Positions 1 to 64,000 of a DNA stretch of 64,000 nt are shown piece by piece. The notes under the pieces were generated by a model that searched no databases, had not been told where the DNA came from, and was given only the letters and a program-made list of their open reading frames with translations. The stretch is from the NCBI GenBank assembly GCA_028687995.1, contig JAQTZA010000005.1:1-64000 (forward strand). The letters run 5' to 3'. Numbering within the stretch: position 1 is the stretch's first letter; every line of letters starts with the position of its first letter. The position numbers and the translations under genes are program-made. The stretch comes from Bacteroidales bacterium. Lineage in GTDB: Bacteria > Bacteroidota > Bacteroidia > Bacteroidales > UBA7332.

Positions 1-81
1 CACGAACAGGGTCTTTTTGAGGTATTAACTCATCAAAAGAGGGCGGTAGTAACATCAATTGCTGCTGGTCGTAACTCTTAA
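1..81 (+). CDS. C-terminal end of an unidentified protein (partial)
   Basis: An open frame enters from the left edge and reads 26 residues before a TAA stop at 79-81, ending AAGRNS. The rest of the gene lies outside the window. The fragment is too short to assign to a family. It is convergent with the beta-helix gene that follows, and the hairpin at 155-190 lies between them. Confidence 0.35.
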   Translation, partial: HEQGLFEVLTHQKRAVVTSIAAGRNS

Positions 82-154
82 ATGACATATAAATCGTTTA
101 TTATCAACACTATAAAGATAGAAAATACCCATTAAATTGCCAAATTTTAGACAC

Positions 155-190
155 AAAAAAACTGCCTCAAAAATTATTTTGAGACAGCCT
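155..190 (-). terminator. Terminator of the beta-helix gene at 215-2380
   Basis: An 11-bp stem (162-172 with 177-187, one mismatch) has a short loop and is followed, on the minus strand, by a T run (A run at 155-160). It lies just beyond the stop codon of the minus-strand gene, as expected for an intrinsic terminator. Confidence 0.65.
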
Positions 191-214
191 CTTTTTGTAA
201 ACTCTTTCTACGTT

Positions 215-2380
215 TTATTTTCTGATTATTTTGAATGTTTTGATACCATTTTCACCGTTTAATCTCAAAATATACATCCCTTCTGGAGCAATATAATAAC
301 TAGGACTTAACACAATCATTGATTTTCCAATCAATGATTGGTTGATTATCATTTTCCCCGACAAATCATAAAGTGTAGCACTAGAAAATTTTGAAGCCGA
401 ATCGATTTTTAGATCGGAATTAAATGGATTAGGAAATACATTTGGTTCTTCAGTGGTAGAAATAATATTACCTCTATTTACCGCTCTAGGCGCTTTCGCA
501 GCTCCTGAATAGGTTGTCCAAGAGATATTGTCGATTCCAACCGCATTGTTTCCGACTGTATTGAGTTCCACATTCTTAATTTCTATGGATACATTCCCTG
601 GAATATTGATATTGTTTACACTAAATGTATAAGTCTCAGTACCTGTATGGATTATTGAATCCACAACATTACCATTGATTAGTAAGTTCAACTTTCGCCC
701 TACTCCAGGATTCCATAAATCTTTACATTGAACAGAAAATGATGATATTCCTCCCAAAAATGAATTTGATTTTAGTCCGCTTACTCCTTCAAAAAAGTAA
801 ATACTTGTTCCAGTTCCAAATCGATTCACACTTTCAACTTTTGCATTTACATTCCAAACAAGGGTATTGTCTAAAGTATCAAGCTGATTGCTTAACCAAG
901 TATTTGCTTTCGAGGTTAAACTTTCAAATTTCTCTGTATAAGTAACAGGAGGAGCAAGTATATTAATTGTAATGATTTGTCCTGTAGCCCAAGTATCATC
1001 TACTAATTTTCCATATACTTCAATAGTATGTGTTCCGTCGGTTAAACCTGTTAAACTGAAAGTGTATGGAGTAATATTATCTTGAGCTACCCACACACCA
1101 TCAACTTTTATGCTTACATACTGAAATACACCTGTTGTTGAGGTGGTAATATCAACATTAGAGCCACTAGCAAATGAGGCGCCATTTGCTGGGCTAGTAA
1201 ATGAAACAGAACCAGTTTCTGTAGGAGCGGGTGTTGTTAGTACATAATTCCCCGAATTATTTATTCCCGAAGTTAGACTAATTGATGAGCTTGATTTATA
1301 GCCATTACCATACACTCCTCCGTTTTTACCTGCACGAGATGAATACTGATTAAAAAGTGAAGCATTGTTGTTTACAGTAATACCATCGTTGAAAATCTTG
1401 TTATTATCAAAAACAAGAGCTTTGGGATTGTCATAATTTGCATTTGGGGTCATGTATGTGCTAATCGACATGTTGGATGCAGTAGTTGAGATAATGCTAT
1501 TATCATGAATATAGATGTTTTCTAAATGCTGCCAAGTAGAGCCTACATCACCTGTACGTAATAAAATCCCTGAAGTAAAGAATGTACAATTCTTAACTTC
1601 AATATCATCAGAATTTTTTATTTTTATTGATCCCCCAGAACCGGTTTCTGACCAACCTTTTGCAATTAATCCATCTATCACACCACCAGACACATCGTGA
1701 AAATAGACGCCGTGATCTTCGTATCCTCCAGTTATTTGTCGTTCGATATATCCACCTTGAACCAATACATTTGATTTCGGCTGCGAGATGTCAGAAAATA
1801 TTTCATAAGCGCCACGTAAATTCCCCATGATTGCATTATTGATGAATTTATGATTGGTGCCTCTGTAAGATTTCACACACTTTCCATTGAATCCAGTATA
1901 AGTCCACTTTAGATAACAATTGCTAATTGTGCAATTATCGCCATAATTAAAAGCCAGTAGAGCAACGGTATTATAATCAACGGCAGGGTCGATATTTTGC
2001 ACGGTAGAAGTTAAATAATTCATTGTAGAATTAATGCAATGATCGTATGTCACTTTTATGTTTTCAAATGTAATGTTCTCAAATAAAAGATTTGTTGCAT
2101 TTTTGAGAATCATTTCAGTTTGGTATATACCACTGTATTTTATTAGTACAGTGCCAGAGCCAGTTCGTGCATAAGTTATATTTGATTTGCCTAATACGCC
2201 TGCTGACCAAGCGTCAAGTGTCGCTCTGTTAAGGGTATAGATGCCAGCCTGTAGATTTACTGTAGTTCCATTGGCGAGATTGTTGATATTGCTCGCGATA
2301 AATGTCGTTGGATTTAAAGTAAGTCCAAACGTAATAATTGGGAACATACTAATAAAAAGAAATAATGTGATTTTTTTCAT
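215..2380 (-). CDS. Secreted right-handed beta-helix protein with T9SS sorting tail (possible polysaccharide lyase)
   Basis: 721 residues. A signal peptide (MKKITLFLFISMFPIITFG) is followed by a parallel beta-helix of about residues 40-370, rich in N-x-x-F/I and 'NITFENI', 'KNSDDIEVKN' style turns as in pectate-lyase and PL6 folds. A bacterial Ig-like module follows at about 395-475 (TSPANGASFASG to 'GTHTIEVYG'), then a beta-sandwich at about 480-625, then a T9SS C-terminal domain (EPNVFPNPFNSDLKI ... GMYILRLNGENG). It should therefore be exported to the cell surface or medium. It is divergent from the glycosaminoglycan operon, so a lyase acting on a uronic-acid polymer (a chondroitinase-B-like role is one option) is inferred. 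I could not identify a PL6 catalytic Lys/Arg pair with confidence. Confidence 0.75.
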   Translation of the reverse strand: MKKITLFLFISMFPIITFGLTLNPTTFIASNINNLANGTTVNLQAGIYTLNRATLDAWSAGVLGKSNITYARTGSGTVLIKYSGIYQTEMILKNATNLLFENITFENIKVTYDHCINSTMNYLTSTVQNIDPAVDYNTVALLAFNYGDNCTISNCYLKWTYTGFNGKCVKSYRGTNHKFINNAIMGNLRGAYEIFSDISQPKSNVLVQGGYIERQITGGYEDHGVYFHDVSGGVIDGLIAKGWSETGSGGSIKIKNSDDIEVKNCTFFTSGILLRTGDVGSTWQHLENIYIHDNSIISTTASNMSISTYMTPNANYDNPKALVFDNNKIFNDGITVNNNASLFNQYSSRAGKNGGVYGNGYKSSSSISLTSGINNSGNYVLTTPAPTETGSVSFTSPANGASFASGSNVDITTSTTGVFQYVSIKVDGVWVAQDNITPYTFSLTGLTDGTHTIEVYGKLVDDTWATGQIITINILAPPVTYTEKFESLTSKANTWLSNQLDTLDNTLVWNVNAKVESVNRFGTGTSIYFFEGVSGLKSNSFLGGISSFSVQCKDLWNPGVGRKLNLLINGNVVDSIIHTGTETYTFSVNNINIPGNVSIEIKNVELNTVGNNAVGIDNISWTTYSGAAKAPRAVNRGNIISTTEEPNVFPNPFNSDLKIDSASKFSSATLYDLSGKMIINQSLIGKSMIVLSPSYYIAPEGMYILRLNGENGIKTFKIIRK

Positions 2381-3232
2381 GGTGTAAATTTGAATTTAAG
2401 GTTAAAACTAAATTTATTTCTATTTAAGTGAGTAAATGATTTTCTTATTCTGTTTGTGGATCAGAAGCACAGTGTCATTTTTATCAAGAAGTATTAAATG
2501 TAGTGTGTATGATATCAATTACTTGATAACGGCTGATCTGAAAATCATTTAAATAGATTAACCAGAGAAGAAGAATCCCAATTCCAACTTGATTGTTTTT
2601 TCTTTTCATCACGATAAAAAAATTAAGGAATGTGTGTGTAATCACGAGTATGTAAAAGTGGAAGATATATAGAATTAGGATGTACTAAAAATGTACATTT
2701 TATTGCCAAAATTTATTCTAAAAAACACCAATTATTCAATACATAGATTAATAAATGATAAGATTTTAGACTTTAATCTCAATAGTAATGAGGAATGGAG
2801 TGCTATATTCCGATTAAAATTTTCATCGGTTATTAGGAGAAAAAATTTTCGAATGGAGAAGTTGTAATTTGACTAACTAACCGTTTTATTTAAATGCATA
2901 AACCTTGTTTTAACTCGAAATATCTATTCCATTTTTAATCCAATAATTTATTGAAAATCACTTTAACCTATTTTCCCCTCGTAGTATTTTCCCGTTAATT
3001 ACTATATCTTTTATCTTCATTTTCTTCAGTTGTATATTTGCTTAATGTGTAGAAAGTCAGATATTTAATAATCTTATTCTATTTGTTCAAAACCTTTCAC
3101 TTATCACTTTTGAACAATAGTGGAATATTTCTGAATAATACTATTCCATAAAAAAATAGTTTGTGTCATACATTTGTCAACCAAATAACACACAACCAAA
3201 TTATTTTTAAAACAACTTAAAACCTATCGAAA
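2381..3232. other. 852-bp intergenic region between divergent secreted-protein genes
   Basis: Very AT-rich, with no credible gene. Two matches to the Bacteroidota -7 element TAnnTTTG face the + strand: TATATTTG at 3033-3040 and TACATTTG at 3169-3176. An inverted repeat TGGAATA-N14-TATTCCA (3121-3148) lies just upstream of the second. The length suggests a regulatory region shared by the divergent genes. Confidence 0.5.
3169..3176 (+). promoter_or_regulatory. Putative -7 element for the first beta-helix paralogue
   Basis: TACATTTG fits the Bacteroidota sigma-A form TAnnTTTG and lies 56 nt before the ATG at 3233. No clear -33 TTTG is present at the right distance. The inverted repeat at 3121-3148 sits where an activator could compensate. 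Confidence 0.4.
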
Positions 3233-4786
3233 ATGAAAAAGATTATTTTACTTTTAGCTCTGTTTTGTAGTTTGTCGGGATTTTCGACAACCACTTATCT
3301 CGTTCAACTTGGTACTGGAGGTGCAGCCACTTGGCGTACAGCTGGTGCTGGTGAAGTTAATGTTGATTTAACTGTACAAGCGAAAACCTTGACTGCATGG
3401 TTAACCGCTACAAGTTTTGCAAATGGAGATCAGGTTTGGATTGCTGCTGGAACCTATACTATTTCATCAGTTTACACAATGCCAAGTGCTTCTCCTAATT
3501 TTACGCCATCATTTTATGGTGGATTTGCAGGTACCGAGACAGATATTTCACAGCGTGCAAAAGGTGCAAATGTTTGGAATTATACAAATACAACAACTAT
3601 TAATGGGGCATCGAGCACAACTGGTATTTTTAATGCAGGTGGCGATAGATCAATAACAATTGATGGAATAACTTTTTCTGGTTGTCCGAATAATGCTGGT
3701 CAGGTTGTTTATCAAAGACCGGGTATGATTATTCAGAATTGTATTTTTACTGCTAATTCATGTGCGTCACTTCGATATTTTATTTCTGCTGCTTCAAAAA
3801 CAGCATCAACAACAAATTGTTACTTTAGTAATAACACATACACAACATCCGGAGGTACAGATGCCGCAGGTATAATGGCTAATAATGGTAGCTCAGGAGG
3901 TACATACACAATTTCAGGATGTGTATTTGATTCCAATACATCTTCGGCTTCAGGTTCAGGTTCTAGTGCTGGAATAAAAGCTCAAGGTGTTGGAACAACG
4001 AATATAAGCAGTTGTATTTTCAAGAACAATAGTGCAACAGCTGGAGGATCTTCTGCGGTTTCACTGACAAGTGTAACTTCATTTTTAACGAATAGTTTGA
4101 TTTATGGAGCTGCGTTAGGTGCAAAATCGGCATTATATCTTACTCTAGGAAATGTGACAAATTGTACGGTAGTTAATAATCTTGGTGGAGCAGCATACAT
4201 GAATCAAATTGCATCAGCAGCAAATCTAAAACTTACAAATACTGTGTTTTGGGGTGCGGATGGTAGTGCAAGTTCAGGTTCAGGTGTAATAAGTGCAGCA
4301 GCAAACTGTTTGGGTACAATTTCAAATTGCGCTTACAATGGTTTGTCTGCTAACTTTATTTCAACTCCATCAGCTACAGTAGCACTTACAACTTCGTCAA
4401 TTGACTTATTTACGGATCCAAATACTAATATTTGGACACTTAAAGCCGGTTCACTTCTTATTGATGCAGGAACTTCAACTGGAGCTCCAGCTACCGATTT
4501 AATTGGAATGAGTAGACCTTTGGATTCTGGTTTTGATATTGGAGCTTACGAGTTTGATATTATTACAGGTGTAGAGAAATTACAATCGGATATTATTTGT
4601 CGTACATCTAAAAATGAAATCATTTTAAGCGGTATAAACGCAAATGACAATGTGTCTGTTTATACATTGACTGGTTCAAGAGTTTTTGCTCTAAAAGCGG
4701 TATCTACCAATATGAATATACCTGTTTCGCAAGGTATTTATTTAGTGAAGACTGCAAACTCAGTGAAGAAAGTGATCGTTCAATAA
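3233..4786 (+). CDS. Secreted beta-helix repeat protein with T9SS tail (paralogue A)
   Basis: 517 residues. A signal peptide (MKKIILLLALFCSLSGFS) leads into 'TYLVQLGTGGAATWR', a module that recurs almost identically in the next gene. A 'YGGFAGTET' motif near residue 95 and a long run of G/S/T/N-rich beta-helix rungs follow. Near residue 415 comes 'DAGTSTGAP ... DIGAYEF', the usual end of this helix family. The last ~70 residues (from VEKLQSD to GIYLVKTANSVKKVIVQ) form a T9SS sorting domain. Many proteins of this 'choice-of-anchor/DUF1565-like' type are glycan-associated or adhesive, but no catalytic residues are recognisable. It has its own terminator at 4801-4842. Function in the glycan locus is inferred from position only. 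Confidence 0.75.
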   Translation: MKKIILLLALFCSLSGFSTTTYLVQLGTGGAATWRTAGAGEVNVDLTVQAKTLTAWLTATSFANGDQVWIAAGTYTISSVYTMPSASPNFTPSFYGGFAGTETDISQRAKGANVWNYTNTTTINGASSTTGIFNAGGDRSITIDGITFSGCPNNAGQVVYQRPGMIIQNCIFTANSCASLRYFISAASKTASTTNCYFSNNTYTTSGGTDAAGIMANNGSSGGTYTISGCVFDSNTSSASGSGSSAGIKAQGVGTTNISSCIFKNNSATAGGSSAVSLTSVTSFLTNSLIYGAALGAKSALYLTLGNVTNCTVVNNLGGAAYMNQIASAANLKLTNTVFWGADGSASSGSGVISAAANCLGTISNCAYNGLSANFISTPSATVALTTSSIDLFTDPNTNIWTLKAGSLLIDAGTSTGAPATDLIGMSRPLDSGFDIGAYEFDIITGVEKLQSDIICRTSKNEIILSGINANDNVSVYTLTGSRVFALKAVSTNMNIPVSQGIYLVKTANSVKKVIVQ

Positions 4787-4800
4787 AGAATATATAGTAA

Positions 4801-4842
4801 AAGGTTGTAATATTGTGTTCACAGAATATTACAGCCTTTTTT
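4801..4842 (+). terminator. Intrinsic terminator between the two beta-helix paralogues
   Basis: A 14-bp stem (4801-4814 with 4825-4838, one G-T pair) is followed by a T run at 4837-4842. It lies between the stop at 4786 and the ATG at 4866, so the downstream paralogue is probably reached only by read-through or by its own promoter. Confidence 0.75.
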
Positions 4843-4865
4843 ATTAACCTTAAAAGAAATATCTT

Positions 4866-6797
4866 ATGAAAAAGATTAGCTTATTGTTAACCCTGTTTCT
4901 ATGCATTTCATCGGTATTTGCAGCGAAAACTTATTTGGTTCAATCGGGTGCATCAGGTGCCGCAACATGGCGTGCGGCAAGCGCTGGGGAAATATTGGTA
5001 AATCTATCTACAGTGAAAAATGGAGGAGCTGCATCCTATAGCGAATGGTATAAAGATAAATTTCTTACCACTCCTACCTTTGCAGGTGATAGTCTTGCTT
5101 CAGGCGACCAAATCTGGTTTGCTGCAGGTACTTACACTGCTACTTCTAATATCACATTAAAAGGTGGAGTTAAGATTTATGGAGGTTTCGCTGGCACAGA
5201 AACGACTATCAATAATAGAGCTAAAGGATCAAAACCTTGGGAATATACCAATGTTACTATATTCGATGGGAATAATGATTTGGCTGTTAATCAGTGTATT
5301 ACAACACTTGGATTAAGCAAAGATGCTTTGGTTGATGGTATTACTATTCAAAATTTCAAAGGCATTGTAGGTCAAGGAGGAATAGCAGCACTATTGACTG
5401 GAGGAACAACCATGCAAAATTGTGTAATAACTGGAAATACTTCTACCGGAACAGGAACTCAATCTGCGGGAGGTGTCCGTCTAACAGGAGGAAAACTCCT
5501 CCATAGTTATATCCATCACAATACAACAACCGTTGGTGGCGGTGGCGGCATTGGTATTCAAAATGCCAGTAAATTAATTGGTTGTTTGATTGAGAACAAT
5601 GCATCAGCTACGGCTGGTGGTGGAGTGATGTACTCAAACAATGCTGGATTTAGAATTGATAGTTGTATTATCCGAAATAATACTGCAACCACTAATGGTG
5701 GTGGTTTTGGCAGTTTTTATTCAACGGCAAGCGCTATTGGAGATACTATTGCTAACACTCAAATTACTGGAAACATTGCTTCTGGAAGTGCGACTGGTGG
5801 TGGTGGCGGTTTGACAATTGATGTGAAAACATCGCCATTTCTACTTTACAATTGTGTGGTTGAAAATAATTCTACTTTAGTGGCCACAAGCACTCAATAT
5901 GGGGGCGGTGGTGTATATCTGAGAAACGGATTAATCACTATCGATAAATGCTTAATAAAAGGGAATACCTCTCAGAACAGTAATGGAGGTGGGATTTTTA
6001 GCTATTTGAAACTTTTACATTACACTGTCAAAAACAGTATTCTACAAGGCAATGTTTCCGCTGGTGCTGGTAGTGGAATCTACTCGTATCAGATAGACTC
6101 ATGTTATATATCTAACACTGTTTTTGCAAATAATACAGGCTCAAGTGTAAATTATCATGCCGTTACAAACGCAGGATTTTACAACAACTGTACATTTGCC
6201 TCCAATCTAAAAGTGGATGCAACTCCAGCAGGAGTCTATTTTAGTGCTCCAACCATTACAAGCTACTTTACAAATTGTCTTTTTTATAATTCGGGAATTT
6301 CTCCATTAAATTATTCTACAGGTTCCGTACCTGAAGTTGCATTTTGTGGATTTGATGTTGCAATACCTGCAGCTTATAATGGACCCGGTTGTATTACAGG
6401 TATAACAGATGCCTCATTTGTGGATGCTCTTAATCATAATTATCGATTGGTAAGTGGTTCACCTGCGATTGATGCAGGAGTTGATGTTTCGACATCAGGT
6501 ATAACAACTGATATTGAAGGAACTGCTCGTCCGCAAGGATTAGGTTATGATATGGGAGCCTACGAGTATTCTACTACTGGAATAACACCAGCCATGATAA
6601 ATGTAATAGGAGTGAGAGTTAGACCAAATGGTGTTATTTCTAATTTCGATGGTAGTATCAGAATCTTTTCAATTACAGGAAAATTAATCATAAACAACCC
6701 AGTTTCTACAAATCAAGAAGTCAAATTGGACAAGGGAGTATATGTTATTCGTTTAAAAACTTCAAACAAAGAGATTACTCAAAAAGTAGTGATTTAA
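4866..6797 (+). CDS. Secreted beta-helix repeat protein with T9SS tail (paralogue B)
   Basis: 643 residues. A signal peptide (MKKISLLLTLFLCISSVFAA) leads into 'TYLVQSGASGAATWR', matching the preceding gene. It contains 'SGDQIWFAAGTYT', 'YGGFAGTET', then about 300 residues of Gly-rich beta-helix rungs with repeated 'GGG' turns ('TVGGGGGIGI', 'ATAGGGVMYS'). The helix ends at 'DAGVDVS ... YDMGAYEYS'. The C-terminal ~70 residues form a T9SS sorting domain (DKGVYVIRLKTSNKE). Compared with paralogue A it has extra rungs, so the pair looks like a tandem duplication with later change of helix length. No catalytic motif was recognised. It lies directly upstream of susC. Confidence 0.75.
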   Translation: MKKISLLLTLFLCISSVFAAKTYLVQSGASGAATWRAASAGEILVNLSTVKNGGAASYSEWYKDKFLTTPTFAGDSLASGDQIWFAAGTYTATSNITLKGGVKIYGGFAGTETTINNRAKGSKPWEYTNVTIFDGNNDLAVNQCITTLGLSKDALVDGITIQNFKGIVGQGGIAALLTGGTTMQNCVITGNTSTGTGTQSAGGVRLTGGKLLHSYIHHNTTTVGGGGGIGIQNASKLIGCLIENNASATAGGGVMYSNNAGFRIDSCIIRNNTATTNGGGFGSFYSTASAIGDTIANTQITGNIASGSATGGGGGLTIDVKTSPFLLYNCVVENNSTLVATSTQYGGGGVYLRNGLITIDKCLIKGNTSQNSNGGGIFSYLKLLHYTVKNSILQGNVSAGAGSGIYSYQIDSCYISNTVFANNTGSSVNYHAVTNAGFYNNCTFASNLKVDATPAGVYFSAPTITSYFTNCLFYNSGISPLNYSTGSVPEVAFCGFDVAIPAAYNGPGCITGITDASFVDALNHNYRLVSGSPAIDAGVDVSTSGITTDIEGTARPQGLGYDMGAYEYSTTGITPAMINVIGVRVRPNGVISNFDGSIRIFSITGKLIINNPVSTNQEVKLDKGVYVIRLKTSNKEITQKVVI

Positions 6798-6814
6798 TTT
6801 CCAAAGTAAAAACA

Positions 6815-6858
6815 GCTTCAATCTTTAACTCAGGTTTATCTGGTTTGGAGATTGAAGC
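6815..6858 (+). other. Hairpin downstream of paralogue B
   Basis: A perfect 10-bp stem (6815-6824 with 6849-6858) closes a 24-nt loop just after the stop at 6797. It lacks a T run, so it may be an mRNA 3'-end stabiliser or an inefficient terminator before susC rather than a classic terminator. Confidence 0.45.
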
Positions 6859-6995
6859 AATTATCTCTCTCAAATAAAATCTGAAAAACAATTTTCAATC
6901 TTTTACTTTAGAAAAAGGTTTGGGAAATCTTTGCACAAATAATTTACAATTACGTGAATTCTAACCAATCTAATGGCTTATAAATAACATATCGA

Positions 6996-9900
6996 ATGAA
7001 AAATTTACAACAAAGAATAGTTTTCCTTCTTATAGGAATTCTTATTTCAACCCTTTCAATGGCTCAGGTATCTGTTACAGGTATTGTGTTTGATGAAAAA
7101 GGTGAAACATTACCCGGTGTGAATGTTCTGATTAAAGGAGAGCAAAAAGGAACCATTACAAATTTCGATGGTAAATTTGGGTTGACTGTTCCAAATGCAA
7201 ACAGTGTACTCGTGTTTACCTATTTGGGATTCCAAAAGTTTGAATTGAAAGCAGATAAATCGAAACCAATGAAGGTGATCTTGAAAGAGGAGAGTAAATC
7301 ACTGAATGAGGTCATGGTCATCGGTTATGGTGATGTAAAGAAAAAAGATTTGACGGGTTCTGTTTCAAAATTGGAAATTACCGATGTTTTAAAGGCTCCT
7401 GTACCAAGTTTCGATCAAGCATTGGCGGGTAGAATTGCTGGTGTAAATGTAAGCTCGGGCGAAGGAACGCCTGGTGGTGCAATGAATATTGTAATTAGAG
7501 GTAGTAACTCTATTACGCAAGATAATTCTCCACTTTATGTAATAGATGGATTCCCAACTGAAGATCCTTCGGTTGGTACGGGTATCAATCCAAACGATAT
7601 TGAATCGATTGATGTGTTGAAAGATGCATCAGCAACAGCCATTTATGGAGCACGTGGTGCCAATGGTGTTATTATTATCACAACCAAAAAAGGAACAGTC
7701 GGCGCACCAAAAGTAAATTACAGTGGAAGTTATGGTATCCAAAGAGCAACAAAAATGATACCAATGATGAATGCTTATGAATTTGTAAAACTACAAAGTG
7801 AGGTTTATACACCAATAGAAATGTCAGGAAGTTATGGCTATTTCCCTACCATTGGTGATAAAACATATACGCTCGAAGATTATAAAAACGTACCACAGTT
7901 CGATTGGCAATCAAAGATACTGCAAGATGCGCCACAGCAAAGCCACAATGTATCGGTAACAGGCGGTACCCCAGAATCTCGTTACAATGCCTCTTTTTCT
8001 TATTTCGATCAGGATGGAATTGTCATTAAATCGAATTACAATCGCATACAAGGTCGATTGGGCACAACAATCAAAAGCAATAAGACGACCATCAATTTGA
8101 CTACAAATTATTCACGTAGCACACAAATGGGATCATCTCCGTCTCAATCATCGTTTAGCGGAATGTTGAATCTATTTTATAGTGTTTGGGGATATCGTCC
8201 AATCGCTTTCCCAGGAAAAGATATTAATGCACTTTTAGATTCAGGTACAGACGATGGAGTAGATCCAACGAACGATTATCGATTTAATCCAGTGTTGTCA
8301 CTCAAAAATGAGTATAACAAAAAGGTAACGGTTAATAACCAGTATAACGGTTATATGGAATATGAAATAAGCAAAGGTTTAAAGCTGAGAGTATCGGGTG
8401 GATATACTGAGCAAACAAACCGTAATGAGGCATTTAATAATTCAAATACACGCTACGGATCACCAATTTCTACCGACCATGTAAATGCAACACTATTGAC
8501 TGCCGAAAGATCTACTTGGTTGAATGAAAACACATTAACGTATCAAAAAATTTATAAAAGAGTTCACTCTTTCAATGCTTTAGTCGGTGTAACTGCCCAA
8601 GAGTCGGTATTTGATATGTATAGTATGAAAACTAATAATATACCAAATGAAGGACTCGGAATGGCGGGAATGGCAGATGGAACGCCCATCCAGGATATTT
8701 CACTTAAAAGCGCTTGGAGCCTATTGTCCTATTTAGGACGTGTCAATTATAATTATAAATCAAAATATTACTTGACTGCTTCTTTCCGAGCAGATGGATC
8801 TTCTAAGTTTGGCCCTCAAAATCGATTTGGATATTATCCATCGTCTTCGCTTGCATGGAACTTCATGGAAGAAAGTTTTATGAATCCATTGAAAAAGATT
8901 GTAGAGAATGGAAAAGTAAGGGTTAGTTGGGGTCAAATAGGAAACAACCGGACAGGGGAATATGAAACCTACGCTCTTTTGGCGAAATTACAGGGAAGTC
9001 GAGGAAATTATAATACGCCAGATGGCATTTCCAGTAGCGTGTATCCTTTTAATAACAATGTATCTTCTGTCGGAGTTGCTCCTACAATTTTAGGTAATAA
9101 ATCACTTAAATGGGAAAGCACAGAGCAAACAAATATTGGAGTAGATTTAAGTCTGTTAAAAGATAAAGTCAATTTCACCTTCGATTGGTACAATAAAGTT
9201 ACATCTGATTTATTGCTCAATGCGACTTTACCATATTCAACTGGGTATGGTAATGCAATGAAGAATGTAGGAAAAGTACAGAATCAGGGAGTTGAATTTA
9301 CGCTGAATACTACAAATGTAAAAACGAAAAAATTCAAATGGTCGTCTAATTTCAATATTTCGTTCAATAAAAATACAGTTTTGGAATTGACCGAAAATCA
9401 GAATTCAATGTTATCAAATGGATATTTTGATCAAGGTTTTACCTCTTCTAACTACATCGCCAAAATTGGGCAATCTATAGGAAATATGTATGGATATGTG
9501 TACGAAGGAACGTATAAATTGAACGACTTTAATGAAGCGGCTGGAGTATATACTCTTAAATCGGGCATTGCAAGATATGTCGCTGAGAATGCCACACAAC
9601 CAGGATTTCCTAAATTTAAAGACCTCAACAACGATGGAGTAATCGACATCAATGATCAGACGATTATCGGACGCGGAGATCCTCTTTTCATCGGTGGTTT
9701 TACAAATAATTTCGATTATGGAAGATTCGATTTAAGTGTTTTCTTTCAATGGTCTTACGGTTCAAACATACTGAATGCCAATCGATTGATGTTTGACAAT
9801 GGAACGAAAAAGAAAAACATGAATATGTTTGCATCCTATTCAAATCGGTGGACGATGGACAATCCAGATAGTGATGTTCCAGCTATTAGTAATTCTTCGT

Positions 9901-10178
9901 CAAATAATCTTTTTTCTTCGAGGGTGATTGAAGATGGATCTTATATAAGATTAAAAACGGTGCAACTTGGCTATAATTTTAGCCCTAAATTGTTGAAGAA
10001 AATCAAAGTGGATAAAGCAAGAATTTATGTCTCGGCACAGAATTTATTTACATTGACTAAATATACTGGATATGATCCAGAGGTATCAATTCGTAATACA
10101 GCACTGACGCCAGCACTCGATTATTCATCGTATCCGAGAGCAGCCTCAGTAAACTGTGGAGTAAATGTAACTTTCTAA
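6996..10178 (+). CDS. SusC/RagA-type TonB-dependent outer-membrane transporter
   Basis: 1060 residues, the usual size of the family. A signal peptide ends near residue 23 (STLSMAQ). A carboxypeptidase-regulatory-like domain follows at about 26-105 ('GIVFDEKGETLPGVNVLIKG'), then the SusC signature and TonB plug at about 110-235 ('PLYVIDGFP', 'DVLKDASATAIYGARGANGV'). A 22-strand barrel ends in 'VNCGVNVTF' with a terminal aromatic residue. It imports oligosaccharides across the outer membrane using TonB energy, together with the SusD partner 21 bp downstream. Context (PL8, GH88, sulfatase) suggests unsaturated glycosaminoglycan oligosaccharides as substrate; that is an inference. It is probably the first gene of an operon reaching 19001. 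Confidence 0.95.
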   Translation: MKNLQQRIVFLLIGILISTLSMAQVSVTGIVFDEKGETLPGVNVLIKGEQKGTITNFDGKFGLTVPNANSVLVFTYLGFQKFELKADKSKPMKVILKEESKSLNEVMVIGYGDVKKKDLTGSVSKLEITDVLKAPVPSFDQALAGRIAGVNVSSGEGTPGGAMNIVIRGSNSITQDNSPLYVIDGFPTEDPSVGTGINPNDIESIDVLKDASATAIYGARGANGVIIITTKKGTVGAPKVNYSGSYGIQRATKMIPMMNAYEFVKLQSEVYTPIEMSGSYGYFPTIGDKTYTLEDYKNVPQFDWQSKILQDAPQQSHNVSVTGGTPESRYNASFSYFDQDGIVIKSNYNRIQGRLGTTIKSNKTTINLTTNYSRSTQMGSSPSQSSFSGMLNLFYSVWGYRPIAFPGKDINALLDSGTDDGVDPTNDYRFNPVLSLKNEYNKKVTVNNQYNGYMEYEISKGLKLRVSGGYTEQTNRNEAFNNSNTRYGSPISTDHVNATLLTAERSTWLNENTLTYQKIYKRVHSFNALVGVTAQESVFDMYSMKTNNIPNEGLGMAGMADGTPIQDISLKSAWSLLSYLGRVNYNYKSKYYLTASFRADGSSKFGPQNRFGYYPSSSLAWNFMEESFMNPLKKIVENGKVRVSWGQIGNNRTGEYETYALLAKLQGSRGNYNTPDGISSSVYPFNNNVSSVGVAPTILGNKSLKWESTEQTNIGVDLSLLKDKVNFTFDWYNKVTSDLLLNATLPYSTGYGNAMKNVGKVQNQGVEFTLNTTNVKTKKFKWSSNFNISFNKNTVLELTENQNSMLSNGYFDQGFTSSNYIAKIGQSIGNMYGYVYEGTYKLNDFNEAAGVYTLKSGIARYVAENATQPGFPKFKDLNNDGVIDINDQTIIGRGDPLFIGGFTNNFDYGRFDLSVFFQWSYGSNILNANRLMFDNGTKKKNMNMFASYSNRWTMDNPDSDVPAISNSSSNNLFSSRVIEDGSYIRLKTVQLGYNFSPKLLKKIKVDKARIYVSAQNLFTLTKYTGYDPEVSIRNTALTPALDYSSYPRAASVNCGVNVTF

Positions 10179-10199
10179 TCATATAAAAACATACGAGAA

Positions 10200-11927
10200 A
10201 TGAAATCAATAAAATATATATTTATAAGCACAGCATTGTTAGCACTTGGTGCTTGTTCCGATTTTCTGGACAAATTGCCCTACTCACTCACTCCAGAAAC
10301 TTATTATAACACAAAGAATGAACTGCAAGATGCTCTTACTGGAGTTTACAGCCCATTGATGCAGGAGCAATTCTACGGAAATAAATACATGCTCGATAAT
10401 GCAGGAGGAGATGATTTGTCATATTATCAACGTTCAACCCCTGCAAATTCTATTATGTGTAATAATGCGAATAGTAGTACCGAAGGGATTAATACGTTTT
10501 GGAGAATTTTATATGATGGAATAAATAGAGCCAATTTATTGCTCGAAAATGTTGATAAAAACACGACGATTGAGCAGACAAGCCGCGATAGAGTGAGGGC
10601 AGAAGCGCTGTTTTTGAGATCATTCTACTACTTTAATTTGGTACAGGCTTACGGCGATGTACCAATGCGATTACAAGCGATCAACTCACCAGATAATGTA
10701 AGTTTAGCTCGAACACCTAAGCAACAAGTATATGATCAATTGATTAAAGATATTATTACTTCCATTCCCAATTTAGCTGTCTTTACAAATGGAGGATATA
10801 ATGGCCATGTTACTCAATCTGCTGCACAAGCAATTTTAGCCAGAATATACATGTTTCGTGCTGGCGAAAATCTACGGGATCAAGAAGTGGGAAATACGCC
10901 GACAAACACTACGGATTCTATCAAAGCATATTTCACACACGCTCGTGATTGGGCATTGAAGGTCAAAAATAGTGGATTACACAGCTTATCTACCTCTTAT
11001 AAAACAATCTATGTGGATATGTGCACCGACAAATATAACTCTGATGGTAAGGGAGAAAGCATTTGGGAAGCAGAATTAGCAGGAACAAGATTGACTACTG
11101 AGCAAGCCGCTGGTAGAATTGGAAATGTTATTGGATTTGGATCGAGCAACGATTATTCTACGGTAGCAGAAATTAAGGATTTAAAAGGCATGGCAAATCC
11201 TGGATATAGCTATAAATTTACTTTCGCCTCTACTAAATTGTTTTTGATGTATGAAGCTGAAGGCGATACTGCCCGTGGAGATTGGAACATTACGCCTTAT
11301 GAATACACTTTCGAAACAGCTGCTCCTAAAAAGGTGAGTGGTCGTAATTACTATTTTGGGAAACGTCCTGTTGGACTTACTTCTATTGAAGGTTATCCAT
11401 GCACCGAAGGATCGGCTACGGCAGCAGCTTCTAAAAACAGATGTTGTGCTAAATATCGCAGAGAACTAGAACCGTTGACTCCTAAAAACAAAAATTACAC
11501 CGAAATAAATGCGCCAATCATTCACTATAGCGATGTATTGTTGATGATTGCCGAGGCTGACAATGAGCTTAATAGCGCTCCAACAACTTTGGCATTTGAA
11601 TGTATTAATCAAGTTCGTAACCGCGCTAATTTATTGAGTTTAGACAACCAACTTACGAAAGAAGATTTTAGAACTGCGCTAAAAAATGAAAGAGCGATGG
11701 AGTTGTGTTTCGAATCGATCCGTAGATGGGATTTGATCCGTTGGGGAGATTTCTTCAAAAATATGAATGAAATGCCCACTTTATACGTAAATCAAGCCAA
11801 TTGGTCAACCGCTGGAAAGTATGCAGCAGCCTACTACACGGTTCCAAAATCGTATAATTATTTTCCAATACCAGATATAGAAATGTCTGTAAATAAGTTG
11901 ATTACGAAAAATAATCCAGGTTGGTAA
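10200..11927 (+). CDS. SusD/RagB-type glycan-binding lipoprotein
   Basis: 575 residues. The lipobox 'LGAC' (Cys near residue 19) is followed by the SusD start 'SDFLDKLPYSLTPETYYN'. The TPR-like helical core has 'RAEALFLRSFYYFNLVQAYGDVPM' features, and 'NERAMELCFESIRRWDLIRWG' near residue 500 is the family's conserved C-terminal signature. It forms the surface lid over SusC and captures oligosaccharides. It lies 21 bp after susC. The sequence gives no direct statement of ligand; a glycosaminoglycan ligand is inferred from the lyase and hydrolase genes downstream. Confidence 0.95.
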   Translation: MKSIKYIFISTALLALGACSDFLDKLPYSLTPETYYNTKNELQDALTGVYSPLMQEQFYGNKYMLDNAGGDDLSYYQRSTPANSIMCNNANSSTEGINTFWRILYDGINRANLLLENVDKNTTIEQTSRDRVRAEALFLRSFYYFNLVQAYGDVPMRLQAINSPDNVSLARTPKQQVYDQLIKDIITSIPNLAVFTNGGYNGHVTQSAAQAILARIYMFRAGENLRDQEVGNTPTNTTDSIKAYFTHARDWALKVKNSGLHSLSTSYKTIYVDMCTDKYNSDGKGESIWEAELAGTRLTTEQAAGRIGNVIGFGSSNDYSTVAEIKDLKGMANPGYSYKFTFASTKLFLMYEAEGDTARGDWNITPYEYTFETAAPKKVSGRNYYFGKRPVGLTSIEGYPCTEGSATAAASKNRCCAKYRRELEPLTPKNKNYTEINAPIIHYSDVLLMIAEADNELNSAPTTLAFECINQVRNRANLLSLDNQLTKEDFRTALKNERAMELCFESIRRWDLIRWGDFFKNMNEMPTLYVNQANWSTAGKYAAAYYTVPKSYNYFPIPDIEMSVNKLITKNNPGW

Positions 11928-11964
11928 TCATTCAATTAATTATTGACAATTAATAAAATATAAT

Positions 11965-12939
11965 ATGAAAAACAAAATATTTTGCCTTTTAGGTTTTGCT
12001 CTGATCGTTTTTTCGTCATGCCAAGATCAGTTAAGTGAAAAGGTTAATTTCAATTTCACTGCGGTGGCTGAAAACAGCACAATGAGTGGCGATACAATGA
12101 TTGTAAGCAAATCAACTCCTGTGAGTTTTAGTTTCTCAGGCAATGCAGACCTTATCACTTTTTATAGTGGTGAAGCAGGTCATGAATATAGCAAGAAAGA
12201 TATGACCTATGTTCCTTTATCTGAGTTGCAAAGTTCGTATCTCACTTTTACAAATATGCCTCAGTATGGTGCAATAGCAGGCACGCTAAAAGTTTATATT
12301 TCGAACACTTTTACAGGTATGCTTCTCAACAACAAGAAAGCAGATTCTATATCATTGGTTACCCACAATTGGACTGAAATTACCGATTTGTGTAATCTAT
12401 CTACGACAAGTGCAGTAATTAAAACCTCAAGTGTTGATATAAAGCAATATATGGGAAACAAGATAACACTTGCATTTTTATACAAACCTACTGATGCCGT
12501 GGCCATTCAACCAACATGGGAAATCGCCAATCTTAAAGTGGTCAGTACACTCATTAATGGTTCGATAAACACTGTTTCTGCAGCTGATATAGGGTTCAGT
12601 GCACTTGATATGAATAATGATACATTACCTTACCGAATTTCAGGAGGTGCTGGCGTGTGGGATGTTACTAATATTGCTGCAGCAACACCTAAAATCAGAA
12701 TATCGTCAACGAATCTAGGTCAAAAACTCAACAATGATTGGCTGGTTTCGAAAACAGCACTTTTATCCTCTCGATTAACTGATAAGGGCGTTTCGGTTAA
12801 AGGAATTTCTAATAGTATCAGTAGCTATCAATATACATTTCTAAAAAGTGGGATATTCAATATCACTTTTGAAGGACGCATTCAGAACTTTGTGAGTAAT
12901 TCCGTACAATCAAAAACGATTATTATTAAAGTCAAATAG
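11965..12939 (+). CDS. Surface lipoprotein of the polysaccharide locus (DUF5017-like)
   Basis: 324 residues. A lipoprotein signal (FSSC, Cys near 19) precedes a beta-rich domain with 'VSFSFSGNADLITFYSGEAGHEY', which resembles the first module of DUF5017 proteins that often sit after SusD in the SusE/SusF position. A later segment ('NNDTLPYRISGGAGVWDVTN') looks like a second beta-sandwich. The likely role is accessory glycan binding at the cell surface. It is 37 bp downstream of susD and 45 bp upstream of the lyase gene. The family name comes from motif memory and should be treated as probable. Confidence 0.7.
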   Translation: MKNKIFCLLGFALIVFSSCQDQLSEKVNFNFTAVAENSTMSGDTMIVSKSTPVSFSFSGNADLITFYSGEAGHEYSKKDMTYVPLSELQSSYLTFTNMPQYGAIAGTLKVYISNTFTGMLLNNKKADSISLVTHNWTEITDLCNLSTTSAVIKTSSVDIKQYMGNKITLAFLYKPTDAVAIQPTWEIANLKVVSTLINGSINTVSAADIGFSALDMNNDTLPYRISGGAGVWDVTNIAAATPKIRISSTNLGQKLNNDWLVSKTALLSSRLTDKGVSVKGISNSISSYQYTFLKSGIFNITFEGRIQNFVSNSVQSKTIIIKVK

Positions 12940-12984
12940 TGTATTGGGGTGGAAATCTTAAGTGAAAAGTAAGGAATATTATTG

Positions 12985-15900
12985 ATGAGAATGAGGCAAA
13001 TTAGATATAAATTAATTATAAGTTTGATGCTTATGTGTTTTGTAAATGCATTTGCACAAAGTTATACATTCGAGGAGAGTAGTGTTCCTTCTCAATGGAT
13101 AAGTGCTAATGGTGGAAATTTAGCACTCTCCATTGAGCACTACAAGGAGGGATATCAATCACTAGAGTGGACTACCAATGGTACTACAAATATTACGGTA
13201 TCGTTTACCAGTTTTAGTGCTGCGGCTGGTAATAGTGCATTTATGTACATATATTCTCCTCAAATTACCTATGACACGCTACAAGTTGAATTTCTTTATA
13301 ACGCAACAGTAAAGAAAAAAGCCATATATCTTGTAAATTACAAGGGATGGCACGAGTTCAATAGAGCATACACCGAATACGCATTGGCAACCTCCGCTAC
13401 GATAAACACGCTTCGTATAACCATCAAGCCAACGTCTCAGGCTACACGCATCCTATATTTTGATGCAGTAAATCTCAATCGCACAACGGATGCTGCCCGA
13501 ATGATGGGCAGCCATTGGGTGTTGGAAAAACAGTATTTTGGTTCTACATCAGATACAAGTTCGTTGTCGTTATTTGCAAATCCAATCGATATTCCTGTCG
13601 TTTCTCCTACAGCTCAAGAACTTTCGGCTTTAACCTCTTTGCAGAATACCCTAAAACGTACTGCAACTGCTGGTAATAGTACGGATCTTGCTGCAGCCAA
13701 AGCTTATGTAACCTCTTTAAATATCATCAGAAATTCGGATGGAACAGTCAGTGGAAATGTAATTGATGCATCGATGGGCGCATTGACAACAACGTTTATG
13801 ACAGACATTGCCAAAAAAGTGGAGATTTTAGCTGCTGATGCTTTGAAGGATGCAAATACAATGACATTGTTCCGAAATTTTGTAGATCATCTATTAGATC
13901 AAGGAATTTCAGAAGGTTGCAATCTGGAATTAGCAAGCAACAACTATAATCCATGTCGCGATATCCCAAATGGATTTTTGGATGCTATGTCTGCCTATTC
14001 ACCTGAACAAAAGGTGGAAATTCTCAAACTTATTCGTTGGATTTCGTTTTATGGTACAATGTATTATCCGCAGAATGACTATTTGTCGAAACAGGTGTCT
14101 GATATTATCTATCTATTTTTACCTACCATGATGGCAGTAGCTTTAAATCAACAAGATAATGCAACTTGCGTCAGAGAACTGAAGGCTTTTAAAAGATATT
14201 TAGATCGCAACACAGAATATACTCCTGGTGGAAAAGACATATTAAAGCCTGATGGAACAGGTTTTCATCACAATACGAATTATAATAACTACATGTATGC
14301 ATACAAAACATGGGTAGATTATATCTATAATTTAAGAGGAACTTCGTTCAAAATAAATGCAGACTCTTATCAACGATTCAAAAAAGCGGTACTTACCGTA
14401 TATACAATGGGAACAAATGATACGGGAGATGTGCGCTATTTTGCAAATTCACTTTCGGGTCGCAAACCATTTGATACAAATGTTCAATTTACTAAAGCTC
14501 AATTCGAAAAACTAATATCTGTTGGTGCTGATTGTTTAGGTACAAATGACACTGATCTCGAAGCATCTTACAACTTTTTCTTCAAAACGACGAAATATTC
14601 TACACCTGCAAAAAGTTACGAAGGATTCCATCAATTCAATTACAGCCCCATTGGAATTTACAGAAAGGCCAATTGGGTAGCCACTATGCGTGCTCCAACT
14701 ACCAAGTTTTTTGGCGCTGAGATTTACGATAAAACCAATCGATTTGGTCGTTATCAAAGTCATGGAGCTTTAGAAATTATGTACGAAGGTACTCTTGATG
14801 CTAGCGGTTATATTACGAATGGCACTGGAGGCGGTTGGGATTGGAATGTAATACCAGGAACCACCACCGTGCAATATACTTCTTGGCTCGAAATGATGCC
14901 AAATAAAAATTTGACTGATCGGTTTGATCAATATACCAAAACGAAAAATTTCGCAGGAGCTTTGTCAATGGGCGATTGTGGAATGTTTGCTTGTGACTTT
15001 GATCAGATTGACACGTGGGGTGGTCAACGATATACAGCCACTAATCTCGCATTTAAAAAATCGATGTTTGCATTCGATAATATGATTATTAGTTTGGGCA
15101 GTGATATCAGTTCTTCCGGAACGTATAGCTCGGGAATGATTACTTCTACCAATCTTTTTCAGAATATTATGTCAGGATCAAGCGGTAATTTCATTTATAA
15201 TGGAACGACCCTAACCAGTCCATACAATGCTTCAATAACTATGGCGGCAGATAAATGGTTAATTACACCGCAAGGGACTGGCTATTTTATACCTGCTGGA
15301 AATGATCCATTGCAAATTAAGTTTGGAAGTCAAACAACTCCTATGGATGACGGGTCAGATTATGCTGCTCCCACTACCACCGTTGCTGCTGCCAAAGCAT
15401 ATTTGAATCATGGTGTAAAACCAAGTGCTAAAAGTTATTCGTTTGTGGCTGTTCCTGCTACTAACTCGACTTCGATGGCGACTTTAGCTGCACAGATGGC
15501 TAATGGCGGAGGAAGTATATATCAGATTCTATCACAAAATGGTAACGTGCATGCTTTGTTATACAAACCGCTGAATATTACTGCTTACAGCTTTTTCACT
15601 TCTGCAAGTGATTTGACTTATGGAATTGTAAAATCGACCACCGCTCCTCATTTGTTGATGGATAAATATGATGCAAATGTAAACAGACATTATTTCGCTG
15701 TGAGTGATCCTAATTTACATCCCATAAGTGATGCTGTATATGGCTGGTTGCCAGTGTCAAGCCAAACAACATTGACTCTTCTGGGATCATGGATTCCAAT
15801 TTCGAATGTAGAAGGGGTTACTTTCTCTGCACCGTCTAGTGGACTGACGCAGATACAAATCAAAATGTACAATGGCGAACCCATCTATTTTGGCGTAAAA

Positions 15901-16176
15901 TCTACAGGTGATACCACCTCTATTCAACCGATTAAGCAAAACAATTGGGTTCAGTTCACCAAAAGCAATGAGGCAATTCATCTCAGTTTGTCTGAAATCT
16001 CTGCACCCGATTTGGAAATAAAAATATATTCTTCAATCGGTAAGATTGTGTATGATAATAGAATTGCAAATCCAGTTGGAATTATTGATATTTCAACTTC
16101 AAAATTAAACTCAGGAATCCTGTTTTGCACAGTTTCAACGGTAGCTGGAACGAAAACATTCAAATGGGTAAACTAA
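12985..16176 (+). CDS. Polysaccharide lyase family 8, chondroitin sulfate ABC lyase type, with T9SS tail
   Basis: About 1063 residues from the ATG at 12985 (an upstream TTG is possible; AAGGA at 12971-12975 favours 12985). Order: signal peptide to 'NAFAQ', N-terminal jelly-roll (about 25-170, 'SYTFEESSVPSQW'), the alpha/alpha toroid of PL8 (about 190-560) and C-terminal beta-sandwiches. Candidate catalytic residues in this numbering are His429 ('GFHHNTNYNNY'), Tyr436, Arg493 ('SGRKPF') and Glu601 ('MYEGT'). They follow the His/Tyr/Arg/Glu set of Proteus chondroitinase ABC, including the 7-residue His-Tyr spacing. The last ~75 residues form a T9SS sorting domain ('SSIGKIVYDN ... GTKTFKWVN'). 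The enzyme cleaves chondroitin, dermatan or hyaluronan by beta-elimination, giving unsaturated uronates for GH88. T9SS export places it outside the cell. Confidence 0.9.
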   Translation: MRMRQIRYKLIISLMLMCFVNAFAQSYTFEESSVPSQWISANGGNLALSIEHYKEGYQSLEWTTNGTTNITVSFTSFSAAAGNSAFMYIYSPQITYDTLQVEFLYNATVKKKAIYLVNYKGWHEFNRAYTEYALATSATINTLRITIKPTSQATRILYFDAVNLNRTTDAARMMGSHWVLEKQYFGSTSDTSSLSLFANPIDIPVVSPTAQELSALTSLQNTLKRTATAGNSTDLAAAKAYVTSLNIIRNSDGTVSGNVIDASMGALTTTFMTDIAKKVEILAADALKDANTMTLFRNFVDHLLDQGISEGCNLELASNNYNPCRDIPNGFLDAMSAYSPEQKVEILKLIRWISFYGTMYYPQNDYLSKQVSDIIYLFLPTMMAVALNQQDNATCVRELKAFKRYLDRNTEYTPGGKDILKPDGTGFHHNTNYNNYMYAYKTWVDYIYNLRGTSFKINADSYQRFKKAVLTVYTMGTNDTGDVRYFANSLSGRKPFDTNVQFTKAQFEKLISVGADCLGTNDTDLEASYNFFFKTTKYSTPAKSYEGFHQFNYSPIGIYRKANWVATMRAPTTKFFGAEIYDKTNRFGRYQSHGALEIMYEGTLDASGYITNGTGGGWDWNVIPGTTTVQYTSWLEMMPNKNLTDRFDQYTKTKNFAGALSMGDCGMFACDFDQIDTWGGQRYTATNLAFKKSMFAFDNMIISLGSDISSSGTYSSGMITSTNLFQNIMSGSSGNFIYNGTTLTSPYNASITMAADKWLITPQGTGYFIPAGNDPLQIKFGSQTTPMDDGSDYAAPTTTVAAAKAYLNHGVKPSAKSYSFVAVPATNSTSMATLAAQMANGGGSIYQILSQNGNVHALLYKPLNITAYSFFTSASDLTYGIVKSTTAPHLLMDKYDANVNRHYFAVSDPNLHPISDAVYGWLPVSSQTTLTLLGSWIPISNVEGVTFSAPSSGLTQIQIKMYNGEPIYFGVKSTGDTTSIQPIKQNNWVQFTKSNEAIHLSLSEISAPDLEIKIYSSIGKIVYDNRIANPVGIIDISTSKLNSGILFCTVSTVAGTKTFKWVN

Positions 16177-16178
16177 TA

Positions 16179-16292
16179 AAATTATAAACAGATGAAACGA
16201 ACACGACAAACAACTATTGACACACAAGGAGATGTTTATGTACGAGTTCCATCTGACAAATAAAATCAAAATTATAATCAGATGAAAAGAAA
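16179..16292 (+). repeat. Duplicated start-codon context upstream of the GH88 gene
   Basis: The segment 'AAATTATAAACAGATGAAACG' style at 16179-16201 is repeated, slightly changed, at 16269-16292, where it carries the real GH88 start. The first copy opens a 23-codon frame (16192-16263) ending in TAA. It looks like a short local duplication that left a leader ORF. No function can be assigned. Confidence 0.5.
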
Positions 16293-17481
16293 CTTATTGA
16301 GTATCGGTTTATTTCTTTTTTTGTTAAACAGTTGTAGCCAAATGTCCCAAAAATCTTTGGATGAAAAGACTTCGGATAACATGGTTGTTGCAGAAAAACA
16401 AATGAATAGGCAGTTACAACTGATTGATGAATCAGGGAATATTCAATACCCAAGAACTGTAACAGAGAACAAAATCGAATATGTGCCAATTGATGACTGG
16501 ACTAGTGGATTTTTCCCTGGCTCACTTTGGTATATGTACAAATTGACTGGCGACTCTAAATGGGAAAAACTGGCAGAAAAATACACTGAAAATCTTGATT
16601 CAGTGAAATATTTAACGAGTCATCATGATATTGGATTTATCATTAAAGCAAGTTATGGCAACGGTTATCAAATAACCAAAAAGGAGGCTTACAAAGCTGT
16701 CATTATCCAATCTGCCAAATCATTAGCTACCAGATTTCGTCCAGTACCTGGTGTTATCCAATCGTGGGATGAAAATCACGGTTGGCAAGGCAAAAGAGGT
16801 TGGATGTGCCCAGTCATCATTGACAATATGATGAATCTAGAGTTGCTTTTTGAAGCTACAAATTTGACAGGTGATTCCACGTACCGAAACATGGCTATTA
16901 GTCACGCCAATGCTACCATGGCGAACCATTTCCGGAAAGATTTTAGCTGTTATCATGTGGTTGATTACGACAAAATAAAAGGTGGAGTTCGCGGTAAATG
17001 TACTGCACAAGGATATTCTGATGAGTCATCTTGGGCAAGAGGTCAAGCATGGGCGTTGTATGGTTTTGCAGTATGCTATCGAGAAACCAAAGACCCGAAA
17101 TATCTGGAATTGACAGAGAAGATCTATAAATTTATTTTTACAAATAAGAATATGCCTGCAGACTTGGTGCCATATTGGGATTTTAATGCTCCCAATATCC
17201 CCAATGAACCTAGAGATGCTTCTGCTGCTGCAGTTATTGCTTCTGCATTATACGAATTGAGCACATTTGGTAAACCTGAATATAAAGAGACAGCCGACAA
17301 GATCATTGAATCGCTTTCAAGTCCTTCTTACTTAGCAATTGTAGGAACAAATGGGAATTTCATTCTAATGCATTCTGTTGGAAGCATTCCTCATGGTAAT
17401 GAAATTGATGTTCCGTTAAATTATGCCGATTACTATTATTTAGAGGCTTTAACTCGTAAAAAAGCATTAGAAGGTAAATGA
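16282..17481 (+). CDS. Unsaturated glucuronyl hydrolase, glycoside hydrolase family 88 (lipoprotein)
   Basis: 399 residues. A lipobox is present ('LLNSCS', Cys near 18). The alpha6/alpha6 barrel carries the family markers 'IDDWTSGFFPGSLW', 'SHHDIGFI' with Asp116, 'IDNMMNLELL' with Asp181, 'SSWARGQAWALYGFA' and 'YWDFNAP'. Asp116 and Asp181 match the two catalytic aspartates of Bacillus unsaturated glucuronyl hydrolase. The enzyme hydrates the delta-4,5 double bond on the non-reducing unsaturated uronate left by the lyase and so releases the sugar. The lipoprotein signal places it in the periplasm or on a membrane face. The stop overlaps the sulfatase start (ATGA), which indicates translational coupling. 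Confidence 0.93.
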   Translation: MKRNLLSIGLFLFLLNSCSQMSQKSLDEKTSDNMVVAEKQMNRQLQLIDESGNIQYPRTVTENKIEYVPIDDWTSGFFPGSLWYMYKLTGDSKWEKLAEKYTENLDSVKYLTSHHDIGFIIKASYGNGYQITKKEAYKAVIIQSAKSLATRFRPVPGVIQSWDENHGWQGKRGWMCPVIIDNMMNLELLFEATNLTGDSTYRNMAISHANATMANHFRKDFSCYHVVDYDKIKGGVRGKCTAQGYSDESSWARGQAWALYGFAVCYRETKDPKYLELTEKIYKFIFTNKNMPADLVPYWDFNAPNIPNEPRDASAAAVIASALYELSTFGKPEYKETADKIIESLSSPSYLAIVGTNGNFILMHSVGSIPHGNEIDVPLNYADYYYLEALTRKKALEGK

Positions 17482-19001
17482 AAACTCAAGTCTCATTATT
17501 TTCTTTAACGATTACTGGACTTGCAGCACTTCCGACCCAAGGATTTTCTCAAAAACAGCCAAACGTAATTATTATTCTTGCCGATGATATTGGCTATGGC
17601 GATTTAGGTTGGTTAGGTGCTAAAACCATTGCAACACCAAATGTCAACCGACTTGCAAATGAGGGAATTCGGTTTACAAATTGTCATGCAACTTCTGCCA
17701 CAAGCACGCCTTCTCGTTATGGACTTCTTACTGGTTTATATCCATGGCGGAGAGATGATACAGGTATTGCCCCTGGAGATGCTGCTATGATAATTAAGCC
17801 GGAGCAATATACAATTGCTGATATGTTTAAGAATTCTGGATATGCGACTGGGGCTGTTGGAAAATGGCATCTTGGTTTGGGCGATTTGGCAGGAACGCAA
17901 GACTGGAACGGACTCGTGTCACCAGGATTAAAAGATATTGGATTCGATTATTCATTCATAATGGCAGCTACAGGTGATAGAGTTCCTTGCGTTTTTATTG
18001 AAAATGGTAGAACGGTAAAGCTAGACAAACAAGATCCCATCAAGGTTAGTTATTCAACTCCATTTCCCAATGAACCTACAGGAAAAAATAATCCCGAATT
18101 ATTGAGAATTCATCCCTCTGACGGGCACGATATGGCAATAGTAGATGGCATTCCTCGGATTGGTTACATGCGTGGAGGAAAATCAGCGCTTTGGCACGAC
18201 GAAGATATTGCAGACAGAATTACGGACAAAGCATTAGACTTTATCCAACAGAATCAAGCAAAACCATTCTTTCTCTATTTCGGGACGAATGATATACATG
18301 TTCCTCGCGTGCCAAATGAACGCTTTGTTGGCAAAAGTGGCATGGGTCCTCGTGGAGATGCAATTCTCTCTTTCGATTACTGTGTTGGCCGAGTTATGCA
18401 TGCGCTCGACAGTCTTGGAATTGCTGATAATACTCTGATCATTCTGAGTAGTGACAACGGTCCGGTGTTGGATGATGGGTATAAGGATCAGGCGGTTGAA
18501 CTTTTGGGAACACATAAGCCCGGCGGAGCGTATCGAGGTGGGAAATATAGCATTTTCGAAGCAGGAACACGCGTTCCGTGTATAGTTTGGTGGAAAAAAG
18601 AGATTAAGAAACCATCAGTTTCAAATGCTTTGGTTTCGCAAATTGACTATTTCGCTTCATTGTCTGCTCTCATTAAAAGCAATATTCCTGTAAATGCAGC
18701 TACAGATAGCAAAAATGAATTAAACGCATTGCTTGGAAAAAGCCAAGATGCACGAGATTACCTGATAGAGCAAAATATAAATAACACTTTATCTGTCGTT
18801 TCTGGCAATTGGAAATATATTGAACCGAGTAACGGACCTAAAATAAATGTAAGCACGAATACCGAGCTTGGAAATAATACGTTGCCACAATTATACAACT
18901 TAAAAACTGATAATGGGGAGACCAAAAATATTGCAAAAAAATTTCCACAGAAAGTTGAGCACCTTAAAGCTTTGTTAGAAAAAATGAAAGAGAAAAAATA
19001 G
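17478..19001 (+). CDS. Secreted arylsulfatase, family S1, serine-type
   Basis: 507 residues. A signal peptide leads to 'QKQPNVIIILADDIGYGDLGW', the metal-binding start of type I sulfatases. The activation motif is Ser76-Thr-Pro-Ser-Arg80 followed by 'YGLLTG', so the catalytic formylglycine must be made from serine by the radical-SAM anSME enzyme; no anSME gene lies in this window. Further signatures are 'GYATGAVGKWHLG', 'FFLYFGTNDIHVPRVP' and 'IILSSDNGPVLDDG'. It is likely to remove O-sulfate from unsaturated chondroitin or dermatan disaccharides, probably on GalNAc, but regioselectivity cannot be read from sequence by eye. It overlaps the GH88 stop by four bases and ends the operon. Confidence 0.92.
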   Translation: MKTQVSLFSLTITGLAALPTQGFSQKQPNVIIILADDIGYGDLGWLGAKTIATPNVNRLANEGIRFTNCHATSATSTPSRYGLLTGLYPWRRDDTGIAPGDAAMIIKPEQYTIADMFKNSGYATGAVGKWHLGLGDLAGTQDWNGLVSPGLKDIGFDYSFIMAATGDRVPCVFIENGRTVKLDKQDPIKVSYSTPFPNEPTGKNNPELLRIHPSDGHDMAIVDGIPRIGYMRGGKSALWHDEDIADRITDKALDFIQQNQAKPFFLYFGTNDIHVPRVPNERFVGKSGMGPRGDAILSFDYCVGRVMHALDSLGIADNTLIILSSDNGPVLDDGYKDQAVELLGTHKPGGAYRGGKYSIFEAGTRVPCIVWWKKEIKKPSVSNALVSQIDYFASLSALIKSNIPVNAATDSKNELNALLGKSQDARDYLIEQNINNTLSVVSGNWKYIEPSNGPKINVSTNTELGNNTLPQLYNLKTDNGETKNIAKKFPQKVEHLKALLEKMKEKK

Positions 19002-19066
19002 TTGTGTGGAAACAATAAATCAAAGACTATTTGTGGTAAAATAGATTATAGATGTGTTTTGTGTTG

Positions 19067-19101
19067 AGCTACCTTAGATGTGAATCTAAGGTAGCTTTTT
19101 T
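19067..19101 (+). terminator. Strong terminator of the glycosaminoglycan operon
   Basis: A perfect 13-bp stem (19067-19079 with 19084-19096) has a GTGA tetraloop and a T run at 19096-19101. It lies 66 bp after the sulfatase stop and before the convergent leuS gene. Confidence 0.9.
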
Positions 19102-19147
19102 AATGAAATTACCCCGTTAAATCGTTAATGATTAGCTGTCAATACTT

Positions 19148-22100
19148 TTACAACACAATATTCACCAACTTACCTGGCACCACGATAATTTTCTTTGGAG
19201 TTTTTCCTTCGAGGTATTTCTGTGAATTTTCGTGTGCCAATGCCACTTTTTCGATTTCCTCTTTGGGCGTTCCTGCGGCAAATTCAAGGCTGAATCGAAC
19301 TTTCCCGTTGAAAGTGATAGCATACACCGCCACATCTTCTTTGAGGTATTCCTCATTGAAAGCTGGCCATTGTGCATCGCACACGGTGGAGGTTTCTCCC
19401 AACACATGCCAAAGCTCTTCGGCGATGTGAGGTGCAAACGGAGCGAGCAGCACGACGAGGTCTTTCAAAACCGCTTTTTTGTTGCATTTTGCCGAAGTCA
19501 GCTCGTTCACGCAAATCATAAAGGCCGAAACCGAAGTGTTGAATGAGAATGTCTCGATGTCGCCACTCACCTTTTTAATTAGTTTGTGCAACGATTTCAA
19601 CTCCTCTTTGGTGGGTTCGCCGTCAGTCACGTTGAGGAAGAGGTTCCACAGTTTTTTCAGGAAGCGGTGTACGCCGTCTATACCATTGGTATCCCACGGT
19701 TTCGATTGCTCCAATGGACCGAGGAACATTTCGTAGAAACGTAGCGTGTCGGCACCGTATTTCTCCACAATCACATCGGGATTCACCACGTTGTACATCG
19801 ACTTCGACATCTTCTCTACAGCCCATCCGCAGACGTATTTGCCATCTTCGAGAATGAATTCGGCTGTTTTGTATTCCGGTAACCAGTTTTTGAAGGCCTC
19901 GATATCGAGAACATCGTTCGAAACAATATTTACATCGACGTGGATTTCGGTTGTTTCGTATTCTTTTCTCAAATTGTAAGAAACGAACGTATTTGTATCT
20001 TTAATGCGATACACAAAATTACTTCGTCCCTGAATCATTCCCTGATTCACCAGTTTTTTGAACGGTTCTTCTTCGCAAACGATGCCGAGATCAAAAAGGA
20101 ATTTGTTCCAGAAACGGCTGTAGATCAAGTGTCCTGTGGCATGTTCTGTTCCACCGATATAGAGATCGACATTGCGCCAGTATTGGTTGTTTTTCTCCGA
20201 AACCAATGCGTTTTCGTTTTTCGGATCCATGTAGCGCAGGTAATAAGCCGACGAACCTGCAAAGCCGGGCATCGTGTTCAATTCCAATGAATAGCCCTCT
20301 TCGGTTTGCCAGTTTTTAGCACGACCAAGAGGTGGCTGTCCGTCTTCAGTCGGTAGATATTTGTCGATTTCTGGAAGTTCGAGTGGCAATTTGCTTTCGT
20401 CGAGCATGTAGGGCAATCCCTCTTTGTAATAAACAGGGAACGGCTCGCCCCAATAGCGCTGACGGCTGAAAATAGCATCGCGCAAACGGAAGTTGGTTTT
20501 CACCTTTCCGATTCCTTTTTCGGAGATGTATTCTTTGGTTTTGGCAATGGCTTCTTTAACGGTCAGCCCGTTGAGGAAGCCAGAATTTACCATAATTCCC
20601 TCTTTGGCATCGAAGCTCTCTTCGCTTACGTCGCACCCTTCAATCAATGGGATAATGGGCAGATTGAAATGTTTTGCAAAAGCGTAATCGCGCGAGTCGT
20701 GCGCCGGAACTGCCATGATGGCTCCTGTGCCGTAGCCTGCTAAAACGTAATCCGAAATCCATACCGGAATTGGCTCGTTGGTAAGCGGATTGATTGCGTA
20801 AGATCCGGTGAACACACCAGAAATCTTTTTGTCCGCAATTCGTTCGCGTTCAGTTCGTTTCTTGGTTGCATCCAAATAAGCGTCAACTTCAACTTTTTGA
20901 TCCGCAGTTGTTAGTTGTTGTACCAACTCGCTTTCGGGAGCGAGAACCATAAAGGTGACTCCGAAAATGGTGTCGGCACGGGTTGTGAAGATTTCAATAT
21001 ACTTCTCCCCTTGCCCCTCTCCCATAGAGAGGGGGATAGAATGCTCATATTCTTCGGTATCGTCCGCATCGTCCAAATATTCAATGATTCGGTCAATAAC
21101 ACTGCCAATGTCAGTAAGAATTTCTTCATTAGAGAAGCGAATTACATCGAACCCATTTTCATTCAATATTTCGGTGCGAAGAGCATCTTTTTCTTTTTGT
21201 TCTGCTGAGTCGTGAATACCTCCATCGACTTCGATGATTACACCTTTTTCTAAACAGATAAAATCGGCGATAAAGCGATCGACAATGTGTTGTCTGCGAA
21301 TTTTATAGCCAGTTTTTTTTGCCCTCACTGCTTGCCAAAGCGCGTCTTCAGCTTTCGTTTGGTTGCTCCTGAAATTTTTTGCAATATCAATCAATAGATT
21401 CCAACGCTCAGCATCAGTAGTTTGCCAAGGTTTTTTTTGATTTTCGTATGAGGAAGTATTCACCCCCTTCTCCTGTGGAGAGGGGCTGGGGGAGAGGCGG
21501 AAAACCATCTCCGCACCTTCGCTTCGTCCAATCCAGTTTTTCTGTGTCTCTTTCAGCGAATCACTCCAATCGACAGTAGTTAATCCATCGAGCAGTCGTT
21601 GTGCATATGCCGAAACGCGCAAGCTCCACTGACGCATCACACGTTGCTCCACTGGATAACCGCCACGCACGGAAAGTCCTTCACTCACTTCGTCGTTAGC
21701 AAGAACTGTTCCTAATTTCGGACACCAGTTTACCGACAAATCGGCCAGGTAGGCAATGCGGTAATTCAGTAATATTTCTTGTTGCTCTTTTTCTGTTTTG
21801 GTTTTCCACTCTTCTGACGTGAAAATCAGCTCTTCGCTGCACGAAGCGTTCACGCCTTCCGTTCCGTTGGTTTCGAACGCTTTCACGAGCGATTCGATGG
21901 AGAGTGCTTTTTCAGCCGTTTTATCGTAGTAGTGGTTAAACATTTGGATAAATGCCCACTGAGTCCATTTGTAATAGTTCGGTTCGCAGGTGCGTACTTC
22001 GCGATCCCAATCGTAGCAAAATCCGATTTTGTCGAGTTGCTCACGGTAGCGTGCGATGTTTATTTTGGTGGTAATAGCAGGGTGCTGACCGGTTTGGATG

Positions 22101-22366
22101 GCGTATTGCTCTGCCGGAAGTCCGTAAGCATCGTATCCCATTGGGTGAAGCACATTGAAGCCTTGCAGACGTTTGAAGCGTGAGTAGATGTCAGACGCAA
22201 TGTATCCCAGCGGGTGACCCACGTGCAATCCTGCTCCCGATGGGTAGGGAAACATGTCCAACACGTAGAATTTTGGTTTCGACTCGTTTTCGGTTACGCG
22301 GTAAACGCCGTTATCTTTCCAGAATTGTTGCCATTTCTGCTCGATTTCCCTGAAATTGTATTCCAT
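19148..22366 (-). CDS. leuS: Leucyl-tRNA synthetase with an in-frame DUF559 nuclease insertion
   Basis: 1072 residues, against a little over 900 expected. The class I motifs are intact: 'HVGHPLGY' near residue 50 (HIGH) and 'EKMSKSMYN' near 850 (KMSKS). The editing domain (CP1) contains '[13 protein letters not shown]' and '[13 protein letters not shown]'. Between '[12 protein letters not shown]' and '[10 protein letters not shown]' sit about 165 extra residues (291-455). These encode a DUF559/Vsr-like PD-(D/E)xK domain ('[14 protein letters not shown]', Asp368, Glu379, Asp381 in 'IIEVDGG'), bounded by low-complexity '[10 protein letters not shown]' and '[11 protein letters not shown]'. The frame is open throughout, so the synthetase should be made with the nuclease as a surface insert at the entry of the editing domain. 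DNA here is more GC-rich than its surroundings. Confidence 0.95.
21002..21037 (+). repeat. GC-rich palindromic repeat, downstream end of the leuS insertion
   Basis: Reads TTCTCCCCTTGCCCCTCTCC on the + strand, followed by CATAGAGAGGGGG. This orientation is opposite to the copy at 21464-21498, so the two act as terminal inverted repeats around the nuclease domain. Confidence 0.7.
21002..21496 (-). mobile_element. In-frame DUF559 nuclease element inside leuS with palindromic inverted ends
   Basis: 495 bp, exactly 165 codons. Both ends are GC-rich palindromes of one family, in inverted orientation to each other: at 21464-21496 (core CCCTTCTCCTGTGGAGAGGG) and at 21002-21037 (core CCCCTCTCCCATAGAGAGGG). 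Between them lies a complete DUF559 domain with the acidic residues of a PD-(D/E)xK nuclease retained. The ends are translated without stop codons. No target-site duplication is obvious. The 'mobile element' label is an inference from the inverted ends, the nuclease cargo and the absence of this segment from ordinary leucyl-tRNA synthetases. Confidence 0.7.
21464..21498 (-). repeat. GC-rich palindromic repeat, upstream end of the leuS insertion
   Basis: On the coding strand it reads CTCTCCCCCAGCCCCTCTCC, then ACA, then GGAGAAGGGGG. It shares the pattern CTCCCC-nn(n)-CCCTCTCC-n(3-4)-GGAGAGGG with the repeats at 21002-21037, 40293-40320 and 63785-63816. Confidence 0.7.
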
Positions 22367-22442
22367 TTTATGATTTGATTGTTGTCTAATTCTGATAGTT
22401 CCGAAAATTTACGGATATGTTTACTCGTTTATTTTCAGCCCG

Positions 22443-22450
22443 CAAAGTTA
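22443..22450 (-). promoter_or_regulatory. Putative leuS promoter -7 element
   Basis: On the minus strand TAACTTTG fits TAnnTTTG and lies 76 nt before the leuS ATG. A clear -33 TTTG is not seen at the ideal distance. Confidence 0.45.
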
Positions 22451-22521
22451 ATGATTCTTTGCTAAAACGGTGATTGTTTATGTCATAAATAAGCAAAGGA
22501 ATATGTGTCTGATCTATAAAC

Positions 22522-22558
22522 AAAAAGGCACAAACAGATCATCTCTGTTTGTGCCTTT
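22522..22558 (-). terminator. Terminator of the peptide transporter gene (GGCACAAAC family)
   Basis: A perfect 15-bp stem (22524-22538 with 22544-22558) has a 5-nt loop and, on the minus strand, ends in a T run. It lies just after the stop at 22581. The stem sequence GGCACAAAC is shared with the terminators near 29006 and 34982. Confidence 0.9.
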
Positions 22559-22580
22559 GCTGTAAATATTCTGTAATTAA

Positions 22581-24296
22581 TTATCGAATTCCACCCATCA
22601 GTTTTTGCAACCACTTGGTTAAAGTGAATAAAACAATCGAGGCAATACCAGCCATAAAGATAAACAACACGAAGAAATCGTACAGATTGGTCATCGTGTA
22701 ACCGAGGAACGAGGTCGCTTTATGGTCTGGATAGAGCGAGCTAAGTGTTCCTGCTAGGTAATATCCAAAGGCATTTGCGAGAAACCAGACCGCCATAAGC
22801 ATTGAACCGTATTTCAGTGGAGCCAGTTTGTTGACCAACGAAAGTCCGATAGGCGACAGGCAAAGCTCTCCCCAGGTATGAAGCATATACATTCCTATCA
22901 ACCAAATCATACTCACTTTGATACCCGGTGACACATCTTTTACGCCTAAGGCTATCCAAGCATAACCCAGTGCAAGGAGAAATAATCCGATTGCCATTTT
23001 GGTGGGAGCTTGAGGTTCATATTTGCCTAACTTTAACCACAGCCATGCGAAAATAGGTGCAAAACTAACGACGAAAATCGAGTTGAGAGATTGGAATGTA
23101 CTCGCAGGAAGTTCGTCCAAAATGAAGCGATCTCCACCTAGGAAAATGGCGCGATACAGTCCGTAAGCGAGAGCAACCGCAAAGGCAATCAACAGCCCAT
23201 AGATTGTTTTGCGAAGACGGGCATCGGCATCACCCGACATTTTTGTTTTGGTTAAATTATAGAGTTTGTAGAGGAAAAACAGTCCAATAATACTGATAGG
23301 ATATACAATCCAAGAAGGAAAGGATAACCCAATATGACGATCTGTTTGCTCATCGGCAAAAAATGTGAGCGAAGCGCCAGCTTGCTCGAATGCACTCCAA
23401 AAGAATATGACGAAAAATGCTACGATGAAAATAACAACAACCCGCAGTTTTTCTTTCTTTGCCAGTAATTTATCGGTCATAATAATACCGAAAATTAATA
23501 GCGCACCCAATAAAAGGACATACGGCAGATAGTTGAAAATCTTCGCATCTAAGTAAAGCATGCCGATGGTAAGAGATGCAAAAATGATCAAAAACCCAAA
23601 CATAAATAGTGGTTTGTGCCACACATCAGCCGTATCGACCGGAGGTTGTCCTAACGATTTTTGGTCTGGACCGACCACATATTGTTTGGCAAATGCCAAT
23701 TGGATAATAACACTCAAAAGCATACCAACAGCACCTGCCAGAAACGCCCATTTGAAGTCCGCAGGATTGCCGGTATCACCCAAAATTCCGCAGATAAAAG
23801 GCCCCAATGCGCCACCCACATTTATTCCCATATAGAAAATAGTGTATGCCGAATCGATGCGTCGGTCTCCTTTCGAATAAAGTTGGCCAACTAGTGAAGA
23901 TATATTGGGTTTAAAGAATCCGTTGCCGGCAATCATTAATCCTAATCCACCAAAAAAGAGTAATGAGGATAACGTAGGAGCAGATGTATACGTCTGACCA
24001 CAAAAGAAAAGCATGATTTCGCCCAAAGCCATCACCAGTCCTCCGGCGATGATGGAACGTTGATTTCCCCAGTATTTGTCGGCAATGAAACCACCCAGCA
24101 ACGGTGTCAGGTAACACAAACTAGTGTAACTTCCATAGAGGCTCGAAGCGAAAGCTTTGTCGAACATTAACGCTTTGGTCATAAACAGAACCAAAATAGC
24201 ACGCATACCATAGTAGTTGAAACGTTCCCACATTTCGGTGCTGAAAAGTATGTAGAGTCCTTTTGGATGCCCTTGAGTCGAAGTATTATTTGTCAT
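22581..24296 (-). CDS. POT/PTR-family proton-dependent oligopeptide transporter
   Basis: 571 residues with about 14 hydrophobic segments. It starts 'HPKGLYILFSTEMWERFNYYGMRAIL', the POT N-terminal signature containing the ExxER-type proton-coupling motif (E-M-W-E-R). 'GGFIADKYWGNQRSI' is the MFS loop 2-3, and 'FFKPNISSLVGQLY' and 'FYMGINVGGALGPFICG' match the PTR2 family signatures. It imports di- and tripeptides into the cytoplasm with protons. The gene stands alone between leuS and a divergent DNA glycosylase gene and has its own terminator. Substrate range cannot be read from sequence. Confidence 0.93.
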   Translation of the reverse strand: MTNNTSTQGHPKGLYILFSTEMWERFNYYGMRAILVLFMTKALMFDKAFASSLYGSYTSLCYLTPLLGGFIADKYWGNQRSIIAGGLVMALGEIMLFFCGQTYTSAPTLSSLLFFGGLGLMIAGNGFFKPNISSLVGQLYSKGDRRIDSAYTIFYMGINVGGALGPFICGILGDTGNPADFKWAFLAGAVGMLLSVIIQLAFAKQYVVGPDQKSLGQPPVDTADVWHKPLFMFGFLIIFASLTIGMLYLDAKIFNYLPYVLLLGALLIFGIIMTDKLLAKKEKLRVVVIFIVAFFVIFFWSAFEQAGASLTFFADEQTDRHIGLSFPSWIVYPISIIGLFFLYKLYNLTKTKMSGDADARLRKTIYGLLIAFAVALAYGLYRAIFLGGDRFILDELPASTFQSLNSIFVVSFAPIFAWLWLKLGKYEPQAPTKMAIGLFLLALGYAWIALGVKDVSPGIKVSMIWLIGMYMLHTWGELCLSPIGLSLVNKLAPLKYGSMLMAVWFLANAFGYYLAGTLSSLYPDHKATSFLGYTMTNLYDFFVLFIFMAGIASIVLFTLTKWLQKLMGGIR

Positions 24297-24666
24297 AAAT
24301 TGTTTTTACTTGATTAATTATTGATCCTCAACCTGATTTTTTTTTATTTGATTAATGTCAAAATGAATTTATTAGGTCGCAAAATTATTGCTTTTGGATT
24401 AAATGGCTTGGTAATTGTTGCATTTTAATGTTATTTTATGTAAAATATTATCAAAATGTAACGCAGTTATATTGATCTGTAGCGTCTGTTGAATAACTGT
24501 AAGCAAAATGCACTTCAAAAATGAAAAAAGCGAGTTAGTGTGCTATTCGACTACTGAAAAGAAAGTTCTGACAATTGATTATAAATTCATACGCTAGATA
24601 TGATATAAATAATCAAAAAAAAAGGCGTATTTTTAAACCGAAGAGAAAAATTGAATGACGTAGAAG
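24297..24666. other. 370-bp intergenic region between divergent genes
   Basis: AT-rich, without a credible gene. TAATTTTG on the minus strand (24380-24387) is a possible -7 element for the peptide transporter, giving a leader of about 80 nt. Nothing else structured was seen. Confidence 0.4.
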
Positions 24667-25158
24667 ATGAATGAAATTATATGTGGGTTCGATGCTATTT
24701 CTGGAACAATGCCTCGAATTTTGATTCTGGGAACTATGCCCAGTGTGAAATCGCTCGAAGAAAATCAATATTATGCCCACCCACGAAATGCTTTTTGGGA
24801 AATTCTGGCTTCGTTTGGTGGTATCGCAAAGCCAGATCTTTATGCTGAAAAGATAATTTTGATTCAGAAAATGAACCTTGCTCTTTGGGATGTTTGTGCT
24901 ACCTGTATTCGGCAAGGCAGCCTCGATAGTGCCATCCGAGAAGAAGTGCCGAACGACATTCCGACATTATTGATTAACAATCCTTCAATTCAGGCAATCT
25001 TCTTCAACGGACAGCCGGCAGAGAAGCTTTTTCGAAAACATTTCCCCAAACAGAAGTCTGTTGCATTTCTTACTTTGCCGTCCACGAGCCCAGCCAATAC
25101 GCTCTCATTAGAGAAAAAATGTGCAATATGGCATTGGGCTTTGACCGATTATCTATAA
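24667..25158 (+). CDS. Hypoxanthine-DNA (deoxyinosine) glycosylase, uracil-DNA-glycosylase superfamily
   Basis: 163 residues, the usual length. The family pattern begins 'GFDAISGTMPRILILGTMPSVKSLEENQYYAHPRNAFW', whose G-T-M-P-S and Y-Y-A-H-P-R-N blocks mark the active site of the UDG family 6 hypoxanthine-DNA glycosylases. The C-terminal 'LTLPSTSPANT' is the DNA-intercalating motif of the same family. The enzyme removes deaminated adenine (hypoxanthine) from DNA in base-excision repair. It stands alone, 49 bp before the acyl-CoA ligase gene. Confidence 0.9.
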   Translation: MNEIICGFDAISGTMPRILILGTMPSVKSLEENQYYAHPRNAFWEILASFGGIAKPDLYAEKIILIQKMNLALWDVCATCIRQGSLDSAIREEVPNDIPTLLINNPSIQAIFFNGQPAEKLFRKHFPKQKSVAFLTLPSTSPANTLSLEKKCAIWHWALTDYL

Positions 25159-25159
25159 A

Positions 25160-25207
25160 TCCATTTCTCGTAACTAATATCTTGTAACTCGTAACTAATA
25201 CCTAACT
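25160..25207 (+). repeat. Degenerate short-word repeat before the acyl-CoA ligase gene
   Basis: The words CGTAACTAATA, CTTGTAACT and CGTAACTAATA repeat with slight changes up to the ATG at 25208. Similar start-proximal word repeats occur at 39571-39600 and 40329-40352. Function unknown. Confidence 0.5.
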
Positions 25208-27268
25208 ATGATTACCGAACAACTTCTCAATCCCCGCAGCATCGTCGTTGTAGGCGGATCCAACAATATTCGCAAACCAGGTGGAAATCTCGTTCACAAT
25301 ATTATTCTAGGAAAATTTGATGGCGAACTCTATGTTGTCAATCCCCGAGAAGATGAGGTGCAAGGCAAGCGCTCGTATCATTCAGTGGAAGAGATTCCGA
25401 TGACTGATTTAGCCATTTTGGCTGTTCCGGCACACCTTTGCGTGGTGGCTGTAGAGGTGTTGGCTTCGCAAAAAGGGGTGAAGGCATTCATAGTCGTTTC
25501 GGCAGGATTTGGGGAAGAGACGCCCGAAGGAGCTGCTGCGGAAGCGCGAATGATTGAGATTGCCAATTCGCATGGTGCATCGCTCATCGGACCAAATTGT
25601 ATCGGAGTGTTGAACCGTTTTCATCACAGTGTTTTCACGTCACCTGTGCCAAAATTGCATCCCCAAGGAGTCGATTTCATCTCTAGTTCGGGCGGTACAG
25701 CGTTATTTGTTATCGAAACAGCTTTGCCAAAAGGATTGCGATTCAATTCTGTCTGGTCGGTGGGCAACGCCGGTCAAATCGGCGTGGAAGATGTACTTCA
25801 ATACATGGACGAAAATTTCGATACATTAACCGATTCAAAAATCAAACTTTTGTATGTAGAAACCATAAAATCGCCCGAACGGTTGCTTTATCACGCTTCG
25901 TCTCTTATTAAAAAAGGGTGCAAAATTGCTGCCATCAAATCGGGTAGTACCGAGTCGGGTAGTCGCGCTGCCTCGTCGCACACCGGAGCGTTGGCGAGTA
26001 GCGATTCTGCGGTTGAGGCGCTTTTCCGCAAAGCGGGCATCGTGCGCTGCTTCAGTCGAGAGGAGTTGGCTACGGTGGCGTGTGTATTCACGCTAAAAGA
26101 ATTACAAGGGCGAAACTTTGCCATTGTCACCCACGCCGGCGGACCGGCCGTTATCCTCACCGATGCGCTGTCGAAAGGCGGAATGATGGTGCCTCCGCTC
26201 ATCGGCGCATCTGCCGAATCACTCAAATCGAAACTCTTGCCCGGTGCCGCCACCTCCAATCCGATTGATATTTTGGGAACAGGCACGGCTGACGATTTGG
26301 GTTTAGCGATTGATTTCTGCGAGACCGATTTTCCCGAAACGGATGCCATCGCCGTCATTTTTGGCAGCACAGGTTTGGGGAAAGTATCCGATGCGCTGGA
26401 GGTAATTCACCAACGAATGGTGAGTGGCTCGAAACCGATTTTCCCCATTCTGCCTTCCATTATCAACGCTTCGGAAGAGGTGAACGACTTTTTGGCAAAA
26501 GGGCACGTCAATTTCTCCGACGAAGTGTCGCTAGCCACTGCCGTTACGCGCGTCATCAATACTCCAAAACCTGCCAACAAAGAGATTGAGCTCTATGGAG
26601 TGGATATTCCGCTCATTCGAAAAATTATTGAAAATACGACTGAAAATGGTTATTTGTCGCCAATTGCTGTTCAGCAACTTTTTAAGGCAGCCGGTATCAA
26701 AATGGTCGAGGAGTTTGTCACTTCCGAAAAAAGTAAAATAGTTTCGCACGCCAAAAAAATCGGTTTCCCAATCGTGGCAAAAGTAGTTGGTCCTGTACAC
26801 AAATCTGACGTGGGCGGCGTGGTGCTTAACATAAAAACAGAGCAACACCTCGCGCTGGAGTTCGACCGCCTGATGGCGATTGCCGATGCCACTGCGGTGA
26901 TGATTCAGCCGATGCTCAAAGGGCAGGAGCTCTTCGTGGGTGGGAAGTTTGAAGAGCGATTTGGTCACGTCGTGCTCTGCGGTTTGGGCGGAATATTCGT
27001 CGAAGTATTGCAGGATGTGGCATCGGGTCTCGCGGCGTTGAGCTACGAAGAGGCATTCTCTATGATTCATTCCCTGCGCGCTTACAAGATTATCAAAGGC
27101 ACCCGCGGTCAGCAGGGCATCGACGAAAAGCAGTTTGCCGAAGTCATCGTACGCCTATCCACGCTCCTCCGCTTCGCCAGCGAAATCAAGGAGGTGGATA
27201 TTAATCCACTCCTTGCTACCTCTAAAGGTGTGATAGCGGTAGATGCGAGAGTGCGGTTGGAGAAGTGA
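25208..27268 (+). CDS. ADP-forming acyl-CoA (acetate-CoA) ligase, fused alpha and beta subunits
   Basis: 686 residues. Order: CoA-binding Rossmann domain (about 1-130, 'NPRSIVVVGGSNNIRKPGGNLVHNI'), succinyl-CoA-ligase-like domains (about 150-450) with the phospho-histidine segment 'SSHTGALASSDSAVEALFRKAGI', and an ATP-grasp domain (about 480-686, 'GFPIVAKVVGPVHKSDVGGVVLNI', 'VDINPLLATSKGVIAVDARVRL'). It converts acyl-CoA, ADP and phosphate to free acid, ATP and CoA, conserving energy at the end of fermentation of sugars or amino acids. The C-terminal half is clearly more GC-rich than neighbouring genes. No operon partner is apparent; the next gene is convergent. Confidence 0.92.
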   Translation: MITEQLLNPRSIVVVGGSNNIRKPGGNLVHNIILGKFDGELYVVNPREDEVQGKRSYHSVEEIPMTDLAILAVPAHLCVVAVEVLASQKGVKAFIVVSAGFGEETPEGAAAEARMIEIANSHGASLIGPNCIGVLNRFHHSVFTSPVPKLHPQGVDFISSSGGTALFVIETALPKGLRFNSVWSVGNAGQIGVEDVLQYMDENFDTLTDSKIKLLYVETIKSPERLLYHASSLIKKGCKIAAIKSGSTESGSRAASSHTGALASSDSAVEALFRKAGIVRCFSREELATVACVFTLKELQGRNFAIVTHAGGPAVILTDALSKGGMMVPPLIGASAESLKSKLLPGAATSNPIDILGTGTADDLGLAIDFCETDFPETDAIAVIFGSTGLGKVSDALEVIHQRMVSGSKPIFPILPSIINASEEVNDFLAKGHVNFSDEVSLATAVTRVINTPKPANKEIELYGVDIPLIRKIIENTTENGYLSPIAVQQLFKAAGIKMVEEFVTSEKSKIVSHAKKIGFPIVAKVVGPVHKSDVGGVVLNIKTEQHLALEFDRLMAIADATAVMIQPMLKGQELFVGGKFEERFGHVVLCGLGGIFVEVLQDVASGLAALSYEEAFSMIHSLRAYKIIKGTRGQQGIDEKQFAEVIVRLSTLLRFASEIKEVDINPLLATSKGVIAVDARVRLEK

Positions 27269-27275
27269 GAGATTT

Positions 27276-27953
27276 TTACATCCCTGCACTTGGACATAGA
27301 AATGATTTATGCAAAAAGTGAATGATTCTATTATCGATATGAACCAAGAGTGCTTCTTTTATGTAGGCTAACCCACTTTCTGAGAAAGTTCTTTTATCTT
27401 CTGGTAAATCAAAATCTTTGATTTCAGTAAGAAATTCTCCACCCATATTATAATATTCCAACTCTTTTTTAGGATTGGTTTTGTATGCGTTGAATGTGAT
27501 TGTTGTATAGATATATTTCCGAGACATTCGAGTGTAGAAGCCTGATGTTTTGTAAGGGATCTTGATATTCATTTCAAGAGGTATATCTATATTTTCCACA
27601 AGAATAATCATATCATATTTGGATTCAATCTCTTTTATCCAACCTTTGTACTCCTTACTTCTTCCAAAGAATGTTGTTGCATTATTTCTAATATTTGAAG
27701 GCGCTTTTACAATCTCTACATCGTATTTGGGAGAAAGATATTTGGTCAATGAGTTTTCAATAAATGAACCAATCGGCGCTTTGATGTCAAGGGTGTCTGT
27801 AAAATTAGAAAATATAGTTAGTCCGACATGGCAACGAACAATTGTTGTGTCTTCAAGGCTTATAATCGCTATTTTACGATTTTGAGAATTTGTATTAACT
27901 GATAACATTATCAGAGTTAGCAATACAAAGAGTTTAATGAATCTGTGGCTCAT
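27276..27953 (-). CDS. Secreted protein of unknown function
   Basis: 225 residues. A signal peptide (FVLLTLIMLSVNTNSQ) is followed by a compact alpha/beta domain with 'NRKIAIISLEDTTIVRCHVGLTIFSNF', 'YDVEIVKAP' and 'YDMIILVENIDIP'. The pattern of short hydrophobic strands suggests a periplasmic or surface protein of a Bacteroidota-restricted kind, but I do not recognise the family. It has a good promoter match at 27997-28026 and is convergent with the acyl-CoA ligase, with 7 bp between the stops. Confidence 0.65.
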   Translation of the reverse strand: MSHRFIKLFVLLTLIMLSVNTNSQNRKIAIISLEDTTIVRCHVGLTIFSNFTDTLDIKAPIGSFIENSLTKYLSPKYDVEIVKAPSNIRNNATTFFGRSKEYKGWIKEIESKYDMIILVENIDIPLEMNIKIPYKTSGFYTRMSRKYIYTTITFNAYKTNPKKELEYYNMGGEFLTEIKDFDLPEDKRTFSESGLAYIKEALLVHIDNRIIHFLHKSFLCPSAGM

Positions 27954-27996
27954 AATTTTATTTTTCTCCTATTTATTCTTAATTACTTTTATGTTG

Positions 27997-28026
27997 CAAA
28001 AATAGTTATTAATTTTTTGGTTCAAA
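27997..28026 (-). promoter_or_regulatory. Promoter of the unknown secreted protein
   Basis: Reads TTTG (28026-28023), 18 nt, then TATTTTTG (28004-27997) on the minus strand, matching both Bacteroidota sigma-A elements. The start codon follows about 44 nt later. Confidence 0.65.
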
Positions 28027-28040
28027 ATTTTTTTTGAAGA

Positions 28041-28073
28041 AATTTCCATTCAATTTCTAAAATTTCCATTCAA
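28041..28073 (+). repeat. Two direct repeats upstream of the SMP-30-like gene
   Basis: AATTTCCATTCAA occurs at 28041-28053 and again at 28061-28073, with 20 bp (two helical turns) from one to the other. A -7-like TATTTTTA follows at 28080-28087. The spacing suits a dimeric activator binding site. Confidence 0.5.
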
Positions 28074-28112
28074 AACCCTTATTTTTACTGCTTCAATAGT
28101 AAAGATTTAACA

Positions 28113-28985
28113 ATGAAAATTTTTGAATTATTAGTTGGAGGTACACTCCTTTTTGCCTCTTGTTCGGCCGATAAATCGCTTTATAAAGTTTCGGACTACA
28201 CTCCAGAGAAACAATTTACAAGCGGCATTGAAGGCCCGGCTTGTGATCGAGAGGGCAATCTGTATGCGGTGAATTATCAGAAACAAGGCACCATAGGCAA
28301 AGTGAATGCAGACGGAACGATAGAGATGTTCGTCGAACTGCCTCAGGGAAGTATTGGCAATGGTATTCGTTTCGGACAAAAGAATGAGATCTATGTGGCC
28401 GATTACAAAGCGCATCATATTTTCAAAATTAACACGGATACCCGAATTATCACCGATTTTGCGCACGAAGAGTCGATGAGCCAACCCAATGATATTGCGG
28501 TCAGCAAAAGGTTTATATATGCCAGCGATCCAGATTGGAAAACAAGCAGCGGAAGAATTTGGAAAATTGATTCAAAAGGTCGATTTACACTTCTTGAATC
28601 GGGAATGGGAACGGCCAATGGTATAGAGGCGAGTCCCGATGATAAGCTTTTGTATGTCAACGAAACCGTTCAGCGAAAAATCTGGGTGTATAATCTTGAT
28701 GAATATGGCAATACGAGAAATAAACGTCTGTTTTACGAATTCCCCGATTATGGGTTAGACGGTATGCGATGTGATGATCGAGGAAATCTTTACGTTGCTC
28801 GTCGCGAAAAAGGGACGGTTGTAGTGCTAAGTCCAGAAGGTAAGATGCTCCGTGAAATCTATTTGAAAGGAAAAATTCCCACGAATGTAACTTTCGGAGG
28901 AAAAGATGGAAAAACGCTTTTTGTAACTGTTTCCGACAGGGGTTGCATCGAGAAATTTAAAGTGAAATACAAAGGACGAGAATAG
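28113..28985 (+). CDS. SMP-30/gluconolactonase-like beta-propeller lipoprotein
   Basis: 290 residues. A lipobox is present ('LLFASCSA', Cys near 17). A six-bladed propeller follows, with 'EGPACDREGNLYAVNYQKQGTIG', 'GNGIRFG', 'SQPNDIAVS', 'GTANGIEASPDDKLLYVNET', 'GLDGMRCDDRGNLYVARR' and 'PTNVTFGGKDGKTLFVT'. Glu near the first blade, and Asn and Asp in 'QPNDIAV' and 'GLDGM', match the divalent-metal site of SMP-30/gluconolactonases. It probably hydrolyses a sugar lactone or related ester in the periplasm. It stands alone, with the two direct repeats upstream and a shared terminator downstream. Confidence 0.85.
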   Translation: MKIFELLVGGTLLFASCSADKSLYKVSDYTPEKQFTSGIEGPACDREGNLYAVNYQKQGTIGKVNADGTIEMFVELPQGSIGNGIRFGQKNEIYVADYKAHHIFKINTDTRIITDFAHEESMSQPNDIAVSKRFIYASDPDWKTSSGRIWKIDSKGRFTLLESGMGTANGIEASPDDKLLYVNETVQRKIWVYNLDEYGNTRNKRLFYEFPDYGLDGMRCDDRGNLYVARREKGTVVVLSPEGKMLREIYLKGKIPTNVTFGGKDGKTLFVTVSDRGCIEKFKVKYKGRE

Positions 28986-29005
28986 CTCATAAGCAACTAT
29001 AATAT

Positions 29006-29044
29006 AAAAGGCACAAACTCCAGATTTCAGAGTTTATGCCTTTT
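29006..29044. terminator. Bidirectional terminator between convergent genes (GGCACAAAC family)
   Basis: A 15-bp stem (29006-29020 with 29030-29044, one mismatch) is flanked by an A run on one side and a T run on the other. It can serve both the SMP-30-like gene and the alpha-2-macroglobulin gene. Confidence 0.85.
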
Positions 29045-29066
29045 GTTATTTCAGGAGTGGGAAATT

Positions 29067-32000
29067 TTATTTTCCAATCTCCACGTTGCTCATTCCAGTA
29101 CGACCATAGAAAACAGGGAAATACATTTTCTCAGCTTTGGCCGGATTCAATCCGTATTTGCCCGTAAATCGAGGTTCGAGATTAACGGTAAAAGTGGTTT
29201 TTCCTTTTCCTAATCTTCGGAGATAGATGCACACTTTTTCGGTGAAATATTCGCGGTGAGATTCGTTCCAGTTCTGTTTTTTATCGGCATAAGAACAACT
29301 GGCAGGAATCGGGATTTCGACCAAAACAAATTCCTGTTCCTCTTTTATCGTCACATCCACCAATAGTTTTATGGGTTTGCCCGCAGACAGTCGGGTGGCA
29401 TTATTCTCCAAATAACTTTTCACTTCGAATCCTTTATCTACTGATTGTGGTGTCGGGTTGAATATTCGGCTATAAGTTGTTAGATAGACTGGATAACTTC
29501 CCGATTTTGTGACCGTCACCGCACTGTTCTGAGGAATCTTTATCCGTAACGGGAAACTATCCACAGCCATCGTCAATGAACCTGTTAAGGTGATTTTCGA
29601 TTTCTCAATTTTACCAGTTTTAGTCAATAAATCTGGTAAAATAGTCTCTAAAATAGAAGCTGATTCATAGGTATTTCGCCAACATCCATTTTTGCGTTGA
29701 GCGAAAAGGAAATTTCGGATTTTGGCAAGTAGTTCAGGGTTTTTACCCTCTTTTTTGATCATCCGATAAGCAATTAACGTTGCCACGGTGTTGTTCTCCA
29801 TCAGGTTGTCCTTCTTATCCAACCAATAGCAATTGCCAAACAGATCGGTCTGCTTAGTTTGCATCAAAGTGTCCAATTTTACAGAGGTATAATGAGATTT
29901 CAACTCCATCCATCCCAAACGTTCGCTGAGTGATTTGGGATTGGGTTTCATCTTGTTGAATGAAGCCTCATAATTGCCCTTCGGATTGATTTCTCGAAGC
30001 AATCGCAAGGTGCGAATTTGCTCTGAAGCTGATTGTTGGTCGAATTGCCAAAGCAGATCTTTTGCCACTTTCTCGAAATCGGTATGGACCGTATAACCAG
30101 CATTTTTCGCTTTAATCAACGCTTCGGTTGCATGAATAGATATCCAAATCTCGGTTTTTTGTTCACCAAACCAACCCCAGAATCCATTCGAATTTTTCCC
30201 TTTTTCTACACGACTGATTAAATCTCTGATTTGTTTTTCATAATGGAATTTTTGTTTGTGAGCGTTGTAAATATCTCGCTCAAGCAATAACGCTTTTAGT
30301 CGGGAAGCAGATTGCTCGTTGCACAAATGTTGGTAATTACTCAAGTAACGAAGTTCTTTTTTTAGCAATTCTAACGCATCGCTTTCGGCATAAAGTATAG
30401 TCGAATCAGCATTCTGATTTGCAGATAAACTCAGAGTTGTGTCTCTATCCAATGCAAAAAACTGTCCGATGGTCTCTTCCGTTCCTTGTTTGATAATCGG
30501 GATAGAGCGTGATTCTCCATCACGGAATCCATCGTATCGTTTCATCACATATTCTACCGTTACGCTGTCTCTCGAGTTTGACGTCAATTGAACAGTATCA
30601 ATCATCGCATTCAGAATTTTTGCACTTTTTGTTTTCACAAGTTTATTGTCAATAGAGAAAGAGCTTTCAATCTGAATGGAGTCGCCAGTATAATTGATAG
30701 ATTTCCCAATCACATTGGCTTTATCGCCTTGCAAAATGAATCTTGGTAAGGAGAGCTGACCAACTACTGGCATAAAAGATCGAATATCGGCATTTGTCAT
30801 TGCGGCCGCTTTTCCTGGAAGTACCCCGACATACCAGCTTTTCCATTTTGTGACGTCGTCGGGTAATGTTGTTTCGAAAGAGGCGATTCCGTTTTTGTCT
30901 GTTGTTAAAGCCGGTTGCCAAAAAAGTTCGTCAGAGAAATTGGAACGGATCTTTCCGCCGGAAGATTGCATCGACTGGAAATCTCCGTCAGAGAGTAACT
31001 GTTGCATCATTCGTTTTGCATCCATTGCCGAAGCTATTCCTCCTTTTTTGGTGGTGATCAGAATGACGCCATTCGCACCTCGCGAACCGTAGATTGCGGT
31101 TGCCGAGGCATCTTTCAATACCTCAAATTTTTGAATATCAGCTGGATTCATTTTCGACAAATCAGCGTTGCTGATTACGCCATCAATCACATACAGAGGT
31201 TGGGCATTACTATCTAAGGAGCTAATTCCTCGAATTGAAATGTTATTGTCTTCAGAGACTGAGACTCCCGCAGATTTTCCAGCTAACATACTTGAAACAG
31301 ATCCAGTCATATCACTTTTTCTGTGAACTCCATAACCAACTGCAAATACTTCTTGTAGAGCCACGATACTTTCTGGTAAGATGACATTCAAAATACCTGT
31401 ATTTTGTTGTATGAAGGTTTGTGTATTACATCCAATGTAGGAGTAGGTTAAAGTTCTGTATCCAGATGGAACGGTAATGGTATATTTCCCATTTATATCG
31501 GTAACTGCTCCCACTTTCGTGCCATTCACGGCTATCGTTGCCCCAATAATTGGTTCTTTTTCGTTATCCATCACTATCCCAGAAACCGTGATTGAACCTA
31601 CATATTCTGGATTATAAGGAATATGTTTCGCATTTAGAACCACATCACTTGCCAAATAAGGAACAATTGTTTTTTCTGCATTGATGAAAGGAGTTGCGTA
31701 AGGATAGACCGATTGCAGATTTTCTTTCGAAAAACTCATCTCATTCAACGAAAACTTCATTAAGGTAAAAGAGTTCTCTTTTATTTCGATTGCATTGATC
31801 ACATAAAATGTAAAGTCATCCAGTAGCAAAATTAGATTGTATTGTCCGGCAGGAATATGATCGAACGAATTAACGTAAGGTCGATAAAACGAGCTCCTTC
31901 TTTCACCGGTATTGTACACCGACCATCCCAATGCTTTTTTGAATATCGAGTGCGGAATTTGTGGCTTGATCTTTATTTTAGCTGCATTGCTAGAGTAGCC

Positions 32001-34901
32001 TAATTCATTTTTGTATTGAATATTATTTCTCAATTTTTGCTTCAAATAATCTTTATAGAGAGAATCAAGGCAGTTTAGAGTGAGCAGTTTTTGTTGAAAA
32101 CTGAGAGAAGGAGTTTTGTAATTCACCCAGTCGTAATTTCTGGTTGATCTCATTTTGGTCACATTCGGTAAGAATTCGTACTCAAACAGCTCATTATCTG
32201 GCGTGAAATTTCGACTGAAAGAGTTAATATTTTGATAGGAAATCGTGTTATTCTCAAACGGCCCGGCAATTTGCGCTTTCTTGTTTTCCAGAATCTCAAA
32301 ATGGAATTTTCCCTGATGCAGAAATGCAAAGTCATCGTTGTAGTTGTATCTAATTTTGACCAAGCTTCTGGCTAATTCGTTCTGTTCATCATAACTGTAT
32401 TTGGCTTTTTTGGAAAAAACAACATCGTGGGAATATTTGTCAGGATCAACACTGACGATGTAATTGTTATGAGATGAGATGTCGATATTAAATAAAATCG
32501 ATTTGAGGACCGTACGCATCTTTATTCTATGTTTGCCGGGCAAAATTCTAAACCAATAGGGACGGTTCGTCGTTGCTTCGTTGCTATACACCAACATGTC
32601 GTCGATATAGAGCATATTAATCGGTAATATTTTCCCTTCGTGAACCAAATATGGAGCAATCAGAGAAACTGAATCAGGCGTAGCGCTCGTCAATTGATAA
32701 AATCCACTATCTGGATAGGCAAAACGATACATCTCAATCGTATCGAGACGCATCGTTGTTTTCCATTTCTCATAATCCAATACATCGGAAGAGCTCAGAT
32801 TTAAGGAGTTGAACTGACTTCTAAATGAGTTGTAAATTCGTCTTCCTTTTGCATAATTTTCATTGTATGGCAATCTGATTGATAGATCATCGTGAAACTT
32901 AGCTGTGTATCCAGTCGCTGTCAGATCGACATTGGGCATCGGTTTCCCTTTGTCGTCGGTGACAGCAAGTTTCACCTCTATTTTTTGTCCGGGGAAGGCT
33001 ACAGAAGGCAATATTGCGCTGATGTTCATTTTCGGCGGAGCGTAATGTGCGTAGTAATCTACTGATTGTGCACGACCTCCCCACACATATTGAACTGAAA
33101 TATAGTAGGTTGCACTGCGGAACGCTTTCAGTTTTAGATCCAGATTTGTTCCTGTTCCACGCTTTATTTCGCAACTATTCTTGTAGATTGTGTAGGCTAA
33201 TGGCAAATTGTATGGGTTCTCGATGGAAGCAAACAGACTGTCTTTAGCCTGCTGAATAGTACACTTCACACCTGACGTGCCTTGCTGTGGCGAGAAACTC
33301 TCTTTGTTATTTTGATAAGAGACTTTGTATTCAGTTACCAGAGGATTTATGCGAATAATGGCAGGGAGTGAGATCATTGTATCGGGTAGAATGCCTCTTG
33401 TCATATTTGCTGAAATACCAGTTACGAATTTTCCTTTATGCGTGAAATTGATGGTAAAAGAATCACCTTTTTGCTCGCAATTAATTTTATCATAAGAATA
33501 GATGCGTTTGAAATGAACATCAACGTTTTTACTCTGATTATCAGAGTTGTTGAATCGCCCAGATAGTTTCAGTTGAAGCGTCGCGGGAGGAAAGATTGAG
33601 TCTGGAATCAAAAATTTCATCTCTCCTGTTGGATCTATTTGAACGGTTTTTGTCCATAATTTCTCCGGAAACTGGATTTTTGCTGAGTCGAATTGCTCTA
33701 CCGATTGCACCGACAATTCCAAATCTACGCGAGCATCTGGCAGCGGCAGGTTGTTTTCATCGTGTGCTTTGAGTGTTATTTCGATGGAGTCGTGGCGCAG
33801 ATATTCATTTTTAGGAAGACTCATTTCGTATTCTGCACTTTTCAGTTCATAGTTTTCATATTTGAAAGATCTGCTGACTAGTGTTTTATCGTCCATGGTA
33901 GAAAGAGATAGTGAATAGTAGCGATCAAGTTTCAATCCATATTCTGGTTTCGGAATAAAGCTTGTGTAATATATACCTGGTCGCTTTGGTTTCAATGTAT
34001 CGATGCAGATCATTTTTTCGGTATAAATCCTCAAAAGCAGAGGTTTGTCGTATGGTTTATTATTTTTATCCAAAACCAATGCTTTTAGTTTAATAGTATC
34101 ATTTGTGCGGTATCTCGGTTTGTTCAGAATCATAAAACCGTTATTTTCTCTGTATTCGCTATTATCATAATCAGAAGGATTAAATATTCGATCAGCCGTT
34201 CTGTTGATGGTTCTGATTGTGCCATAAGCATAACCTTTTTTAATGCTGGTCACTGCATCAAATGGTAATTTGAAAACAAATGTAAGCGGACGAGTTATTA
34301 AATTTAGCACAGGGGTAGAGTTGATTCCGTTCACTGCGCGTTTTAGTGGATTGAGGTTATACCGTTTTTTGATTTTGTAAAAGGTACGCATACCATCTAC
34401 TTCGATGGATAGGATTCCATCTTTGTCGGTTTTAGTGCGGCGATAGGTTCTGGTTTTTTTGTCGAATTTGATAGAACAATGCCCCAGTTTTACTTTTGCG
34501 TTTGTGATGGGTAGTCCCGTTGCTTTATCCAATACGCTGATAGCCAAATCCGTCTGATTGTCTAGAATTTCGTAGGTGAAATTACAAAATGATTTAATCT
34601 CACTCTTCAGAAAATTCTCTTTTGCCTCAGTAAATAGATAGTGACCCGTTGGAAAGGTTCTTGTATAGACTCTGTTTCTTGATAATGTGTCGATGTATTG
34701 CGCAAAAAAATCGTTCGTCAGCGTTTCTACTTTATCGGTGTAAAATTCCTCCGCTTGCTGGTTGGTGATTTTGTAAATATACAAAACAGGGGTTGAAAAC
34801 CGCTCACTTTGAAGTGATTGAGCGTATGTTTTTGAAGATGTAAATAGTAAAAATGCAATAATTTGAAGAGTTGCAATGTAGAGAATTCTGTTGATATTCA
34901 T
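29067..34901 (-). CDS. Alpha-2-macroglobulin-family protein with an internal SusC-type carboxypeptidase-regulatory and TonB-plug module
   Basis: 1944 residues. A signal peptide (to 'KTYAQS') is followed by macroglobulin (MG) beta-domains across about 100-1080 ('NKPRYRTNDTIKLKALVLDK' is an MG2-type start). Residues about 1100-1180 form a carboxypeptidase-regulatory-like domain ('SGIVMDNEKEPIIGATIAVNG'). Residues about 1190-1290 form a TonB-plug-like domain ('PLYVIDGVISN', 'EVLKDASATAIYGSRGANGV'), nearly identical in motif to the SusC at 6996 but with no barrel. The alpha-2-macroglobulin core resumes with 'FWQPALTTDKNGIASFETTLPDDVTKWKSW', and the thioester motif Cys1527-Asn-Glu-Gln lies in the alpha-helical thioester region. 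Bacterial homologues trap proteases covalently. Here the plug-like part may dock to outer-membrane partners; that is inference. It has its own promoter. Confidence 0.88.
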   Translation of the reverse strand: MNINRILYIATLQIIAFLLFTSSKTYAQSLQSERFSTPVLYIYKITNQQAEEFYTDKVETLTNDFFAQYIDTLSRNRVYTRTFPTGHYLFTEAKENFLKSEIKSFCNFTYEILDNQTDLAISVLDKATGLPITNAKVKLGHCSIKFDKKTRTYRRTKTDKDGILSIEVDGMRTFYKIKKRYNLNPLKRAVNGINSTPVLNLITRPLTFVFKLPFDAVTSIKKGYAYGTIRTINRTADRIFNPSDYDNSEYRENNGFMILNKPRYRTNDTIKLKALVLDKNNKPYDKPLLLRIYTEKMICIDTLKPKRPGIYYTSFIPKPEYGLKLDRYYSLSLSTMDDKTLVSRSFKYENYELKSAEYEMSLPKNEYLRHDSIEITLKAHDENNLPLPDARVDLELSVQSVEQFDSAKIQFPEKLWTKTVQIDPTGEMKFLIPDSIFPPATLQLKLSGRFNNSDNQSKNVDVHFKRIYSYDKINCEQKGDSFTINFTHKGKFVTGISANMTRGILPDTMISLPAIIRINPLVTEYKVSYQNNKESFSPQQGTSGVKCTIQQAKDSLFASIENPYNLPLAYTIYKNSCEIKRGTGTNLDLKLKAFRSATYYISVQYVWGGRAQSVDYYAHYAPPKMNISAILPSVAFPGQKIEVKLAVTDDKGKPMPNVDLTATGYTAKFHDDLSIRLPYNENYAKGRRIYNSFRSQFNSLNLSSSDVLDYEKWKTTMRLDTIEMYRFAYPDSGFYQLTSATPDSVSLIAPYLVHEGKILPINMLYIDDMLVYSNEATTNRPYWFRILPGKHRIKMRTVLKSILFNIDISSHNNYIVSVDPDKYSHDVVFSKKAKYSYDEQNELARSLVKIRYNYNDDFAFLHQGKFHFEILENKKAQIAGPFENNTISYQNINSFSRNFTPDNELFEYEFLPNVTKMRSTRNYDWVNYKTPSLSFQQKLLTLNCLDSLYKDYLKQKLRNNIQYKNELGYSSNAAKIKIKPQIPHSIFKKALGWSVYNTGERRSSFYRPYVNSFDHIPAGQYNLILLLDDFTFYVINAIEIKENSFTLMKFSLNEMSFSKENLQSVYPYATPFINAEKTIVPYLASDVVLNAKHIPYNPEYVGSITVSGIVMDNEKEPIIGATIAVNGTKVGAVTDINGKYTITVPSGYRTLTYSYIGCNTQTFIQQNTGILNVILPESIVALQEVFAVGYGVHRKSDMTGSVSSMLAGKSAGVSVSEDNNISIRGISSLDSNAQPLYVIDGVISNADLSKMNPADIQKFEVLKDASATAIYGSRGANGVILITTKKGGIASAMDAKRMMQQLLSDGDFQSMQSSGGKIRSNFSDELFWQPALTTDKNGIASFETTLPDDVTKWKSWYVGVLPGKAAAMTNADIRSFMPVVGQLSLPRFILQGDKANVIGKSINYTGDSIQIESSFSIDNKLVKTKSAKILNAMIDTVQLTSNSRDSVTVEYVMKRYDGFRDGESRSIPIIKQGTEETIGQFFALDRDTTLSLSANQNADSTILYAESDALELLKKELRYLSNYQHLCNEQSASRLKALLLERDIYNAHKQKFHYEKQIRDLISRVEKGKNSNGFWGWFGEQKTEIWISIHATEALIKAKNAGYTVHTDFEKVAKDLLWQFDQQSASEQIRTLRLLREINPKGNYEASFNKMKPNPKSLSERLGWMELKSHYTSVKLDTLMQTKQTDLFGNCYWLDKKDNLMENNTVATLIAYRMIKKEGKNPELLAKIRNFLFAQRKNGCWRNTYESASILETILPDLLTKTGKIEKSKITLTGSLTMAVDSFPLRIKIPQNSAVTVTKSGSYPVYLTTYSRIFNPTPQSVDKGFEVKSYLENNATRLSAGKPIKLLVDVTIKEEQEFVLVEIPIPASCSYADKKQNWNESHREYFTEKVCIYLRRLGKGKTTFTVNLEPRFTGKYGLNPAKAEKMYFPVFYGRTGMSNVEIGK

Positions 34902-34932
34902 TTTTTGTCTTTCTTTTTTTGATTTTAAATAG

Positions 34933-34964
34933 CAAACATAGCTATTTTAGAGATATTAACCAAA
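34933..34964 (-). promoter_or_regulatory. Promoter of the alpha-2-macroglobulin gene
   Basis: TTTG (34964-34961), 20 nt, then TATGTTTG (34940-34933) on the minus strand; the ATG follows 31 nt later. An excellent match to the Bacteroidota consensus. Confidence 0.75.
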
Positions 34965-34980
34965 AAGAAAGTGTAATAAT

Positions 34981-35021
34981 AAAAAGGCACAAACTCATAA
35001 GTTTCAGAGTTTGTGCCTTTT
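34981..35021 (-). terminator. recA terminator (GGCACAAAC family)
   Basis: A perfect 15-bp stem (34982-34996 with 35007-35021) has a T run on the minus strand. It lies 22 bp after the recA stop. The stem sequence is almost the same as at 29006-29044. Confidence 0.9.
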
Positions 35022-35042
35022 GCTATAAAGTTATACTTGTTG

Positions 35043-36074
35043 CTATGCTTTTTTTGTCAAAGCTTCCATAATCAATGCTGTGATTTCATCAGCCAATTCG
35101 GGATTGTCTTTGAGAGTGTTTTTCGCCGATTCGCGACCTTGTCCGAGTTTGGTGTCGTTGTAGCTAAACCACGATCCGCTTTTCTTCACGATGCCTTTTT
35201 CCACGCCTAAATCTACAATTTCGCCAACTCTAGATATTCCTTCGCCAAAAACGATGTCGAATTCAGCTTTTTTGAAAGGTGGCGCCACTTTGTTTTTCAC
35301 CACTTTCACGCGAGCTTGATTTCCAATGGCTTCGTCACCCTCTTTGATTTGACCCATTTTACGAATATCGAGGCGAACTGATGCGTAGAATTTCAACGCA
35401 TTTCCACCGGTAGTCGTTTCTGGATTTCCAAACATTACACCGATTTTATCGCGTAACTGATTGATGAAGATACAAGTAGTATTTGTTTTGCTAATGGTTC
35501 CAGTCATTTTGCGCAATGCCTGAGACATCAAACGTGCTTGCAGCCCCATTTTTGAGTCACCCATATCGCCTTCGAGTTCGGCTTTTGGAGTCAATGCAGC
35601 CACCGAGTCAATCACGATAATGTCGATAGCCGAAGAGCGAATCAACTGTTCAGCTATTTCGAGCGCTTGTTCGCCGCTGTCTGGTTGCGAAATCAAAAGG
35701 TTTTCGATATCAACACCTAGTTTTTCGGCATAGAAACGGTCGAAAGCATGCTCGGCATCTATAAACGCAGCTATACCACCCGCCTTTTGCGCTTGTGCAA
35801 TGGCATGTATGGCGAGTGTGGTTTTACCCGACGACTCTGGACCATAAATCTCAACTACCCGACCACGAGGATATCCGCCTACACCAAGCGCCGCATCGAG
35901 ACCTATAGATCCAGAAGGAATAACTGGAACATCGTCATACACTTCGTCACCCATTTTCATAATGGATCCTTTGCCGAAGTTTTTATCGATTTTATCCATT
36001 GCAGCCTGTAGTGCTTTGAGCTTTTCGCTAGATGCAGGAAATTTAATCTCCTGATCTTTTTGTTCTTTTGCCAT
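35043..36074 (-). CDS. recA: Recombinase RecA
   Basis: 343 residues, the normal length. The Walker A motif '[11 protein letters not shown]' lies near residue 75. '[33 protein letters not shown]', '[36 protein letters not shown]' (Walker B plus L1) and '[34 protein letters not shown]' (L2) are all present. It forms ATP-dependent filaments on single-stranded DNA for homologous recombination and triggers the SOS response. No obvious LexA box was recognised. It lies downstream of bcp with a 90-bp gap that holds its own promoter candidate. Confidence 0.98.
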
Positions 36075-36105
36075 TTTAGTATGATTTATTATTGTATATT
36101 TTTTT

Positions 36106-36113
36106 CAAAGATA
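36106..36113 (-). promoter_or_regulatory. Putative recA promoter -7 element
   Basis: TATCTTTG on the minus strand fits TAnnTTTG and lies about 32 nt before the recA ATG. The -33 region is T-rich (TTTTAATTTC) but not a clean TTTG. Confidence 0.5.
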
Positions 36114-36164
36114 AAGTATTCTCTTGAAATTAAAAGAGGAATTATCAAAAGAATTTTAAGAAAA

Positions 36165-36623
36165 TTACAGGCTCAAAATTTGTGTAGCGTGCTCTTTGGT
36201 TTTCACCTCTTTTGGCTCGATGACTTGCTCGATGATCCCTTTTTCGTTGATAATAAATGTGGTGCGGGCAGTTCCCATGTACGAGCGACCATACATCGAT
36301 TTTTCTACCCAAACGCCGAAAGTTTCTACCAATTTTTTGTCGGTGTCGGCAATTAAATCGAACGGCAAAGTCTGTTTTGCAATGAAGTTGAGGTGCGACT
36401 TTGGACTATCGATGCTCACGCCTAAAATTTCGTATCCAGCTTTTTTCAATTCAGCATAATTGTCACGCAGACTGCAAGCTTGCATTGTGCAACCAGGTGT
36501 GCTGTCTTTGGGGTAAAAATAGATCACTAGTTTTTTACCTGCGTAATCGCTAGTTTTTACCTCTTGTCCTTTTTGGTTGATGCCCAACAATTCGGGGGCT
36601 TTATCTCCTGCTTTTAGTGCCAT
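36165..36623 (-). CDS. bcp: Thioredoxin-dependent peroxiredoxin (Bcp/PrxQ)
   Basis: 152 residues. The PrxQ pattern 'FYPKDSTPGCTMQACSLRDNYAELKKAGYEILGVSIDSPKSH' holds the peroxidatic Cys in 'PGCT' (near residue 45) and the resolving Cys five residues later. 'FDLIADTDKKLVETFGVW' and 'TTFIINEKGIIEQVI' complete the family. It reduces hydrogen peroxide and organic peroxides in the cytoplasm using thioredoxin. It lies upstream of recA on the same strand. Confidence 0.95.
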   Translation of the reverse strand: MALKAGDKAPELLGINQKGQEVKTSDYAGKKLVIYFYPKDSTPGCTMQACSLRDNYAELKKAGYEILGVSIDSPKSHLNFIAKQTLPFDLIADTDKKLVETFGVWVEKSMYGRSYMGTARTTFIINEKGIIEQVIEPKEVKTKEHATQILSL

Positions 36624-36716
36624 TTTTCAAAATATTAGGAATTATGAATAAAAAAATTACGATGGATTTTTGAGTCCAAATTATAAACGTATAGTTAAGT
36701 TGTTTGTTCAAAACCG

Positions 36717-37847
36717 TTATTTCAAAATTCCAGTATAGAGTTTATGAATCTGTTCTGCCTGAATTTTCTCGTCGAAACGCTTTACGTATTCTTTGCCAGA
36801 AGCTATCATCTTATTTTGCAACTTTTCATCTGAGAGAATGAGGTCGAACGTTGCTGCTAACTCTTTCTCGTTGAATGGATTGACGTAAACAGAATCCACT
36901 CCACCTGCCTCTTCAAGGCAAGAACCAGTAGCCCCAATCACAGGCAATCTGCTGTGAATGGCTTCGATAAGTGGGATGCCAAATCCTTCGTACAGCGACG
37001 GATAGACAAATAGTTTCGCTAGTTGATACAACGCTGACAAATCAGCAAACGGTACGTCGTGAATCAGTTTTACCCGATTTTGAAGATTGTTTGCTGTAAC
37101 AAAATTCTCAATTTCTGTGGTGTAAGCTGTCCGTTTGCCAACAGCCACTAAGGGAATTTCCGATTTTGTATGCAGTAATGCTTTCACTGCTAGAAGCAGA
37201 TTCTTGCGCTCTTCGATGCTTCCTACAGAGAGAATAAATTCTGCGGGTAAATTGTATTTTTGTCGAACTGAATCCAGTTTTTCAGGCGTTGTTCTTTGTG
37301 TAAAAACGGCATCACAACCTTGATAAATGACTTCTATTTTAGACTCATCAATGTGATAAAATCGCACTATGTCGCGTTTTGTACATTCGCTCACGGCGAT
37401 GATTTTGTCTGCCACCTGACAGGCATATCGGAATTTCAGATTATAAATAAATCGATCTATCGGTTTGTAAAACTCAGGATGACAACGGAAAATGAGGTCA
37501 TGAATCGTCACCACACTTTTGATACCGGAGTGTTGAATGCCTATGGGTAATTCGTTGCTCAACCCGTGGAAAATCTCAATCTTATCACGTTTCAGTTGCG
37601 TAATAATGCCGCGACTTCGCCAAATCGATTTGAATTTTGCACCCAAAAATGTATCGGGAGTTTTTGCTAAAATATTCTTTTTCTGCAAAAGTTGATTCAG
37701 AAAACCGTTTTGTTTAAGCGTAGGAGAATATAGAAAGTATTCGTCAGAAGAGAAATTTTGTGATAGAATTTCCACCACGTATCGGCTATAATTGCCGAGT
37801 CCAGTGCGGTTGAGTGCAGCACGTTTTGCGTCGAATCCGATTCTCAT
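36717..37847 (-). CDS. Glycosyltransferase family 4
   Basis: 376 residues, GT-B fold. The N-terminal acceptor domain begins 'RIGFDAKRAALNRTGLGNYSRYVVE'. The C-terminal donor domain carries 'ILSVGSIEERKNLLLAVKALL' and the E-x7-E segment 'YPSLYEGFGIPLIEAIHSRLPVIG', typical of retaining GT4 mannosyl- or glucosyltransferases. It probably adds a hexose to a surface glycan, but donor and acceptor are unknown. The start overlaps the stop of the upstream small gene by four bases, which indicates coupling in an aroK-orf-GT operon. Confidence 0.92.
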   Translation of the reverse strand: MRIGFDAKRAALNRTGLGNYSRYVVEILSQNFSSDEYFLYSPTLKQNGFLNQLLQKKNILAKTPDTFLGAKFKSIWRSRGIITQLKRDKIEIFHGLSNELPIGIQHSGIKSVVTIHDLIFRCHPEFYKPIDRFIYNLKFRYACQVADKIIAVSECTKRDIVRFYHIDESKIEVIYQGCDAVFTQRTTPEKLDSVRQKYNLPAEFILSVGSIEERKNLLLAVKALLHTKSEIPLVAVGKRTAYTTEIENFVTANNLQNRVKLIHDVPFADLSALYQLAKLFVYPSLYEGFGIPLIEAIHSRLPVIGATGSCLEEAGGVDSVYVNPFNEKELAATFDLILSDEKLQNKMIASGKEYVKRFDEKIQAEQIHKLYTGILK

Positions 37848-38254
37848 TTTGTAGCGGTTTTAAACCGACGTTCACCCACCACAAGCAACACTTCGTCTTT
37901 CAAATCGTAAGGTAGTTCTATTCCACGAAGCTGCAAGCTTCGACACCATGCCGCAACCTCTTTTTCAGGTAAAGTTTCGAATACATCGCGAAATGAATCA
38001 ACTTGGTCAACTGTGTAATTTTCGGGAGCAGTATGTTTGAGAGAATCCAACTCTTCGTCTTCGAAATATTCAATTTCTTCGCTTAATGCAGCCATCAAAC
38101 TATCAGTTTCGCATACTTCATGTGCTCCACAACATTCGGTTTCGGCAAGCTTTATTGGTTCATCTTCTGCTTCGTTTGCGTTTTTCTTTCTTGAAAAACT
38201 CATAAGAGCAGCAATGAGTCCAACGAGAAGTATAGCGATAATTAGAAATGCCAT
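37844..38254 (-). CDS. Small membrane-anchored protein of unknown function
   Basis: 136 residues. One N-terminal membrane segment (MAFLIIAILLVGLIAALMSF) is followed by a basic stop (SRKKN) and an acidic cytoplasmic part with Cys-Cys ('ETECCGAHEVCE') near residue 40. A conserved-looking end follows ('LPEKEVAAWCRSLQLRGIELPYDLKDEVL'). It seems to be a Bacteroidales-type conserved hypothetical. The Cys cluster could bind a metal, but that is speculation. It lies between aroK and the glycosyltransferase in one operon, overlapping the latter by four bases. Confidence 0.75.
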   Translation of the reverse strand: MAFLIIAILLVGLIAALMSFSRKKNANEAEDEPIKLAETECCGAHEVCETDSLMAALSEEIEYFEDEELDSLKHTAPENYTVDQVDSFRDVFETLPEKEVAAWCRSLQLRGIELPYDLKDEVLLVVGERRFKTATK

Positions 38255-38274
38255 TGGATTGAAATATTTTGGTT

Positions 38275-38796
38275 TTAAATCGATTGTATTAATTCGGGAA
38301 TCATCTCCTCAATGCCCGTGTGTGAGTTGTAGCTTGATGCATCAAAAACTACCGTAGCTTTTGTGTAAAATGGTTCACGTTTTTTTAAAGATTCGGAGAC
38401 AAATTTTCGAATTTCTTCTTCCGATTTATCACGCAAAAGTGGTCGGCTTAGTTTTGCCTGATTAAGTCGTTCGGTGAGTACTTCGGTATTTACTTTCAAA
38501 TAGATGGATTTGCCTTTATGGTTCATGAAATCGATATTGTCGAAAAAACAAGGTGTTCCGCCACCCACCGAAATCAACACATCTTCATATTCACCTACTT
38601 CGTGAAGCATCTCTCGCTCAATCACTCGAAAACCTTCTTCGCCACGTTCTGCAAAAATATCGACAATCGTTTTATGGAAGCGTTTCTCTATAAAAAGATC
38701 TAAATCGATAAACGAAAGATTTAGGCGCGAGGCTAACAGGCGGCCAATTGTCGTTTTGCCTGCTCCCATATAACCTATTAGAAAGATTCGTTTCAT
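38275..38796 (-). CDS. aroK: Shikimate kinase
   Basis: 173 residues. The Walker A motif 'GYMGAGKTTIGRLLASRL' is at the N-terminus. 'FIDLDLFIEKRFHKTIVDIFAERGEEGFRVIEREML' holds the shikimate-binding Asp and Arg. 'ISVGGGTPCF' is the family Gly-Gly-Gly block and 'RPLL' with its Arg belongs to the lid. It phosphorylates shikimate at the 3-position in aromatic amino-acid synthesis. It is the first gene of a three-gene minus-strand operon and divergent from the RNase H gene. Confidence 0.95.
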   Translation of the reverse strand: MKRIFLIGYMGAGKTTIGRLLASRLNLSFIDLDLFIEKRFHKTIVDIFAERGEEGFRVIEREMLHEVGEYEDVLISVGGGTPCFFDNIDFMNHKGKSIYLKVNTEVLTERLNQAKLSRPLLRDKSEEEIRKFVSESLKKREPFYTKATVVFDASSYNSHTGIEEMIPELIQSI

Positions 38797-38835
38797 CTGA
38801 TTGTCATGATAAGGATTTCCTGCTCAATGTATCCG

Positions 38836-38843
38836 CAAATTTA
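38836..38843 (-). promoter_or_regulatory. Putative aroK promoter -7 element
   Basis: TAAATTTG on the minus strand, about 40 nt before the aroK ATG, fits TAnnTTTG. It lies back to back with the RNase H promoter. Confidence 0.4.
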
Positions 38844-38849
38844 GCTGTT

Positions 38850-38883
38850 TTTGCCATGAAGTGAAGAATAATCTCTATTTTTG
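38850..38883 (+). promoter_or_regulatory. Promoter of the RNase H gene
   Basis: TTTG (38850-38853), 22 nt, then TATTTTTG (38876-38883); the ATG follows 23 nt later. Confidence 0.55.
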
Positions 38884-38906
38884 TCTGTTATTAACTCTAT
38901 TTTAGG

Positions 38907-39533
38907 ATGAAAGGTTCGAAATTTTATGTGGTTTGGGAAGGCAAAATGCCGGGTATTTATACCAATTGGGCACAATGCAAACTACAAGTAGATGGTTTCG
39001 AAGGAGCAAAATATAAATCATTCGCCACAGTAACTGAAGCTGAACATGCTTTCGAGGCGGGTTATTATCAGACACTTCAACAAAATACTCCTATAAAAAA
39101 GACAACACAGGCAGTGGCTTCTGCACCATATCTGACAAATACGTTGGCGGTCGATGCTTCTTGTCTTGGTAATCCCGGTTTAATGGAATATCGTGGGGTG
39201 TATGTACAAACTGGTCAAGAGATTTTTCGTGTCGGACCACTCGAAGATGGCACCAACAACATTGGTGAATTTCTGGCGATTGTCCACGGTTTGGCATTTC
39301 TTAAAAAGAACAACAGCACAATGACCATTTATACCGACAGCATCAGTGCTATTGCATGGGTGCGTCGCAAAAAATGCAAAACACAACTCGATCCAACGAC
39401 TCGAAACGGCGAGATATTCGACCTCATTGTTCGTGCAGAGAAGTGGCTGGAGGAAAATCATTATACCAATAAAATCCTGAAGTGGGAAACCAAAATTTGG
39501 GGCGAAATTCCCGCTGATTTTGGGCGAAAATAA
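38907..39533 (+). CDS. Ribonuclease H with N-terminal viroplasmin (hybrid-binding) domain
   Basis: 208 residues. The N-terminal ~45 residues ('KFYVVWEGKMPGIYTNWAQCKLQVDGFEGAKYKSFAT') are the caulimovirus-viroplasmin/RNase H1 hybrid-binding domain. The RNase H core begins 'LAVDASCLGNPGLMEYRGVY' and contains the acidic residues in 'VDAS', 'NNIGEFLAIVHGL', 'IYTDSISAIAWV' and a late Asp/Glu. It degrades RNA in RNA-DNA hybrids, for example at R-loops and primers. It is a single-gene unit with its own promoter. Confidence 0.93.
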   Translation: MKGSKFYVVWEGKMPGIYTNWAQCKLQVDGFEGAKYKSFATVTEAEHAFEAGYYQTLQQNTPIKKTTQAVASAPYLTNTLAVDASCLGNPGLMEYRGVYVQTGQEIFRVGPLEDGTNNIGEFLAIVHGLAFLKKNNSTMTIYTDSISAIAWVRRKKCKTQLDPTTRNGEIFDLIVRAEKWLEENHYTNKILKWETKIWGEIPADFGRK

Positions 39534-39570
39534 ATTCAATGGTTTCAATTTTTCTATGCGTGATGAATAG

Positions 39571-39600
39571 TAAATTGTAAATCAATAAATTGTAAATCAA
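39571..39600 (+). repeat. Perfect 15-bp tandem duplication before the nucleotidyltransferase gene
   Basis: TAAATTGTAAATCAA occurs twice head to tail (39571-39585, 39586-39600), ending four bases before the ATG at 39605. Confidence 0.8.
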
Positions 39601-39604
39601 TAAT

Positions 39605-40336
39605 ATGCATTACGCCATCATAGCTGCCGGAGAAGGATCGCGCCTCAAACAAGAGGGTGTGGCATTGCCAAAACCGTTGGTGAATATTGGTGGTGAGGCA
39701 TTACTTGGTCGGTTGATTCGTATCTTTTTGGAGAATAATGCACAATCTATTAGTCTGATTATCAACGAAGAGATGAAAGAGGTGCAAGAATGGGTTTCAC
39801 AACTGAAATTGAATATTCCTTTCCATTTTGTCGTAAAAAGCACCCCGGGTTCGATGCACAGTTTTGCAGCGTTGGCTCCATTTTTAGGAGAAGGGAAGTT
39901 TTGCTTGACGACGGTTGACACCATTTTTTACGAAGAGGAGTTTTCGGAATACATCTGTGCATTCGAACAAAACCAAATGCTCGATGGAATGATGGCGGTG
40001 ACCGACTACATCGACGATGAATCGCCATTGTATGTGGATGTTGATCCGGATATGAAAATTACCGGATTTCTTGATAAAAAGTACGACGGTTCGAAATACA
40101 TTTCTGGTGGAATTTATGGCTTGACACCCCGTTCGCTGGAGGTTTTGAACGACTGCTTTGCAACTGGAAAACTCAGAATGCGTGAGTTTCAACGAGCATT
40201 GGTGGATGGTGGAATGTCGATGAAAGCATTTCTATTTTCCAAAATTATTGATGTGGATCATGCTGAAGATATAGAAAAAGCAGAAGAATTGACCTCCCCA
40301 ACCCCTCCAAAAGAGGGGCTTAAAAAATTTGACTAA
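39605..40336 (+). CDS. Sugar-phosphate nucleotidyltransferase, first gene of the inositol-lipid cluster
   Basis: 243 residues. The NTP-transferase signature is 'MHYAIIAAGEGSRLKQEGVALPKPLVNIGGEALLGRLI', followed by 'FCLTTVDTIFYEEEFS', 'YISGGIYGLTPRSLEVL' and 'IIDVDHAEDIEKAEEL'. It probably couples a nucleotide to a phosphorylated headgroup precursor (CTP or another NTP, with inositol-phosphate or a sugar phosphate); the substrate is not readable from sequence. The last ~17 residues (TSPTPPKEGLKKFD) are not part of the enzyme fold and are encoded by a GC-rich palindromic repeat at 40293-40320. The stop overlaps the next start (TAATG). Confidence 0.85.
   Translation: MHYAIIAAGEGSRLKQEGVALPKPLVNIGGEALLGRLIRIFLENNAQSISLIINEEMKEVQEWVSQLKLNIPFHFVVKSTPGSMHSFAALAPFLGEGKFCLTTVDTIFYEEEFSEYICAFEQNQMLDGMMAVTDYIDDESPLYVDVDPDMKITGFLDKKYDGSKYISGGIYGLTPRSLEVLNDCFATGKLRMREFQRALVDGGMSMKAFLFSKIIDVDHAEDIEKAEELTSPTPPKEGLKKFD
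40293..40320 (+). repeat. GC-rich palindromic repeat translated as a protein tail
   Basis: Reads CCTCCCCAACCCCTCCAAAA, then GAGGGGCT; the stem is 40302-40307 with 40313-40318. It belongs to the same family as the repeats at 21002, 21464 and 63785. Here it lies inside the reading frame and adds a Pro-rich C-terminal extension. Confidence 0.7.
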
Positions 40337-41202
40337 TGACTAATGACTTACGACATACGACTATAAAACCAATTGCTGCTATACGACGTTCCCCTGAATT
40401 TTCCCCGAATTCAATTGAGAACGATGCCGCTATTTTTGCACAAGTGGTTGCCAAATTGCGAGATTTAGGTTATGAAGTAAATGAATACGAAGAGAATCGT
40501 TTTGTATTCAAATACCAAGATGAAAAAGTGGTTTTTCACATGGCACGTAGATGGAAAACCCTTGCCAAACTGATGAATTTGGAGGAGAAAGGGGTGAAAG
40601 TATTTAATTCGGCAAACGCTGTAGTTGAGTGTGATCGATTTAATATGACGATTGCCTTGTTGACCGCGCGTATTCCGCATCCAGATACAGTTATTCTGAT
40701 GAGCAATGAAGAGGATGTTTTGCAAAAAGTACCGTTTGAGAAAATGTGGGTGAAACGTGCCGATGGTCATACAACCACGAAGGAAGATGTCTGTTTCGTA
40801 GGAGAAATTTCAGAATTGCCAACTGTTCTATCGCAATTCGCCGATCGAGGTATAAAAAAAGTGGTAATCAATCGCCATCTCGAAGGCAATTTGGTGAAAT
40901 TCTATGGTGTTTCGGGAACTGACTTTTTTCATTGGTTTTACCCCATTGAATCAAATCACAGTAAGTTTGGGCTGGAGGAGATGAATGGTCACGACCAACA
41001 ATTGCATTTGAATTCAGCTCATTTAGAAACTGTTTGTAGAGAAGCGGCCTTCGTATTAGGTTTAGATATTTGGGGAGGTGACGCCATTTTGCAATCTAAT
41101 GGCGAAATTTCGATTATCGATTTTAACGATTTTCCGAGTTTCAAGCCTTGTCGGGAAGAGGCGGCAGAAGCGATGACAAAAATCATTAGCTCCGTCCTTT
41201 AA
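40336..41202 (+). CDS. ATP-grasp-like protein of the inositol-lipid cluster
   Basis: 288 residues. The fold markers are of the ATP-grasp type: 'NSANAVVECDRFNMTIALL', 'MWVKRADGHTTTKEDVCFVG' (nucleotide-binding Lys), 'KKVVINRHLEGNLVKFYGVSG' and the metal-binding end 'GGDAILQSNGEISIIDFNDFPSF'. Inositol-phosphate kinases of the ITPK type share this fold, which fits the neighbouring inositol-phosphate synthase, but ligation to another substrate is equally possible. The start codon lies in a short-word repeat (ATGACTAATGACTTACGACATACGAC style), so the first ~10 residues (TNDLRHTTIK) may be non-conserved. It is translationally coupled to the previous gene. Confidence 0.75.
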   Translation: MTNDLRHTTIKPIAAIRRSPEFSPNSIENDAAIFAQVVAKLRDLGYEVNEYEENRFVFKYQDEKVVFHMARRWKTLAKLMNLEEKGVKVFNSANAVVECDRFNMTIALLTARIPHPDTVILMSNEEDVLQKVPFEKMWVKRADGHTTTKEDVCFVGEISELPTVLSQFADRGIKKVVINRHLEGNLVKFYGVSGTDFFHWFYPIESNHSKFGLEEMNGHDQQLHLNSAHLETVCREAAFVLGLDIWGGDAILQSNGEISIIDFNDFPSFKPCREEAAEAMTKIISSVL

Positions 41203-41215
41203 AAACAACCAAATT

Positions 41216-42130
41216 ATGACAAAACAAACCATACAATCTACCTTTAAATCCGAAGATACGGAAGAGATCATCGATATATATTTCTATCGTCCTATCGGTT
41301 TTTGGTTGGCAAAGTTGGCGGAAAAAATCAAGATCTCACCCAATCAAATCACAGTCACCTCCATTGTTTTGGGAATAATAGCCGGTTTTTTCTTCTTTTT
41401 TTCTGAGTTGTATTTGAATGTTATTGGAATGCTCATACTCATGTTTGCCAACATGCTCGATAGTGCTGATGGGCAATTGGCTCGCATGACCAAGCAAACT
41501 TCGGCTCTTGGTCGGTGGCTCGACGGAGCAGCGGGTGATTTTTGGTTTATTTCGATCTATTTTTTCATCTGTTTGCGATTGACATTGGATGGTTTCACTT
41601 TGTGGATTTGGCCATTTGCCGCAGTCACGGGCATCTATTTTCATACCCGCCAAGCCTCTTTGGCAGACTATTACCGAACCTTGCATTTGATGTTTCTCAA
41701 AAACAAATCGGAAAATGAATTTCAACGGAGTCCTGACATTCGCAAGAAATACGACTCTAGATCATGGACAAGAGATTTCTTCTCCAAATTCGCGCTGATG
41801 ACTTATGTCAATTATAACGAAACGCAAGAGAAAATGACGCCTCAATTGCAGAAATTCTATGTGTTGATGAGAGAGAAAATGGGAGACAATATTCCGCAAC
41901 AGTTGCGCGATGAATTTCGCGAACACAGCAAACCGTTGATGAAATATTGCAATATTCTGACATTCAATACCCGATGTATTGCTCTGTTTATTTCATTGTT
42001 TCTGGCGAAACCATGGCTCTATTTTGTGTTTGAATTTACGGTTCTTAACGCCATATTCTTCTATATGCGCTATCGTCACGAAAGAATTTGCACTCATTTT
42101 TATACGAAATTGTTTCGCAATGAGTTTTAG
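41216..42130 (+). CDS. CDP-alcohol phosphatidyltransferase (likely phosphatidylinositol-phosphate synthase)
   Basis: 304 residues, with about six membrane segments. The catalytic motif D-x2-DG-x2-AR-x8-G-x3-D-x3-D is complete in 'DSADGQLARM ... GRWLDGAAGD' near residues 80-106. The family joins CDP-diacylglycerol (or a CDP-headgroup) to an alcohol at the cytoplasmic membrane. Next to a myo-inositol-phosphate synthase and a HAD phosphatase, the likely product is phosphatidylinositol phosphate, as shown for the related cluster of Bacteroides thetaiotaomicron. The soluble insert (about 150-235, 'FQRSPDIRKKYDSRSW') is longer than in minimal enzymes. Spacing to its neighbours is 13 and 21 bp. Confidence 0.88.
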   Translation: MTKQTIQSTFKSEDTEEIIDIYFYRPIGFWLAKLAEKIKISPNQITVTSIVLGIIAGFFFFFSELYLNVIGMLILMFANMLDSADGQLARMTKQTSALGRWLDGAAGDFWFISIYFFICLRLTLDGFTLWIWPFAAVTGIYFHTRQASLADYYRTLHLMFLKNKSENEFQRSPDIRKKYDSRSWTRDFFSKFALMTYVNYNETQEKMTPQLQKFYVLMREKMGDNIPQQLRDEFREHSKPLMKYCNILTFNTRCIALFISLFLAKPWLYFVFEFTVLNAIFFYMRYRHERICTHFYTKLFRNEF

Positions 42131-42151
42131 AAGTTATACTTTTGCGTTGCT

Positions 42152-42868
42152 ATGACAAAAGGATTGCTTTTTGATTACGGAGGAACGATTGATACGAATG
42201 GTCAGCACTGGGCAGAAGTGCTTTGGTCTGGCTATTGCGAAATGCAAATTCCAGTTTCCAAAGAGCAATTTCGGGAAGCGTATATTTATGGTGAGAGAGC
42301 ATTAGCTAGTCGACCATTGATTAAGCCAGAACATAATTTTCGTGATGTTTTGGAGATAAAATGCCGTCTCCAAGCAGAATATTTGTTTGATAATAAGCTC
42401 CTTTCGGAATCATTGTTTGTTGAGAAAATCAGCAACGAAGTAGCAACTATTTGTTATCAATTTGCAAAAAGAACAACCCAGAAAGCAGCTACTACATTGT
42501 CAGAATTGTCAAAGAAATATCCGATGGTGTTGGTTTCTAATTTTTATGGAAATATCGAAAATGTATTGAGAGATTTTGGACTTTTGCACTTTTTCCCCGT
42601 CATTATTGAGTCGGCGGTGGTGGGTGTTCGCAAACCAAATCCTGAAATATTCCGTTTGGGAGTGGACGCATTGGGGTTTTTACCCGAAGAGTGTATGGTG
42701 ATTGGCGATTCAGTGAGCAAAGATATTATTCCTGCGCAATCGATTGGCTGCCAAACTATTTGGCTGACAGGTAAAGGATGGGACGACACAGAAAAGGAGA
42801 ATCAAGCTACAAAAAAATGTGTAGCAATTATTGAAAATTTTGGAGATTTAATAAAATATTTAGGATGA
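42152..42868 (+). CDS. HAD-superfamily hydrolase (candidate phosphatidylinositol-phosphate phosphatase)
   Basis: 238 residues. HAD motif I is 'LFDYGGTIDT' near residue 6: the nucleophile Asp is present, but the usual second Asp (D-x-D) is Gly. Motif II is 'VLVSNFYG' (Ser), motif III 'VGVRKPNPEIF' (Lys), and motif IV 'CMVIGDSVSKDIIPAQ' (Asp). The cap domain lies between about residues 15 and 105. By position it would remove the phosphate from phosphatidylinositol phosphate to give phosphatidylinositol. The missing second Asp is seen in other HAD groups and does not rule out activity, but weakens a plain phosphatase call. It ends four bases before a possible upstream start of the inositol-phosphate synthase frame. 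Confidence 0.82.
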   Translation: MTKGLLFDYGGTIDTNGQHWAEVLWSGYCEMQIPVSKEQFREAYIYGERALASRPLIKPEHNFRDVLEIKCRLQAEYLFDNKLLSESLFVEKISNEVATICYQFAKRTTQKAATTLSELSKKYPMVLVSNFYGNIENVLRDFGLLHFFPVIIESAVVGVRKPNPEIFRLGVDALGFLPEECMVIGDSVSKDIIPAQSIGCQTIWLTGKGWDDTEKENQATKKCVAIIENFGDLIKYLG

Positions 42869-42913
42869 CAAATGCGAAATGCGTATCTTGCATTCTTTAA
42901 AGAAAACAATAAT

Positions 42914-44215
42914 ATGGAAAACATGCTAGTGAAAGAAGCTCAAGGCAAATTGGGCGTCTTAGTTGTCGGAGTTGGTGGTGCGGTGGCTACCACTTTTATT
43001 GCAGGTACGTTGGCTGTTCGCAAAGGATTGGCAAAGCCGATTGGTTCGATGACTCAACTTTCACATTTAAAACTTAAAAAAGGAAATCAGATAATCAGCA
43101 AAAAATTGAGTGACGTCGTTCCGTTAACTCAACTCAATGATATCGTATTTGGAGGATGGGATATTTTCCCTGAAAATGGGTACGAAGCTGCACTGCATGC
43201 TGAAGTATTGCTCGCCAAAGATTTGGATGGAATACGCGACGAACTAAAAACTATCCGTCCGATGAAAGGTGTTTTTGATCAAAATTACGTGAAACGTTTG
43301 AACGGTACTTGGATAAAATCGGGTGAAACCCGATGGGATATGGTCGAGCAGTTGCGCGAAGACATTCGTTCATTCAAAAAAGAAAATGGGTGCGATCGAT
43401 TGGTCATTATTTGGGCAGGAAGTACCGAGATTTTCCAAAAAGAGAGTGCCGCCCATCAATCTTTAGCATCACTCGAAACGGCGATGCGTGCGAATGATAC
43501 CGAAGTGGCACCTAGCGTTTGCTATGCTTATGCTGCTTTGTCTGAAGGAGTTCCTTATATCAACGGAGCGCCAAACTTGACAGTCGATTTTCCAGCAATG
43601 GACGAACTAGCTGCCAAAACAGGTGTAGCATTCTGCGGAAAAGATTTCAAAACCGGACAAACATTGCTCAAAACTGTATTGGCTCCGATGTTTAAAACTC
43701 GCATGTTGGGTCTTGAAGGTTGGTTTTCGACCAACATTCTGGGCAATCGTGATGGCGAAGTACTCGACGAACCAGGCAATTTTAAAACCAAAGAAGAGAG
43801 TAAACTTTCGGTCATCGAAAGCATTTTAGTTGCCGACGATTATCCTGATCTCTATTCCGATATCTATCACAAAGTACGAATAAACTACTATCCACCGCGC
43901 AAAGACAATAAAGAGAGCTGGGACAATATCGACCTCGTAGGTTGGTTGGGCTACCCGATGCAAATGAAGATAAACTTTTTGTGTCGCGATTCTATTTTGG
44001 CTGCTCCGCTTTGTTTGGATCTTGTGTTGCTGACTGATTTAGCACAACGCTCTGGATTATCGGGTATGCAAACTTGGCTTGGATTTTATTTCAAAAGTCC
44101 GATGCACGTGCCGGGAAAACTTCCTGTTCACGATATTTTTGTGCAATACGATGTGTTGAAAAACAAACTTCGCGAATTGATTGGCGAAGAAACTTTTCTA
44201 TTAGAAGAAAACTAA
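42914..44215 (+). CDS. ino1: Myo-inositol-1-phosphate synthase
   Basis: About 433 residues from the ATG at 42914; the frame is open back to 42872, but conservation begins near 'GKLGVLVVGVGGAVATTFIAG', the NAD-binding Rossmann loop. 'LNDIVFGGWDIFPENGYEAA', 'NGCDRLVIIWAGSTEIFQ', 'NGAPNLTVDFPAM', 'GKDFKTGQTLLKTVLAPMFKTRML', 'GWFSTNILGNRDGEVLDEPGNFKTKEESKL' and 'KVRINYYPPRKDNKESWDNIDLVGWLGYPMQMKINFLCRDSILAAPL' match the Bacteroidetes enzyme throughout. It converts glucose 6-phosphate to myo-inositol 3-phosphate using NAD, feeding the lipid headgroup pathway of the upstream genes. Confidence 0.95.
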   Translation: MENMLVKEAQGKLGVLVVGVGGAVATTFIAGTLAVRKGLAKPIGSMTQLSHLKLKKGNQIISKKLSDVVPLTQLNDIVFGGWDIFPENGYEAALHAEVLLAKDLDGIRDELKTIRPMKGVFDQNYVKRLNGTWIKSGETRWDMVEQLREDIRSFKKENGCDRLVIIWAGSTEIFQKESAAHQSLASLETAMRANDTEVAPSVCYAYAALSEGVPYINGAPNLTVDFPAMDELAAKTGVAFCGKDFKTGQTLLKTVLAPMFKTRMLGLEGWFSTNILGNRDGEVLDEPGNFKTKEESKLSVIESILVADDYPDLYSDIYHKVRINYYPPRKDNKESWDNIDLVGWLGYPMQMKINFLCRDSILAAPLCLDLVLLTDLAQRSGLSGMQTWLGFYFKSPMHVPGKLPVHDIFVQYDVLKNKLRELIGEETFLLEEN

Positions 44216-44231
44216 ATTCTAGTATTAAGAA

Positions 44232-45014
44232 ATGGGACGAATGAAACAAGTTTGGAAAAGAGTTTTTTCGACTCCATTTACCTATAATGAAGCAAGTTTT
44301 AGAGATACATTTTTGGTTAATCAACCTGTTGAGTTCAATGCTCAATTATTACCTCTAGAACGAATAATCTACTCTTTTTGGACTGGTGATAATGAAATGT
44401 CTGGCGCAAGAAAAGAATCGGTTGAATCACTTCGGCAAAATTCAGGTGTCGATTTTCGATTAATAACGAAAGATAATTTAGATAATTATATACACGAAGA
44501 ATCACCATTGCACGAGGGGTTTCAATATCTGTCAGCAGTGCATAAATCCGATTATCTAAGATGCTATTTTATGCATCATTATGGTGGTGGTTATTCGGAT
44601 GTGAAACCTTGTTCCAAGAGTTGGAAGTCATCTTTTGATTATTTAGAAAAAAATCCTGCGTATTGGTTGTTGAGTTACAGAGAGGTCGCAAAAAGAGGCG
44701 TTGCGCAGGTAGCAAATAAAAATTTACTAAAAATATTGAATAACTACTGGCATTTGCTAGCTGGCAATTGCGCCTATATTTGCCGAGCGAATACACCTTT
44801 TACCTTAAATTGGTACACAGAATTAAATAGTAGGATGGATGATTATTTGCCAGAATTAAAGATAAATCCAGGCAATATTATGGGGGATAATGAAGGTTAT
44901 CCCATAAAATGGACAGCTATTTTAGGAGAAATATATCATCCACTGTGCCTCAAATACAACAATAGATTATTATTTTCAAATAAGATTAAACCAGGTTTGA
45001 GAAGATATAGATAA
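44232..45014 (+). CDS. Glycosyltransferase with Gly_transf_sug (DXD-type) fold
   Basis: 260 residues. 'RIIYSFWTGDNEMS', 'DFRLITKDNLDNYI', 'LSAVHKSDYLRCYFMHHYGGGYSDVKPC' follow the OCH1/capsular 'sugar-binding region containing DXD' pattern. The metal-binding D-x-D appears here as D-V-K ('YSDVKP'), so the second Asp is replaced. It probably transfers a hexose to a glycan or glycolipid in the cytoplasm. It lies 16 bp after the inositol-phosphate synthase gene and 9 bp before a GT2 gene, in one co-directional run. The acceptor could be the inositol lipid or an LPS core; sequence alone cannot decide. Confidence 0.82.
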   Translation: MGRMKQVWKRVFSTPFTYNEASFRDTFLVNQPVEFNAQLLPLERIIYSFWTGDNEMSGARKESVESLRQNSGVDFRLITKDNLDNYIHEESPLHEGFQYLSAVHKSDYLRCYFMHHYGGGYSDVKPCSKSWKSSFDYLEKNPAYWLLSYREVAKRGVAQVANKNLLKILNNYWHLLAGNCAYICRANTPFTLNWYTELNSRMDDYLPELKINPGNIMGDNEGYPIKWTAILGEIYHPLCLKYNNRLLFSNKIKPGLRRYR

Positions 45015-45023
45015 ATTCGAACA

Positions 45024-45947
45024 ATGATTGAGTTATTAAAGAAAATAGAAATAAAGGGCGATGAATTGTTCTCCATATTCATTCCTACTTGGAATAGTCT
45101 TGCATTTCTTCAACTCTGTATTCACAGCATTCAAAAAAATTCTCATTTTCGACATCAAATCATTGTTCATGTAAATGAAGGGGATGATGGTACTCTTGAA
45201 TGGATTCAAAATCAACCTGTTACAGTAACATATAGTAAAGAGAATATTGGAGTTTGTTGGTCGATGAATGGGATGCGACGTTTTGTGCAAACAGATTACA
45301 TTGTTTTCATGAATGACGATATGTATGCTTGTCCTAATTGGGATCTAGAGCTTATGAACGAAATAAATCGTTTACCCAACAATTATTTTTATCTCAGTTC
45401 TACCTTAATTCAACCACGACCATTCTGGTGCGATGCAGTGATTGCTCCCGCAGATTATGGACAGACTATTGAATCTTTTGAAGAGGATCGATTATTGAGT
45501 GAATTTGCGACTTTAGAGCATGGCGACTGGAGTGGCGGGACATGGCCAGTAAGTATTGTTCACCGTGATTTATGGGATTTAGTGGGTGGATATAGTATTG
45601 AATTTTCCCCAGGAATGTATTCAGATCCCGATTTCTCAGCGAAACTTTGGATGGCTGGTGTGCGGCATTTTAAGGGAATTGACAAGAGTCGTGTTTATCA
45701 TTTTGAAGCACGCTCTACAGGTCGCGTAAAAAAGAACAACGGTTCACGACAATTTCTTAATAAATGGGGAATCACTTCGTCTGTATTTATGAGTTTGATG
45801 CTCCGAAGGGGAGAAAAATGGAACGGTGTATTGTCAAATCCAGGAGATGGTGCGAAATTTAAATCCGAAATTCAACGAAGCCGATTGAAAAGATGGTTTG
45901 AATCGTTCAACGACTTGGGATCTGGTAAATCACTTCACAAAGAATAG
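45024..45947 (+). CDS. Glycosyltransferase family 2
   Basis: 307 residues, GT-A fold. 'LFSIFIPTWNSLAFLQLCIHSIQ' is the nucleotide-binding start, 'VNEGDDGTLEWIQ' follows, and 'DYIVFMNDDMYACPNWDLEL' holds the D-D-M metal site. 'GDWSGGTWPVSIVHRDLWDLVGGYSIEFSPGMYSDPDFSAKLW' is the acceptor-side region with candidate catalytic Asp residues. It belongs to the same run as the preceding glycosyltransferase. Donor and acceptor are unknown. A lipopolysaccharide-core or glycolipid role is suggested by the WaaP-like kinase two genes on. Confidence 0.88.
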   Translation: MIELLKKIEIKGDELFSIFIPTWNSLAFLQLCIHSIQKNSHFRHQIIVHVNEGDDGTLEWIQNQPVTVTYSKENIGVCWSMNGMRRFVQTDYIVFMNDDMYACPNWDLELMNEINRLPNNYFYLSSTLIQPRPFWCDAVIAPADYGQTIESFEEDRLLSEFATLEHGDWSGGTWPVSIVHRDLWDLVGGYSIEFSPGMYSDPDFSAKLWMAGVRHFKGIDKSRVYHFEARSTGRVKKNNGSRQFLNKWGITSSVFMSLMLRRGEKWNGVLSNPGDGAKFKSEIQRSRLKRWFESFNDLGSGKSLHKE

Positions 45948-45974
45948 CTAATTTACACTTTAATTTGATGTTAG

Positions 45975-46700
45975 ATGATGCCAACGCTTAGCTATATAGT
46001 CCCACTCTATTTTAATCAAAAAAGTAATCAAATATTGGTTCGTGTTTTGCAAAAATACGCCACATATCATCAATCAACCCTTGATCAAATTCATTTTATA
46101 TTGGTAGATGATTGCTCGCCCATAAAGATAGAAATTCCTAACATTCCAAATTTGAATATTACCTTACTGAGAGTTACGACAGATATTAGATGGAATCAAG
46201 GCGGTGCAAGAAATTTAGGGGTAAAGTATGCATCAACGACAAAATTGTTGATGACAGACCTCGATCATGTTTTTCCAGAACGAACGCTTAATTATTTGAT
46301 AAACCGAAAATACAATTATTCCGATTTATTTCGATTTCGTCGATTCAGTGGATGGAAAAAAATAGCTTCAGGATGTAATATATTCTATTTGAATAAAAAT
46401 CTATTCGATAGCAATAAAGGGTATGATGAGATTTTTTGTGGGTATTATGGGTATGAAGATACACATTTTTTTGAAGTCCTCGAAAGAGAAGGTGTTTCTG
46501 TAAAAAAACTTCCATATTGGTATCCTGTTTTTGATTTAGCACTGGATAGAGAGACAGAATATCACTCATTAGTGAGGGATACTACCCGCAACTTGAAACT
46601 ATTGGAAGACAAACGAGAAGGCAAAGAGGAGTGGCATACAGGGTTGTCTATAAATTTTGAATGGGAGATTGTTCATTCTCAAAAAGCCGTAATAAAATAG
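45975..46700 (+). CDS. GT2-like glycosyltransferase (GT-A fold)
   Basis: 241 residues. 'PTLSYIVPLYFNQKSNQILVRVLQKYATY', 'IHFILVDDCSPI' and 'DIRWNQGGARNLGVKYASTTKLLMTDLDHVFPERTL' follow the GT-A pattern; the D-x-D-like site is 'TDLDH'. 'GYDEIFCGYYGYEDTHFFEVLEREGV' is the typical galactosyltransferase-like C-terminal acceptor block. A short tail follows. It is 27 bp after the previous glycosyltransferase and two bases from the next start, so it is co-translated with the kinase. Specific sugar unknown. Confidence 0.83.
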   Translation: MMPTLSYIVPLYFNQKSNQILVRVLQKYATYHQSTLDQIHFILVDDCSPIKIEIPNIPNLNITLLRVTTDIRWNQGGARNLGVKYASTTKLLMTDLDHVFPERTLNYLINRKYNYSDLFRFRRFSGWKKIASGCNIFYLNKNLFDSNKGYDEIFCGYYGYEDTHFFEVLEREGVSVKKLPYWYPVFDLALDRETEYHSLVRDTTRNLKLLEDKREGKEEWHTGLSINFEWEIVHSQKAVIK

Positions 46701-46701
46701 G

Positions 46702-47418
46702 ATGAAGGTAATAGACCCAACATATCAATTTCTAACTCAGTTTATCGAGAATTTACCCAATGACTTTCAAAGTCAAGGAACAGTTTTGTATAAAGAGCGC
46801 AACGAAGTTCGACTGATAGAAGTGGACGGCATAAAAGTGGTTGTCAAGAAATTTAAAGTGCCACATTTTATTAATCGAATCGCCTATACCTTTTTCAGAA
46901 AAAGTAAAGCGAGGCGATCGTATGAATTTGGTAATATTTTATGTGAGAAAGGTGTTGAAACACCACATCCAATTGCATATATAGAACAATTAAAATTTGG
47001 ACTTTTGCATGAAAGTTATTATATATGTCTGGAGTGTCCATATTCTCGACTTATGAGGGAATTCTGGAAGGGCGATATTTCGGGACGAGAAGATATTATT
47101 GTAAAATTTGCTAGATTTTCAGCAAAACTTCATAATGCTGGAGTTTATCATGTGGATTTTTCTCCTGGAAATATACTATTCGAGAAAATTGGTGATAGTG
47201 TGCAGTTCTCAATAATAGATATTAATAGAATGAAATTTCAGCACATTTCTGAAGAATTAGGCTATAAAAATTTTGAAAGGTTATGGATTAATGATGAAGC
47301 GTATAAATTGCTTGCAATAGAATATGCTCGATTAAGAGGTTTTGATAGACAAAAGGCGATTGAAAGAATAATCTTTTGGAATAATAAATTTATGAAATCT
47401 AGAAAAATTAAAAAATAA
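46702..47418 (+). CDS. Lipopolysaccharide-core kinase (Kdo/WaaP family)
   Basis: 238 residues, small protein-kinase-like fold. 'VKKFKVPHFINRIAYTFFRKSKARRSYEFGNILCEKGVETPHPIAYIE' contains the ATP-binding Lys and Glu of Kdo/WaaP kinases. 'AGVYHVDFSPGNILFE' is the catalytic loop with Asp and Asn, and 'FSIIDINRMKF' is the metal-binding DFG-like block (here D-I-N). It phosphorylates a sugar in the lipid A-core region on the cytoplasmic side. It ends the run from 39605, which makes surface glycan or lipid assembly the likely theme of the run's second half. Confidence 0.85.
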   Translation: MKVIDPTYQFLTQFIENLPNDFQSQGTVLYKERNEVRLIEVDGIKVVVKKFKVPHFINRIAYTFFRKSKARRSYEFGNILCEKGVETPHPIAYIEQLKFGLLHESYYICLECPYSRLMREFWKGDISGREDIIVKFARFSAKLHNAGVYHVDFSPGNILFEKIGDSVQFSIIDINRMKFQHISEELGYKNFERLWINDEAYKLLAIEYARLRGFDRQKAIERIIFWNNKFMKSRKIKK

Positions 47419-48403
47419 TTAGACCTTGGTGTTTTTTATATTACCAAGAAGTAGAATCAGTCCATTCGTTAGATTGTAGATCCCCTTCAACGTGTTGATA
47501 TACAGTCCCATTTAACGAAAATGTCCAGTAACGAGAAATTGGAACCGATGTTGCATTAATCCAATCTGCTAGAATAATATCTTGGTTACCAGAATACTGG
47601 AATGTTTGAACACCTGTCGATATGGGAATATTATTAGCGTAAACTGAAAAATTGGCTTGTCCCATTAAATTGATTACTATTCGTCTTGGCTCTCCAGCTG
47701 GTTTCCATCCACTGCTCCCTTTATACTCTAATTTTGCTCTAAATCTCATATATTCATAGTACGTTCGTGGCATTGGTATTGGAAGTTCTTGATAACTAAA
47801 ACCCTCAAGATAAATTTCATTTACATATTTTCTAAGACCACCAACGTATTGTGTCACGCCTCCTAATTTCTTATATGAATATTGAGAGAATTGCTTTTGA
47901 TGATTAATCAAATTACCTCCTGAAATTGTTGATCTTAGAGTCGGATTATTTATCTTCTGAATATATAGATTACCAACAATTCTTCCGTTATCAATTTGAT
48001 TTTTATGTTTGTATTCTTGCATTGAATAAGCATATAATACTCCTGCATGAAGCCAAATTATTGAATCATTGATAATTATTTCAGATTTGTCATTGAATAA
48101 TGTTTTTACTACATTTGAATATTCAGATATTATAGAATCATTTGAATTTAGCAATGTTGTATGATTCTTAATATTTGCCCAAGATTTCAATTCAGCTGAA
48201 GAGAGTTTTGATAATTCTTTGTATGTCCTATTAAATTCACTAAAACTACTAAAAATTAGCCTTGAATTGTCATTATTATGTTGATTATCAAGTTCATTTG
48301 AGCATGATGCTGTAATCATTATTAGTGATAACAGAAAAAAGATTGTTTTCATAATTGAATTGTTTTAGTTTTAAGTTATATGCCAAGGTCTAATATTATT
48401 TTT
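47411..48403. repeat. Imperfect ~20-bp inverted repeat flanking the lipoprotein gene
   Basis: Left arm 47411-47429 (AAAAATAATTAGACCTTGG). Right arm 48383-48403, whose reverse complement is the same with two extra bases. A perfect 12-bp core lies at 47418-47429 and 48383-48394. The arms enclose only the gene 47441-48352. Confidence 0.55.
47441..48352 (-). CDS. Lipoprotein of unknown function
   Basis: 303 residues. A lipobox is present ('MITASCSN', Cys near 17). The N-terminal part 'LIFSSFSEFNRTYKELSKLSSAELKSWANI' is helical and recalls DUF4848-type lipoproteins of Bacteroidetes; I am not certain of that assignment. The C-terminal half ('GGLRKYVNEIYLEGFSYQEL' onward, 'WTFSLNGTVYQHVEGDLQSNEW') is beta-rich and could bind a ligand. 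The gene is more AT-rich than its neighbours, lies on the opposite strand to both, and is enclosed by an imperfect ~20-bp inverted repeat, which together suggest a recent insertion. Confidence 0.7.
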   Translation of the reverse strand: MKTIFFLLSLIMITASCSNELDNQHNNDNSRLIFSSFSEFNRTYKELSKLSSAELKSWANIKNHTTLLNSNDSIISEYSNVVKTLFNDKSEIIINDSIIWLHAGVLYAYSMQEYKHKNQIDNGRIVGNLYIQKINNPTLRSTISGGNLINHQKQFSQYSYKKLGGVTQYVGGLRKYVNEIYLEGFSYQELPIPMPRTYYEYMRFRAKLEYKGSSGWKPAGEPRRIVINLMGQANFSVYANNIPISTGVQTFQYSGNQDIILADWINATSVPISRYWTFSLNGTVYQHVEGDLQSNEWTDSTSW

Positions 48404-48469
48404 GGTAAAAGTATATATAAATAATTTATGGTATTATATATTGTTAAACAATTCTGATTATTTAATATA

Positions 48470-48502
48470 TTTGACACTTTAAATAACATACCTTTACATT
48501 TG
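48470..48502 (+). promoter_or_regulatory. Promoter of the nitroreductase gene
   Basis: TTTG (48470-48473), 21 nt, then TACATTTG (48495-48502), a full match to the consensus. An inverted repeat TCAGAAA-N13-TTTCTGA (48507-48533) lies immediately downstream, near the expected transcription start, and could be an operator or a leader hairpin. Confidence 0.7.
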
Positions 48503-48567
48503 TATTTCAGAAATTTATTTATTTATTTTCTGATATTGATTTTATAAAGTACTTTTGAAGAAAATTT

Positions 48568-49122
48568 ATGAAAGACTATAATTCGTTTCTTGAGCTAGTA
48601 AAATCTCGCCAGAGTGATCGCACTTTTGATGCTAGTCGTCAAGTTGAAGAAGAGAAGTTGACGAGAATTTTAGAAGCAGCTAGATTGTCTCCATCGGCTT
48701 GCAATGCGCAGCCTTGGAAATTTATAGTTGTGAACGATCCGATTTTGAAGAACCAAGTGGCCGATTGCACGTCGAGCACGGTGTTGAATATGAACCACTT
48801 TACGAAACAAGCACCAGTACATATAGTGATTGTGGAAGAACCGGCGAATTTTTCCTCTCGTTTTGGCAGTTTGGTGAAGAAGAAAGAGTTTCCTCAAATT
48901 GATATTGGTATTGCTGCTGCACATCTTTGCCTTGCCGCTCAAGCGGAAGGTGTGGGCAGCTGCATCATTGGTTGGGTAGATGAAGCTAAATTGCAAAAAC
49001 TATTAGACATTCCGTCAAACAAACGCATCAGGTTAGATGTTATCTTGGGATATTCTACACAGCAAACACGAGAGAAGAAACGAAAGGAATCCGATTCTGT
49101 CATCTCGTTCAATAAATATTAG
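48568..49122 (+). CDS. Nitroreductase-family flavoprotein
   Basis: 184 residues. The FMN-binding start 'LVKSRQSDRTFDASRQVEEEKLTRILEAARLSPSACNAQPWKFIVV' is typical (R-x-S/T-x-R-x-F, then P-S-x-x-N-x-Q-P-W). 'DIGIAAAHLCLAAQAEGVGSCIIGW' is the second flavin-contact block, and the end 'RLDVILGYSTQQTREKKRKE' is the usual tail. It reduces nitro compounds or quinone-like substrates with NAD(P)H. It is followed 11 bp later by the metal-ABC permease, so the two may be co-transcribed. Confidence 0.92.
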   Translation: MKDYNSFLELVKSRQSDRTFDASRQVEEEKLTRILEAARLSPSACNAQPWKFIVVNDPILKNQVADCTSSTVLNMNHFTKQAPVHIVIVEEPANFSSRFGSLVKKKEFPQIDIGIAAAHLCLAAQAEGVGSCIIGWVDEAKLQKLLDIPSNKRIRLDVILGYSTQQTREKKRKESDSVISFNKY

Positions 49123-49133
49123 AAATTATAGAA

Positions 49134-49952
49134 ATGCTTGAGCTGCTCAAATACGCGTTTTTTCAACACGCACTTCTCGGTGGTATTTTGGTAAGTATCG
49201 CCTGCGGAATGGTGGGCACCTACATCGTAATGCGTCGTTTGGTGTTTATCAGTGGAGGTATAACTCATGCATCATTTGGAGGTATAGGGTTGGGTGTGTT
49301 TTTGGGTACAAATCCTATCGTTGTGGCATGGATTTTTGCCATTGCTTCGGCTTTTGGTGTCGAATATCTTTCAACAAAGCACAAGTTGAGAGAAGACTCT
49401 GCCATTGCTGTTCTTTGGGCATTGGGGATGGCGCTTGGAATTATTTTTCTCTATCTTACGCCTGGTTACACCATTGGAATGAGCGAATTTTTATTTGGAA
49501 ATATTCTCACCATTTCTACAGCTGATATTTATCTATTTGCAGGTTTGGTAGTTGCGTTGTTTATTGCATTCACTGTGTTATATCGTCCCATACTTTATGT
49601 AGCATTCGATCCTGAATACGCTAGAGTTTTGAAATTACCCGTGAAATTTATCGAATATATGATGATGTTTTTTGTTGCGACAACCATTGTTTTCTCCATT
49701 AGATTAGTGGGAATTGTATTGTTAATGTCGCTTGTCACGATTCCTCAAATCACAGCTGATTTGTTTACGCACGATTTTCGAAAAATGATGTTTTTCTCCG
49801 TTCTCATTGCTGTCGTTGGATGTGTTAGTGGTTTATTAATTTCTTATTTCCTGAATGTCCCTTCAGGAGCCTTCATTATTCTGGTATTGATTTCTATTTA
49901 TGGATTAAGCTGGACTTTAAAAATTCTGCTTAATAAGCAACCTGCAAAATAG
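49134..49952 (+). CDS. Metal (zinc/manganese) ABC transporter permease, ZnuB/MntB type
   Basis: 272 residues with about eight membrane helices. 'HALLGGILVSIACGMVGTYIVMRRLVFISGGITHASFGGIGLG' is the family signature around the conserved His/Asp-lined path. 'DSAIAVLWALGMALGIIFLYLTPGYTIGMSEFLFGNIL' and 'VSLVTIPQITADLFTHDFRKMMFFSVLIAVVGCVSGLLISYFLNVPSGA' complete the ABC-3 permease fold. It would pass divalent metal across the inner membrane together with an ATPase and a binding protein, neither of which is in this window. Confidence 0.93.
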   Translation: MLELLKYAFFQHALLGGILVSIACGMVGTYIVMRRLVFISGGITHASFGGIGLGVFLGTNPIVVAWIFAIASAFGVEYLSTKHKLREDSAIAVLWALGMALGIIFLYLTPGYTIGMSEFLFGNILTISTADIYLFAGLVVALFIAFTVLYRPILYVAFDPEYARVLKLPVKFIEYMMMFFVATTIVFSIRLVGIVLLMSLVTIPQITADLFTHDFRKMMFFSVLIAVVGCVSGLLISYFLNVPSGAFIILVLISIYGLSWTLKILLNKQPAK

Positions 49953-49955
49953 ACT

Positions 49956-50660
49956 TTATTTGCGTTTCAAATAGTATTGCCGCTCTTCTTCAGGAAATTT
50001 TTCTATTGCATATCTTAGCATTGTCCTTGGCATTTGAGTGGAATATTTTTCTAAAAAGGCGACTTCTACCGCTTTGTTTCTGTTTCCAACCTCACGAAGC
50101 ATCCAACCTATAGCTTTATGCATTAAGTCGTGCGAGTGATTTATCATTTTCTCCGATAAAAGCAATGTGTCGGTGTAGTCGCCGTTTCTAATGAAATCAA
50201 AAGTTGAGATTATTGCAATTCGTTGTTCCCAAAGTTGATTGCTATCCGCGAGTTGATAAAGAATAGCTCTTTCTTTGTCACGCAAATAATGACCGAGAAT
50301 GAAATGAGCCGAACTATCTACCAAATCCCAATTATTTATCTGTTTCTTATTTCTGAGATAAAGTTCTACTATCTCTCTTCTAGTCGTAGTTTCCTTTGTC
50401 TTTTGGTATTTAGCTACCATAATAAGAAGAGCTGTTAATCTGCATTCGTGATACGGGTCATGTAATAGTTTTTCGACTTCGCCTTGTGAAGTTGAAAGAT
50501 TTTTCGTTGCTATTTTTCGTTGTTCTGGTACTGTAACTCCTAAAAATAGATCTCCTTCCGCATATTCTCCTTCACCAGTTTTGAAAAATTGTTGCGATGC
50601 AAGTGCCTTTTCTTTGTTTGAATGTAATGTGAGAGCCTGTTTAATTTCTAATGCAGTCAT
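49956..50660 (-). CDS. DNA alkylation repair protein, AlkD-like HEAT-repeat family
   Basis: 234 residues, all-helical. 'FFKTGEGEYAEGDLFLGVTVPEQRKIATK' is the family start (G-x-Y-x-x-x-D-x-F-x-G-x-x-x-P). HEAT-like repeats follow ('YHECRLTALLIMVAKY', 'INNWDLVDSSAHFILGHYL', 'WEQRIAIISTFDFIRNGDY', 'HDLMHKAIGWMLREVG'), with the Trp and Asp of the 'NNWDLVD' active-site block. It removes bulky alkylated bases without base flipping. It is convergent with the permease gene (3 bp apart) and divergent from the porin. Confidence 0.9.
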   Translation of the reverse strand: MTALEIKQALTLHSNKEKALASQQFFKTGEGEYAEGDLFLGVTVPEQRKIATKNLSTSQGEVEKLLHDPYHECRLTALLIMVAKYQKTKETTTRREIVELYLRNKKQINNWDLVDSSAHFILGHYLRDKERAILYQLADSNQLWEQRIAIISTFDFIRNGDYTDTLLLSEKMINHSHDLMHKAIGWMLREVGNRNKAVEVAFLEKYSTQMPRTMLRYAIEKFPEEERQYYLKRK

Positions 50661-50711
50661 AATTTCTATTGTTTTACGAAAATAATTAATTATGACTATA
50701 AATCAGTCAGT

Positions 50712-50737
50712 TTATTAAAGAAATATTTCTTTAATAA
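50712..50737 (+). promoter_or_regulatory. 26-bp perfect palindrome in the porin promoter (candidate operator)
   Basis: The half-site TTATTAAAGAAAT (50712-50724) is followed directly by its reverse complement (50725-50737). It occupies the -33 region of the -7 element at 50750-50757, so a bound dimer would block RNA polymerase. It lies in the gap between divergent genes. Confidence 0.65.
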
Positions 50738-50749
50738 GGTTTTTCTCTT

Positions 50750-50757
50750 TACCTTTG
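50750..50757 (+). promoter_or_regulatory. Putative porin promoter -7 element
   Basis: TACCTTTG, followed by CAC, fits TAnnTTTG. The leader to the ATG at 50842 is about 80 nt; no riboswitch was recognised in it. Confidence 0.55.
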
Positions 50758-50841
50758 CACGAAATTTAGGTAGAAGGTTTCTTTAGTATTGGTTTAGACT
50801 CGCAAAACGGGAATTAGTTCTCTGCTTTTGCATGTTCTGTA

Positions 50842-51963
50842 ATGAAAGATTTTATGAAAAAGAGTATTTTTTTGGTAGTCATTTTTTCGATGCAATTTTC
50901 CTTTCTTTGTGCACAATCTTCAGAGAGTTTGCTGAATTTTTTCAAACAAAAACAACTTATCACACAACAAGAGGCTGATTCGTTAATGGCTATTGAACGT
51001 AAAATTGAGCCAAGTCGAACTATTATGCTAGTCGATAAAGTGAAATTTATGGGTTACGGGCATATAAATTATCAATATTCTGATACTTCTTCTTTGAATC
51101 ACACCTACTGCATCAAGCGTCTCATTGCTATAATTGATGCAAAACTAGCAAAAAATCTTGGCTTTCAGATTCAAAGTAATTTAGGAGCCAGTGCACAATT
51201 AATTGAGCTTTTTATAGAGTGGTCACCCAAGCAATATGCAAAGTTAAAAGCTGGTCAAATGAAGGTTCCATTTTCAATTGAAAATCAAATGTCACTTGCC
51301 GTTCTTGAAAATATTGTTGGATCTCAAGCAATTAATAATTTAGTTGGTGGTTCCGCCGATGTATTGGGCGTTTTAGGTGGTGGCGGTAGAGATATTGGTG
51401 TTCAGCTTTCAGGCGATCTTTTACATACACAAAATAGAGTGTTATTGGATTACAAAATTGGTCTTTTTAATGGGAATGGGATCAATAATATGGATAATAA
51501 TAATAGTAAAGATATGGTTGGAATGTTGACTTTTTCACCAAACAATTCTTTGAAATTTTCATCTTCCGCCTATTTTGGAACTGCAAACTATTTTTGTAAA
51601 GATTTTGGAGATACACGTCCATCCGATCATGAACGAAATCGATGGAGTGTCGGTGCAGAATTGAATGATAAACTTATTTATTGTCGGACTGAATATCTAC
51701 ACGGCAAGGATGCCTCAATAAATAAACAAGGGTTTTATGTACTCTCAAACGTCCATGTCTCAAAAGCGATTGATGTGATTGCACAATATGATTATTACAA
51801 TAAAAATATTCTTGCAACAAATCGACAATATACCAATTATGGGTTAGGTGTAAACTGGACTTTCTGTCGGAGAAGCAGATTTCAAGTTCTATATCTATAT
51901 AAAGACAATAATTTTGCGAAATCAGAAAATTCTATTTTGGGTCAGGTTCAAGTAGGATTTTAA
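50842..51963 (+). CDS. Outer-membrane porin, OprO/OprP-like
   Basis: 373 residues. A signal peptide ends near 'SFLCAQ'; an alternative ATG at 50854 would give a shorter n-region. A short helical stretch ('NFFKQKQLITQQEADSLMAIERKI') precedes the barrel. The pattern 'KFMGYGHINYQYSDT', 'LAKNLGFQIQSNLGASAQLIELFIEWSPKQYAKLKAGQMKVPFSIENQMS' and a terminal aromatic ('GQVQVGF') fits the phosphate-selective porin O/P family. It would form an anion-type diffusion channel, but the solute is unknown. Transcription is probably controlled through the 26-bp palindrome upstream. A terminator follows at 51988. Confidence 0.8.
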   Translation: MKDFMKKSIFLVVIFSMQFSFLCAQSSESLLNFFKQKQLITQQEADSLMAIERKIEPSRTIMLVDKVKFMGYGHINYQYSDTSSLNHTYCIKRLIAIIDAKLAKNLGFQIQSNLGASAQLIELFIEWSPKQYAKLKAGQMKVPFSIENQMSLAVLENIVGSQAINNLVGGSADVLGVLGGGGRDIGVQLSGDLLHTQNRVLLDYKIGLFNGNGINNMDNNNSKDMVGMLTFSPNNSLKFSSSAYFGTANYFCKDFGDTRPSDHERNRWSVGAELNDKLIYCRTEYLHGKDASINKQGFYVLSNVHVSKAIDVIAQYDYYNKNILATNRQYTNYGLGVNWTFCRRSRFQVLYLYKDNNFAKSENSILGQVQVGF

Positions 51964-51987
51964 CTATATTCGCTTATATCTTTTTTT

Positions 51988-52018
51988 AATAGCTGTCTTT
52001 TGAAGATGGCTATTTTTG
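51988..52018 (+). terminator. Terminator of the porin gene
   Basis: A 12-bp imperfect stem (51988-51999 with 52003-52014) has a 3-nt loop and a T run at 52013-52017. Confidence 0.65.
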
Positions 52019-52044
52019 TGAATGGAAGTAATTGATAATTGTAA

Positions 52045-52075
52045 TTGAATTCTTTCAGCAAAGTTTCTATCTTTG
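52045..52075 (+). promoter_or_regulatory. Promoter of the SpmA/SpmB-like gene
   Basis: TTG (52045-52047), 20 nt, then TATCTTTG (52068-52075). A second -7-like TATTTTTG lies at 52082-52089. Translation begins at 52105. Confidence 0.55.
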
Positions 52076-52104
52076 TTCTTATATTTTTGCAAAAATTACA
52101 GAAC

Positions 52105-53337
52105 ATGGTGTTAAACTACATTTGGATAGGATTTTTCCTAATAGCTTTTGTTGTCGCTTTGGTAAAGGCGATATTTTTTGGCGATCTAGAGGTTTTTTCA
52201 ACAGTAATGAACTCCACTTTTCTCTCTGCAAAGAGCGCATTTGAAATATCCCTAGGTCTAACGGGAGCATTATCACTTTGGTTAGGTTTGATGAAAGTAG
52301 GAGAAAAGGGTGGTGTGGTAAATTTTTTTGCTAGATTGATTGGTCCTCTTTTTGCAAAATTATTCCCAGAAATTCCTAAAAATCATCCAGCCATTGGGTC
52401 AATTTTTATGAATATTTCAGCAAATATGTTGGGGTTGGATAATGCTGCTACACCACTTGGATTAAAGGCGATGAAAGAGATGCAAGAGCTGAATAAAGAT
52501 CAAGATACAGCCTCCAATGCCATGATTATGTTTCTTGTTCTGAATACGTCAGGGTTGACTATCATCCCGGTAAGTATAATGGTAATAAGAGCACAGATGC
52601 ATGCCGCAAGTCCAGCTGATGTTTTTCTGCCAATTTTGATTGCTACATTCGTTTCTACGATGATTGGAATATTGTCCGTTGCGATAATGCAAAAAATAAA
52701 CCTACTGAATAAGGTTATTTTGTCTTATCTTGGAGGTTTAACAGCTTTGGTAGCAGCAATGATTTGGTATTTCTCTTCAATGCCTCAAGAGCAGATTTCT
52801 ATTATTTCAAGTTTTGGGGCCAATTTGTTATTACTTTCTATCATTGTTGGGTTTCTGGCTGCGGGATTAAGGAAAAAGCTGAATGTATATTCAACTTTTA
52901 TAGAAGGAGCTAAAGAAGGTTTTCAGACCTCTGTAACGATTATTCCTTATTTGGTGGCTATATTGGTCGGAGTGGGTATGTTCCGCGCATCAGGTGCGAT
53001 GGATATACTTACGGATTCAATCAAAGCATCGTTGGACTATTTTAATTTGAATTCCACTTTTGTAGATGCTTTACCAACTGTATTTATGAAACCGCTAAGT
53101 GGTAGTGGAGCAAGAGGGATGATGGTTGAGGCAATTAATACGTTTGGTGTGGATAGTTTGATAGGGCGTATGGTATCTATTGTTCAAGGTTCTGCAGATA
53201 CTACATTCTATATTATTGCTGTCTATTTTGGTAGTGTAGGAGTGCGCAATACAAGATATGCTGTGGGTGCTGGGTTATTGGCCGATATTGGTGGTGCAAT
53301 AGCGGCGATATCGGTTACATACCTATTTTTTGGATAA
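52105..53337 (+). CDS. Fused SpmA-SpmB-type nucleoside-recognition (Gate) membrane protein
   Basis: About 410 residues from the ATG at 52105; the longer frame starting TTG at 52045 contains the promoter and is rejected. Two nucleoside-recognition (Gate) halves are present: 'STFLSAKSAFEISLGLTGALSLWLGLMKVGEKGG' with 'FMNISANMLGLDNAATPLGLKAMKEMQ', and 'FIEGAKEGFQTSVTIIPYLVAILVGVGMFRASGAMDIL' with 'PLSGSGARGMMVEAINTFGVDSLIGRMVSIVQGSADTTFYIIAVYFGSVG'. These match Bacillus SpmA and SpmB, here joined in one protein as is common in Bacteroidetes. It is a multi-spanning transporter-like protein whose substrate is unknown; this organism is not expected to sporulate. Confidence 0.9.
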   Translation: MVLNYIWIGFFLIAFVVALVKAIFFGDLEVFSTVMNSTFLSAKSAFEISLGLTGALSLWLGLMKVGEKGGVVNFFARLIGPLFAKLFPEIPKNHPAIGSIFMNISANMLGLDNAATPLGLKAMKEMQELNKDQDTASNAMIMFLVLNTSGLTIIPVSIMVIRAQMHAASPADVFLPILIATFVSTMIGILSVAIMQKINLLNKVILSYLGGLTALVAAMIWYFSSMPQEQISIISSFGANLLLLSIIVGFLAAGLRKKLNVYSTFIEGAKEGFQTSVTIIPYLVAILVGVGMFRASGAMDILTDSIKASLDYFNLNSTFVDALPTVFMKPLSGSGARGMMVEAINTFGVDSLIGRMVSIVQGSADTTFYIIAVYFGSVGVRNTRYAVGAGLLADIGGAIAAISVTYLFFG

Positions 53338-53366
53338 AAAGAAAGGCGCTTATGCGCCTTTCTTTT
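53337..53366. terminator. Bidirectional terminator between convergent genes
   Basis: A perfect 13-bp stem (53337-53349 with 53354-53366) has a TTAT loop and is rich in A on one side and T on the other. It serves both the SpmA/B-like gene and the T9SS operon. Confidence 0.85.
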
Positions 53367-54543
53367 ATTCTTGAGTTGATGTTGGAATATCTTCAACAGA
53401 ACTTACTTTCTTTTTAGATTTTGAGCTCTTTGTACTCTTCTTTACCGGTTTTGTTTTCTTTTCTTTAGCTATTTTTACAGGAACTGAGCTAGTAGTGTCA
53501 TTTACTAGAGTTGTAGATGTATCAACGGCGTCAATTTCAGCCTCAGAAACTTTCTTTTTAGAGGAAGATGATTTTTTTGCCTTTGTAGATGATTTTCTGC
53601 TTGCTTTTTCTTTCTTCTTTTCTACATAAGGTTGTGCCCATAGTTGTTTTTGATCAAAAGACAGAATTTGAGCTTCAAGTTCACCTTGTTTTTTCTTGAT
53701 GCAATCTACTACATTGTCTGGACAACATTCACTACATTGTTTTGCAATCGTGTAGTTTAGCGGATTTTCGATTTTGATTATATTGCCTTTGAACATTCGT
53801 TTCTTGAAATAAGTATCAAATGAAACAATGTCGGCATTGTTGTTTTCTGATGCTACAATTGAATAATTCATTAACCAAGGAACAATTGTTTCATACGTTA
53901 CCCAGAATGGTATTGTATAATCTCTGTCACCACCCATCGTTGTACTCTCGATAAGAGGTGCAATAGCTACAACTTGAGAGCGCAATTCAGAAACTTCAGC
54001 ATCAAAATAGTAGTTTTCTTTAATCAAATATCCTAATACACTAGAATTGACTGAACGCGTGTAAACATCTTTTACTACATATTTCCCTTTTCCTTCTGTA
54101 ATATATTTTAAATTTGAAAGAATAGTAGTGTCTTGAGTAATTTTGTCATTCTCTGTAAATGTCAAGTAATCATTGCTTTGATATACAGGTATTTTGTGAC
54201 TCATTGCGAGCTTGAAAATTAACCAAAACAAATTTTGTTTCGTTGTTAATTTTGTAACACCGCCTTCCACAGCATATGTTGTAACTGGTTCGTCAGGATA
54301 TTTCAGTTTTGAATTCGCAACATTCGCAACAGTAGAATCGGCGAAGAATATTTCACGATATACTTGTCTTGACCATTTAATGTTTTGAGGAGTTGGCCAT
54401 AAATTCCTTAATTCATCTTGCACATCGGTAGATATGTTGAATAGAATGCTGTCTTCATCCAATTTAATATTGGATTGAGCAACAGCAGAATATTTGACGA
54501 ACAGCATACTGCATAAAACTAATAATAAGCTTAATCTTCTCAT
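53365..54543 (-). CDS. gldN: Type IX secretion protein GldN/PorN
   Basis: 392 residues. Signal peptide to 'VAQS'. The GldN core (about 25-300) contains 'PTPQNIKWSRQVYREIFFADSTVANVANSKLKYPDEP', 'LFWLIFKLAMSHKIPVYQ', 'VLGYLIKENYYFDAEVSELRSQVVAIAPL' and 'DYTIPFWVTYETIVPWL'. Two Cys pairs ('AKQCSECCPDNVVDCI') lie near 270. A Lys/Ser-rich low-complexity tail of about 85 residues follows ('KSSTKAKKSSSSKKK'), which is unusual in length. In the T9SS, PorN/GldN binds PorK/GldK to form the periplasmic ring on the outer membrane. It is the last gene of the operon. Confidence 0.93.
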   Translation of the reverse strand: MRRLSLLLVLCSMLFVKYSAVAQSNIKLDEDSILFNISTDVQDELRNLWPTPQNIKWSRQVYREIFFADSTVANVANSKLKYPDEPVTTYAVEGGVTKLTTKQNLFWLIFKLAMSHKIPVYQSNDYLTFTENDKITQDTTILSNLKYITEGKGKYVVKDVYTRSVNSSVLGYLIKENYYFDAEVSELRSQVVAIAPLIESTTMGGDRDYTIPFWVTYETIVPWLMNYSIVASENNNADIVSFDTYFKKRMFKGNIIKIENPLNYTIAKQCSECCPDNVVDCIKKKQGELEAQILSFDQKQLWAQPYVEKKKEKASRKSSTKAKKSSSSKKKVSEAEIDAVDTSTTLVNDTTSSVPVKIAKEKKTKPVKKSTKSSKSKKKVSSVEDIPTSTQE

Positions 54544-54572
54544 TTTGATAGATATAAATTGTTTCTATTATT

Positions 54573-56114
54573 CTAATTTGTGGATATTATTGAAATGTCA
54601 TTGACCGTTTGTTGGCCTGAAGGACCCTTCACTACAATATTTGAAAGAACAGACATTTGATTTCTCTGGAGACGTTCAATCACATTTATTTGAGCTTCAG
54701 TAAATTTATTTGTTTTTGAAGATAATGTCTTAACATCACCCAATGATCCATAGTATGAGAGATCAAAACTCACCACACTGAACGGTATATCAAGGTCTTC
54801 TAATTCAGCAATTAAGCCACTAGATCTAGATACTTCAAATTTAGACACTTTACCTCCCATAAATTTGTTTCCTGAAGAAAGAGTTATTGATGCCGTAGGA
54901 GCCGGTGTTTTTCTAACTCTAAAAGTTGACGGTATCGAGATTTCCCTATCACCAACCTTCGCTTTAACAGTAACTGTAATAATACCTCCAATAGCAGAAG
55001 TATTTGGGATAGCTATCCATTCATCTCCTTTACGAGTTAACGATCCATTGTTCATCGTAGCAGTGATAGATGCTAAAGGTACACCAGGTACAGAAATACT
55101 GATGGGATTTGTCCAACCTGCATAAAGGATATTCATTTTTGTAGCAGATACGGTAGCCATTGGTGCTACAACACTGTATTTGTTGGTAAAAGGAAAACTA
55201 GAAATTGTCCCGTCACCTCTTGTAAGTTGTGCTACACCATTTATTGTAAAATCACCAATTTTTCCACAAACAGTTTCATATAGACCTTTTTTATTTGCAG
55301 GGAGTGAGGCTCCATTTACTACAAAAGAAGGTACTTTAGTTGAATCTTCTGCAGATAATATCAATTGTGCTGTATATTTTCCACCGACAATAATGTTTGT
55401 TGATGTAGGAACAACATACGCTTTTATAGAATTCACTCGGAAATCGCCAACATCGATACTTTTCAAAAGCGCATAAAGAACTTCACTCTCAGCATTTTTT
55501 ATATCATTTTGGATTTTACTCAAAATAGTAATGGATGCAATAGCAGGCATATTTTCAAAATAGGAAGTACCCCAATCCTTTGATTCTGCCAACGCTCTTT
55601 TTGTTGGTTCAGTCGTTAGATTCTTACGAATTAGTTCTCTTTTTGCAGAATCAGGAACTTTCAATAAGATTTTCGCCCTATACTCTTCAATCCAATCTTT
55701 TAATTTTGAAGCTTGACTGTGTATTGGTGCTAGCATTACGATGGATGCGGCATCTAGATTATCCATTGATTTTAAATTATCCACATCCGCTTCGTCACCA
55801 TCAGCTACTTTGGCTATTTTCACTTTTAGCGTTTGTATGTAATCAAATAATGAATCTGTACTAGATTTAACCACTAATGCTTCATTAAATGCATATCCAG
55901 CCTTTTGTGGATTTTGGTTTTTATAAAATTCCAATTCACCTAAAAGGCTGTTGTTTTGATCAAATTTGACTTTTGTGGTACCTTTGATACTATTTTCTAC
56001 CATAACGAAGCCATTTAATACATCGGATGATACATTAAGTGCCAACATCGCCATCAGTACAAGATACATCAAATTGATCATCTTCTGACGTGGTGTTTGT
56101 TTTCCTCCTGCCAT
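54573..56114 (-). CDS. gldM: Type IX secretion motor protein GldM/PorM
   Basis: 513 residues. One N-terminal membrane helix ('QKMINLMYLVLMAMLALNVSSDVLNGF') is the GldM signature. A long periplasmic shaft follows, made of four domains: a helical D1 (about 35-220), then beta-domains D2-D4 ('DFRVNSIKAYVVPTSTNIIVGGKYTAQLILSAED', 'GVAQLTRGDGTISSFPF', 'MNILYAGWTNPISISVPGVP', 'GGKVSKFEVSRSSGLIAEL'). GldM pairs with GldL in the inner membrane and transmits proton-driven motion to the outer-membrane ring. It is 29 bp from gldL and 29 bp from gldN. Confidence 0.96.
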   Translation of the reverse strand: MAGGKQTPRQKMINLMYLVLMAMLALNVSSDVLNGFVMVENSIKGTTKVKFDQNNSLLGELEFYKNQNPQKAGYAFNEALVVKSSTDSLFDYIQTLKVKIAKVADGDEADVDNLKSMDNLDAASIVMLAPIHSQASKLKDWIEEYRAKILLKVPDSAKRELIRKNLTTEPTKRALAESKDWGTSYFENMPAIASITILSKIQNDIKNAESEVLYALLKSIDVGDFRVNSIKAYVVPTSTNIIVGGKYTAQLILSAEDSTKVPSFVVNGASLPANKKGLYETVCGKIGDFTINGVAQLTRGDGTISSFPFTNKYSVVAPMATVSATKMNILYAGWTNPISISVPGVPLASITATMNNGSLTRKGDEWIAIPNTSAIGGIITVTVKAKVGDREISIPSTFRVRKTPAPTASITLSSGNKFMGGKVSKFEVSRSSGLIAELEDLDIPFSVVSFDLSYYGSLGDVKTLSSKTNKFTEAQINVIERLQRNQMSVLSNIVVKGPSGQQTVNDISIISTN

Positions 56115-56143
56115 ATTTTAGTTGATTCCGGTAGTTCGTAATA

Positions 56144-57004
56144 TTATTTACTTGTGTAGTTAGCAGTCATTGCTTTAATCATTCTCTCATAAATTGAGTT
56201 TAATGAAGCTAGTTGATCCGCCATATTTTCTGCTTCGACTTTAAATTTACTTGCATTATCGACAGACCCTTCATACATACTTGCCATTCGGGTCAGTTCG
56301 TTGTGAAGTTTAGTGACAGATTCAATTTGTTTAGAAATCGCCAACATTTGTTCGTGATAAATGGCACTAATTCCACTAATGTTATCCGTTAATGAAATCA
56401 TTTGTTTGGAATATTTATCGTAACTATTTTTTACAGAATCTGAATTTAACTTCATGCTTCCATAAGCATCAGCCATAGAATCTGATATTTTAGCTAGTTG
56501 AGCTGTAGAATTACCAAATTTTTCAAAGTTCTCACCTACATTTGACATTTTAGATAAATAACTCTGGGTTTTATCTGTCATTTCTGCCATTTTAGCTAAC
56601 TGAGTAGCAGCTTGATCTAACTTATTTACACTTTCTTCAAGTTTTTTGGCAACTGATAATGGAATTTCAGGAGTACCTTCGGTGTTGCCATTTTTTGGTC
56701 CTTTTTCAGCAATCGTTTTTAAATAGTTGTCCTCATCTTTACCAGTTTTCAATACTGGAAATACAGACTCCCACTTTGTATCTTCGTGTTGCACTTCAAA
56801 TGCAAACACAATGAAGACAAAAACCTCAGTAAGCATACCTACAGAAAGCATATAGCTGCCTCCACGTAGGTGTAAAATTTTAAACATGGCTCCAAGTATA
56901 ACTACTGCTGCTCCTAAACTGTAGCAATAGTTCATTATAGTTCTTCCTCTTTGACTCGCCAAAAAATCATTAAAGCGCTCTCTAAATTTTTTCTCTGTTT
57001 TCAT
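56144..57004 (-). CDS. gldL: Type IX secretion motor protein GldL/PorL
   Basis: 286 residues. Two N-terminal membrane helices ('MNYCYSLGAAVVILGAMFKILHL' and 'SYMLSVGMLTEVFVFIVFAFE') carry Lys42 and Glu60, the charged pair typical of the proton-motive-force-driven GldL motor. The rest is a cytoplasmic coiled coil (about 110-280) with heptad-like 'KLEESVNKLDQAATQLAKMAEMTDK'. It powers protein export and, in gliding species, motility. It is translated between gldK and gldM. Confidence 0.95.
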   Translation of the reverse strand: MKTEKKFRERFNDFLASQRGRTIMNYCYSLGAAVVILGAMFKILHLRGGSYMLSVGMLTEVFVFIVFAFEVQHEDTKWESVFPVLKTGKDEDNYLKTIAEKGPKNGNTEGTPEIPLSVAKKLEESVNKLDQAATQLAKMAEMTDKTQSYLSKMSNVGENFEKFGNSTAQLAKISDSMADAYGSMKLNSDSVKNSYDKYSKQMISLTDNISGISAIYHEQMLAISKQIESVTKLHNELTRMASMYEGSVDNASKFKVEAENMADQLASLNSIYERMIKAMTANYTSK

Positions 57005-57033
57005 ATTTTTTAGTTTTTCTTTTTACCAATGGA

Positions 57034-58401
57034 TTATTGTTCACCTGGAATATTGCGAACGCATCTGAAACCTACGAACGCAACCTTTTCGTTCTGATAT
57101 TTCCATTCCCTGAGGTCAACATTTACAAAATTATATACATCTTTAAATGAACCACCACGAATTACTTTCTTTTTTAATTGATATGGCGTATTTACTAATG
57201 CATTGAACTCTGTACTTGGATTCATTGTTGACATAATTTTATTTCCAGATGGAAAATATGCAGTCGAAGTCCATTCTGCAACATTACCAACTATATCAAA
57301 CAATCCTAGTTCATTTGGTAGAAAAGATCCAGCTGGTGATGTGATTAAATATCCATCATCCGTAAAATCACCTTTTCGCGGTTTGAAGTTTGCAAAATAA
57401 CAACCTTTTTTGTCAGTAATTTCGTCACCTCTCCATGGGTATTTTTTGTTTACATCGCCTTTTCGACCTCCTTTTGCTGCATATTCCCATTCAGCTTCCG
57501 TTGGTAGTCTGTAAGGAGCAGTTTCAAAACGGCTGTTTATCTTAAATGTTTTGGTTCTCCACTGACAAAATGCATTTGCTTGCTCCCATGAAACACCAAC
57601 TACTGGATAGTTCTGGTAAGCTGGACTAGAGAAGTACATAGAAACATAAATATCATTTTTCTCAGCAACAAAATCTGCTTTCCAACAACTTGTGTCAGGA
57701 TAAACATTTACAATTGATTTTGTATAATAATCCTTGTAACTGCGTATTGGCCGTTTTATTTGAATATTAACAATTCTCCCTTTTGAATTCACGTATGATG
57801 AATCCATTGCCATAAATACATCTGCTTCGGGGTCTTGTTGAAAATCCGTATTGAGTATAGTCCGATTTAACGAATATTTTCTATTATTTGCTTTTTCAAG
57901 ATCAATCCAATCATATTGATAGTTCAATATATTTGAATTTGTAATTCTTTTACCTTGCATTGGATCTGTAAAGTAAAATTGCTTGAAAATTGCTTGAATA
58001 TTAGGATCTTTTGATTTAAAAGGTATTGGTTTTCTCCAATTTATTGCAGAATCACCTGTGATTTTATCTGCAGGTTTAAACGAAGGATCAATTTCAGCTA
58101 AACGCTCTCTCATAACGGAGTCCTTTACCCAATTGACGAAGAATTTATACATGTAATTTGTGACTTCGGTTTCATCCATCCAAAAAGATTCAATGGAAAC
58201 TGTCATCGAATCATTAACTGAGCCCCAAACTGTGTCATTTGGCGTACCCATTCTGAATGCTCCTCGTTCAACAGCAACCATTCCTCTCGGAACTGCTTCT
58301 CTGAATTGTGACGATGTTACATTTGGAAGCTGACCTTGCTGATTTGTATTGCAAGAGCTAAGCGCTATTGTTATTAGTAGTAGTGGAAAAAAACTTTTCA
58401 T
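57034..58401 (-). CDS. gldK: Type IX secretion lipoprotein GldK/PorK
   Basis: About 455 residues from the ATG at 58401 (a second ATG is at 58404; the frame is open upstream only with a TTG). Lipobox 'ALSSCN'. A formylglycine-generating-enzyme-like (SUMF1) fold is seen: 'PRGMVAVERGAFRMGTPNDTVWGSVNDSM', 'YPVVGVSWEQANAFCQWRTKTF', 'RLPTEAEWEYAAKGG', 'NELGLFDIVGNVAEWTST', 'KKVIRGGSFKDVYNFVNVDLREW' and 'VGFRCVRN'. In the T9SS this protein is structural and forms the outer-membrane-anchored ring with GldN. It should not be taken as a sulfatase-activating enzyme. Confidence 0.95.
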   Translation of the reverse strand: MKSFFPLLLITIALSSCNTNQQGQLPNVTSSQFREAVPRGMVAVERGAFRMGTPNDTVWGSVNDSMTVSIESFWMDETEVTNYMYKFFVNWVKDSVMRERLAEIDPSFKPADKITGDSAINWRKPIPFKSKDPNIQAIFKQFYFTDPMQGKRITNSNILNYQYDWIDLEKANNRKYSLNRTILNTDFQQDPEADVFMAMDSSYVNSKGRIVNIQIKRPIRSYKDYYTKSIVNVYPDTSCWKADFVAEKNDIYVSMYFSSPAYQNYPVVGVSWEQANAFCQWRTKTFKINSRFETAPYRLPTEAEWEYAAKGGRKGDVNKKYPWRGDEITDKKGCYFANFKPRKGDFTDDGYLITSPAGSFLPNELGLFDIVGNVAEWTSTAYFPSGNKIMSTMNPSTEFNALVNTPYQLKKKVIRGGSFKDVYNFVNVDLREWKYQNEKVAFVGFRCVRNIPGEQ

Positions 58402-58437
58402 CATATTCTCAATTGTTATATTTGTCAATTATAAATT

Positions 58438-59106
58438 CTAATAAAAGTGATATACAGCCCCAATTAGCACGACTGCAAAACCTTCTGCCGAAATTCCATG
58501 TACCTGACCATCAAAATTTTCAGGTACAATATTTCCTCTTATTTCTATTGTTAAATCAATGTTATTATAGATATGTATTTCACTGTACGCTCCCATATCG
58601 TATGTCGGAGCCAAAGAATTTTTCACTTCATATTTTTGATGCAATGCTTTTTCAAAACTATATTCTCCACCACCTCCGGCAAAAAGATAAATACGAGGTG
58701 CATTTTCATCTGCAAATGGCGCAATTATTTTACCGATATTAAACATTAAGTCTGCTGATACTCCCATCGAGTAAAATGGAATAATATCTTTTGGTAAATA
58801 ATTATTTTTATGCCCCGTAAATGTATATTTTAATCTTACGCCAAATAGTCCAGATAAATCTTTTTGTACTCCAAAAGTGAATGCTGGAGCAATTCGTTTT
58901 GTTGAAATCATTAACAAATCATCTTCTCCAAAATACATCTCTCCGCCGAGAGAAAGATTCATACGCCAAGTATCACCATACATATCTACATAATAATTTC
59001 TTCTGCGAAATTGATTTACTCCATCAATTCCTGGATCAGCCTTCAAATCATTTATGAGACATGAGAAACAAAGTAAACTGAAAATAATAATTTGCCCTTT
59101 TTTCAT
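58438..59106 (-). CDS. Outer-membrane beta-barrel protein in the T9SS operon
   Basis: About 222 residues from the ATG at 59106; the longer frame starts with TTG. A signal peptide (MKKGQIIIFSLLCFSCLINDLKA) precedes alternating beta-strands ('WRMNLSLGGEMYFGEDDLLMI', 'RLKYTFTGHKNN', 'APRIYLFAGGGGEYSFE', 'DLTIEIRGNIV') ending with an aromatic residue ('VYHFY'). This is an eight-strand-type barrel in the OmpA-like class. It lies between porP and gldK, within 40 bp of gldK, where Porphyromonas has no such gene that I recall. It may be an accessory T9SS barrel. Confidence 0.8.
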   Translation of the reverse strand: MKKGQIIIFSLLCFSCLINDLKADPGIDGVNQFRRRNYYVDMYGDTWRMNLSLGGEMYFGEDDLLMISTKRIAPAFTFGVQKDLSGLFGVRLKYTFTGHKNNYLPKDIIPFYSMGVSADLMFNIGKIIAPFADENAPRIYLFAGGGGEYSFEKALHQKYEVKNSLAPTYDMGAYSEIHIYNNIDLTIEIRGNIVPENFDGQVHGISAEGFAVVLIGAVYHFY

Positions 59107-59199
59107 AAATAGCGATACAATATTTCCTCTATACAATGAAATAATTTGCAAACTTACCAATTTTTATTCAAGAAATCACTGTTTTTGTATTAGGAATCA

Positions 59200-60147
59200 T
59201 TATAAATACCTTACACTTTTGTTTATTTTACTTTTATTTTTTGTTTGTAAAGCAAATTGAAAACTATATGATGCAAATATTTCATGACTACCACTAGTAA
59301 CACTAAATAATTTTGAAGTGGAAATATCATAAGCATAACCGATTGAAATATTATCAATCTTAGCACCTACCATTACAACTACTGAATTATTCCAACGATA
59401 AGTCATACCACCCCATATTTTGTTTTTGATTTGTGCTCTAAGAGTCAAGTCTATTTGAGAACTTGTTAAGTTAGATTTAATCAAAGTAGAGGGGAGTAAC
59501 ACGATGTCAGATTCATTCAAAGGGATTGAGTATCCACCGATTACATAGAATATTCGACCTACATAAACAGAACTTTTATCATCGAAGTCAAGCGTTGGTT
59601 CCATTAAATGAGTGCCTGAAATTCCGATATAAAGACTCTCATTTGAATAATATGCTCCCAGTCCTGCATCGAAGGCTTTGGCTTGTACGTTTGTCGTAGG
59701 TATTGCTGGATCGTCTTTGTCATGAGCGGGACTCAAACCCGATAGAACAACCTTTGTCCCATCAAATCCTTCAATTACAAATCCTATTTGTCCTCCCAAT
59801 GAAAGCGTACCGCCCCAACGTTGCAATTTGTAAGCATAATTGAGCATTACTGATGAATTCGAAAAAAGTCCAAGTTTATCACTGAAAAAATTTAGCCCAA
59901 CTCCTTGCGCTTTTCCAGAAAATGTAATTGGCATATCAATGCCTAAATAAAGTGATTGAGGTGCATTTTTTATTCCTGCCCACTGAGTTTTGTTAATAAG
60001 AGAAACATTTGCTAATTTCTCGAGACCTACAGATGCTGGGTTGTAGTAATTTTTGCATGACCAATATTGACTAAATTGAGCATCAAATTGAGCCCTAATG
60101 GTGGGAGCCAATATTATTAATACAAGTACAAAAAAAAATTTCTTCAT
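59200..60147 (-). CDS. porP: Type IX secretion outer-membrane protein, PorP/SprF family
   Basis: 315 residues. A signal peptide (FVLVLIILAPTIRAQ) is followed by the family start 'FDAQFSQYWSCKNYYNPASVGLEKLANVSLINKTQWAGIKNAPQSLYLGIDMP'. 'GKAQGVGLNFFSDKLGLFSNSSVMLNYAYKLQ' and 'IWGGMTYRWNNSVVVMVGAKIDNISIGYAYDISTSKL' are conserved PorP/SprF blocks, and 'SHEIFASYSFQF' ends the barrel. It is an outer-membrane partner that helps export or anchor particular cargoes through the Sov translocon. It is the first gene of the operon that runs on to gldN. Confidence 0.94.
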   Translation of the reverse strand: MKKFFFVLVLIILAPTIRAQFDAQFSQYWSCKNYYNPASVGLEKLANVSLINKTQWAGIKNAPQSLYLGIDMPITFSGKAQGVGLNFFSDKLGLFSNSSVMLNYAYKLQRWGGTLSLGGQIGFVIEGFDGTKVVLSGLSPAHDKDDPAIPTTNVQAKAFDAGLGAYYSNESLYIGISGTHLMEPTLDFDDKSSVYVGRIFYVIGGYSIPLNESDIVLLPSTLIKSNLTSSQIDLTLRAQIKNKIWGGMTYRWNNSVVVMVGAKIDNISIGYAYDISTSKLFSVTSGSHEIFASYSFQFALQTKNKSKINKSVRYL

Positions 60148-60243
60148 TCACCTATTGAAAATCTAATTCAATAATATTAAACTTATAAAATGCTCAAAAA
60201 TTGTGTAAATCCCCATTACATAGAGATTTTCGACGAATAATCG

Positions 60244-60251
60244 CAAATATA
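60244..60251 (-). promoter_or_regulatory. Putative promoter -7 element of the T9SS operon
   Basis: TATATTTG on the minus strand fits TAnnTTTG and lies about 97 nt before the porP ATG. A TTG is found 26 nt farther upstream, so the -33 spacing is long. Confidence 0.45.
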
Positions 60252-60308
60252 AGAAAGAAATCCATAGACGAATGATTCAATTCGAAAAAATATTATATTG
60301 TGGCAGAT

Positions 60309-60530
60309 TTAATATTCTTCTTCGTTAAAGAAAAAATCTTCTTTACTCGGATAATCAGGCCAAATATCTTCGATACATTCAAAAATTTCTCCTTCATCTT
60401 CCATTTCCTGCAGATTTTCAATTACTTCTAATGGTGCACCAGAGCGCATTGCGAAGTCAATTAATTCATCTTTAGTTGCGGGCCAAGGTGCATCCTCTAG
60501 TTTTGAGGCCAATTCTAAGGTCCAATACAT
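60309..60530 (-). CDS. Small acidic DUF2795-family protein
   Basis: 73 residues. 'MYWTLELASKLEDAPWPATKDELIDFAMRSGAPLEVIENLQEMEDEGEIFECIEDIWPDYPSKEDFFFNEEEY' style composition; the W-P-A-T-K-D-E-L-I-D block and the acidic end are typical of a conserved Bacteroidetes DUF2795 protein. Its molecular role is not known. A promoter -7 element (TATATTTG, minus strand) lies at 60568-60575. It follows the cobalamin adenosyltransferase gene on the same strand. Confidence 0.82.
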   Translation of the reverse strand: MYWTLELASKLEDAPWPATKDELIDFAMRSGAPLEVIENLQEMEDEGEIFECIEDIWPDYPSKEDFFFNEEEY

Positions 60531-60567
60531 AATTTTTTTGTTAATAATTTATTATTCTAATTTTTCG

Positions 60568-60575
60568 CAAATATA
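60568..60575 (-). promoter_or_regulatory. Putative promoter -7 element of the DUF2795 gene
   Basis: TATATTTG on the minus strand, 38 nt before the ATG at 60530 and between two co-directional genes. It matches TAnnTTTG. Confidence 0.45.
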
Positions 60576-60583
60576 GTATTTTT

Positions 60584-61156
60584 TCATTCACTTTTAGCGT
60601 CCCAGAAAATTTCCTTGTTATTTTCATCAATTGAGAGCTTACGAGCAAATACAAAAAGCAAATCAGACAACCTATTTATATAGACCACTAAATTGTCATC
60701 AACCTCTGTTTCTGAGTTTAGTGCAATAATTTGTCGCTCAGCTCTTCTGCAAATTGTGCGGCATACATGGGCTAGTGCTCCATTTTTACTTCCGCCAGGT
60801 AAAACGAAAAGTTTCATACGCGGAAGTTTGGAGTCTATTTCATCTATCATCATTTCTAACGACCGAATTTCCTCCTGTTTTACTTGAAGGCCATATTTTG
60901 AGGACAATTCTTTATTCTCAGTCGCTAATATAGAGCCAATTGTGAATAATTTTTTTTGAATGTTAATAAACTGCTCTTTTTCTTCAAATACGCCAATTTC
61001 ACAAATCAACAACCCTAAAAATGAATTAAGTTCATCGATAGTTCCATAGGCATCTAATCGAAGATCTGATTTGATAATTCTAGTTCCACCAACCAACGAT
61101 GTGAATCCCTTATCTCCTGTTTTAGTGTAAACGAGGCTTTTTTTGTGTTCAGACAT
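60584..61156 (-). CDS. Cob(I)yrinic acid a,c-diamide adenosyltransferase, PduO type
   Basis: 190 residues. The ATP-binding N-terminus 'VYTKTGDKGFTSLVGGTRIIKSDLRLDAYGTIDELNSFLG' and the C-terminal 'LAHVCRTICRRAERQIIAL' and 'VVYINRLSDLLFVFARKL' are diagnostic of PduO-type adenosyltransferases. It transfers the adenosyl group from ATP to cobalt, making adenosylcobalamin. This is a cofactor for enzymes such as methylmalonyl-CoA mutase, used in propionate-forming Bacteroidales. It starts one base after the preceding gene ends, so the two are co-transcribed. Confidence 0.95.
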   Translation of the reverse strand: MSEHKKSLVYTKTGDKGFTSLVGGTRIIKSDLRLDAYGTIDELNSFLGLLICEIGVFEEKEQFINIQKKLFTIGSILATENKELSSKYGLQVKQEEIRSLEMMIDEIDSKLPRMKLFVLPGGSKNGALAHVCRTICRRAERQIIALNSETEVDDNLVVYINRLSDLLFVFARKLSIDENNKEIFWDAKSE

Positions 61157-61157
61157 T

Positions 61158-61859
61158 TTAAAAGAATAATTTGTAGTCTTGTTTGTTTAATTTTCGATTG
61201 ATTATAATAATACCTGTACACAATAAGTCGAAAGAGACTGTATTTGATGGATTTTTGATTGCTTTTTCCCAAAATAAATTCATCTCTTTTGAATCATTTA
61301 TTCCGTCAATGATAATAATAGTCTCTTCGTGTTGAAAATTACAACACTCATTGAGTATGTTTTGTTTTAAGTGCATATCGATTGAATTGTCGATATAGAT
61401 TAGTTTTGGAGCACCGTATTTATTAATTTCGGATTTGCTTTTCGAGATAATTTGATCAATAACGGTTTCGTGGATTCTTACTTTAGTTTCAGTTTCGAAA
61501 ATTGAAAGCAAATTGTCTGTATTCTTTTTATTTGATTCAAATATGGAATGTATTTGAGCTTTACACCCTTCGTGCAGGTAAAAGATAGCTTCGGGATTCT
61601 GGCTTCCAAATGAGAATACACAATTTGGACGAAAAGAATTACCAATCCTAAAATAGAGTTGATTGATTTTAATTGATTTTTTTTTAAAATTTGTGGAATA
61701 GTTTTTTCGTAGTCGTATTTTAGTTTCGACATCACTATATCCATAATATATATTTTTTTCTTCAACAATATCATTGATGAAAGAAAAGGCAAATGGCGAA
61801 TGGACTCCGTGTCCATGACGAAATCTTATCCATCGATATATTCTTTTAATTTTATTCAC
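61158..61859 (-). CDS. HGVHSPF-family protein, probable degenerate SAM-dependent methyltransferase fold
   Basis: 233 residues. It begins 'RIYRWIRFRHGHGVHSPFAFSFINDI', a signature of Bacteroidetes proteins annotated as O-methyltransferase-like. The middle ('NCVFSFGSQNPEAIFYLHEGCKAQIHSIFES') occupies the place of the SAM-binding Gly-rich loop, but the usual G-x-G-x-G is not clear. 'KLIYIDNSIDM' and 'EETIIIIDGINDSKEMNLFWEKAIKNPSNTVSFDLLCTGIIII' are typical of the C-terminal half. Function not known. It is coupled to the adenosyltransferase gene that starts 2 bases downstream. Confidence 0.75.
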   Translation of the reverse strand: MNKIKRIYRWIRFRHGHGVHSPFAFSFINDIVEEKNIYYGYSDVETKIRLRKNYSTNFKKKSIKINQLYFRIGNSFRPNCVFSFGSQNPEAIFYLHEGCKAQIHSIFESNKKNTDNLLSIFETETKVRIHETVIDQIISKSKSEINKYGAPKLIYIDNSIDMHLKQNILNECCNFQHEETIIIIDGINDSKEMNLFWEKAIKNPSNTVSFDLLCTGIIIINRKLNKQDYKLFF

Positions 61860-62029
61860 TTTAGATTAGAAAATGTAGAAAAGTAAAAAAGGATAACATT
61901 TCTGTAAATCCTTATGCCATAAGCTATACCAAATTAATCAATACAGACTCTATGGGTTTATTTATAACTAAATGTTTGATGCTCTTTGCCCAATTCACGA
62001 ATAAAGTAGTTGCTTGATACAATCCAATC

Positions 62030-62476
62030 CTATTTTCGTTTAAAATTGATGTAGCGTGGTTCGCTCGGCACATAGTCTTTTTTGTCCCATAATGTGCTGG
62101 TAATCATGAGGTCGGCACTGTATCGATTGCACGCAATCGGCACATTGTGTACACGACATTGGCGTAGCAACATCTGGATATCCGCTTCGTGCGGCTGTGG
62201 ATTGAGGTCATCAATCAAAAATATGGCGAGATTTACTTGTTTGCGAACTACCAATGCTGCTATTTCTGCATCACCACCCAGTGGCCCTGAATTCATGCAA
62301 GTAATATCGGCTTCTACACCTTTCTCTTTCAATGCTTTTAGTATCAAGCCACCAGTTGTGCCAGTGCAAATCAGTTTGTGCTTCGAAAGCATATCTGCAT
62401 TAAAAACAGCCCATTCTACCATGTCTGCTTTTCGTTTGTCGTGTGCAACGAGTGCAATCGTTAGTTGTTTATTCAT
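62030..62476 (-). CDS. mgsA: Methylglyoxal synthase
   Basis: 148 residues. The MGS fold signature is 'TIALVAHDKRKADMVEWA' with the phosphate-binding Lys, then 'ICTGTTGGLILKAL', then 'CMNSGPLGGDAEIAALVVRKQVNLAIFLIDDLNPQPHEADIQMLLRQCRVHNVPIACN' with the catalytic Asp in 'GGDAEI'. It converts dihydroxyacetone phosphate to methylglyoxal and phosphate, a bypass of lower glycolysis when phosphate is short. TAGCTTTG on the minus strand (62497-62504) is a possible -7 element just upstream. Confidence 0.96.
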   Translation of the reverse strand: MNKQLTIALVAHDKRKADMVEWAVFNADMLSKHKLICTGTTGGLILKALKEKGVEADITCMNSGPLGGDAEIAALVVRKQVNLAIFLIDDLNPQPHEADIQMLLRQCRVHNVPIACNRYSADLMITSTLWDKKDYVPSEPRYINFKRK

Positions 62477-62648
62477 TGTTGTAAGTTTTAGTATTGCAAA
62501 GCTACTGTTTTTATTAAAAGAATGTAGGTTTTATGACTTCAGTTTTCAGAAAATATTTCCTTTAAATGCTCGTCCAAAAATGTTTATCTGGAGATAAACT
62601 ATTCACCGCTCGATTTTTTTTATTCTAAATATCCTCTAATCCATTTGG

Positions 62649-62939
62649 TTACGCCTTTTTCTCTAGATAGCTTTTGATTGCCTCGACATACTCTGCAAAC
62701 GCATCGGTTCCTTCGGAAGTGATGCGGCAAGCTGTGCGTGTGCGCTTTCCTAAAAATCCTTTCTCAATTTTGAGGTATCCTGCTGCACTTAATTTTTCCA
62801 ATTGTACGCTTATGTTGCCGCCTGTGGCTCCTGTTTTCTCCTTGATAAAAAGAAAATCGGCCTCTTCCACAGAGATCAGGATTGACATGATGGCCAATCT
62901 GAGTTCGGAGTGCAATAAAGGATTTAATTCTTTAAACAT
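62649..62939 (-). CDS. Winged-helix transcriptional regulator (HTH_27 type)
   Basis: 96 residues. 'NPLLHSELRLAIMSILISVEEADFLFIKEKTGATGGNISVQLEKLSAAGYLKIEKGFLGKRTRTACRITSEGTDAFAEY' matches the winged-helix DNA-binding family pfam13601, with recognition helix around 'TGGNISVQLEKL' and the wing 'KGFLGKRTRTACRIT'. The start overlaps the upstream membrane-protein gene by 8 bases. Such pairs usually control their own operon, and a palindromic operator candidate lies at 63554-63584. Confidence 0.9.
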   Translation of the reverse strand: MFKELNPLLHSELRLAIMSILISVEEADFLFIKEKTGATGGNISVQLEKLSAAGYLKIEKGFLGKRTRTACRITSEGTDAFAEYVEAIKSYLEKKA

Positions 62940-63513
62940 TTTTTTTTCCTCTTTTATAATTAAGAATATGACCTGGTATAACCATCATGATAAACACGCA
63001 GATTCCGTACGCCAACACTTGTTCGTAACCCAGTAAAATAAAAGGCAATATAAACGAAAGCATACCCAACACTCCGCCGATTACCACCGGTTTGAACTTG
63101 ATGACCAACCCCGTGATGGTGGTTGCGATTCCCAAAAGCAGAATTAGAACAGCTAATACCGGAATTCTGACAAATCCTGCCGCAAAAGAGACGAAAAAAA
63201 CACCAGAACCGACCACGAGCCACACGTTGCTAATCACCCGATCAATGTATGTTTTGTTGTATTTGGGTTTGTCTTTCCTGAATAAATAGAGTAAAGTAAA
63301 TCCAATGACCGGAATTCCCAACCAAACCAGATTGTATAACTGGTTGTGGGTCGTCTTCAGTAGATAGTAAACCACCACCGACACGAGCAGCGTGGTGTAC
63401 CCGAAAATCAGAAACGTCACTCCATTTCCCGCCTTAATTTTTTGCTGAGAATTCTGAATCATTTTCGAAATCAGCTCAAGGCTCTCTTTTTCATTTAAAA
63501 TCTTGTCTTCCAT
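62932..63513 (-). CDS. Four-to-five-span membrane protein paired with a winged-helix regulator
   Basis: 193 residues. A short soluble N-terminus ('ELISKMIQNSQQKIKAGNG') is followed by about five membrane segments ('FLIFGYTTLLVSVVVYYLL', 'LVWLGIPVIGFTLLYLF', 'VWLVVGSGVFFVSFAAGF', 'LAVLILLLGIATTITGLVI', 'VLGMLSFILPFILLGYEQVLAYGICVFIMMVIPGHIL') and a basic end. It is a conserved hypothetical in Bacteroidetes, nearly always beside such a regulator as far as I recall; function unknown. It is the first gene of the two-gene operon. Confidence 0.82.
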   Translation of the reverse strand: MEDKILNEKESLELISKMIQNSQQKIKAGNGVTFLIFGYTTLLVSVVVYYLLKTTHNQLYNLVWLGIPVIGFTLLYLFRKDKPKYNKTYIDRVISNVWLVVGSGVFFVSFAAGFVRIPVLAVLILLLGIATTITGLVIKFKPVVIGGVLGMLSFILPFILLGYEQVLAYGICVFIMMVIPGHILNYKRGKKNV

Positions 63514-63548
63514 AATACATATTTATTTAGTTTGTGAAATATTTTGTG

Positions 63549-63556
63549 CAAATATA
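63549..63556 (-). promoter_or_regulatory. Putative promoter -7 element of the membrane-protein/regulator operon
   Basis: TATATTTG on the minus strand, 36 nt before the ATG at 63513. The operator-like palindrome at 63554-63584 overlaps its upstream side. Confidence 0.55.
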
Positions 63557-63584
63557 AATCAGTTTATATTATAAACCAATTTAT
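63554..63584. promoter_or_regulatory. Candidate autoregulatory operator (nested palindrome)
   Basis: The inner perfect palindrome is GTTTATA-T-TATAAAC (63562-63576). The outer arms are ATAAAT (63554-63559) and ATTTAT (63579-63584). It covers the -33 region of the promoter for the membrane-protein/regulator pair, so binding by the winged-helix protein would repress it. Confidence 0.6.
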
Positions 63585-63923
63585 TGTGTGGAAGTATTTT
63601 TGGATTAACAATTTTTATGAATAGCGTAATCGCTTGTTATAGAGCGAATCAATGATTTGGATTGAGTTGAACCCCGAAGGGCCAATCACAAATACCAGAT
63701 TGACAGAATACTATTTGATCCCAGATTCCGAGAAACGGAAGGAGAAAAGTCCGAATTATTTTATCGACGTAAAGGGATGTAATTGCTCCCTCTCCTTTTG
63801 GAGAGGGTTGGGGAGCGGTATTTGCGCAAAAAAAGTCTCGCGTAAGGCGTGACAGGACTTTCAAGAATAAACGAAAGGCACGTTTCGATTGATTCAACAC
63901 AAAGTCTTGTGACTTTTGAAAAA
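63585..63923. other. Right-end intergenic region
   Basis: No credible gene. Around 63669-63682 the text AACCCCGAAGGGCC forms a short GC-rich hairpin. At 63785-63816 lies a copy of the palindromic repeat family found in leuS. The frames here are shadows of those repeats. Confidence 0.4.
63785..63816 (-). repeat. GC-rich palindromic repeat, intergenic copy
   Basis: The perfect stem CCCTCTCC-TTTT-GGAGAGGG (63788-63807) is enclosed by a second pair GCTCC/GGAGC (63785-63789 with 63812-63816). Its reverse complement closely matches the copy at 40293-40320 and the ends of the leuS insertion. Confidence 0.75.
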
Positions 63924-63992
63924 ATGAGTAAAGCCACACTCTTATCCACTCTTTTATTTGGAGCAGTCGGGTGGTTTTGGCAATTCGGTTAG
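63924..63992 (+). CDS. Possible 22-residue hydrophobic micro-protein
   Basis: The frame reads 22 residues (MSKATLLSTLLFGAVGWFWQ and FG) and ends in TAG. It is hydrophobic with a basic residue near the start, as for a tiny membrane peptide, but such a short frame is easily chance, and no promoter or ribosome binding site was seen. Confidence 0.2.
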   Translation: MSKATLLSTLLFGAVGWFWQFG

Positions 63993-64000
63993 TCTTCGTA

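Follow-up and report, generated by a model that had tools for sequence, protein, structure and literature searches.

The closest described systems are those of Rex, whose classical operator (ROP) is given as TTGTGAAW4TTCACAA (classical form TTGTGAAATATTTCACAA) in accounts of S. aureus (PMC2883068) and S. agalactiae (PMC8376106). For T. maritima Rex, Arg48 is described as reading G5 and Lys49 as reading G7/A8, with Arg60 and Gly61 touching T4 and T3 (PMC8836258), and for the S. agalactiae protein G5 and G7 are reported to be read by two helix arginines (PMC8376106). The NADH switch is attributed to Arg16, Tyr98 and Asp188 of T. aquaticus Rex, and T. maritima Rex is stated to carry Met in place of Arg16 (PMC6125430). 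Rex is described as apparently absent from most Gram-negative bacteria (PMC8376106). Literature searches brought up no paper that treats the operator or the regulon of Rex in Bacteroidota, a result that does not establish absence from print, and the main text of PMC3878776 does not mention Rex.

The window analysed here, a 64,000-nucleotide stretch of a Bacteroidales genome, contains a perfect 26-bp palindrome, TTATTAAAGAAAT followed by ATTTCTTTAATAA (together TTATTAAAGAAATATTTCTTTAATAA). Its two 13-nt arms (50712–50724 and 50725–50737) are 100% complementary and abut without a spacer, and 12 nt separate it from TACCTTTG, exactly as the preliminary description had it (Table 1). That description had extended the feature to 50757; the start holds, but the palindrome stops at 50737, and it is the −7 box that reaches to 50757. 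TACCTTTG fits TAnnTTTG, which we take to be the Bacteroidetes-type −7 consensus. The divergent layout, with an AlkD-type gene on the minus and a porin gene on the plus strand, was correctly described. The centre of the palindrome, GAAAT/ATTTC, is the GAAW4TTC centre of the classical ROP, whereas the full ROP is not matched: where the latter has outer TTGT/ACAA, the motif that the site fits has TTANN/NNTAA. In the kind of regulon it marks the motif resembles the ROP, as it occurs together with Rex and before redox and central carbon genes (see below).

Table 1. Coordinates of the proposed operator and neighbouring features in the window.
Feature	Position	Strand	Basis
Proposed Rex-A operator, perfect 26-bp palindrome	50712..50737		Symmetry, resamples; matrix 31.9 bits, rank 1 in window
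Operator core TTAAAGAAATATTTCTTTAA, 20 bp	50715..50734		Fits TTANNGAAWWWWTTCNNTAA, 0 mismatch
TACCTTTG, porin promoter −7 element, 15 nt past core	50750..50757	+	Sequence, promoter spacing
TTTCTTTAGTA, extra half-site-like copy in porin leader	50778..50788	+	10/11 complementary to left arm
Porin gene, likely controlled gene	50842..51963	+	Weak Porin_O_P match, 30.7 bits, cut-off 20.9
TATTTTCG, possible weak −7 element of AlkD-type gene	50677..50684	−	Read from sequence
AlkD-type gene for DNA alkylation repair, divergent from porin gene, less likely target	49956..50660	−	DNA_alkylation, 205.9 bits

No gapless perfect palindrome in the window is longer than the 26-mer, and the sole other one with arms of at least 8 nt has 8-nt arms. 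Resampling the window 100 times under a first-order Markov model gave arms of at most 11 nt, a length reached once, against 13 nt here, which upholds the earlier judgement that the symmetry is unlikely by chance. Shuffles gave an expectation of 0.00 per window for the 26-mer with up to three mismatches. Across the 3.56-Mb genome it occurs once, together with a single three-mismatch relative before the gene for succinate dehydrogenase/fumarate reductase cytochrome b. The 20-bp core is the only match to TTANNGAAWWWWTTCNNTAA without mismatch within the window. The half-site-like copy in the porin leader may be due to chance. When a spacer is permitted, the window holds inverted repeats with longer arms: those at 34982–35021 and 22524–22558 have 15-nt arms, have AAAGGCACAAAC/GTTTGTGCCTTT in common and are terminator-like.

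One Rex protein was found in this genome, outside the window (G000:C25:28823–29470). It passes the Rex family models NF003994 (288 against a cut-off of 130), NF003996 (184.6 against 138) and NF003995 (172.8 against 126) and lies over the cut-off of PF06971; six other Rex models remain under theirs. In the alignment the GxGxxG loop (GAGSLG) and the acidic residue that follows (FD) are kept, and NAD(H) binding by this type of protein, termed Rex-A in the following, appears plausible. Rex-A shares the curated family, the winged helix and the GxGxxG nucleotide domain with the Rex proteins of T. maritima, T. aquaticus, B. subtilis and S. agalactiae. It differs from these four in that the base-reading helix has Ala-Lys for Arg-Lys, the wing Thr-Arg for Arg-Gly, and the switch triad Ala or Ser/Asp/Ser for Arg16/Tyr98/Asp188 of the T. 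aquaticus numbering (Ala25/Asp107/Ser199 in this genome, from the alignment with T. thermophilus). The positions of T. maritima Arg48, Lys49, Arg60 and Gly61 are thus occupied by Ala, Lys, Thr and Arg; the helix Lys is common to Rex-A and classical Rex, its counterpart in S. agalactiae being Arg. A regular expression retrieved 48 Rex proteins from 82 loci, with some genes present twice; in 39 of these rows Ala/Ser-Asp-Ser accompanies the helix and wing of Rex-A. As read from the loci, this helix and this wing resemble DASQVAKDLS and GKTRVGY, respectively, whereas the other kind of Bacteroidales Rex has QVRRD in its helix. Although of the same family and order, the latter class is only 27–29% identical to the Rex of this genome (two rows) and keeps both the helix Arg and the Arg/Tyr/Asp triad (seven extracted rows). 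The Rex of G037 (L089) has the Ala-Lys helix and the Thr-Arg wing but retains Tyr98 (EAKTRYS), and is perhaps intermediate between classical Rex and Rex-A. Judging from the aligned residues, the classical NADH switch cannot operate unchanged in Rex-A, and the replacement of these residues makes NAD(H) uncertain as the signal.

To describe the motif, a symmetric 26-bp matrix was constructed from sites of other genomes upstream of mdh, pckA, nqrA and fucO. Out of 32 input sites 31 were kept, the nqrA site L137 being too close to the end of its 250-bp stretch; the mdh site of G001, which is identical to that of G002, and L276 were not included, and two sites, one each from G001 and G002, stem from the same genus as the window. 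The matrix scores its training sites between 12.7 and 33.4 bits and ranks the palindrome first in the window, with a runner-up at 11.9 bits. The third-best match (57864–57889, 11.8 bits) lies far under the operators and is probably a chance occurrence. In the left half of the motif G7, A8 and A9 are nearly fixed (2.04, 1.24 and 1.37 bits), whereas position 5 is the least informative within each half (0.20 and 0.33 bits). T4 of the classical operator is A in the Rex-A motif, which leaves free the G that the ROP specifies and that the first arginine of the helix reads. Protein and operator have changed together: the arginine for G5 is lost and G5 is free, and the lysine is kept along with G7-A8. 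This matched loss of Arg and of G5 specificity is the best single argument that Rex-A owns the motif.

The distribution of the motif was addressed in 393 genomes of the order. A scan of relatives with the 20-mer and three mismatches was swamped in AT-rich genomes; TTANNGAAWWWWTTCNNTAA was counted at zero mismatches against a control consisting of the reversed pattern, and the same genomes were screened for Rex. Here, Rex-A denotes a match with E below 1e-59 (48–100% identity), the helix having been read in a subset of these matches; G031 has Thr for Ala. As TTANNGAAWWWWTTCNNTAA was picked after viewing the sites in this genome and in G025, the first counts were not blind, and the later 393-genome and named-genome counts still contain both. 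The 65 Rex-A genomes hold 100 sites against 10 for the control, distributed over 47 genomes, with an exact match absent in the other 18. By comparison, 40 sites against 62 were found in the 174 genomes with other Rex matches only and 46 against 61 in the 154 genomes without a Rex match, i.e. 86 against 123 in all 328 genomes without Rex-A. The Fisher value for sites versus control, 1.9e-19, is too small, as are p-values from these genomes generally, because they share ancestry. An excess of the motif is observed only together with Rex-A. Two Rex-free genomes that carry the motif, G278 and G327, belong to genera with Rex-A members, and the Rex-free matches L138, L139 and L140 are not at central carbon genes.

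Where Rex-A is present, the sites recur at the same genes. G025 and G043 have three exact sites each, before mdh, pckA and nqrA; G023 combines an exact site at pckA with a two-mismatch site at mdh, G013 has a three-mismatch site at mdh, and G001 and G002 have one site at the lactaldehyde reductase gene (fucO). The latter two genomes also contain perfect copies of TTAGGGAAATATTTCCCTAA (L124:3001, L125:3001, L127:3001 and L128:2697). These were considered as strong operators and rejected, as they share long conserved flanks (cgaagc...acgatattacccatacca-like) and are attributed to a short dispersed repeat family; four of the 100 sites in Rex-A genomes belong to it and were left in the counts.

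A gene-by-gene comparison gave a similar result. In the 300 bp upstream of mdh, 14–16 of 16 positions match in 8 of 10 Rex-A genomes (G000, G001, G002, G013, G023, G025, G027 and G043); G030 and G031 lack the site. Rex-free genomes reached 11–13 at best, with the site in none of the 13 scored, among them G003, which belongs to the same family and whose mdh is 80% identical; G010, with only a 28% identical paralogue, was left out. Upstream of pckA, 14–16 of 16 positions match in all five Rex-A genomes, the lowest being G027 (14, if accepted by its palindrome), whereas none of 16 Rex-free genomes reached 15 or more: fifteen scored 13 or less and one 14, within an A/T run. No match to this pckA gene was found in the genome of the window. 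The core precedes TAnnTTTG by 13–15 nt in seven of the eight site-bearing mdh promoters (L143–L153) and by 27–28 nt at pckA in four genomes (L171, L172, L174 and L176), so that two operator positions about 13 bp apart are seen. For autoregulation of rex, no site was detected in ten rex upstream regions, three of which (L079, L083 and L086) may have a mis-set start.

Named genomes were examined through 80 mdh loci, 40 of which were chosen for the Rex test. With "site" defined as a best match 14–15 nt before TAnnTTTG, 19 of the 80 loci carry one, with scores of 16 (12 loci), 15 (2), 14 (3), 13 (1) and 12 (1); the bearers include Phocaeicola massiliensis, Bacteroides sp. 519, Barnesiella sp. An55, a Parabacteroides MAG and Paludibacter MAGs. 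Rex-A is encoded in 18 of these 19 genomes (56–64% identity), the exception being a Mediterranea MAG whose site is the weakest and in which no match to Rex was obtained. In the 21 genomes without the site, two of which score 14 at other spacings (L264 and L310), Rex-A was found in none and a distant Rex in four. The named set overlaps with the 393 genomes by at least three, since G405, G406 and G423 share Rex coordinates with G319, G111 and G295. The earlier statement that the half-site matches no nameable operator is superseded by the proposal of a variant Rex operator, based on the matrix and on the co-occurrence of motif and Rex-A: the palindrome is very probably an operator of a Bacteroidales-type Rex-A.

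With the 20-bp core at up to three mismatches, 13 places were found in this genome against five for the reversed control, including positions before mdh, the succinate dehydrogenase/fumarate reductase cytochrome b gene (sdhC/frdC), methylmalonyl-CoA epimerase and sucC and between eno and cysK; one match precedes murB (L014) and three are intragenic (L010, L012 and L013). A 16-mer core with three mismatches proved uninformative (190 matches against 149 for the control genome-wide). On the matrix, mdh scores 33.3, sdhC/frdC 30.0, eno/cysK 26.0, the epimerase 22.5 and sucC 22.1 bits, and these five are candidate Rex-A targets. At mdh, the distance from core end to TAnnTTTG is 15 nt, the same as at the porin. 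Two Rrf2-family genes (L044:7668–9532 and L045:9472–11513) also have site-like palindromes of 21–23 bits nearby; they adjoin YceI-like, porin-like and sulfide-quinone-reductase-like (SQR) genes, and cysK is near.

The latter genes account for the strongest rival. An Rrf2-family operator was the first lead, given that both Rrf2 genes, whose family is confirmed by TIGR00738, adjoin site-like sequences (one at cysK/eno, the other beside the sulfide-quinone-reductase-like and YceI-like genes; 20.6–23.3 bits in the Rrf2/SQR region and 21.1 bits at the second Rrf2 gene), and that the Rex-free G006 has TTAAAGAAATATTTCTATAA before YceI/porin-like genes. It was demoted because the sites in other genomes lie at mdh, pckA and nqrA and follow Rex-A. 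This argument is indirect; still, with no excess over the control in Rex-free genomes, an Rrf2 operator is considered very unlikely.

The reading that we regard as highly probable as a whole comprises a Rex-A operator, a dimer on the site, a porin kept off until a redox or metabolic signal arrives, and a fermentation regulon. A Rex-A dimer would sit on the palindrome with one recognition helix per GAAW half. As the core lies 13–15 nt before the −7 box at the porin and at seven of eight mdh promoters, the dimer would cover the −33 region and block RNA polymerase, repression by occlusion being the simplest mechanism; the earlier suggestion of a dimer operator over the −33 region finds support here. 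The porin, or less likely the AlkD-type gene, would be kept off until the signal releases Rex-A, and in relatives the regulon would comprise central fermentation genes, i.e. mdh, pckA, nqrA and fucO. The mdh core of G027, which overlaps the −7 box, would also suit repression. At pckA, the spacing of 27–28 nt implies that a single mechanism does not fit all promoters, and the site may act there in a different geometry, perhaps as an activating one. The site, its motif, the co-occurrence with Rex-A, the promoter spacing and the paired change in protein and operator are computational results; that Rex-A binds the DNA and represses instead of activating is what we infer from sequence comparison, as is, with the uncertainty noted above, NAD(H) as the signal.

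Some of the same promoter features could point to an activator. AAAGA-N6-TCTTT has the half-site frame of the Crp/Fnr family, and a site of such an activator would be consistent with the position near −37, the lack of an evident −33 element and the central carbon targets. The co-occurrence with Rex-A and the agreement between the lost arginine and the lost base specificity speak against it, leaving a Crp/Fnr operator a slimmer chance than the Rrf2 alternative. Least probable of all is a chance palindrome or an RNA hairpin without a protein partner, for despite AT-rich intergenic DNA and a folding energy of the region as RNA of −9.4 kcal/mol (z = −2.40, 2 of 200 shuffles as good), the arms exceed those of every resample, a matrix from other genomes ranks the site first, and the palindrome lies upstream of the predicted start and should be outside the porin mRNA.

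Returning to the Rex-A operator and the genes that flank it, the preliminary description had allowed for regulation of the porin, the alkD-like gene or both. The porin is the likelier target, because its core-to-TAnnTTTG spacing falls within the range of the mdh promoters; the AlkD-type gene is less likely. In the comparisons made here, no indication of phosphate or metal control arose. Conservation upstream of orthologous porins, on which the initial proposal had been staked, is not observed: the palindrome is absent upstream of both same-genus orthologues (G001, 53%; G002, 54% identity), where the porin is also divergent from an AlkD-type gene. Rex-A control of this porin consequently looks lineage-specific, and the site was either gained in this genome or lost in G001/G002. 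Among the more distant porin relatives examined, no site was found in any with Rex-A, and G021, which has no Rex, shows a 14-of-16 match; the scan of named genomes did not find the porin. Conservation specific to the porin thus fails, yet the palindrome is a conserved regulon motif before mdh, pckA and nqrA in Bacteroidales with Rex-A.

To our knowledge, little is known of how transcription steers the metabolism of gut Bacteroidales towards succinate, propionate and further end products. Tentatively, Rex-A may represent a re-wired branch of Rex in which operator and sensing switch changed together, so that the signal is read otherwise or another signal is read; it might be a main transcriptional controller of fermentation to succinate and propionate in Bacteroides, Phocaeicola, Parabacteroides, Barnesiella and Paludibacter, with the porin recruited in the lineage of the window. 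Given the replacement of the switch triad, one may ask which signal Rex-A senses. As a variant of the known Rex operator, the palindrome would mark a regulon in a major gut lineage, sites of this kind also preceding genes of core fermentation in relatives from the gut and the environment. It would further offer a clean example from nature of how the DNA target of a regulator family changes, the base of the lost arginine being freed and those of the kept lysine fixed. The regulator, operator and listed targets proposed here can be tested in tractable commensals.
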